Program-made: the position numbers and the translations under genes | Origin: a virus | Reading direction: 5' to 3' (one strand) | Length of the DNA: 29,721 nucleotides | IMG/VR virus record: IMGVR_UViG_3300028388_002143 | Coordinates: 1 to 29,721 of that record | In this document: piece after piece, positions 1 through 29,721 of the stretch | Layout of the letters: each line of letters begins with the position of its first letter | Numbering within the stretch: position 1 is the stretch's first letter | The notes under the pieces: generated by a model | Told to the model about the DNA's origin: nothing | The model's input: only the letters and a program-made list of their open reading frames with translations | Database searches by the model: none

Positions 1-18
1 GGTAAGGGGGGGTTCATC

Positions 19-396
19 ATGGCAAAGAATGACGTCCAACTTCACGCAAGACACAAGGATCTCGTGGACCATCTGGTGGAGAATGGTGGTACCCTACAAG
101 ATGCTGCCGTGGCTGTAGGATACGCGAACACAAAAAACGCAAAGACTGCAGCGAGCAAAGCTCTCAAGCTCCCGCATGTGCAATCGTATATGCAACAAAG
201 AATCCTCGACACCATCGGTACAACAGGGGCGATCACCGCATTGACGACTGTCACCAGACTGGCAGGGCACGCCAAGAGTGAGTACGTCAAGCTGCAGGCT
301 GCGCAGGATTTGCTTGATCGAGCAGGATTCAAGCCCATCGACAGGCAGCAGGTTCAGTTGGCTGGTGACATCAAGGTAAGTATAGACTTGGGCTGA
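19..396 (+). CDS. Terminase small subunit (TerS)
   Basis: A 125-residue protein that probably binds phage DNA and recruits the large terminase to start packaging. The N-terminal half (about residues 10-60) reads as a helix-turn-helix: LVDHLVENGGTLQDAAVAVG is followed by a recognition-helix-like stretch ending in ALKLPHVQSYM. The second half is helical and plausibly oligomerises, and the C-terminus is short and acidic. A G-run (AAGGGGGGG) lies 8-15 bases before the ATG and serves as ribosome-binding site. Position at the head of the packaging block, ahead of terL, fits the role. The call rests on the fold pattern and gene order, because small terminases are poorly conserved. A different small DNA-binding protein is possible but less likely. 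Confidence 0.8.
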   Translation: MAKNDVQLHARHKDLVDHLVENGGTLQDAAVAVGYANTKNAKTAASKALKLPHVQSYMQQRILDTIGTTGAITALTTVTRLAGHAKSEYVKLQAAQDLLDRAGFKPIDRQQVQLAGDIKVSIDLG

Positions 397-703
397 GAAA
401 GCCCAGCGTTACAAGGACTTACCTAGACTGTCTCTATGACTTACACTTTTCGAACATCGTCGGATCAGTGTGCTCGGATGACGAGCAAGGGTTGAGCAAC
501 CCCTGAGTCAGTACCCCCCTGTACTCTGTGGCGATTCCCCGGCAGAGGAAGGTACCCCAGGTGGGGGGTGGGGGGAAAACTCGGACACCCCCCGTTACTA
601 TAGGCCCCCTTTCCGTATTTTTTCTGAAAAGGTACGATGAGTGCGTTGATTGGTTTTGTTGTTTGTAGTGGTTTATGGCTGGGATTTTTGGAGGGTTTTG
701 GTG
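397..703. other. Non-coding gap with paired C6/G6 tracts
   Basis: About 300 bases between terS and the next convincing gene. I see no credible coding. The middle holds two ACCCCCC tracts (513-519 and 587-593) and two G6 tracts (563-568 and 570-575). Either C tract can pair with either G tract, so alternative hairpins are possible. Just after the second C tract is GTTACTATAGG (594-604), which resembles the initiation part of T7-type promoters but lacks the AT-rich recognition half. Downstream the sequence turns strongly G+T-rich and terL-type coding begins. Candidate roles are promoter, transcription attenuator, or a packaging (pac/cos) site near the terminase genes. None can be confirmed by reading. 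Confidence 0.5.
513..593. repeat. Complementary C6 and G6 tracts
   Basis: ACCCCCC occurs at 513-519 and 587-593. GGGGGGTGGGGGG occupies 563-575 between them. The 570-575 G tract can pair with 588-593 across a 12-base loop, or the 563-569 tract can pair with 513-519 across a longer loop, and the two pairings can exchange. The two C tracts are each followed by a TACT-containing stretch ending in GG (TGTACTCTGTGG and GTTACTATAGG), so they may also be a diverged direct repeat. Confidence 0.5.
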
Positions 704-892
704 ATGTGTTTTGGTGGTGGTGGTTCTATTCAGTTGACGGACAAGAAGTTTGGTCCGTTGGATCCTTTGCATGATGGGGATGATGGTGTTGATGTTGATC
801 CTGTGATGGAGGATCGTTCTGCGCCTGATAAGCGGAAGAGTGGTTTGGTTCAGGGTTCTTTGTTGAGGTTTCCTTCTGGGGGTGGTGAGTGA
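704..892 (+). CDS. Small 'MCFG' phage protein of unknown function
   Basis: A 62-residue protein starting MCFGGGG and ending in a Gly-rich tail (FPSGGGE). The middle is acidic and rich in Asp. I chose ATG 704 over an earlier in-frame start at 650 because GGAGGG sits 9-14 bases upstream of 704 and the protein then begins with the MCFG signature. The protein at 2692 begins and ends in the same style, so the two may be paralogues placed on either side of terL. Function is not known. Short Cys-Gly-rich proteins of this kind are common next to terminase and portal genes in podoviruses, and a virion role is only a guess. The stop overlaps the GTG start of the next gene. Confidence 0.6.
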   Translation: MCFGGGGSIQLTDKKFGPLDPLHDGDDGVDVDPVMEDRSAPDKRKSGLVQGSLLRFPSGGGE

Positions 893-1089
893 TTATTGGT
901 CAGGGTACGTTTGTTCATTCGTTGAGTAAGCGGGATCGTGAGGTTTTGCGTTCTGTTGTGAAGCGTGTTCACATGGCGCATTATCCTCGTGATTTTGTGA
1001 CGGATTACGAGGCTGACAAGATGGTTGAGGTTATGTTGCCTGAGACTGTTGAGGCTTTGATTCGGGGTGGGTATGAGCGCGACACTTGA
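889..1089 (+). CDS. Conserved small protein upstream of terL, function unknown
   Basis: A 66-residue protein with a GTG start that overlaps the preceding stop (GTGA), which suggests translational coupling. It is mostly helical by eye: a basic helix (SKRDREVLRSVVKRVH) and an acidic amphipathic helix (YEADKMVEVMLPETVEALIR). There is no membrane segment and no recognised catalytic motif. It ends 17 bases inside the terL start. Position directly before terL suggests a packaging-associated or early structural role, but nothing in the sequence fixes the function. Codon use is strongly G+T-rich, as in terL, so it belongs to the same block. Confidence 0.6.
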   Translation: MIIGQGTFVHSLSKRDREVLRSVVKRVHMAHYPRDFVTDYEADKMVEVMLPETVEALIRGGYERDT

Positions 1090-2569
1090 GTACAAGCCTG
1101 ACGGGGATGTTTTGAAGGCGTTCATGAAGTCGGACGCCTTTTTTCGTGGGTTGAGGGGTCCTGTTGGTAGTGGGAAGAGTGTTGCGTGTTGCATTGAGAT
1201 TTTCCGCCGTGCGTTGATGCAGAAGGCTGGGAGTGATGGTTTGCGTCGGACGCGTTGGGCTGTGATTCGGAACACGAATCCTCAGTTGAAGACGACGACG
1301 ATCAAGACTTGGTTGGAGTGGTTTCCTGAGAGTGTGTGGGGGAAGTTCAACTGGAGTCCGCCTTACACGCATCACATTCGGAAGGGTGATTTGGACATGG
1401 AGGTTGTCTTCTTGGCTTTGGATCGGCCGGAAGATGTGAAGAAGTTGTTGTCTTTTGAGGTTACGGGGATCTGGGTGAACGAGGCTCGGGAGATTCCGAA
1501 GAGTATTATTGATGCGTGTACGATGCGTGTTGATCGTTATCCTTCTCGGCGGGATGTTGGGGCGACTTGGGCTGGTGTGATTTGTGACACGAACGCTCCG
1601 GAGGAGGATCACTGGTGGCCGATCATGTCTGGGGAGGCTCCGATTCCGGAGTGGATGGGGGATGACGAGGCTCGGATGATGGTGAAGCCGAAGGAGTGGG
1701 AGTTTTACACCCAGCCTCCCGGCATGATTGAGAAATTTGAGAACAATTCTCTGGCTGGTTACGAGACGAATCGTAAGGCTGAGAATCGGAAGAACATGCC
1801 GAAGTTTTACTACACTCGGATTATCGAGGGTAAGGCGAAGTCATGGATTGATGTTTACGTGATGAACCGCCTCGGCGCTGTTTTGGATGGAAAGCCTGTG
1901 TATGAGCAGTTTGTGCCAGAGACGCACGTCGCCAAAGAGCCGATTGAGATCTTCCCGGGCCACCCCGTGTACATCGGTCTCGATTTCGGCCTTACACCCG
2001 CAGCTACATTTGGACAGAAAGTACGGGGCCGCTGGCTCATACAGGATGAGCTTGTGAGTTATGACATGGGCATTGTACGTTTCAGTGAACTCTTGCGTGA
2101 GAAGTTGATGACGCGGTTTGCTCATGCTGGTGACGCCTTTATTTTTGGTGATCCTGCGGGTGATACCCGTGCGCAGACGGATGAGTCGACGCCGTTTCAG
2201 ATTTTGCGCGCTGCTGGATTGAACGCAAGGCCGACGAACACGAACGGGATTGATATTCGTCTTGAGGCTGTGTCGTCTCAGCTGACGAAGATGGTAGAGG
2301 GTCGCGCTGGTTTCTTGGTTGATGGCCGGTGTGTGAATCTGATTCGTGGTTTTGCGGGTGGGTATTGTTACCAGCGTGTTCAGGTGAGCGGTGAGAAGTA
2401 CCGGGACCAGCCTGACAAGGGGAAATACTCGCACGTTCACGATTCTTTGCAGTACATGATGCTGGGTGCTGGCGAGGGGAAGGCGCTTGTTGCGCGTACC
2501 GGGTACATGCCGAAGGTGATTCAGGCCAAGACTGGCTTTGAGAGTCGGTATGGTCGGAAATTTGGGTGA
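1073..2569 (+). CDS. Terminase large subunit (TerL)
   Basis: A 498-residue packaging motor: an ATPase that translocates DNA into the prohead plus a nuclease that cuts the concatemer. Walker A is GPVGSGKS at residues 29-36. A Walker B-like block is TGIWVNEARE at 131-140, with Glu137 the probable catalytic glutamate. The RNase H-fold nuclease shows Asp304 (YIGLDFG), Asp360 (FGDPAGDT) and Asp457 (HVHDSLQY), the expected metal-binding acids. ATG 1073 is preferred over GTG 1067, and a GGGGTGGG run precedes it. Length is normal for TerL. Codon use is very G+T-rich except for about 1910-2050, where C-ending codons dominate just as the nuclease domain begins. Walker and nuclease motifs make the identity secure. 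Confidence 0.96.
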   Translation: MSATLEYKPDGDVLKAFMKSDAFFRGLRGPVGSGKSVACCIEIFRRALMQKAGSDGLRRTRWAVIRNTNPQLKTTTIKTWLEWFPESVWGKFNWSPPYTHHIRKGDLDMEVVFLALDRPEDVKKLLSFEVTGIWVNEAREIPKSIIDACTMRVDRYPSRRDVGATWAGVICDTNAPEEDHWWPIMSGEAPIPEWMGDDEARMMVKPKEWEFYTQPPGMIEKFENNSLAGYETNRKAENRKNMPKFYYTRIIEGKAKSWIDVYVMNRLGAVLDGKPVYEQFVPETHVAKEPIEIFPGHPVYIGLDFGLTPAATFGQKVRGRWLIQDELVSYDMGIVRFSELLREKLMTRFAHAGDAFIFGDPAGDTRAQTDESTPFQILRAAGLNARPTNTNGIDIRLEAVSSQLTKMVEGRAGFLVDGRCVNLIRGFAGGYCYQRVQVSGEKYRDQPDKGKYSHVHDSLQYMMLGAGEGKALVARTGYMPKVIQAKTGFESRYGRKFG

Positions 2570-2628
2570 GGCAGGGCGGCATAGCTCTGTCCCCTTGGCA
2601 AATGCCGGTGGTGTTCCCTGCCTCTTTT
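2568..2628 (+). terminator. Long-loop hairpin after terL
   Basis: GAGGCAGGG (2568-2576) is exactly complementary to CCCTGCCTC (2616-2624), and TTTT follows directly. The 39-base loop contains a smaller hairpin, GGCA/TGCC at 2597-2600 and 2603-2606. The stem starts inside the terL stop codon. A perfect 9-base stem with a T-run suggests a weak intrinsic terminator or an RNA-processing site between terL and the portal block, but the loop is longer than in typical terminators. Confidence 0.4.
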
Positions 2629-2691
2629 GGCATTGTGCGTTGAGTCTTTGCGTGTTGCAAGAGAAGTGTTGGAAAACGTTGGAGAGTTGAT

Positions 2692-2925
2692 ATGTGTTTT
2701 GGCCCTAGTGGACCTTCTCAGGCGGAGATTGAGGCTGCACAAGCACAACGGGATGCCGCGGCAGAGCAGAAGCGTGCGCAGATCGAGGAGCGTGCGGATC
2801 AAAAGCGGGATGATATTGAAACCGCATTGGAAGGCAGCGTTACGCGGGACGGCCGGCGTGGTGGTGTTGGCCGGCGGTCGCTGATGACCGCTCCTTCTGG
2901 CTCCGGCTACTCGTCCAGGTTCTGA
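2692..2925 (+). CDS. Small 'MCFG' coiled-coil protein before the portal
   Basis: A 77-residue protein beginning MCFGPSG. Residues 8-50 form one long charged helix rich in Ala, Gln, Glu and Arg, probably a coiled coil. The tail is Gly/Arg/Ser-rich and ends GSGYSSRF. GGAGAG lies 6-11 bases before the ATG. The stop overlaps the portal start (TGATG). Start and end resemble the 704-892 protein, though the middles differ. The function is unknown. Similar short Cys-Gly-started proteins sit before podovirus portals, so a connector-associated role is possible but unproven. Confidence 0.75.
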   Translation: MCFGPSGPSQAEIEAAQAQRDAAAEQKRAQIEERADQKRDDIETALEGSVTRDGRRGGVGRRSLMTAPSGSGYSSRF

Positions 2926-4481
2926 TGGAAGACAAAGCTCAGAAGTTGCTGGCGCGTTACGAGCGGGCCAAGAAGAAGCGTACTCAGTGGGAGCACGTTT
3001 TTGATGAGTGTTATGAGCTTGCCATTCCTCATCGAGCGACTTTTTCCAACCAGACCCCGGGTGATCGAAGAGACGACCGGATTTTTGACCAGACGGCTGT
3101 TGTTGGTGTACAGGAGTTTACCTCGCGACTTCAGCACGGGGTTGTACCAAGTTACTCCAAGTTTGCGGATCTGGAGGCGGGAAGTGAAGTACCCGCCGCG
3201 GAGGCCAAGGAGTTCAACGGGCAGCTCGAAGAAGTAACGGACTTTGTTTTCGAGGTTATCCAGAACAGCAACTTTCCCCAGCAGGTTCACGAATCCTTTT
3301 ATGACCTGTCGATTGGCACGGGTGTGTTGAAGGTCGACGAGGGGGATGCGGTCAAGCCGATCATTTGCCGCGCGTGTCCGTTGCCGAGCGTTGTTCTGGA
3401 CGAAGGTCCGGACGGGTTGATTGACTACAAGGCGTTTTGCCGCCGCGACGTTCAGTATTCTGAGCTTGAAGTGATCTACCGCAACGTCAAGCTGACGGAC
3501 CAGATGCGGGAGAAGGCGAAGAATCCCGAGAACAAGACGAACGTGATCGAGATCTGCTACCGCGACTGGTCTGTTCGCAACGAGATTGTCACCAAGACTT
3601 GCGCGATTGCTGTTGATGACAAGCACTTGCTTTGGGAGCAGGAGGAGCGCGGCATTGGGTCTGCGCCTATTCTTGCGTATCGGTGGGATACAAACCCCGG
3701 CGAAGTTTACGGGCGCGGCCCGTTGCTTCAGGCCCTGTCGGGGATCAAAACGGCAAATGAAATCGTGGAGCTTGTCCTTCAGAACGCGCACATGTCGATT
3801 GCCGGCGTGTACCAGATGGAGGATGACGGGATCATCAATCCGGAGACGATCAACTTTGTTCCCGGCACAGTGATTCCCGTTGGTCCCGGTTCACAAGGGC
3901 TAAGGCCGGTTGGTTCCGCTGGGTCGTTTGACGTGTCGGAGCTTATGCTGGGCCAGCTGCGCATGGACATCAAGCGTGCGCTGTTCAACGACATGCTGGG
4001 GGATCCGGACAAGACCCCTGCCACGGCGACCGAGGTTGCCGAGCGTATGGCTGATCTTTCCCGCAGGATGGGATCGAGTTTCAGCAAGTTGCAGGCGGAG
4101 CTGGTTGAGCCGTTCCTTCAGCGTGTCGTTTATATCCTGAAGAAGAAGGGACTGATTGAGCTTCCTGCGATTAACGGGCGGGAAATCAAGGTGAAGGCTG
4201 TATCTCCCTTGGCGCAGGCGCAGGCCAACGAGGACATTGCGTCTGTTGCGCGCTTTCTCGAGATGGGTGGTCAGTTCTTTGGGCCTGAAGCTTTGCTGAT
4301 GGAGGTTGATCCGAGGAAAACGATGGCCTTTTTGCGCGAGAAATTTGGCGCACCTGAGTCCTTGCTTCGTGACGAGGCTTCTCGTAGACAGTTCATGTCA
4401 CTTATGCAGCAAGGACTTGCAGCTCAGAATGGTCAAGGCCCCGCAGCCCCAGCCCAAGGACAGCCGCCTCTCCCCCAATGA
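2925..4481 (+). CDS. Portal protein (head-to-tail connector, T7 gp8-like)
   Basis: A 518-residue protein, close to the T7 gp8 length. Portals form the dodecameric ring at one head vertex through which DNA enters and leaves and to which the tail tube attaches. The N-terminus shows the family pattern: a helical start, then QWEHVFDECYELAIP, RDDRIFDQTAVVGVQEFTSRLQHGV and a 'P....F' segment. The centre has VYGRGPLLQALSGIKTANE, typical of podovirus connectors. The C-terminus is Gln/Pro/Ala-rich and low-complexity (QGLAAQNGQGPAAPAQ). It starts on the stop of the previous gene (TGATG), and the Bbp19-like gene probably starts within its last 53 bases. Identity is well supported by sequence style, length and order. 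Confidence 0.93.
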   Translation: MEDKAQKLLARYERAKKKRTQWEHVFDECYELAIPHRATFSNQTPGDRRDDRIFDQTAVVGVQEFTSRLQHGVVPSYSKFADLEAGSEVPAAEAKEFNGQLEEVTDFVFEVIQNSNFPQQVHESFYDLSIGTGVLKVDEGDAVKPIICRACPLPSVVLDEGPDGLIDYKAFCRRDVQYSELEVIYRNVKLTDQMREKAKNPENKTNVIEICYRDWSVRNEIVTKTCAIAVDDKHLLWEQEERGIGSAPILAYRWDTNPGEVYGRGPLLQALSGIKTANEIVELVLQNAHMSIAGVYQMEDDGIINPETINFVPGTVIPVGPGSQGLRPVGSAGSFDVSELMLGQLRMDIKRALFNDMLGDPDKTPATATEVAERMADLSRRMGSSFSKLQAELVEPFLQRVVYILKKKGLIELPAINGREIKVKAVSPLAQAQANEDIASVARFLEMGGQFFGPEALLMEVDPRKTMAFLREKFGAPESLLRDEASRRQFMSLMQQGLAAQNGQGPAAPAQGQPPLPQ

Positions 4482-4692
4482 CCGGGAAGTATTGATGAGC
4501 TATGCCGAGGTGTTCAGCACCCCGGCTGGTCAGCGTGTCTTGGCACATTTGAAATCCCTGACGCTGCTCAACGTAAGCGGGCCGGTTAACCTGAACCCTA
4601 ATTCCTTGATGCATCTTGAGGGTCAGCGTTATCTTGTTGGCCTGATTCAAAGCAACATCGATCACGGACATAAGGTGCGCTCAGATGGCTGA
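4429..4692 (+). CDS. Bbp19-like small protein between portal and scaffold
   Basis: An 87-residue helical protein. The core FSTPAGQRVLAHL, followed by a second block LEGQRYLVGLIQSNI, resembles the Bbp19 family, small proteins encoded between portal and scaffold in several podoviruses (named from Bordetella phage BPP-1). Its function is not established. Two starts are possible. ATG 4429 lies inside the portal gene and keeps the helix DREVLMSYAEVF before the core. ATG 4495 has GGGAAG 6-11 bases upstream and gives 65 residues. I list the longer form because the helix seems part of the domain. The end overlaps the scaffold start by 8 bases. Confidence 0.72.
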   Translation: MVKAPQPQPKDSRLSPNDREVLMSYAEVFSTPAGQRVLAHLKSLTLLNVSGPVNLNPNSLMHLEGQRYLVGLIQSNIDHGHKVRSDG

Positions 4693-5479
4693 AGAACAAG
4701 CTGGTTCTCTTTTGAAAAATACCCCGCCAGACGGGGAGGACGCTGGCGGGGCTGAGGAGTCAGGCAATCCTGAAGCGCAGGATAGATCATCCAACCAAGG
4801 AGATAAGCCTGACGATACCCTGATTCTTGGAAAATACAAGGACGTTGATGCGCTGGCAGAGGCGTACAAGAACCTTGAAGGCAAGATTGGCAAGAAGGAT
4901 GAGGAGCTTCGGGCTGCAATCAAGGAAGAACTGGTCAAGGAACAGTTTGGCAATCGGCCGTCAGCGCCCGGTGAGTACCAGTTGCCAGAAAATCTGGACA
5001 TTGATCCGGAGCAGGCCGGCACGAATGAAATGCTGACGTGGTGGAGTGAGACTGCGTTTGAGAAGGGCTTGTCTCAGGAGGAGTTTGCCGCGGGGATCGA
5101 GGTTTACAAGAAGAACTTCGAGTCCGCGATACCGCAGGGACCGGATCTTGAGGCTGAAGAAAAAAAGCTGGGCGACAATGCGTCTGCGCGTATTGAGGCG
5201 GCGAGTAATTTTGCACACAAGAACGTCCCGAAGGAGCATCTTGGTGCGATAGAGCGGATGTTCCAGACTGCTGACGGCATCATGGCGATGGAAGCCCTGA
5301 TGGAATCCATGAAGGGCAACAGCGTGGGTGGTGATGACGACATCTTTGGCGGCGAGAAGGTAACGGAAGAGTCTGTCCGCGAAATGATGAAGGACGAGCG
5401 GTACATGAACCCGGTGAAGCGCGACAAGGACTTTGTGAATCGCGTGAACCAAGCGTGGAAGAGGTTGTATCCTGATTGA
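4685..5479 (+). CDS. Scaffolding (capsid assembly) protein
   Basis: A 264-residue, strongly acidic, largely helical protein with a disordered start rich in Gly, Glu, Asp and Ser (residues 1-45). This matches podovirus scaffolds, which guide capsid subunits around the portal and are lost before or during packaging. LGKYKDVDALAEAYKNLEGKIGKK (about residues 48-71) is a common scaffold block. The middle has SAPGEYQLPENLDIDPE and the end is a basic helix (KRDKDFVNRVNQAWKRL), the likely coat-binding tail. Position between portal and capsid supports the call. Its ATG overlaps the upstream gene by 8 bases. Confidence 0.92.
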   Translation: MAEEQAGSLLKNTPPDGEDAGGAEESGNPEAQDRSSNQGDKPDDTLILGKYKDVDALAEAYKNLEGKIGKKDEELRAAIKEELVKEQFGNRPSAPGEYQLPENLDIDPEQAGTNEMLTWWSETAFEKGLSQEEFAAGIEVYKKNFESAIPQGPDLEAEEKKLGDNASARIEAASNFAHKNVPKEHLGAIERMFQTADGIMAMEALMESMKGNSVGGDDDIFGGEKVTEESVREMMKDERYMNPVKRDKDFVNRVNQAWKRLYPD

Positions 5480-5987
5480 TCCTGACAGCAAACTTCCGGA
5501 GTCTCGCGGCTTCAGGCTGGAAATCCTGACGCATGAGCATGTCGATGCGTTTTTGCCGTACATGATTCAGGCGAATTACCGGGAGTTCGAAGAAATTCAC
5601 AAGATGGATCCGTATCGTGCGGTGCATGACGTTGTGGGTCAGCCGTTTCACTACGCGGTCATGTGGGAAGACCGGCCTGTTGCGCTCACTGGCATGATCC
5701 AGATGTCGTCTTACGGGCTGTTCTGGGTTTTGTTTTCGGATGTGATTCTTGGCGAGAAGATCAGGTTCATGCGATCAAGCCGAGACCTGATCAAGTATTA
5801 CTTCCGTTACGTCAACGAGCTTCGCTGCCGCTTTCCGGCGAAGTACAAGCAAATGGCTCCGTGGCTTTTGCACCTCAAGTTCATGCCATTCTCTCAGCAT
5901 GAACAGAACGGAGAGACTTTGGTGACCTTTGTGCGTTGTTCAAACCCGGTAGATCCAAGGTATCTAAAGAGCATACGGCCCGCGTGA
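5475..5987 (+). CDS. gp13-like, acetyltransferase-fold protein with no in-frame ATG at the expected start
   Basis: Up to 170 residues. The pattern resembles T7 gp13, a GNAT-like protein needed for virion morphogenesis: a first strand (FRLEILT), a helix (HEHVDAFLPYM), then PVALTGMIQM and a helix rich in Arg and Tyr (RDLIKYYFRYVNELRCRF). The reading frame is open from the end of scaffold, but the first in-frame ATG (5562) would delete the first strand and helix. Non-standard candidates are ATT 5475, overlapping the scaffold stop as ATTGA, CTG 5472 and TTG 5553. I list 5475 because it keeps the fold and mimics the coupled junctions of the neighbours. The exact start is uncertain. The coding region from 5553 on is sound. 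Confidence 0.75.
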   Translation: MDPDSKLPESRGFRLEILTHEHVDAFLPYMIQANYREFEEIHKMDPYRAVHDVVGQPFHYAVMWEDRPVALTGMIQMSSYGLFWVLFSDVILGEKIRFMRSSRDLIKYYFRYVNELRCRFPAKYKQMAPWLLHLKFMPFSQHEQNGETLVTFVRCSNPVDPRYLKSIRPA

Positions 5988-5998
5988 CGCTGAGAAGC

Positions 5999-6066
5999 CC
6001 TCTAAGGACACCTTCGATGACGCTGCCCACCGGACACCCGTCGAACGTGAAACACAACCTTAGAGG
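5999..6066 (+). promoter_or_regulatory. Inverted repeat masking the capsid ribosome-binding site
   Basis: CCTCTAAGG (5999-6007) is perfectly complementary to CCTTAGAGG (6058-6066). The second arm contains almost all of the capsid gene's Shine-Dalgarno (AGAGGA, 6062-6067), 5 bases before the ATG at 6073. Inside the 50-base loop TTCGA (6013-6017) can pair with TCGAA (6041-6045), which would stack a second stem. In RNA this would hide the ribosome site, or be an RNase III-type processing element like those between T7 genes. It fills the only gap between the gp13-like and capsid genes. Confidence 0.55.
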
Positions 6067-6072
6067 ACTGCA

Positions 6073-6885
6073 ATGTCTACGACTGTCGATCAGGCATTTA
6101 TCAAGCAGTTTGAGACCGAGGTTCACCTTGCGTATCAGCGGATGGGTTCCAAGCTTCGCGGAACTATTCGTCAAACCAATGTGACCGGCTCTTCTGCCCG
6201 ATTCCAGAAAATCGGAACTGGTGTTGCCACCACCAAATCCCGCCACGGTGACGTGACTCCGATGGATCTCGTTCACACGTATGTTGAAGCCACGATGGCC
6301 GACTACTACGCGCCCGAGTATGTTGATAAGCTCGACGAGCTGAAGATCAACATCAACGAGCGTCAGGCTGTCGCCCAATCTGCCGCGTCTGCTCTCGGCC
6401 GCAAGACCGACGAGATCATCTACACGGCAATGGACGCGGGTGCGAACGCCACCCAGATCCACGACACCAGCTCTGCCCTTGAAAAGGCGGACATTCTTGC
6501 GATCTTCGAGACGTTCGGCGCTGCTGACATTCCCGAGGATGGCAATCGCTACGTTGCGATGCACCCGAAGGGCTTCTCGGATCTTTTCAACATCACTGAG
6601 TTTGCTTCGGCTGACTACGTGGGTGACGCTTCCCTGCCTTGGGCAGGCGGCGCTACCATGAAAGACTGGATGTCGTTCAAATACTTTTCGACCTCGGCTG
6701 TGACGGCCGGGAAAAACATGGCTTACCATAGCTCTGCTGTGGGTCTGGGCATCAACGCAGACATTTCCGCGGAAGTGAACTACGTTCCCCAGAAGGCCGC
6801 TCACCTGTTCAACTCGATGATGTCGATGGGCGCAATTGCGATTGACGACAACGGCATCTACGAAGTTCTGGACAACAACACGTAA
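6073..6885 (+). CDS. Major capsid protein
   Basis: A 270-residue coat protein, the building block of the icosahedral head. The start STTVDQAFIKQFETEVHLAYQ followed by MGSKLRGTIR resembles the coat family found in many marine and proteobacterial podoviruses and siphoviruses. Later blocks include LDELKININERQAVAQSAA and PEDGNRYVAMHPKGFSDL, the latter close to the usual 'R..v..P.....Ll' strand-helix. An HK97-type fold is assumed from family knowledge, not shown here. It follows scaffold and the gp13-like gene and has a strong AGAGGA site lying in an inverted repeat. The short length implies no large insertion domain. Position, size and composition make the call firm. Confidence 0.92.
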   Translation: MSTTVDQAFIKQFETEVHLAYQRMGSKLRGTIRQTNVTGSSARFQKIGTGVATTKSRHGDVTPMDLVHTYVEATMADYYAPEYVDKLDELKININERQAVAQSAASALGRKTDEIIYTAMDAGANATQIHDTSSALEKADILAIFETFGAADIPEDGNRYVAMHPKGFSDLFNITEFASADYVGDASLPWAGGATMKDWMSFKYFSTSAVTAGKNMAYHSSAVGLGINADISAEVNYVPQKAAHLFNSMMSMGAIAIDDNGIYEVLDNNT

Positions 6886-6897
6886 GGAGTCTGACTC

Positions 6898-7161
6898 ATG
6901 GCTTTTGCAGCTTCTGGCCTGACCAACCTGGCCTACGGCAATGGCTTCGGACTCTGGGTGTATTCCAGCGCCGACGCTATCGCGACGGTAAACACCGAGG
7001 GTTACTTCAACGACGCCAGCGACATGCTGAACGTCCGCGACGTGATCATCGTGATCGACACCAACACCCCGACGACTTCGCTTGTTTCGGTGCTGTCGAA
7101 CGCATCCGGTGTGGTTGACGTTTCGGATGGTCTTGCCATCACTGAAACCGACAGTGACTAA
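6898..7161 (+). CDS. Small head-associated protein (probable decoration or minor capsid)
   Basis: An 87-residue protein with the pattern GLTNLAYGNGFGLWVYSSADA, then TEGYFNDASDMLNVRDVIIV. This 'GLW.Y.s.D....V...GYF..a.d.l...D.i.v' signature is common in small proteins encoded right after the major capsid gene in diverse phages. The rest is Thr/Val/Ser-rich and probably beta structure. AAGGAG lies 9-14 bases before the ATG. A role on the outside of the capsid is an inference from position. A strong hairpin ends this head block just downstream. Confidence 0.78.
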   Translation: MAFAASGLTNLAYGNGFGLWVYSSADAIATVNTEGYFNDASDMLNVRDVIIVIDTNTPTTSLVSVLSNASGVVDVSDGLAITETDSD

Positions 7162-7167
7162 GGAATG

Positions 7168-7191
7168 AGGGCGGGGTAACACCCGCCCTTT
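7168..7191 (+). terminator. Intrinsic terminator after the capsid block
   Basis: AGGGCGGG (7168-7175) and CCCGCCCT (7182-7189) form a perfect 8-base GC-rich stem with a 6-base loop (GTAACA), followed by TTT. It sits 7 bases after the small head gene and 7 bases before the gp11-like gene. T7 has its main terminator at the same place, after the capsid gene. The short T-run suggests partial termination, so distal tail genes could still be transcribed at a lower level. Confidence 0.7.
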
Positions 7192-7197
7192 ACCCAT

Positions 7198-7776
7198 ATG
7201 CCAGCAAACACTGACATCAAGGTATGCAACCGGGCGCTCAAGTTGATGGGCGCTCAAGGCGAGCTTTCCAGCTTTGCGGATGGAACCCGTGAGGCTCAGG
7301 TATGTGATGCGATTTACGAGGATGTGGTTCGCGGCTTGCTGGCTGACATGCCTTGGCGGTTTGCCACGACACAGGTTGCGCTAAACCGGGACGTGTCTGC
7401 GCCGGCTGGCCGCTGGGATGCGGCTTACGAAATTCCGTCTGGATGCCTGCGGATCAATGCCATCACGATCAACGATGCTCGCATTGAGTATGATCGGTAT
7501 GGCGACAAGATTTTCTGCGACGCGACTGCGACTGACACCGTGGTCATGGATTACGTTCAACGTGTTCAGGAGTCCTTCTGGGCACCTTGGTTCGTTCTTG
7601 CTGCCGAGTATCACCTTGCCGCGGAGCTTGCCGTTGCACTGGCGCGTGACAATGGCATGGCGGATCTTCTGACACGGAAAGCAATGGCGCACTTGAGAAA
7701 AGCGCGGCACACGGATTCTGTTCAACAAACAACCAGAAAAGTTTCGGCTAACCGTCTTGTTGCTGTGAGGTACTGA
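7198..7776 (+). CDS. Tail tube adaptor (T7 gp11-like, tubular protein A)
   Basis: A 192-residue protein, about the T7 gp11 size. These proteins form the ring that joins the portal to the nozzle. The N-terminus DIKVCNRALKLMGAQGELSS fits the family pattern 'vcN.AL..lGa..I.s', followed by REAQVCDAIYEDVVRGLL and MPWRFA, the typical 'W.Fa' block. The rest alternates strands and helices and ends with an Arg-rich tail. There is no clear Shine-Dalgarno because the preceding terminator hairpin occupies the leader. The stop overlaps the next start (TGATG). Confidence 0.9.
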   Translation: MPANTDIKVCNRALKLMGAQGELSSFADGTREAQVCDAIYEDVVRGLLADMPWRFATTQVALNRDVSAPAGRWDAAYEIPSGCLRINAITINDARIEYDRYGDKIFCDATATDTVVMDYVQRVQESFWAPWFVLAAEYHLAAELAVALARDNGMADLLTRKAMAHLRKARHTDSVQQTTRKVSANRLVAVRY

Positions 7777-9977
7777 TGCAGCGCGTTCGCACGCCGTACA
7801 CAAACTTTGCCTTTGGCGAGGTTTCTCCTTCTGTCAAATCGCGGACGGACACGCCGATCTATCAGTCGTCGGCTTTGAAGTGCAGCAACGTGGTGCAGCT
7901 TCCCGAGGGTGGTTTGAAGCGCAGGTATGGCACCAAGCGTCTCTATGATTTTGCAATCACCAAGGATGTAACCAAGACGCTTCAGTCAAAGCTGTTTTCG
8001 TTTATCTTCCAGTCTGACGAGCGTTACATTGTCAGCATCGAGGATGCTCGCGTTCGCGTGTTTCAGCTCACTGCGTCTGGCGTGACCTTGGTTGCCAACC
8101 TGACGCAGGACACGGATTCGGATGCCCTGCCGTTCGATCACGACTTCATCCATGAATACACGGCTGCTCAATATGGCGATGTAATGATCATCTGCCATCC
8201 GCTCTTTGCGCCGCGGCAGCTTGTTCGTACCGGCCTTACAAACTTCGAAGTCAGGAAGTTTGTCTTTGATCAGAACAACAGCTCGACGGTGAATTACCAG
8301 CCGTACACCAAGTTCTCTTCTTCGAGCACTACGCTTGCGCTGAGTGGCACGACTGGCTCTGTTACCATGACGTGTAGTGAGGATCTGTTTACCGCGGATC
8401 ATGTCGGGACTGTGTTCCAGTATGGCGACTCAGAAGTTCAGGTTACCGCGGTAACGAATGCAACGACTGCCACTGGCACGATTGCGGGCGAAGCAAAGAT
8501 CAGGCTTGAGATCTTGAACCCGATCAGGACAATCGAGGGGCAGACAACTCTCGAAATCACGCACTTAAGCCACGGGTTTTCCGGTGGTGAAACAATCACG
8601 ATTGAGGACAGCAGTGCTGTTGGTGGGGTTTCTGCGAGCAACATTAACGGGTCACGGACGATTGGGGCGATTCTTGATGAGAACACTTACACTGTAACAG
8701 GCGGCGCTACTGCCACGGACTCGGCTGATGGTGGTGGCATTGTGAGCATCGTGACTGGTGCGGCCACGCGCAACTTTGCGGAGCAGGCGTTTTCTGCCGT
8801 GCGCGGGTATCCTGCGGCGGTATGCTTTCACGAAAACCGTCTTGTTTTTGGCGGTACGATTTCTCAGCCTGACGCGATCTGGATGAGCAGGACCGGGCTG
8901 TTTTACAACTTTGATATTGGGGATGCGTCTGACTCTGATGCAATCAATCTGGTTGCTGGCATTAACGTGGTGCATGAAATCCGCTACCTTGTGTCAAACA
9001 AGGACTTGCAGATCTTCAGCTCTGCGGGGGAACTGTATGTTCCCATTTACCTGAACCAAGCCATTACGCCGACGAATGCTCAGCTGCGGCAGCAGACTCC
9101 GTTTGGCTGCGAGTTTGTGGATCCCGTGGTTCTGGACTCTGCCACGTTGTATCACCCGCTGGGTGGGACTGGCTTGAGGGAGTACATCTACACGGATGAT
9201 GAGGATGCTTATACGTCGACGAACGTTTCAAGCATTGCGTCACATCTTCCGCGAAACATGACAACGGGAACGGTTATCAACGGGGGGTTTAACAATGGCG
9301 AGAGTTATGCGCTCTTCACGACGAAAGAAGATCGCGCCGTTGTCTTCACCTCCAACCGAGCAGAAAGACGAGCCGGCTTCACCCGGTTTGAAAGTGAAGG
9401 AACGTTTTATTCGATCTGCGCGGTGGATGACAGGCTCTTCTGTTCGGCGTGGTTCGACACCGGATCGGGAGAGGAGCTGATTCTTGCAGAGTTCTTGGAA
9501 GCCAATCAGCTCGATTGCGCTAAGACTTACGCGCTCACGGCCGGGGTCGCAGATGTCTCTGCTGATTTTGCAAACGGAACAGAAGTCCATGCCGTTGTCG
9601 CAAGAGGAACAACCTACGATCATCTCGGAACGTTTACCGTTACTGCGGGAGAAGTAGACCTGAGTGCTGTGACTGACGAGTCGGAAGCCGAGATTGGCTT
9701 TGCTTTCTATGTCAGCATTGACTCCTTGCCGATTGACCAGATGCTTCAGACAGGGCCTCAGACGGGTGAGCCTCGAGGTATTATCTTGGTCGTTGCTGAT
9801 CTGGTGGATACCCGGAACATCAAGATCAATGAGTATCCTGTAACCACCACTGATCCGATTAACGGCAAGCGGGAGGTTTATGTGAGTGGGTACGAGCGAG
9901 ACCCGCAGGTAATAATTACGCAGGATTTGCCGTTGCCGTTCCAGTTGAACGGGTTTGTTGCGGAGGTTGTGATCTGA
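7776..9977 (+). CDS. Tail nozzle protein (T7 gp12-like, tubular protein B)
   Basis: A 733-residue tail nozzle, slightly shorter than T7 gp12. The N-terminus TPYTNFAFGEVSPSVKSRTD, then SNVVQLPEGGLKRRYGTK, is the hallmark of this family. About residues 262-330 resemble an E1-FCCH-type beta module often inserted in such proteins: THLSHGFSGGETITI, then INGSRTIGAILDENTYTV. VCFHENRLVFGGTISQPDAIWMSR (about 348-371) is another conserved block. The nozzle sits below the gp11 ring, anchors fibres and closes the DNA channel. It starts on the gp11 stop and its own stop overlaps the next start, so the three genes are probably translated together. Confidence 0.93.
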   Translation: MQRVRTPYTNFAFGEVSPSVKSRTDTPIYQSSALKCSNVVQLPEGGLKRRYGTKRLYDFAITKDVTKTLQSKLFSFIFQSDERYIVSIEDARVRVFQLTASGVTLVANLTQDTDSDALPFDHDFIHEYTAAQYGDVMIICHPLFAPRQLVRTGLTNFEVRKFVFDQNNSSTVNYQPYTKFSSSSTTLALSGTTGSVTMTCSEDLFTADHVGTVFQYGDSEVQVTAVTNATTATGTIAGEAKIRLEILNPIRTIEGQTTLEITHLSHGFSGGETITIEDSSAVGGVSASNINGSRTIGAILDENTYTVTGGATATDSADGGGIVSIVTGAATRNFAEQAFSAVRGYPAAVCFHENRLVFGGTISQPDAIWMSRTGLFYNFDIGDASDSDAINLVAGINVVHEIRYLVSNKDLQIFSSAGELYVPIYLNQAITPTNAQLRQQTPFGCEFVDPVVLDSATLYHPLGGTGLREYIYTDDEDAYTSTNVSSIASHLPRNMTTGTVINGGFNNGESYALFTTKEDRAVVFTSNRAERRAGFTRFESEGTFYSICAVDDRLFCSAWFDTGSGEELILAEFLEANQLDCAKTYALTAGVADVSADFANGTEVHAVVARGTTYDHLGTFTVTAGEVDLSAVTDESEAEIGFAFYVSIDSLPIDQMLQTGPQTGEPRGIILVVADLVDTRNIKINEYPVTTTDPINGKREVYVSGYERDPQVIITQDLPLPFQLNGFVAEVVI

Positions 9978-10501
9978 TGTTTGCCGCTATTGGCCTTATG
10001 ACTTCTGTGGTTTCCGCGATGGCCGGCATGAGTGCCGCCGAGGGTCAGGCGCGCGCTGCCGAGCTGAACGCAGAGAATATCGAGACCGAGAAACTGATGA
10101 ACGACGTGGTTGCGTATCAGCGTTCCAATGATCGGTTTCGTGAGTATGAGCTTGCTGACTCGGCCAACCGTGCCTTGATGGGCGGTTCGATGGGGCGTGA
10201 TCTTGGCGAGGATCGTTCTGTTCAGGCGTTCTTGAACCGCAATCGTGAGACGGTCGGTCGTGACATGCAGCGCATTGATGTGCAGCGCAACATGGAAGGT
10301 TTGAAGCTGGACATGCAGGCGGCATCTGAGCGGCGTCGTGCGTCTGATATTCGCGCGTCTGGCACTGTAAATGCGTTTACAACGATTGTTGGTGGCTTGA
10401 TGAATTATCAGGACACGCGGTTTGCGCCAAGTCGAACTGGTGGAATGAACAGTACGTCCTTGTCGTCTTCGATGCGGCCGCTTCCAAACCCAAGGTATTA
10501 A
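9977..10501 (+). CDS. Internal virion protein, gp14-like
   Basis: A 174-residue protein. A short hydrophobic, Ala/Gly/Met-rich start (FAAIGLMTSVVSAMAGM) is followed by a long helical section (residues 18-115) rich in Ala, Glu and Arg, and a Ser/Pro-rich tail. T7 gp14 is the internal protein ejected first to form a pore in the outer membrane. Size, the Ala-rich amphipathic start and the position directly before two very large proteins match. The sequence itself is weakly conserved in this family, so the name comes from order and composition. It starts on the nozzle stop (TGATG). Confidence 0.78.
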   Translation: MFAAIGLMTSVVSAMAGMSAAEGQARAAELNAENIETEKLMNDVVAYQRSNDRFREYELADSANRALMGGSMGRDLGEDRSVQAFLNRNRETVGRDMQRIDVQRNMEGLKLDMQAASERRRASDIRASGTVNAFTTIVGGLMNYQDTRFAPSRTGGMNSTSLSSSMRPLPNPRY

Positions 10502-10502
10502 G

Positions 10503-13500
10503 ATGGTAATTACGGCACCAAGAGTTAACAGGGAGTCCACTGCCATCCGCAACACGCGGATTGGTGTGCAGCCTGTTTACGAGGGGTCGCGTGCGGCGCA
10601 AGCTGCGCAGCAGGGCTTTCAGCAGATTTCCAGCAGGTTCTTTCAGTGGGCTGAGCAGGATGCTCGCGAAGGAGCGCAGGAGCTTGCGGCTTCCATGCCG
10701 CGGAACGAGATTGTTGGCATTGATCCCGAAACGGGTGAGCCGCTTGCGTTTTCGAATCTGTCTGGTCTTGGGCGTGTTGCGTCTTCTGCGTATCGCCGAG
10801 TTATCACGGCGCGTTACCAGCAGAGCATTGAAGAGGATATGCGCAACCGCGGCGCTATTCTTGCGGAGCAGCATCGCAACGATCCGCAGGGCTTTACGGA
10901 GGTTTTCGGAAACTACATCGACAGTATGGCGCAGCACGCTGGCGGGCAGTGGCGTGGCTTTGTAGAGAATGCGGGTGCGTCGTATCTGGCGCGTACTCAG
11001 ACTGCGATGACGATTCAGCAGATGCGTGCGTCGCGTGCGTCTTTGGCTGCAGCTACTCGCAGGGCTTCTGAAGAAGCTACCGCTTCTTTGAACATGACAG
11101 CGCGGACGTATGGTCTTGAGGCGTTTACATCGCCGGGATCTGTGCCGGCAGCGTCTTCTGGCGGATCCGGATTTGTTGGTGAAGTTACGCTTTCATCTCA
11201 GTCTGGTCCGGAAGGATCTGTAGCTTTCGAGGGTGATGCGCCGCCTTCGTTTTCTTTTGTAGGCGGTGAGACTTCAGATCTGGCGCTTGCGGTTGGTGAC
11301 TTTATGATGCCGACCGAAGAGCTTGTTGTGCAGGAGGGATCTCCTGCTGGTGAGATCATTGTTTCTTCGCATGTTGGTTCACAGGATGCGGTAGAAGCCG
11401 CTGTTGTTGACGAGTCATGGTTGGCTCAGCAAGGACCGGCGCAGCGTACCGCGATTTCTCAAGGTATTCTTTGGAATTGGGCGCAAGGGCTTGATCCCAA
11501 CAGCTCGGAGGATCGCACTCGCCTTGAAATTGTGAACGGGGCGTTCAAGTCGCACAACCCTTACCGCGCTGCAATGGTAATGGGGGAAGAATATCTTCCT
11601 GTATTTTCTCACTTGTTTGCAAATGAAGCCGCTGCAGACGATTTTGGATCTTATGCAGGCGAGATTCTTGGGCCGATGGACACCATGTTTGGTGATGTTC
11701 AGGCGGCGAACCAAGAGGCTGCGGCTCAATCAGCCGAGTTATTCAGAAACCGCTCGGAGGCGCGTGCTCCGTTCATTGCCAATGACTCGGCTTATGTTGT
11801 TCGCAATATGCCTGCGGGGCAGGTCAGCTTTTTTGTCGACGAGATTGTTCGCCGTCAGGCGCATGAGCGACAGGTGGTTATTCCCGGTGAGCTTGAAGAT
11901 GATCTTCGAGCGGGTGATCTTGCGATTCTCAATGCGGAACTTGCGGGTGTTGAGCGTGGATTGCTTGAGCGCCTGACGCGCGGCCGGACAACGGAAGAGA
12001 TCGACAACTTTCAAGAAGCGATAGCCAACGATGAAATTCAGTTTACCGGGGAAGAAGGTGCTCTTATCCGGGGGATTCGCAGCCTTGCCCGGTTGGACGG
12101 CGAGGTTCGCAATCGGGCCAATACCTTCTTGGGAAGTGCTGCATCCAATGAGGGTGCGAATGTTTCTGAGCGTGAGCGGGAAGCGCATACGATTCAGCTT
12201 GATGCGGCCCGTCCTGAAGTCATGCGCCAGATTGCAAATGCTCCGATTGACCAGCTTGACGGTTTTATTCAATCGCTGGAAGCGCAGACAGCAAACCTGA
12301 ACGTTCTTAGCTCTGATCGTGATTCGATCCTGAGTCAGGCTCGCGAGAACATAATGTCTCGGTACGGCAATCAGGCAATGCTTTACGCTGAAAGCACTGA
12401 GGAAGTTACAGCCATTGAGAGCGCGCTGAAGTTTCCGAATCAGGCAACGGCTCAAATGCTTTTGGATGCCGGCCTTGATCCTCGTTCAGTCTCGATGATC
12501 GAGGCTTATCGCAATGTTGGCGCGCAAGCTGGCGGTCAGCCAACGATGGAGCGCATTGCTGGCAATGTTACGCCTGCTTATCGAAATACGTGGACTGCCA
12601 TTGAGCAGAATCGAGAAGAATCCAGTTTGGTTTACCGCTCCATTGCCGGTCTTGGGGATGCTTCTACCGCGGATGGGCGTCGTTATGCTCAGACTGGCGC
12701 AGAGCTTATGTATGACAGAACGCTTGAAGTTCTTCGAGAAGAGCTTGATGCGTTTGGTGGTGGGCCTATTCCGTATCCTTCGGAAATGCCTTCAGACTTC
12801 TGGACTTCGCGTGCTTATCAGCAGGATCCAAGGTTTGAGCCACTTCGCCAGATGCTGAATACGCAAGGGTTTATGCCTGAAGGTTTGCACTCGGCTCTTG
12901 AGCGTCTTGCCAATGGGTCTGTGTTTGCGCAGGAGGGGTATGATCCCGCTGTTGTTGCGGATTACTGGCGCAATGTTCGAACCATGGAGCAAGATGGCTT
13001 GGTGGTTACAAACCCATCTGTTTTGTCTTTGAGCGTTGATGAGCGCGCGCGTTTGGATGTGCTTTCCGAGGCATATTACACGTTTGGAGAAGAGGGTTTT
13101 GTTCGCGCTCAGCAGAACATCGAGGCTCTTGATGCTGACTGGACGCCTGCGTGGCTTCCTGAAGGTGAGAACATTGAAAGCTGGATGGTTCGCAATGTTG
13201 ATGGTTACTCAGAGCTTGCTCCAGAGCAGCGTGCAAACATGCGGATTATTGCGTCTTATCTCTCTGTTTCTCCCGGAGGCATTGGTGCCGGCCGAATGCA
13301 GAACAGCTTGCAGTCAAACCTGAACGAAACGTATGCACCGACTGGTGGATATGTTCGAACTTACGGTGCGTCTGGCAGGTTGATTGCGCGCACAGCTCAT
13401 CCTCTTAGCACTGTAACGCATAACCGGGCTGATGAGTTTATTCAGTACGCACGTCAGAACATCATTGCTTACTCTGATATTGAGCCTGTGTTCGAGCAAG

Positions 13501-13883
13501 ACGATCAGGCTGTGCTAAACGAGTCAGGAATGCAGTATGGCCCTGACGCTATCAACACTGAGTGGATTACTTTCCTTGAGGACATGGGGCCTGTTGGGGA
13601 TGGGCAGAACCGTGTGTACGCTGTTCGCCAGATGACGCGGGATGGTTTGCGTGTCAGACCGGTAATGAACACGTCTTACGAAGTTAACGGTGAATATGAG
13701 GAACTTTGGATCAGCACTGCTGAAGAGCCTTTTGTTTCCAGAACCGAAGCGCTTCGTGAGCGCAGGGTTAAAGTGCAAATGACGTTGGGAATGGTTCGTG
13801 AGCGTATGGGTGAAGCGCTAAGGTCCAATGCTCGCAATGCCGGGAATCTTGTGTTTCCTGATATGCTGGAGACGTTGCAGTAA
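10503..13883 (+). CDS. Internal virion (ejection) protein, gp15-like
   Basis: A 1126-residue protein, considerably longer than T7 gp15 (747). Most of it is helical and rich in Ala, Glu, Gln and Arg. The start TRIGVQPVYEGSRAAQAAQQGF, then FFQWAEQDAREGAQELA, is the typical helical opening of these ejected proteins. An acidic, Ser/Gly/Val-rich stretch at about residues 205-300 (for example SSQSGPEGSVAFEGDAPPSF) looks like an inserted beta or disordered module. I see no lytic transglycosylase motif. In T7, gp15 and gp16 form the periplasmic tunnel for DNA entry. The stop overlaps the start of the next gene (TAATG). Confidence 0.85.
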   Translation: MVITAPRVNRESTAIRNTRIGVQPVYEGSRAAQAAQQGFQQISSRFFQWAEQDAREGAQELAASMPRNEIVGIDPETGEPLAFSNLSGLGRVASSAYRRVITARYQQSIEEDMRNRGAILAEQHRNDPQGFTEVFGNYIDSMAQHAGGQWRGFVENAGASYLARTQTAMTIQQMRASRASLAAATRRASEEATASLNMTARTYGLEAFTSPGSVPAASSGGSGFVGEVTLSSQSGPEGSVAFEGDAPPSFSFVGGETSDLALAVGDFMMPTEELVVQEGSPAGEIIVSSHVGSQDAVEAAVVDESWLAQQGPAQRTAISQGILWNWAQGLDPNSSEDRTRLEIVNGAFKSHNPYRAAMVMGEEYLPVFSHLFANEAAADDFGSYAGEILGPMDTMFGDVQAANQEAAAQSAELFRNRSEARAPFIANDSAYVVRNMPAGQVSFFVDEIVRRQAHERQVVIPGELEDDLRAGDLAILNAELAGVERGLLERLTRGRTTEEIDNFQEAIANDEIQFTGEEGALIRGIRSLARLDGEVRNRANTFLGSAASNEGANVSEREREAHTIQLDAARPEVMRQIANAPIDQLDGFIQSLEAQTANLNVLSSDRDSILSQARENIMSRYGNQAMLYAESTEEVTAIESALKFPNQATAQMLLDAGLDPRSVSMIEAYRNVGAQAGGQPTMERIAGNVTPAYRNTWTAIEQNREESSLVYRSIAGLGDASTADGRRYAQTGAELMYDRTLEVLREELDAFGGGPIPYPSEMPSDFWTSRAYQQDPRFEPLRQMLNTQGFMPEGLHSALERLANGSVFAQEGYDPAVVADYWRNVRTMEQDGLVVTNPSVLSLSVDERARLDVLSEAYYTFGEEGFVRAQQNIEALDADWTPAWLPEGENIESWMVRNVDGYSELAPEQRANMRIIASYLSVSPGGIGAGRMQNSLQSNLNETYAPTGGYVRTYGASGRLIARTAHPLSTVTHNRADEFIQYARQNIIAYSDIEPVFEQDDQAVLNESGMQYGPDAINTEWITFLEDMGPVGDGQNRVYAVRQMTRDGLRVRPVMNTSYEVNGEYEELWISTAEEPFVSRTEALRERRVKVQMTLGMVRERMGEALRSNARNAGNLVFPDMLETLQ

Positions 13884-16800
13884 TGGCTGTTCGTCCGAGT
13901 GAAATCCTGACGGCTCAGCCTGAGTCTGGTGCGTTCAACGTTCATCGTTCTCCGACTTGGCTTGAGACGCTTTCGGATACGGCCGGCACTTACATTGCTG
14001 GTCCCGCGACCGCTTCTGCGCGCATGGTCGCTTACGAGGATGATCCAAACTATGTCGGGCGTGAAAACATTCCCGAAGGTTACGAGCTTGAGGCAAGCTA
14101 CTTTTTCAACTCGGGATCTCCGGAAGAGACGGAAGCTATCAAGAGCTTTGTCGACCAAAGTCGTGCGCGCCGGCAAAGGCTGAACCGCGCGCCTTTCATG
14201 CAGCAGATCTCAACAGAGATCGTAAATCCTGTAAACCTTCTGGCGCTGCCTGTAGCGCCTGTCAGGGCCGCGACTGGTGCTGTCAGGATAGGACAGACCA
14301 TGTTGCGCTCTGGCGGCGCTGCTGCGGCCGTTGAGGCTGGCTTGCAAGCTGGTGTGCTTGCAACTGACCCTGCTTCTTCCTTTGAGGAAAGCGCGTTTAG
14401 TGTTGCCAGTGTTTATGCGTTTGGGTCTGCCTTGAGTGGCTTGACGTTGATTCCGCTGGCGCGTCGTCAGGCTGCAACGGAACAAATGCGTACGCAGCAC
14501 GAAACAATGCAGCGTGTGGCAGCACGTCTGGATGGCGTTCAGAACATTCCGCGCAGCAATCTTGAGGATTTTGCCCCGGCTGAATCTCGTCCTCTTGGTG
14601 CTGATGAGGGTGTTGTCGAGCGCTATCAAGAGTTGCAGGGATTGATTGATGAGCGCCAAAGAATGCTTGCCGATCCGAATACGGACGCGGATTTCGTGGC
14701 GCGTATCGAGGATGAGATCGAGCAGTTTCGAACTGAGCAGCAGGCTTACAGCCAAGAGCTGATGATGCGCGCGTTGGAGGACGAGGGTTTTGATCTTTCG
14801 GATCCTCTTCGCCCTTCTGACGGTGTGAACAACTGGGCGTTTGACTGGGTTACAAATCCAATGCGGCGAGCGCTTGGAAGGGCGCTTCCGACTTCTGTAA
14901 AGCGTCAGTTCCTTGAGCTTGCCGGGGATGGTGGTGTTCAGCTTCGCGTTCACGAAATGGGAGTTGCCCTTCCTCATTCGGTGCATCAGGCCGCGACAAC
15001 CGAGATGGGTAATTTTCTCAGGATGAGCGATGCCCTTGATGCTCTTTGGCGAGAGGACACGGGCGCTCCCCCTGTTGGAACGCTCATGGGAAACAGGAAC
15101 TTCAATGCGACAGACATAGCGCGGCGTATGCAGCGCACTGGCGACACGCTTGAAGATTGGGTTACTCGGATTTCAGAAGCGCGGGTAATGCAAGAGAACC
15201 TGACGGGTCCGCAGGCGCAGGCCGTCAAGATTCTTGATCAGTACATGTTGGACTACGAGCAGCGTCTTTCTGATTCCGGCCTGCTTATGAACAACAAAAT
15301 TCTGGATGATCGGATTGAAAAGCTTGAAGCGGAGATGGATGCGCTTCAGGCTCGGATTGACAATCCGCAGTCTCGCGCTGATGTGCGCGCCGCTGAGCGT
15401 CAGTTTTATTCTGCGCGCCGGGAGCTTCAGGAATACAGGATCGCAAGAGAGCAGGGATCGCGTGCGATTGACCGCATAGAGCCAATGTTCCCGCGGTATT
15501 GGAACAAGCAGGCTGTTCGCCAGAATCGCGAAGAGCTTCGGGAGGTTCTCGTAAACTGGTTCCGGAGAAATCCAGAGGTCTGGGAGTATGACAAACCGTC
15601 TCGGGGTTACGTAAAGCGGCAGCTTAACGTTGATGAGGGTTCTCTTCGCGCGCGTGCCGAGCGCACGATTGACAACATTCTTGAGGAAAATCAGTTCAAC
15701 GAAGGCGCGGAAGTTTTTACCGGATCTGGTCGCGCTGGGCATACCGGGTTTCGAAAGCTGGACATTCCGAACAGTCTTGTCTGGAAGTTCATGGAGCAAA
15801 ACCCGATTGCGGTTATGCGGAACTACACGGCTCGCACGGCTCCCCAGATACAGTTTGCCAAACAGTTTGGCGGCAATATCGAAGCTGTGAAGGAGCGGAT
15901 GCGCGCGCAAATGGACGCTGAGGGCGTTCCGTTGAGACAGCAGCAGGCTACGATCAGGGATTTTCAGCATCTTTATGATCGCGTTGTCGGCGTTGTTCTT
16001 AAAAACCCTGACACGCTGGATCAGAAAATCGCAGCGGTTTTGCGTGAGCTTACGTCAACCACTTACTTGGGCGCTGCTGGCGTTGCAGCTATTGGTGACA
16101 TGGGCAGGATTGCGATGGAGCATGAGATGCCCACGCTGGTGAAATCCCTGCAAGGCATGATGGATCCTGCCATTCGCCGGTTGAGTTCTGACGAGATTCG
16201 GTGGCTTGGTGGCGCGTCTGAAATGGCGAACGGGTCTGCAATGCTGCGCGTTGTTGATGACCAGAACTTCAACTACCTTCAGGGCCGCGCAATGGACAGG
16301 GCGCGCAACATTTTCCACACGGTGAACCTTCTTGGTCCTGTGACTGTTGTTGCAAAACATTTTGCTGGATCTGTTGGTGGACATGCACTGATCGATTACT
16401 CGCGCAAGCTTGCCCAAGGCGTCGCGTCTCAGTTTGAGATTACCTACCTTGCGCGTCACGGTATTGATGAGGCGATGGCGCGTCGCATTGCTTCTGCGCC
16501 TTGGCAGCGGGATCCCAAGTCTGATCTGATTCTTCCTAATACGGATGCATGGTCACGCCAGCCTGCGCTTCAAACTCGGCGCGGTGATCGTGTTGATGTT
16601 CTCGACGAGCTGCCGGAAGAAGGTGATCTGGTTCAGTTTAATCCTGAGACCAACACGCTTGTGATGGATCGTCAGGCGGTCATGGATGAGTTTCCCGAGC
16701 GTCCTTGGACTGTGCCGTCTCGCGTTACGAACAACCGGAATGTTCGCAGGCGTGTAATTATGGATCGGTTTGATGAGCAGCCGTGGACGGAAGCGCCTTA

Positions 16801-18379
16801 CAACCTGCGGCCGGATGACATTCAAACGCCGGAGCAGTTTGAGAACTTCCTTGCCTTGTATGAGTCTCGCTTGTTTCAGGATGAGACTTTCTTGAATCAG
16901 CAGCGTTCTCTCTTTGCTTTGAGTGAAGAAGAGATGCTTCGTGAGGTGCAGCAGCAGTACAAGGTTGATCGGATCATTACGGACCCTGAGATTGTTCGTA
17001 ATGTTTTTGATCGTCAGGCTGAAGGTGGAGCAAATCCAAATCCTTTGGGCCGGCACATTTACTTTGAGGGAGAGGGCGGCACTGTTTACCTTAACTTTCC
17101 AAAGATGCGGGAGTTTTGGGAAAGCTTCAGACAGTTTGCTGAAGGCAAAACTTCTCAAGAAATGATGGCTTCGCTCCGTGCAGGTTATGAAGATGGCTTT
17201 ATACCACAGATAAATCTCATCCATCGTGTAAATCTGGTTCAGAACAAGCAGCTTCTTGAGAACTTCAATGACTTTGCCGAGTTTGTTTTGTTCCATGAGT
17301 TGAACCACGGACCTAACGGTGGCCGTCCTTGGGATTACTCCACGACAACCGAGCTTGAGGAAATGGTTGATCGCGCTGGTATGCGTGACTTGAACCGGCG
17401 TCAGGCTGAGCGTGCAAAGGCAGATGCTGTTGCACGTCGGTATTCTCTTGAGGCTTCAAACGGCGGAGCGCTTCCTGAGAATGCGTTTGAAACGCCTGAT
17501 GACTGGGCGAACTTCAGGGCAATGGAGGCAATTGTTGAAGCGGATCCCATTTTCTCCAATCGATCGCTGGGACTGGATGGACGCAGAAACGCGGATCGTT
17601 CACTCCGTAGAGTTGCAATACAAAGAGAAACAATGCGCCGTCTTCGTGAAGCCGTACGGGACAACGATGATCTTGTTAATACTTTCCGCCGCGCTCTCAA
17701 CACCAACGTCAACAACGTGGTGATGGCTGCAACGGCGGCTGACAAACCAATCATCATGGATGGCGTCGTCTACCTGCGTACGGACAATCCCTTGGCGCGT
17801 TTGATGGGGCTTGAAGAAAACAAGGCAACACCGGGGTACGCTCGGATTGAGAACGGATTCCTGGCGCTTCCCTTGCAGTTCTTCAGTTTCACGCTTGCGA
17901 ACGTAAACAAGACAATGGGCCAGATGATGCAAGGTGCTGTTCGCAATCGCCTTGCTGGCGTGGTTGCCATGATGGGCTTGGGCTACATGATTTCGGCAGC
18001 TCGAACTCCTGATTACGTGTGGAACGACATGGCTCCGCAAGACAAGTTTGCCCGTGCGTTTGACATGTCTGGCATAGCAGCTCTGTATTCTGATCTGTTC
18101 TACACGGGAATGCAGACATCGCTTGCTTTGGGTGGCCCGAACATTACGGGTGGTGTTTTCCAGCCGCGGTATCCGCAGGATCCAAACATTCCCGACGCGA
18201 TCACGAACGTCACCGGTGCTGCATCGAGCTGGAGCTTGGACATGTATCGTTCGATGGAGCAGTTTGCGCAGGGAAATTATGGTGAGGGCGCAAGCCAGTT
18301 TATTCGAAACTTACCCTTCTCGAATGTGTGGTTCATCAGGGATGACGTGAATCAGCTTGGAAGGTATCTTAGCCAGTAG
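13883..18379 (+). CDS. Giant internal virion protein, gp16-like, with metalloprotease-type motif
   Basis: A 1498-residue protein, larger than T7 gp16 (1318). Helical ejection-protein features run through it, with an Ala/Val-rich, membrane-friendly stretch at about residues 114-165. The C-terminal block (about 1262-1498) is typical of gp16-like proteins: TFRRALNTNVNN, ADKPIIMDGVVYLR, then FFSFTLANVNKTMGQ. T7 gp16 has an N-terminal transglycosylase, but no such motif is visible here. Instead, residues 1138-1142 read HELNH, a zinc HExxH motif, with Glu1157 and Glu1160 as candidate third ligands. This lies in about 370 residues (891-1260) that look inserted between LPNTDAW (884-890) and the C-terminal block. 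The insert also has a short repeat, MDEFPERPWT (934) and MDRFDEQPWT (960). Protease activity is inferred only. Confidence 0.85.
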   Translation: MAVRPSEILTAQPESGAFNVHRSPTWLETLSDTAGTYIAGPATASARMVAYEDDPNYVGRENIPEGYELEASYFFNSGSPEETEAIKSFVDQSRARRQRLNRAPFMQQISTEIVNPVNLLALPVAPVRAATGAVRIGQTMLRSGGAAAAVEAGLQAGVLATDPASSFEESAFSVASVYAFGSALSGLTLIPLARRQAATEQMRTQHETMQRVAARLDGVQNIPRSNLEDFAPAESRPLGADEGVVERYQELQGLIDERQRMLADPNTDADFVARIEDEIEQFRTEQQAYSQELMMRALEDEGFDLSDPLRPSDGVNNWAFDWVTNPMRRALGRALPTSVKRQFLELAGDGGVQLRVHEMGVALPHSVHQAATTEMGNFLRMSDALDALWREDTGAPPVGTLMGNRNFNATDIARRMQRTGDTLEDWVTRISEARVMQENLTGPQAQAVKILDQYMLDYEQRLSDSGLLMNNKILDDRIEKLEAEMDALQARIDNPQSRADVRAAERQFYSARRELQEYRIAREQGSRAIDRIEPMFPRYWNKQAVRQNREELREVLVNWFRRNPEVWEYDKPSRGYVKRQLNVDEGSLRARAERTIDNILEENQFNEGAEVFTGSGRAGHTGFRKLDIPNSLVWKFMEQNPIAVMRNYTARTAPQIQFAKQFGGNIEAVKERMRAQMDAEGVPLRQQQATIRDFQHLYDRVVGVVLKNPDTLDQKIAAVLRELTSTTYLGAAGVAAIGDMGRIAMEHEMPTLVKSLQGMMDPAIRRLSSDEIRWLGGASEMANGSAMLRVVDDQNFNYLQGRAMDRARNIFHTVNLLGPVTVVAKHFAGSVGGHALIDYSRKLAQGVASQFEITYLARHGIDEAMARRIASAPWQRDPKSDLILPNTDAWSRQPALQTRRGDRVDVLDELPEEGDLVQFNPETNTLVMDRQAVMDEFPERPWTVPSRVTNNRNVRRRVIMDRFDEQPWTEAPYNLRPDDIQTPEQFENFLALYESRLFQDETFLNQQRSLFALSEEEMLREVQQQYKVDRIITDPEIVRNVFDRQAEGGANPNPLGRHIYFEGEGGTVYLNFPKMREFWESFRQFAEGKTSQEMMASLRAGYEDGFIPQINLIHRVNLVQNKQLLENFNDFAEFVLFHELNHGPNGGRPWDYSTTTELEEMVDRAGMRDLNRRQAERAKADAVARRYSLEASNGGALPENAFETPDDWANFRAMEAIVEADPIFSNRSLGLDGRRNADRSLRRVAIQRETMRRLREAVRDNDDLVNTFRRALNTNVNNVVMAATAADKPIIMDGVVYLRTDNPLARLMGLEENKATPGYARIENGFLALPLQFFSFTLANVNKTMGQMMQGAVRNRLAGVVAMMGLGYMISAARTPDYVWNDMAPQDKFARAFDMSGIAALYSDLFYTGMQTSLALGGPNITGGVFQPRYPQDPNIPDAITNVTGAASSWSLDMYRSMEQFAQGNYGEGASQFIRNLPFSNVWFIRDDVNQLGRYLSQ

Positions 18380-18404
18380 TGAACCGAAATGACCGGGATC
18401 TATC

Positions 18405-18686
18405 ATGGCACAGAACACAACCGTTACGCTGACCGCGGCAACGTGGACGCAGCTTACCGACGCTGACGTTGCTTCCATTACTTTTCAGAACCGAAGTGCA
18501 TATCCCATGTGGGTACAGGGCACGGCAACGGCCGTTGCTCCTTCGAGCAAGGATGGAGCTATTCGCTACAATCCAGGTCAGGGTGAGCGCAATGTATCGC
18601 TTGGTGACTTGTTTCCCGGGATTTCTGCTGCGCGTATCTATGCGTATTCAGACAATGGTGCTGAAGTAATGGTATCTCATGCGTAA
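18405..18686 (+). CDS. Small beta-rich structural protein of unknown function
   Basis: A 93-residue protein. TVTLTAATWTQLTDADVASITFQNRS followed by MWVQGTATA and KDGAIRY is a pattern seen in many small phage proteins encoded near tail or fibre genes. It is almost all beta strand by eye, with no signal peptide. It separates the ejection proteins from the fibre cassette and overlaps the next start by 8 bases. It may be a fibre adaptor or a small head or tail accessory, but no function is established. Confidence 0.7.
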   Translation: MAQNTTVTLTAATWTQLTDADVASITFQNRSAYPMWVQGTATAVAPSSKDGAIRYNPGQGERNVSLGDLFPGISAARIYAYSDNGAEVMVSHA

Positions 18687-21069
18687 ACTGGTCTCCCCTT
18701 TAGGCGGCATTCAATCTCCGTTTGGTCCGCAAAGCGGCACCTCCCTGTCGTCCTTCGCCGTGAATGGTGTAGAGCCTCAGATTGTCTTTGATGCTGCGAC
18801 TGGCACCTACAAGAAGAACGCCGCGAATACGAACTTCTCCGGCCTGTTCACAACGAACACGACCACCAGTTCTCTCAAAACTATGGTGAACTCGGCAGGA
18901 AAGCTTGTGTGGGCACCGCATAACTTGCTGCCAAGGTCGGAGGATATTGGAGTAAATTGGGTTGTTAGCGGCGCGCTCGACGGGACAAAAACCTTTGGAG
19001 TTGCGGACCCAGAGGGCGGCACCAAGGCCGCTAGAATAACACCAAACACGGGCACGGGCGATTGCTATTTATCTCGAAATATCGCAGTAACGCCGGTCGC
19101 GGTTGGCGCTCAATATACAAATACTTGGATCATACGCGCGGGCGATTTCAGGTATTTCCGAGTTATTTGGGACGGGATCAGTTTCAAAGGTGTTTCTTTT
19201 GATACACAGACGCTCACTGTCTCTGACCCCAGTTCTGGGCTTACGGTTGATAACGGCTCCATTTCTGATTTGGGCGGAGGTTGGTTTTCGCTGACGCTAA
19301 CTGCGGTCGCATCCGGCGCAGGTGGCGACTGGCGGATTTATGTGCTGGACGCGATTGGAAGCATCAACGTCACTGGCGACAGCGCGAAATCTTTCGATGT
19401 TGCCTTCCCCCGCGTCTACCGCTCCGACCTCGGCGGCATGGCGGACAACCCGGATCGCGGGGATAGCTACGTCCCCACCACCTCCAGCGCCGTCTATATG
19501 GGCAGGGCACCGAGCGCCGTCACCGGAGAAGGTGGGCACTACCGCTATGACCCCGTGACAGCGGCATGGGTGAACAAGGGCATCCTGCTGGAGGGCGATG
19601 CACGGACGAACCTGCTAGAGCAGAGCAATGACTTTTCGACCGGGTGGACGAACACGAAATCAACAGAAGCGCAAAACGCTACCGGCCCGGACGGAGTTGC
19701 CAACTCCGCTTGGACAGTGACAGATGACGGCGGTGGCGGGACGGCAAATGACGCAAGATTAGTGCGAAACATTACTGTTGCAACATCAACCACATATGCT
19801 TTTTCTATATACATCAAGGCTGGCGGGGTGTCTTGGGCGCGGCTTTATTCAACTGGCTTAACGACCCCAGCAGATTTTGCTGGCGTAAATTTCGATTTGG
19901 CAACCGGCGCTGTCGGAACAGAAGGCACGGGGTTTACGGGGTATATTGAGGATGCCGGGAACGGCTGGTTTAGATGTTCGGTGGTTTTCACGACGGATGC
20001 TGTAGACACTTCGGGGGTTTTTTATGTTAGCTTGGCGTCAAGCGACATTTCAACAGTTGTAGACCGCGACGGCACCTCTTCCATCCTAGTCTACGGCGCA
20101 CAGTTCGAAGCCGTCACCGCAGGCACCCCCTATCCCTTGTCCTACATCCCCACGAATGGGGCCACCTACACGCGGGCCGCTGAGACCCTGCAGGTCGACG
20201 CTGCGAATATGCCGGATTACCAGACGCCCAACGTGATCGGGCCGGAACTGGTGACAAACGGTGACTTAGCCGGTGGCGACACTGGTTACATAGAAGCTGG
20301 TGGGGCATGGGTTTTTCAAAACGGGCGCGCAGAAATTGCTTCTGCATCCGGTTTTGATAGCTTTGGGCAAGGCATCATTGGTATAGACGCTGGCAAAGCT
20401 TACCTTTTCGAGTTTGATTACAATGTAACAAGTGGAAGCATTTCTGCATCTCTTAGTGGCCCCGGATCAGGGTTTTCTAGGTTAGGACAGTTCACTGGAA
20501 GTGGTCGTGCGTCTCTTGTGTGCAGCCGTTTAGGATCACAAAGCGATGGGTTCCATATTCGACAAGACAACGGCGCAACTGGTTGGGTAGACAACATCTC
20601 TGTCCGCGAGATCGACCCCCTCGCCGTGAGCATCTATATGCGGGGGGAGGTGAGCTATGGGGACTCGGACTCGGCGATTGGCAATTATGGGGGCAACCCG
20701 CAGCTTTATCTATGGCTTGTTGACGCTAACAATTATGTAAACGCTGGCGTGGACACCTTTAGCACGCGGACAGGCCGCGTAGAGTTTAGCCAAGGGGCTG
20801 CGGGAGTGCATGACGAGGGTCGGTTTGACGCCGCGCTTTCTCCAGCACAAAACGCCCCTTTCTCTATCGCAGCCCGCCACGGCTCCACCTTCATCAACGG
20901 TGCAGTGGACGGCACTGCCCTGACAGCGGACACGACACCCACGGCGCTGGCTGACCTATCTGCGACGAACTTTTACGTCGGCGCTATAAACTTCAACGGC
21001 ACCATCGAAGCTATAAGAGTATTTGCCGGAGATGTAGGTGACACGGGCCTAGAGGACTTGACATCATGA
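18679..21069 (+). CDS. Tail fibre/adhesin with repeated ligand-binding modules
   Basis: A 796-residue protein. The start RKLVSPLGGIQSPFGPQSG resembles the openings of fibre-like proteins in Rhodobacterales phages and prophages. Two related modules follow: one from NLLPRSED (about residue 81) to YRSDLG...GDSYVPTTSSAVYMGRAP, and one from NLLEQSND (311) to YGAQFEAVTAGTPYPLSYIP. A third begins ELVTNGDL (523) and ends WVDNISVREID. The last 150 residues look like a LamG/concanavalin-type domain (VSIYMRG...INGAVDGTALT). All are beta-sandwich types that often bind carbohydrate. Likely role: host surface recognition. Codon use differs from the ejection genes, especially after 19380, which suggests exchange. 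The stop overlaps the next start (ATGA). Confidence 0.82.
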   Translation: MRKLVSPLGGIQSPFGPQSGTSLSSFAVNGVEPQIVFDAATGTYKKNAANTNFSGLFTTNTTTSSLKTMVNSAGKLVWAPHNLLPRSEDIGVNWVVSGALDGTKTFGVADPEGGTKAARITPNTGTGDCYLSRNIAVTPVAVGAQYTNTWIIRAGDFRYFRVIWDGISFKGVSFDTQTLTVSDPSSGLTVDNGSISDLGGGWFSLTLTAVASGAGGDWRIYVLDAIGSINVTGDSAKSFDVAFPRVYRSDLGGMADNPDRGDSYVPTTSSAVYMGRAPSAVTGEGGHYRYDPVTAAWVNKGILLEGDARTNLLEQSNDFSTGWTNTKSTEAQNATGPDGVANSAWTVTDDGGGGTANDARLVRNITVATSTTYAFSIYIKAGGVSWARLYSTGLTTPADFAGVNFDLATGAVGTEGTGFTGYIEDAGNGWFRCSVVFTTDAVDTSGVFYVSLASSDISTVVDRDGTSSILVYGAQFEAVTAGTPYPLSYIPTNGATYTRAAETLQVDAANMPDYQTPNVIGPELVTNGDLAGGDTGYIEAGGAWVFQNGRAEIASASGFDSFGQGIIGIDAGKAYLFEFDYNVTSGSISASLSGPGSGFSRLGQFTGSGRASLVCSRLGSQSDGFHIRQDNGATGWVDNISVREIDPLAVSIYMRGEVSYGDSDSAIGNYGGNPQLYLWLVDANNYVNAGVDTFSTRTGRVEFSQGAAGVHDEGRFDAALSPAQNAPFSIAARHGSTFINGAVDGTALTADTTPTALADLSATNFYVGAINFNGTIEAIRVFAGDVGDTGLEDLTS

Positions 21070-21824
21070 GCATCGACCTTCTAATCCAATCCGGCACCAA
21101 GCTGGCAATCGAAGACTGGCTCAAAGCCCGTGGCCTCATGGTGCGCGACACTTACACCACGACAGACATCGAGACGCTTGAGGAAACCATCACCGGCTAC
21201 TCGGAATGGCGGCTGGCTCCCGGTGTGCAGTTCCACTGGTGGAACCATCCCGATGGCAAGATCACCAGCAGCATCGACAACACCGACCCCGAGAACCCTG
21301 TCGTCACGCAGTTCTCCGGCTTCTACGGACGCCTAAGCCTCGACAGCATCCCTTCTGCCCTCAAGACATGGGTGGAGACAAGCACGGCCACAGCGGTCTT
21401 GGAGAGCTTCAACGGTGTAGGCGGCGAGGGCATTGTGATCCTGAACCCCGAGGACGTGTATGGCTACCTCACGACCAACTCCCTGCCGATCTGGGGTGGG
21501 CTGCTTGGCGTGGCGAACCAGTGGTCTGACCCTGCGCTCTGGGCTTTCCAGAACGTGATGACGGGCGACCAGCGTGAGTTCGGTGGCGTGACGTTTGAGA
21601 GCCTTATCGACTTCAACGTTTGGACCCCAAGTCAGTATCCGCAGGGGTGGCAGGAAGTGGTTGTGGAGCCGCCTGCTGGTCCCGCTGAGTGGGCCGCAGG
21701 CACTACCTACGCGGCGGGCGACGAAGTGACATACGAAGGCACCACCTACCGCTGTATTCAGGGCCACACGGCTATCGTGGGCTGGCAACCGCCTAACGTC
21801 CCGGCATTGTGGGGTGTTGTATGA
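21066..21824 (+). CDS. Fibre-associated protein with C-terminal chitin-binding-like module
   Basis: A 252-residue protein. The last 50 residues match the CBM5/12 (chitin-binding type 3) pattern: AEWAAGTTYAAGDEVTYEGTTY, then RCIQGHTAIVGWQPPNVPALW, with the aromatic residues of the binding strip present. The first 190 residues are an unrecognised domain containing WRLAPGVQFHWWNHPDG and FWTPSQYPQGW-type aromatic clusters. The gene begins on the stop of the large fibre gene with GAGGA upstream, so both are probably co-translated. Likely a second receptor-binding component or a fibre tip or chaperone. It ends at the homing endonuclease start (ATGA). Codons are C-rich, unlike the core virion genes. 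Confidence 0.78.
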   Translation: MSIDLLIQSGTKLAIEDWLKARGLMVRDTYTTTDIETLEETITGYSEWRLAPGVQFHWWNHPDGKITSSIDNTDPENPVVTQFSGFYGRLSLDSIPSALKTWVETSTATAVLESFNGVGGEGIVILNPEDVYGYLTTNSLPIWGGLLGVANQWSDPALWAFQNVMTGDQREFGGVTFESLIDFNVWTPSQYPQGWQEVVVEPPAGPAEWAAGTTYAAGDEVTYEGTTYRCIQGHTAIVGWQPPNVPALWGVV

Positions 21825-22528
21825 TCGTTTACCAAGCGCACAACACGCGAACCGGAGCGTTTTACGTTGGAAAAACGGTAAAGCGTCTGGAGCATCGCAA
21901 AAAGCAACATTTTGTTGATGCCGGTCTCGCACGCAACCGATCTGTCTTTCACAAAGCAATCCGAAAGTATGGCGCGGATGCTTTTGAGTGGTGCGTTTTG
22001 CACACCGGGACTTGCATTGAAGAAATTAACGCGGCGGAACGCCATTGGATTACGCTCATCAAAGCTGCGGGGCACAGGCTTTACAACCTGAGACCCGGCG
22101 GCGACGGAGGGAGCGCACCGGGGAAAGCAAACCACAACTTTGGCCGTCAACTGCCGGAGTCGGTGAAAGCGAAGATCGCACAAGGTGTCGCTGATTACTA
22201 CAAAACCCGGCCCGGCTCTATGGCCGGTGTAAAGGGCGAGGCCGCGCCTTTCTATGGCAAAACGCACACAGAGGAAGCGCGGCAAAAAATATCCAAGGCT
22301 AGGCGCGGGCAGCCTCGTGCGGACATCATTGGAGCCGCCAACCCAGCATCGCGCGGTGTTCTCTGCATTACAACAGGCGAGAGATTTGCGACAGCCACAG
22401 ACGCCGCCCGCAAATATGACTGTGACCTTTCTTCAGTAGTCAAGTGCTGTCGCGGAAAGGCTAAAAGCGTAAAAGGTAGACGCTTTGAATACTTGGAACC
22501 CGGTGTCTTTGGATGGGAAGTCGTGTAA
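21821..22528 (+). CDS. GIY-YIG homing endonuclease with NUMOD modules
   Basis: A 235-residue free-standing homing endonuclease, a mobile gene that cuts a related DNA lacking it and is copied in by repair. The GIY-YIG catalytic domain is at residues 1-90: Tyr4, YVGKT at 15-19, Arg26 (EHRKKQH), Glu73 (NAAERHWI) and Asn89 (LYNL). The spacing is very close to I-TevI. Two NUMOD3-like segments follow (FGRQLPESVKAKIAQG and FYGKTHTEEARQKISKA), then a NUMOD1-like C-terminus (ITTGERFATATDAARKY...VVKCCRG). All catalytic residues are present, so it is probably active. ATG 21821 overlaps the upstream stop and is better than an earlier in-frame TTG. It sits between two fibre genes. Confidence 0.9.
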   Translation: MIVYQAHNTRTGAFYVGKTVKRLEHRKKQHFVDAGLARNRSVFHKAIRKYGADAFEWCVLHTGTCIEEINAAERHWITLIKAAGHRLYNLRPGGDGGSAPGKANHNFGRQLPESVKAKIAQGVADYYKTRPGSMAGVKGEAAPFYGKTHTEEARQKISKARRGQPRADIIGAANPASRGVLCITTGERFATATDAARKYDCDLSSVVKCCRGKAKSVKGRRFEYLEPGVFGWEVV

Positions 22529-23887
22529 ATGGCTATCGAGATTTCAGTCAACGATCCAAGGGTTTTGTACTCTGTTGCTGAGGGCGTAGAGCAGACAGTC
22601 TTTACTGTACCTTTTGCATGGTGGGACAGTGCTGAGCTGAACGTCTATGTCGACGGGGTTCAGAAAACAGAAGGTGCTGACTGGACTGTTACAACTGGTG
22701 GCAACGGTGCTGCTGGTTCGATTACTTTCAATGCCCCTGATCCGGGAGAAACACAGCAGGTTACTGGTGCTGTTGGCGGCAGTGAGGTTCTGATCTTTCG
22801 TCGACTTACGATTGAGCGATCAACAGATTTTTCGGCCGGCGCTGACATATCAAGAGCTGCCTTGAACTCTCAACTAGACAAGATCCATGCAATGCTTGCG
22901 GATCTCGAGGACAAGATCAATCGGTCTGTTCATGCAGTAGACAAGGATCCGTTTGAAGCCTCGATGGCCTTGCCTGATCTTACGGCGCGCAAGGGCGGGA
23001 TTCTTTCTTTTAATCCTACGACTGGCCTGCCTGAAGTTTCTCTGAACGCTAGTGTTATTGCTGACATTGTTGCTGGTTCTGCCGGACCGGGCATCGCTGC
23101 GGGTGGGGATACTGACAATGTCTTGGTCAAAGCAAGCGGTGTTGATTACGATACTAAATGGGCAACCAACGCTGAAATAGGCGCTGCGCTTGGTTTTGAA
23201 ATCGGGGTAGATGTTCAGGCCTATGATCCATTCCTTGAAAACATTGCAAACCTGACAAATCCTGGCGCTGATCGTCTTCTGTTCTGGGATAATAGCACGG
23301 GAGACATTGATTGGCTTACTGTTGGCTCTGGCCTAACGCTATCAGGAACGACTCTTACTGCTGATGATCAATCTCCTGCTGATGGAGACAAAGGTGACAT
23401 CACGGTGTCGGCTTCGGGTGCGACGTGGACGATTGATAACGGCGCGGTAACGGAAGCCAAGCTTGGCTCTGGCGCGGTGACAATTTCCAAGATTGCGAGC
23501 GCGGCCAAGTCGGGGTCTGACGCAACGCTGATTACCGGCACGAAAGGGACCAACGGGCAATACGCGCAGTGGAACGCAGATGGCGATATTGTCGGCGTTG
23601 CGGCTTCGAATGGTGGGCCGAGCGGGTCGATGCGAACCGTTACCCGTAACGCCTCGACATCCTATCAGAATACGCGCGGAAAGCCGATCCTGTTTATGAT
23701 TGAGGCGAATGTAGTGGGAGGCAATTCTCTTATTATTGAACTGTCAGAAAACGGCTCGACGTGGGAAACCGCACATCGAAATACAGCCAACACCACGACA
23801 GAACTTGGGGCCAGTGTCGTTGTGCCTGATAATTTTTATTATCGCTGGAATGGGGGCACAGCACAAGTGACCCGCGAAATCTACTAA
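22529..23887 (+). CDS. Tail fibre with T7 gp17-type N-terminal domain
   Basis: A 452-residue protein. Residues 1-130 match the T7 fibre attachment domain: VLYSVAEGVEQTVFTVPFAWW, then LNVYVDGVQ, FRRLTIERSTDF and a helix ALNSQLDKIHAMLADLEDKINRSV. This domain docks the fibre to the gp11/gp12 tail. The centre (150-330) is Gly/Thr/Ser-rich, probably a trimeric shaft, with repeats of the 'TWTIDNGAVTEAKLGSGAVT' type. The last 75 residues form a distinct beta domain (about 378-452), possibly the tip. The ATG follows the endonuclease stop directly (TAAATG), with GGGAAG inside that gene. It is shorter than T7 gp17 (553), and receptor binding may be shared with the two upstream proteins. Confidence 0.9.
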   Translation: MAIEISVNDPRVLYSVAEGVEQTVFTVPFAWWDSAELNVYVDGVQKTEGADWTVTTGGNGAAGSITFNAPDPGETQQVTGAVGGSEVLIFRRLTIERSTDFSAGADISRAALNSQLDKIHAMLADLEDKINRSVHAVDKDPFEASMALPDLTARKGGILSFNPTTGLPEVSLNASVIADIVAGSAGPGIAAGGDTDNVLVKASGVDYDTKWATNAEIGAALGFEIGVDVQAYDPFLENIANLTNPGADRLLFWDNSTGDIDWLTVGSGLTLSGTTLTADDQSPADGDKGDITVSASGATWTIDNGAVTEAKLGSGAVTISKIASAAKSGSDATLITGTKGTNGQYAQWNADGDIVGVAASNGGPSGSMRTVTRNASTSYQNTRGKPILFMIEANVVGGNSLIIELSENGSTWETAHRNTANTTTELGASVVVPDNFYYRWNGGTAQVTREIY

Positions 23888-23906
23888 TCCCTTCGGGGTT
23901 CGCCTG

Positions 23907-23921
23907 CCGGAGCGCTTCCGG
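23907..23921 (+). terminator. Short hairpin after the fibre gene
   Basis: CCGGA (23907-23911) pairs with TCCGG (23917-23921) over a 5-base loop, with a very small CCC-TTCG-GGG hairpin just before it at 23889-23898. No T-run follows. This may be a weak terminator or a stabilising 3' structure between fibre and lysis blocks. Confidence 0.25.
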
Positions 23922-23946
23922 TGTATTTCCTCAAACGGAGAAAAAC

Positions 23947-24174
23947 ATGGAACCTACGACAGCAATTCTCGCCGCAGCTTTTGCGCTGGGCTTTGCGGGC
24001 CAGTCGGAGCCTGTTCCCGAGTTCTACGGCTGCGATGTCGAACCTATCGCTGGCACCAACGCCTACCAATTCGTCGATGCAACGTGTGCATCTGCTGTGA
24101 CGCAGAACACGGCTGACTACGAAACCGTCCTGATTGGCGGCGTCGAAGTTCAGGTGCCGACCAACAACAAGTGA
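23947..24174 (+). CDS. Small secreted or membrane-anchored protein, function unknown
   Basis: A 75-residue protein with a hydrophobic start (TTAILAAAFALGFAG, residues 4-18), which could be a signal peptide or a membrane anchor. The remainder is acidic and has two cysteines (FYGCDVEP and ATCASAV) that could form a disulfide in the periplasm. GGAG lies 9-12 bases before the ATG. It stands alone between two hairpins, at the entry to the lysis block. No family recognised. A lysis accessory or an envelope-modifying protein is possible. Confidence 0.65.
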   Translation: MEPTTAILAAAFALGFAGQSEPVPEFYGCDVEPIAGTNAYQFVDATCASAVTQNTADYETVLIGGVEVQVPTNNK

Positions 24175-24179
24175 GTCTT

Positions 24180-24197
24180 GGGCGGCTTCGGTCGCCC
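24180..24197 (+). terminator. UUCG-tetraloop hairpin
   Basis: GGGCGGC (24180-24186) pairs with GTCGCCC (24191-24197), including one G-U pair, closed by a TTCG tetraloop with the preferred C-G closing pair. This is an unusually stable RNA hairpin. It starts 6 bases after the stop of the 75-residue gene. No T-run follows, so it may be a Rho-independent-like pause, a 3'-end stabiliser or a processing site ahead of the lysis genes. Confidence 0.5.
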
Positions 24198-24222
24198 TGC
24201 TCTAACCTTTGGAGGCTAGTTC

Positions 24223-24279
24223 ATGGCGTTGGTTTTTGGAGATACAACAATTCATTCAGTCCGTGAGCCACCAGATTGA
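24223..24279 (+). CDS. Possible 18-residue leader peptide coupled to the next gene
   Basis: An open frame MALVFGDTTIHSVREPPD with an excellent Shine-Dalgarno (GGAGG, 24211-24215) 7 bases before its ATG. Its TGA overlaps the TTG start of the following membrane protein (TTGA), which has no Shine-Dalgarno of its own outside this frame. The arrangement fits a leader whose translation delivers ribosomes to the weak TTG start. Too short for homology judgement. The ribosome site might instead be a relic of a lost gene. Confidence 0.4.
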   Translation: MALVFGDTTIHSVREPPD

Positions 24280-24917
24280 CTGATGAAAACAAGACCAAGT
24301 TTATTGCTGCGATTACAGAGCATCTTCGGTTTGTTGCTGCGCTGTCTGTATCCTTGTCTCTTCTTGGCACCATCATATGGTGGGCGTTTGGTCCGCGCAT
24401 AGAAGAGAACGCGCGTATTCTTGTTGGCACTGATGAGCTGAAAGAGATTGTGATTCAGCAGGGTGTGCGGCTGGATCAGAACGTTGAAGCTCTCAATGGA
24501 TTGAGCGAGCGCATCACTGCAATGGAGCCATCGCCTGCTGTTGCTGAGTACGACATACTGCGCTCAAGCATAGATGAGACATGCATTGCTGGTCAGGTTT
24601 GCCGCTACACATACCGGGTGCGTCGCACTGATGAGGGGAGTAGTTGCGGTGTGCCATCTGCACAGCGTGTTCTTATTGACGCCAGCGGCACGACACATTT
24701 TCCCCAGCTGCCATCTAACGCTCCAAGAGCAACACGGCTCAGTGATGAGTGGTCGATTGTCTCTTCCAGCTTTGTTGTGCCGCGGCGCGTGGTGCCCGGT
24801 GTTGCAGAGTTCTCCTTGCAGATCACCTACCCTGATTGTGACCGGGATATTCTTGGGCGCGTTGTTGTGGTAGAAGAGAGTCCACATCTGATCTTTATAA
24901 TTGGGAGATCTGAATGA
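24276..24917 (+). CDS. Membrane-anchored periplasmic protein in the lysis block, unknown function
   Basis: A 213-residue protein with a TTG start overlapping an 18-codon leader frame. One membrane segment lies at about residues 18-38 (RFVAALSVSLSLLGTIIWWAF). A short coiled-coil-like helix follows (50-84), then a beta-rich domain with four cysteines (103, 109, 124, 188) that could form two disulfides outside the cytoplasm. The positively charged N-terminus suggests the tail is periplasmic. It overlaps the endolysin start (ATGA). Position suggests a lysis regulator, antiholin-like or envelope protein, but there is no recognised domain. The alternative ATG at 24283 is in another frame that closes early. 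Confidence 0.7.
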   Translation: MTDENKTKFIAAITEHLRFVAALSVSLSLLGTIIWWAFGPRIEENARILVGTDELKEIVIQQGVRLDQNVEALNGLSERITAMEPSPAVAEYDILRSSIDETCIAGQVCRYTYRVRRTDEGSSCGVPSAQRVLIDASGTTHFPQLPSNAPRATRLSDEWSIVSSSFVVPRRVVPGVAEFSLQITYPDCDRDILGRVVVVEESPHLIFIIGRSE

Positions 24918-25501
24918 GGAAGTTCGATACGATCATCATTCATTGCGCGGCAACTCCTCCGCACTGGATGGCTGGTTCTAGCACTGTTGCCCAGATGAAA
25001 GAGATTGATCGATGGCACAAAGACCGCGGCTGGAGTGGCATTGGCTATCACTACGTGATCGGCCGTGATGGCACGGTGGTCAAGGGCCGGCACCTCAACA
25101 AGACGGGCGCGCACACCAAGGGGCACAACACTGGATCCGTTGGTGTGTGTCTGGTTGGTGGCAAAGGTGGTGTTCGAACTGACAAGTTTGCAGATCACTT
25201 TACGCCTGAGCAGGAGCTGGCGCTCAAGGCTTTGATTAGCGATCTGTGCGAGAAGTACCCGGCAATCAAGCACATCAAAGGACACAACGATTATACCAAC
25301 CTTAAGGGATGCCCATCCTTTACTGTTTCTGAATGGTTGAAGGGTGACAACGGTGTGAGTGGAACCCCTGTGTTCAGGTCTGTTCGAAAAGATCCTTACA
25401 ACGGGCAGAAGCCAGGAATGTTTACAGAACAGGAAGCAAAGAAAGGAGGAATCATTGCCCTGATCGTTGCGGCGATTGCGGCATTGATTGCATTCAGATG
25501 A
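24914..25501 (+). CDS. Endolysin: T7-lysozyme-like N-acetylmuramoyl-L-alanine amidase with C-terminal membrane segment
   Basis: A 195-residue amidase that cuts the bond between MurNAc and L-Ala in peptidoglycan. Zinc ligands are His10 (IIIHCA), His124 (KGHND) and Cys133 (KGCPSF). Tyr45 or Tyr47 (GYHYVIGRDG) and Lys131 match the catalytic positions of T7 lysozyme. The amidase domain ends near 145. An extra 50 residues follow, ending in a hydrophobic run GGIIALIVAAIAALIAF (178-194), a likely C-terminal membrane anchor absent from T7 lysozyme. It starts on the preceding stop (ATGA) and its stop overlaps the holin start. T7 lysozyme also inhibits T7 RNA polymerase, but no polymerase is seen here, so only the lytic role is claimed. 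Confidence 0.93.
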   Translation: MRKFDTIIIHCAATPPHWMAGSSTVAQMKEIDRWHKDRGWSGIGYHYVIGRDGTVVKGRHLNKTGAHTKGHNTGSVGVCLVGGKGGVRTDKFADHFTPEQELALKALISDLCEKYPAIKHIKGHNDYTNLKGCPSFTVSEWLKGDNGVSGTPVFRSVRKDPYNGQKPGMFTEQEAKKGGIIALIVAAIAALIAFR

Positions 25502-25695
25502 GACTTGTACCTGACTGGAAAGAAAGCTGGAGCTGGTTCTCTACGTGGGGCCTGCTGGTTCTTGCGGCCGCACCTCAAGTGTGGGTGAGCCTGCCAGAAG
25601 AAACCAAGGAGATGGCTCCGGCGTGGATCGATCCTTGGATCTTTACCTTGCTGGCACTAGGGACGTTGGCCGGCCGGCTGATAGATCAGGAATGA
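25498..25695 (+). CDS. Holin
   Basis: A 65-residue membrane protein. RLVPDWKESWSWFSTWGLLVLAAAPQVW, followed by LPEETKE and WIDPWIFTLLALGTLAGRLIDQE, fits a small two-segment holin family common in proteobacterial phages ('W...WSw.s......a...W..lP'). Membrane segments are about residues 13-31 and 46-62. It forms the membrane lesions that trigger lysis. It starts on the endolysin stop (ATGA) and overlaps the next start (ATGA), the typical compact lysis cassette. Confidence 0.82.
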   Translation: MRLVPDWKESWSWFSTWGLLVLAAAPQVWVSLPEETKEMAPAWIDPWIFTLLALGTLAGRLIDQE

Positions 25696-25877
25696 TTATG
25701 CTGTATGTTCTTGGCCTTGATGCAGGGCTGCGTGTTGCAGGCTGGGGTGCAATGCCAATGGAATCGATGGAGATCTGCGAGCGCATTGGCGCTCAGATTA
25801 TAGAGCAAACAGAACAGCCTGACTTTTTTGTTTGCGTTGACATTGCTGAGCTTGTTGGGATTGGGCCTTCATCGTGA
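25692..25877 (+). CDS. Small protein between holin and spanin, unknown function
   Basis: A 61-residue protein, acidic, without a clear membrane segment. It starts MIMLYVLGLDAGLRVAGWGAM and continues with a helix (MEICERIGAQIIEQTEQ) and a strand (DFFVCVDIAELV). ATG 25692 overlaps the holin stop (ATGA) with AGGA just upstream, and its TGA overlaps the GTG of the i-spanin gene (GTGA). The tight coupling on both sides argues that it is expressed. 'VLGLDAGLRVAGWG' faintly recalls RuvC/RNase H-like starts ('lGiD.g....Gw'), but the protein is far too short for that fold. It may be a truncated remnant. Confidence 0.6.
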   Translation: MIMLYVLGLDAGLRVAGWGAMPMESMEICERIGAQIIEQTEQPDFFVCVDIAELVGIGPSS

Positions 25878-26128
25878 TTGATACCATTGTTCAAGGTGTG
25901 CTTGCGCTTGTCGCCCTCGCTGCGCTTTTGTGGGGCGCGCGAGGGAGACAGCGCGCAAGGGAAGAGGGAGCGCAGGATGCGGCTGACGAGATTGGTGAGC
26001 GCATACTTAACACGGATACCGAGACTCGGGAGCGTGTGCGTCAGGAGCTGGCTCGTCGCCCTGACAGGGGTGATGCTGCTGAGCGGTTGCGACACCGCCT
26101 TGAACGCGCTCGCTCGGGCGGGCGTTAA
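25874..26128 (+). CDS. i-spanin (Rz-like inner-membrane spanin)
   Basis: An 84-residue protein: an N-terminal membrane segment (VQGVLALVALAALLWGA, about residues 6-22) and then a long, highly charged helix (RQRAREEGAQDAADEIGERI...RERVRQELARRPDRGDAAERLRHRLERA). This is the standard Rz layout, in which the periplasmic coiled coil joins the o-spanin to fuse inner and outer membranes in the last lysis step. GTG start overlaps the preceding stop. Its 3' half holds the o-spanin gene in another frame, the classic nested Rz/Rz1 arrangement. It is shorter than lambda Rz (153). Confidence 0.85.
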   Translation: MIDTIVQGVLALVALAALLWGARGRQRAREEGAQDAADEIGERILNTDTETRERVRQELARRPDRGDAAERLRHRLERARSGGR

Positions 26129-26282
26129 TGTACCCGGTTCAATCGAAGGCTTTGTCCCTGCGTATTGTTCGGAAGAGATGGCGGCGACGCGGCTTGAGTT
26201 GGTCGAAGCAGTTCTCGAAGATGATGGGCGAGCGGTTGCTTTACTTGACGCGTACCTTCGGGCCGTAGATCAGATCTGTTAA
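25977..26282 (+). CDS. o-spanin (Rz1-like lipoprotein)
   Basis: A 101-residue lipoprotein read in the +1 frame relative to the i-spanin gene, with 152 bases nested inside it. The hydrophobic signal RSWLVALTGVMLLSGC ends in a lipobox (LSGC) with Cys38 as the acylated residue. ATG 25977 has GAGGGAG 7-13 bases upstream. A later GTG (26034) would give an 18-residue signal peptide but lacks a well-spaced site. The mature part (about 64 residues) is acidic and partly helical (ATRLELVEAVLEDDGRAVALLDAYLRA), without the Pro-richness of lambda Rz1. Asp follows the acylated Cys, which in E. coli favours inner-membrane retention. The stop shares TTAA with the convergent gene. Confidence 0.8.
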   Translation: MRLTRLVSAYLTRIPRLGSVCVRSWLVALTGVMLLSGCDTALNALARAGVNVPGSIEGFVPAYCSEEMAATRLELVEAVLEDDGRAVALLDAYLRAVDQIC

Positions 26283-26509
26283 GAATTGTCTTGGGGATTG
26301 TCTTGAGATAGGGCGGCGCGGGCCTCTACTTCCACCCACCCGCAGATATGCTCAGGGTCTTCGCTGGTGACAGTCCATCGGTAGATGCTTTCCAACGCCT
26401 CCCGCAGCCTAGCGTTCTCTGCCTCTAGGGCTTCGATGTGATCTGCGGCTTCCGCCGCAAGGCCATGCCCGTTGTATTTTACCAGCCGCGCCTTGATGTC
26501 GTCGCTCAT
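26279..26509 (-). CDS. Small coiled-coil protein, unknown function
   Basis: A 76-residue protein: a start SDDIKARLVKYNGHGLAAEAADHIEALEAENARLREALESI and an acidic tail. The heptad-like middle (residues 20-45) suggests a dimeric coiled coil. 'AADHIEALEAENARLREAL' is a widespread ending module in small early phage proteins whose functions are unknown. I took ATG 26509 (MSDDIK) because it overlaps the preceding gene's stop (ATGA). The stop codon shares TTAA with the o-spanin stop on the other strand. Confidence 0.65.
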   Translation of the reverse strand: MSDDIKARLVKYNGHGLAAEAADHIEALEAENARLREALESIYRWTVTSEDPEHICGWVEVEARAALSQDNPQDNS

Positions 26510-26709
26510 GTCTTGTCCTCCCGGATGGCGGCGGCTATGGCCTCTGGGTAGCCGTATGTTTCTGCGATATTCAAACACCTCTCCCGTTCCTTTGCCTTGA
26601 TCCTGTCCCGCTCGCGTTCTACCTCGGCCAGACGGGCGGTCATCTGCTCCAAGGCTTCACGGTTGCCGTGGCGGGCTTCGTCGTTTGCGCGCTGTTCTAG
26701 GTCAGTCAT
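26506..26709 (-). CDS. Small charged helical protein, unknown function
   Basis: A 67-residue, mostly helical, highly charged protein. A coiled-coil stretch (REALEQMTARLAEVERERDRIKAKERERC) is followed by LNIAETYGYPEAIAAAIRED. AAGGAG lies about 8 bases before the ATG. The 'AEVERERDRI' coil with a C-terminal 'IA..I...' helix is common in small phage and prophage proteins near replication genes. The stop overlaps the next start (ATGA), so the pair is coupled. Function unknown. Confidence 0.65.
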   Translation of the reverse strand: MTDLEQRANDEARHGNREALEQMTARLAEVERERDRIKAKERERCLNIAETYGYPEAIAAAIREDKT

Positions 26710-26738
26710 TGTGGGTCTCCTTCTCTGCGCCCCGAGGG

Positions 26739-27014
26739 CTAGGTGGGGTCCGTAGGCGGAATCTGCGCTTTGTGGTGCGCCAGCAAAGCAGCGGCGGCCT
26801 CCGCCAAATAGCGGTCCCGCTCATAGTCCTTAAACATACTGTTTCCTTCTGGCTTGTCCTCATAAACGGTCACGCCGCCGCAGTCGGGATAGTCGGCGCG
26901 AAACTCTCCGTAGCGCAGCCGAAGGTATCCGACCTGAACATCGCCCAGATACACGTCATATTGCTCCGGGCAGGCAACGCACGTTATTTCCAAGCGCAGT
27001 CCGTTAACGATCAT
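26739..27014 (-). CDS. Conserved phage protein, unknown function
   Basis: A 91-residue protein with a beta-rich first half (LRLEITCVACPEQYDVYLGDVQVGYLRLRYGEFRADYPDCGGVTVY) containing three cysteines, and a helical end (KDYERDRYLAEAAAALLAHH). The 'ACPEQYDVY..d.qvgYLRLR.G.F....P' pattern is familiar from small phage proteins with no assigned role. CVAC and a later Cys could bind a metal, but a fourth ligand is not evident. AGGAGA precedes the ATG at good spacing. Confidence 0.7.
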   Translation of the reverse strand: MIVNGLRLEITCVACPEQYDVYLGDVQVGYLRLRYGEFRADYPDCGGVTVYEDKPEGNSMFKDYERDRYLAEAAAALLAHHKAQIPPTDPT

Positions 27015-27054
27015 CTCACTTCTTCTCCTCTGCGATACGAAGAACTAGGCAAGA

Positions 27055-27270
27055 TTATTTACGTAGTCTCATGCTGGGTATCCGGCCGATCTCATTGCCA
27101 AGACGTTCAAGCAAAGAATCGGACAGGTCGGATTCATACACGACCTTGATTATAGCCGAGAGCAGAACATCCATTCCGTACTCTGCTACCAGCTCTTCAA
27201 GCTTGGCATCGATGGCATAAGCTGCTTCGGTTTGCGCCTTGGTTTGATTGGTTTCAATGAGCGTGTTCAT
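27055..27270 (-). CDS. Small acidic helical protein, unknown function
   Basis: A 71-residue protein: a Thr/Gln-rich start (NTLIETNQTKAQTEAAYAID), a helix (LEELVAEYGMDVLLSAIIKVVYE) and a short basic tail (SMRLRK). ATG 27270 overlaps the stop of the helix-turn-helix gene (ATGA). A much longer open frame upstream in the same phase is an artefact of overlap with the regulator genes. No family recognised. Confidence 0.65.
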   Translation of the reverse strand: MNTLIETNQTKAQTEAAYAIDAKLEELVAEYGMDVLLSAIIKVVYESDLSDSLLERLGNEIGRIPSMRLRK

Positions 27271-27539
27271 TTGTTCACCGTTCCTTTCGGTCCGTACTTC
27301 AGGTCTGTCAGACCAAACATCTTTCTCGGCCGGGGCTTGCGTCCCGCTGGGTTGGATCCCGGCCACTTCACGTTGTGACGCTGGCACCATTTGTTGAGAT
27401 TGGAGAGGCTCATATCCAAGAGCTTCGCCGCATCTGTCTGCGTCATCTTGTGCGCGATGCAGTAACGCAGGAGTTTCTTTTTTTCTTCTGTGTGCCTCTT
27501 TGTGATTTCGGGCCACGTCTCGATGCGATGGTTTACCAT
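27267..27539 (-). CDS. Helix-turn-helix DNA-binding protein
   Basis: A 90-residue basic protein. Residues 18-52 read KEEKKKLL-type helix, then IAHKMTQTDAAKLLDMSLSNLNKWC: a clear helix-turn-helix with the recognition helix around SLSNLNKWCQRH. The C-terminal third is Lys/Arg/Pro-rich (NPAGRKPRPRK) and could contact DNA further. Likely a phage transcription regulator or a replication accessory. It overlaps the wing-type HTH gene upstream by 7 bases and the next gene by 4. Residues resemble the Fis/transposase-type HTH, but no specific family is claimed. Confidence 0.8.
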   Translation of the reverse strand: MVNHRIETWPEITKRHTEEKKKLLRYCIAHKMTQTDAAKLLDMSLSNLNKWCQRHNVKWPGSNPAGRKPRPRKMFGLTDLKYGPKGTVNK

Positions 27540-27862
27540 TCAATCTCTTCCCATCCTTTTGACTGGTTCGTGTCTTCTCCGAGAGTCCAGACAATCGAAG
27601 CACGGCCCGACGCATTCGGCCTTCTAGCTCCGGAGTCAGTGATCTTGCCCCGGTTGCGTAGCTCTGATGTTCGGGGCTGGATGGAAGCGTAGCTAACAGA
27701 CGCTTTAGCGGCGAGTTCTTCACTGGTCAGCCCCTCCTTGTGTTTCGCCAACAGGTTCAGAACCGTTTGCCGCAAGCTGCTGGCCGGCGGTTCTATCTGC
27801 TGAGCAGCAGCACGGCTCGTGTCCGTGCGCTGCCAGCCTGTCTCTCGCTGCGTGTAAGGCAT
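27533..27862 (-). CDS. Winged-helix DNA-binding protein
   Basis: A 109-residue protein. After GWQRTDTSRAAAQQIEP (residues 9-25) comes a winged-helix layout: a helix LRQTVLNLLAKH, then GLTSEELAAKASVSYASIQPRTSELRNRGKI, and a wing SGARRPNASGRASIVWTL. This 'TDTSRAAA...LR..VL..l......T..E.a......s..s..pR.sELr..G.i.DSG.rR.n.SGr...vW' signature is widespread in phage proteins thought to bind DNA. It starts on the stop of the SSB-like gene (TGATG). Confidence 0.82.
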   Translation of the reverse strand: MPYTQRETGWQRTDTSRAAAQQIEPPASSLRQTVLNLLAKHKEGLTSEELAAKASVSYASIQPRTSELRNRGKITDSGARRPNASGRASIVWTLGEDTNQSKGWEEIEW

Positions 27863-28269
27863 CAGAACGGCAAGTCGTCGTCGAGGTCATTGCTCCCCGC
27901 ATCCGCGCCGCCGCCGCTCCCTGTGGGCGCGTCGCCGCGGCTGCGTGGATCCGAGACAGCAAGGCTCATGAAGTTGTTGCCGTTTTCACTGCGTCGCTTC
28001 CAAGCCGAGAGCCAGCGTTCGTTCTGCCCACCGACTTCGAGCTTGCCTGTGTAGTGCGGAGCTTTCTCGTTGTCGCTGTCGTTGGAAAACAGAACGCCCA
28101 CCTTGGCATAGACGTTGATGTACTTCTTGCCGTTGCGAGACTCGTCGGTAATCAGCACCACGTTTTCTTCGTAGCCTTTGCTGTCGACCTTGCCTTGCAA
28201 GATGAACTTCTGCTTGTCGAAGGGCTTGAAGACAGCGCCCTTGTCCGTGTCGTCGTATTGATCGGTCAT
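27862..28269 (-). CDS. DUF736-like protein with SSB-type acidic tip
   Basis: A 135-residue protein. Residues 10-100 look like an OB or beta-barrel domain of the DUF736 type: KGAVFKPFDKQKFILQGKVD, KKYINVYAKVGVLFSN and ERWLSAWKRRSENGNNFMSLAV. A Gly/Ser/Asp-rich linker leads to DLDDDLPF, the classic C-terminal tip by which single-stranded DNA-binding proteins recruit partners. Position between the annealing protein and regulators supports a ssDNA-binding role. The start is either ATG 28269, overlapping the previous stop (TAATG) with AAGGA at good spacing, or ATG 28275. I chose 28269. Confidence 0.75.
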   Translation of the reverse strand: MTDQYDDTDKGAVFKPFDKQKFILQGKVDSKGYEENVVLITDESRNGKKYINVYAKVGVLFSNDSDNEKAPHYTGKLEVGGQNERWLSAWKRRSENGNNFMSLAVSDPRSRGDAPTGSGGGADAGSNDLDDDLPF

Positions 28270-28736
28270 TACCATTCGTCCTTTCCGGTTGAGTCTTTGG
28301 GTGCGTTGGGATCTGAATACTTGTTGCCATCGTGCTTGCCGAGAAACACGTCAGCGTTCAGGCCAAGGTGAGACAGGGCCTTGGTCAGACCATCTGTCAC
28401 CGCCATCTTGGGTGCGTCTTCGGCAATGCGCCCCTTGTCGTTGACAAAGGTGCGACACCCGGGGAACGGGCCGTAAGCATTGCCGGGATTGATTGTCCAA
28501 ACAGTAACCTCAGCCACGTAAATGATACGTGTCTTGCCCTCAAACTCAGACTCGTAAGTCTTGCAGTCTGCGTGCCAGCCCCATCCCTGACCAACAGGAC
28601 CGAACTGCTCGGTCATGGCAAGAATCTGGGATTGCGGATCAATCGCTGTAAAGCTGCGCGATCCAAAGCTGACGCGCTTCAGATGCGCTGGGTCTGACGT
28701 TGACACGGCATCCCATAATTTCATGTTGTTTGTCAT
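28269..28736 (-). CDS. Probable single-strand annealing protein (Rad52/ERF-like)
   Basis: A 155-residue protein: MKLWDAVSTSDPAHLKRVSF, then FTAIDPQSQILAMTEQFGPVGQGWGW and KMAVTDGLTKALSHLGLNADVFLG. 'EQFG..G.GW', a Tyr/Val-rich strand region and the 'a.tdAlkkAls.LGl..dvflG' ending are hallmarks of phage annealing proteins related to ERF and Rad52. Such proteins coat ssDNA made by a partner exonuclease and anneal it to a matching strand. ATG 28736 was preferred to an ATG 30 bases earlier because GAAGGG lies 10-15 bases upstream. The exonuclease is two genes upstream. Confidence 0.75.
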   Translation of the reverse strand: MTNNMKLWDAVSTSDPAHLKRVSFGSRSFTAIDPQSQILAMTEQFGPVGQGWGWHADCKTYESEFEGKTRIIYVAEVTVWTINPGNAYGPFPGCRTFVNDKGRIAEDAPKMAVTDGLTKALSHLGLNADVFLGKHDGNKYSDPNAPKDSTGKDEW

Positions 28737-28749
28737 TGTCGTTTTCCCT

Positions 28750-28875
28750 TCAGGGTTTGATGGCAAGCCAGATGACTATGCCGATGACAATCAGGAACCA
28801 GAACAAGTCCAGCCCCTGACCATTGGTGAACACGCTGCCTCCGAATCCTTCGGGCGGCATCCACCGGCCGCTCAT
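28750..28875 (-). CDS. 41-residue membrane protein between exonuclease and annealing protein
   Basis: A short frame beginning MSGRWMPPEGFGG and ending in one membrane segment (LFWFLIVIGIVIWLAI, about residues 24-39) and KP. The ATG overlaps the exonuclease stop (ATGA) and the stop lies 14 bases before the annealing-protein start, so it fits the coupled operon exactly. The composition (Trp, Ile, Val, Phe) is that of a genuine membrane helix. Nothing identifies a function. A small membrane protein within a recombination operon is unexpected and could tether or regulate, or act on the host envelope. Confidence 0.65.
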   Translation of the reverse strand: MSGRWMPPEGFGGSVFTNGQGLDLFWFLIVIGIVIWLAIKP

Positions 28876-29669
28876 ACTTCAGAGAAGCGCAGCGATCCAC
28901 GCTTGTCCCGCTTGATGCGGAGCAGCTTGCCAAAGACTTCGCGTTCGTTGTTTGCAACCATAGCCTTCAGGTCTTTCTTTGCTCCTTCGAAGGCTGCGGC
29001 TGCGTCACGATTCTCAAGGTACGTCGCCTCAGCTTCGGCCCAAGAGTTGGATGTCGTGGCGTCTCGTACCACCATGTTGTCCACCGGGACGCTATGGTGA
29101 GAGGGGCCATCCGGCGCGACATCAGCAGGCGGTTCTTCGTCGCGAAGAACGTAACCCCAGAAGTCCGACACCAAGCCCCACATCGAATCGAAATAGTTGG
29201 GATCGAACCCGACATGCACTGCTTCCCACCTGCTGTTGCCGAAGATTACTGAGAGATAACCGCCAGCCTCCTTGCTATCGAAGGCATAGATGTGCGCCTG
29301 TATTTGTGGCATGTACCGGGCAAGCTGCTCTTCCATGCTGCTGCGCTCGTTGGTGTGCTTGCACTCCAGCATGTACGGACCCTTGTCGTTCAGACGCACG
29401 GCCGCATCGATGGTTGGCTCAAGAGGCACACCTCCATGCGTGACACGCAGCTTGGTGTTGCGATGCGTGATGACAGGGTTCATGTCAGCGTACATCTTGT
29501 TGAACCAGTTGATGTTGAACGACTCGGTGTAGACACCAAGCTGCACGGGCAGCGCGTCGCTCAGATCTGCCGGCTCTGCACGCCCTGTCTTTTCAAGCCA
29601 GAGCTGGTGCCAATCGCCATCACGGATTCGATACATGTCCGAACCCCCGATAAATCCTTTACGTTCCAT
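28872..29669 (-). CDS. YqaJ/lambda-type exonuclease
   Basis: A 265-residue PD-(D/E)XK nuclease. GFIGGSDMYRI opens the domain, Glu49 (QLGVYTES), Asp88 (PTIDAAVRL) and Glu102-x-Lys104 (MLECKH) form the active site, and QIQAHIYAF (about 120-128) is the conserved helix that follows. These enzymes degrade one strand from DNA ends, leaving a 3' single strand for an annealing protein. Strong GGAGG precedes the ATG at 29669. The stop overlaps a 41-codon gene (ATGA), and the annealing protein and SSB-like protein follow, making a recombination unit for replication, repair or genome end processing. Confidence 0.9.
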   Translation of the reverse strand: MERKGFIGGSDMYRIRDGDWHQLWLEKTGRAEPADLSDALPVQLGVYTESFNINWFNKMYADMNPVITHRNTKLRVTHGGVPLEPTIDAAVRLNDKGPYMLECKHTNERSSMEEQLARYMPQIQAHIYAFDSKEAGGYLSVIFGNSRWEAVHVGFDPNYFDSMWGLVSDFWGYVLRDEEPPADVAPDGPSHHSVPVDNMVVRDATTSNSWAEAEATYLENRDAAAAFEGAKKDLKAMVANNEREVFGKLLRIKRDKRGSLRFSEV

Positions 29670-29721
29670 TGTCTTCCTCCTTCATATGTGCAGCAATATA
29701 CGGATCAAGATCCGCCTTTGT
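29659..29721 (-). CDS. C-terminal end of a gene cut by the window edge
   Basis: The last 20 codons of an open frame (ending AAHMKEEDNGT and TAA) overlap the exonuclease start by 11 bases. The other two phases on this strand hit stops inside the same stretch, so only this phase can carry a gene in from the right. It contains the exonuclease ribosome-binding site. Too short to identify. Confidence 0.45.
   Translation of the reverse strand, partial: TKADLDPYIAAHMKEEDNGT

Follow-up and report, generated by a model that had tools for sequence, protein, structure and literature searches.

Does a zinc-protease-type motif (HELNH) within a T7-gp16-like ejection protein mark an enzyme that enters the host with the phage DNA, or is it a coincidence of sequence? 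The locus lies in a 29,721-nucleotide stretch of DNA (IMG/VR virus record IMGVR_UViG_3300028388_002143, positions 1 to 29,721), referred to here as the window, and the late region of this 29.7-kb virus record is T7-like (Table 1). The ORF that carries the motif reads without interruption over its 1498 amino acids, and its identity as a gp16-like protein is indicated both by the PHROG_342 profile match and by a gene order in which it follows gp14 and gp15. The profile match ends at residue 897, where the segment in question starts. The ORF in the gp15 position had no PHROG match and no Pfam match reaching the curated cutoff.

Table 1. Features of the window relevant to the gp16-like protein and its insertion. 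Residue numbers refer to the 1498-aa gp16-like protein.
Feature	Residues	Position in window	Strand	Basis
Late-region genes: terminase, head-tail connector, capsid, tail tubular proteins, gp14-like, gp15-position ORF, gp16-like ORF, tail-fibre-like ORF, amidase
gp14-like internal virion protein		9977..10501	+	PHROG_418, E 8e-5
gp15-position ORF, 1126 aa		10503..13883	+	Gene order only
T7-gp16-like ejection protein, 1498 aa, in which the insertion lies	1-1498	13883..18379	+	PHROG_342, E 7e-34, residues 23-897; sits after gp14-like and gp15-position ORFs
coreN block	600-891	15680..16555	+	Alignments and profiles; kept in homologues with and without the insertion
Dead type-A zincin-like remnant; YESRL where relatives have HEIMH	892-1000	16556..16882	+	Type-A profile, 20.9 bits, reached by 0/1779 shuffles; alignments
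Intact type-B zincin-like domain	1001-1185	16883..17437	+	Type-B profile built without the window, 61.8 bits; AlphaFold
HELNH; predicted zinc ligands H1138 and H1142, predicted general base E1139	1138-1142	17294..17308	+	Both His and the Glu invariant across 20 type-B domains
E1159-x-x-V-D1163; predicted third ligand and helix motif (relatives: E..[IV][ND])	1159-1163	17357..17371	+	E1159 invariant in 20 type-B domains; spacing after HExxH
Region with second dead type-A remnant; match at 1196-1218, ALPENAFETPDDWANFRAMEAIV	1186-1265	17438..17677	+	Type-A profile, 12.9 bits, reached by 0/1831 shuffles
coreC block, where the gp16-like protein resumes (LPLQFFSF.. block)	1266-1498	17678..18379	+	Adjoins coreN in insert-free homologues

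Comparison with distant homologues delimits an extra segment of ~374 aa (residues 892-1265). Four of these homologues come from named phages (Pelagibacter phage Hodr, Microcystis phage Mwe-JY08, Escherichia phage EC.W1-9, and Vibrio phage PG9A-2), and in them the LPNTDxW block is followed almost directly by the next conserved block. In the IMG/VR relatives L030-L036 the same stretch measures 65-68 residues versus 432 in the window. Since all of these proteins span the site with little between the blocks, the segment is an insertion relative to them. The original prediction of about 370 inserted residues is thus borne out, and LPNTDAW does lie at residue 884 as it had stated. The downstream block, which it had placed from about 1262, lies somewhat further on, with TFRRALNTN beginning at 1267 and ADKPIIMDG at 1286.

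The insert, located in the C-terminal half of the protein, is composite rather than a single domain. Two homologous forms of the domain were distinguished among the relatives: type A, which is compact (~130 aa), and type B (~190 aa). Their profiles match each other with an hhalign probability of 98.7, and the match pairs HExxH as well as the downstream E..[IV][ND]. In the window, an intact type-B domain is flanked by two type-A remnants, both of which are without HExxH. The GC3 of the type-B part is 0.465 versus 0.56 in the preceding core, a difference that might weakly hint at a later arrival of this part, which comprises 185 codons only.

The HELNH motif was found at residues 1138-1142 directly after the hydrophobic stretch FAEFVLF (1131-1137), exactly as originally described. 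It should be noted that an HExxH motif alone is weak evidence, because 1.3% of shuffles of the gp16-like protein yield one. Single-sequence scans with the whole protein or with the insert returned no matches, and alignments were required to find relatives. A scan with core-alignment patterns located away from the motif, and thus blind to it, returned 80 relatives, the nearest of which share best segments of 28-33% identity and up to 52% in the C-terminal block. Nearly all of the nearest relatives contain HExxH in an insertion at the same site, in the form HEIMH, HEVMH, HELMH, HELHH, or HEMFH. Close homologues that share the segment and lack HExxH, which would have spoken against a metallopeptidase, did not appear except for the degenerate L023, whose dead type-A copy reads REIMH. 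Likewise, a scan with patterns from the N-terminal part of type B, outside the motif, recovered only intact type-B copies, all in gp16-like proteins. Where loci had been found with patterns overlapping HExxH, their intact motif was left out of the evidence for conservation in favour of these motif-blind scans.

An alignment of 20 type-B domains that are 16-23% identical to the window contains only five invariant columns, G1056, H1138, E1139, H1142, and E1159. The invariant downstream glutamate is therefore E1159 (TEL-E-EMVD), and not E1157 or E1160 as had been proposed for the third ligand. It follows the HExxH motif by 16 residues in the window and by 14 in most type-B domains. A default MAFFT alignment (A3) placed Glu 1203 in this column; the local-pair alignment and alignment A4 were preferred because their glutamate spacing is consistent. 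L024-like proteins have an additional HEYVH that is not part of the active-site helix and was taken as incidental. In close pairs of sequences the domain has dN/dS values of 0.04-0.21, indicating strong purifying selection. The invariance of HE..H and E1159 across such divergent domains, together with a confidently predicted zincin-like topology (see below), leads us to reject the idea of a chance HExxH in an unrelated insertion, to which we assign a vanishingly small probability despite the frequency of the motif in shuffles. A conserved zincin-like domain is almost certainly real.

AlphaFold modelled window residues 996-1203 with a pLDDT of 88.7 and a pTM of 0.85. The modelled chain runs through strand-helix-strand-strand and a helical excursion into the HExxH helix, after which comes a long Glu helix. 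E1159 falls in the predicted helix that follows HExxH; according to DSSP, the HExxH helix of this model stops two residues short of the second histidine. The model of a type-A member (pLDDT 85.9) has strands, an HExxH helix spanning the motif, and a Glu helix. Both types are thus confidently predicted to have a zincin-like topology. The original prediction had proposed structure prediction followed by a search against metallopeptidase folds, and the first of these supports it; Foldseek found no significant match to a solved metallopeptidase, or to anything else in the PDB, for either domain type. The highest-probability PDB match of the type-A model was selecase (4qhj; probability 0.30, E 1.4, TM 0.35-0.43; not significant), and TM1509 (YbeY-like) was also among its non-significant matches. 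Both are zincin-like structures, and these matches weakly back a zincin-like fold. The best BFVD match was A0A516LDX4_1 (probability 1.00, E 9e-3, TM 0.46). Sm D2, the sole PDB profile match, covered the N-terminal half of the domain with weak E-values and was taken as chance.

Searches of the Pfam, PHROG, NCBIfam, and PDB families gave no significant match to the inserted domain, and one scan with a type-B alignment returned no relatives in cellular genomes. The lack of a Pfam match is neither proof of novelty nor of an unrelated fold, because Pfam also misses the metallopeptidase domain of phage N4. PF18818 (MPTase-PolyVal) matched neither the window nor its relatives, a silence that says little alone because the PF18818 control search matched nowhere either.

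HExxH domains in phage-injected proteins are already known from polyvalent proteins and from the N4 virion RNA polymerase (PMC5512222, PMC12633501). The zincin-like MPTase domains that Iyer et al. (2017, PMC5512222) described in polyvalent proteins resemble the window domain in having an HExxH helix and a Glu helix after a small sheet, the same layout as predicted here, and in belonging to proteins coinjected with phage DNA; autoprocessing or effector roles have been proposed for them (PMC5512222). In contrast, the window domain belongs to T7-gp16-like proteins, where it has two exchangeable types, three sites, and dead copies, and it has no PF18818 match. Polyvalent proteins join several unrelated enzymatic domains in a single injected polypeptide; the window protein has one predicted enzymatic domain, and the type-A domain of its relative L016 may nest a further, ADP-ribosyltransferase-like segment. 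The HExxH (C1) domain of the N4 virion RNA polymerase is likewise a domain with a zincin signature in a podophage ejection protein (PMC12633501, PMC5512222). However, it has no profile relation to the window domain (hhalign probability 4, with only the HExxH stretch aligned), and the next conserved glutamate motif in N4-like proteins (NEFMA) lies ~75 residues past HExxH versus 14-16 in the window domain family. A third comparison is with the minigluzincins (selecase, PDB 4qhj), which share a very small HExxH plus Glu scaffold. They are archaeal stand-alone peptidases and are not known as insertions in phage proteins. A literature search with partial journal coverage found no published description of such a domain in T7-gp16-like proteins.

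The domain occupies three alternative places in gp16-like proteins: (i) between coreN and coreC, as in the window, (ii) directly before coreN, and (iii) in the N-terminal third. All type-B matches on sufficiently long contigs fall inside gp16-like ORFs, and no protein was seen with more than one intact copy. In a tree of the core blocks, reconstructed by a quick method, site (i) carriers of types A and B are sisters, with L007 (A) and L017 (B) grouping at a support of 99, and L013 and L016 (A) falling beside L019, L022, and L098 (B) at a support of 100. The site labels also require several changes on this quick tree. Hodr and its relatives (L036-L040, L050-L052, and L058) have a type-A domain at site (iii) in which neither histidine of the motif remains ([KR]E[IV]x[RK]).

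As a separate observation, synonymous divergence of the domain exceeds that of the core in two pairs of relatives (dS 0.43 versus 0.11 for L100 and L102; 0.56 versus 0.10 for L108 and L118), as though recombination had exchanged the domain. The gp16-like ORF of L139 has two type-B matches, at residues 839-882 and 1000-1100, the first of which is partial and without HExxH, and this is perhaps another arrangement of an intact copy plus a remnant like that of the window.

The dead copies bear on whether the domain is catalytic at all. It could merely bind metal or keep its fold, with a structural or binding function in the virion core, and for some relatives this is indicated, because the dead type-A copies at site (iii) retain YEN..N in those aligned and are under purifying selection (dN/dS 0.17). 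On the other hand, the general-base glutamate and the three predicted ligands are the most conserved residues in intact copies, which a structural role does not require. We therefore regard a non-catalytic role as improbable for the intact domain, which very probably is, as predicted from its conserved residues, an active zinc peptidase.

Such a peptidase might cut its own polypeptide or its gp14/gp15-like partners, either while still in the head or once ejected, resulting in core maturation or domain release. Self-processing has been proposed for the metallopeptidases of polyvalent proteins, with P1 DdrB being cut before packaging (PMC5512222), and it is also in line with the lack of a recognisable prohead protease in the window ORFs scanned. 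However, three different places of the domain sit poorly with one fixed cis cut site, close relatives (L023 and the Hodr group) have dead copies, and the N4 virion RNA polymerase, whose metallopeptidase domain is a different one, enters the virion uncut (PMC5512222). For these reasons self-processing seems unlikely, although less so than a non-catalytic role.

Alternatively, the domain could have a periplasmic target, either peptidoglycan cross-links or envelope proteins, and so replace the N-terminal transglycosylase of T7 gp16. The likeness of the window protein to T7 gp16 and to PHROG_342 proteins lies in the carrier protein, the gene order, and the conserved core blocks; T7 gp16 has the transglycosylase, a feature called phage-specific (PMC8954989), and no described HExxH insertion, whereas the window lacks the former and has a zincin-like cassette inserted. 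The original observation that gp15 and gp16 contain no transglycosylase motif agrees with the Pfam and PHROG searches, neither of which found such a domain in these two proteins, and with the PHROG_342 alignment, which starts only at profile position 222. Nevertheless, the transglycosylase and the insert do not trade places, since the insert-free gp16 proteins of EC.W1-9, Vibrio phage PG9A-2, and Hodr are also without a transglycosylase. In addition, the insertion lies in the gp16-C part, and peptidoglycan peptidases mostly belong to other families. Envelope clearing is thus the least probable of the roles considered for the domain, slightly behind a non-catalytic one.

On balance we favour, at somewhat better than even odds, reading the composite cassette as an injected zinc (gluzincin-like) metallopeptidase with a host protein as its most likely substrate in trans. 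In the predicted active site, H1138, H1142, and E1159 would bind a single Zn2+ and E1139 would activate water. As part of the gp16-like protein, the domain would be carried in the virion core, be ejected either together with the DNA or before it, and cut its host protein at the inner membrane or in the host cytoplasm. We infer zinc binding, peptidase activity, the place of action, and a host target from the evidence presented here. Delivery to the inner membrane or cytoplasm is suggested by the position of site (i), which maps near residues ~1030-1075 of T7 gp16 in weak alignments (8.8 and -0.1 bits) and so falls in gp16-C (411-1118), which has been modelled in the host cytoplasm after ejection (PMC8954989). 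Support for action in trans comes from the same domain at three sites, no more than one intact copy, the exchange of A and B between sister lineages, and the repeated loss of both histidines. Tolerance of three sites, exchangeable versions, and repeated death would be less expected of a fixed self-cleavage or a structural part than of an effector directed at a host target that changes. It should be noted that the dead copies also count against this reading, because they mean that some phages of the group do without the activity.

The way in which related phages keep, swap, move, and lose the domain suggests that a protease is injected at the start of infection. More tentatively, the cassette may be an exchangeable, position-switching injected zinc peptidase of T7-like phages with arms-race turnover, in which one site alternates between types A and B, the active copy relocates among three sites, and spent copies persist dead, possibly as decoys or regulators. 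Internal virion proteins are located in hypervariable islands of marine phages (PMC3909814, PMC6487183), a location left unexplained in PMC3909814, and cassette exchange, if true, would be one possible reason for it. Ejection proteins are usually viewed as conduits with an optional cell-wall-cutting domain; under the reading proposed here, gp16-like proteins would be carriers of effectors acting in the first moments of infection.

Several further observations were made at these loci. In L016 (8860-9700), ~220 extra residues (TYFVHFTRKQNVESLLKNGYDL...GNVMYFTQ...) with no Pfam match are nested in the type-A domain between HEIMH and YENAIN, and by eye this segment resembles an ADP-ribosyltransferase fold. 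In the window, the protein after the tail-fibre-like ORF (21066-21824) has a C-terminal carbohydrate-binding module of the chitin-binding type (CBM_5_12, E 1e-18), and an Amidase_2 endolysin is encoded at 24914-25501.
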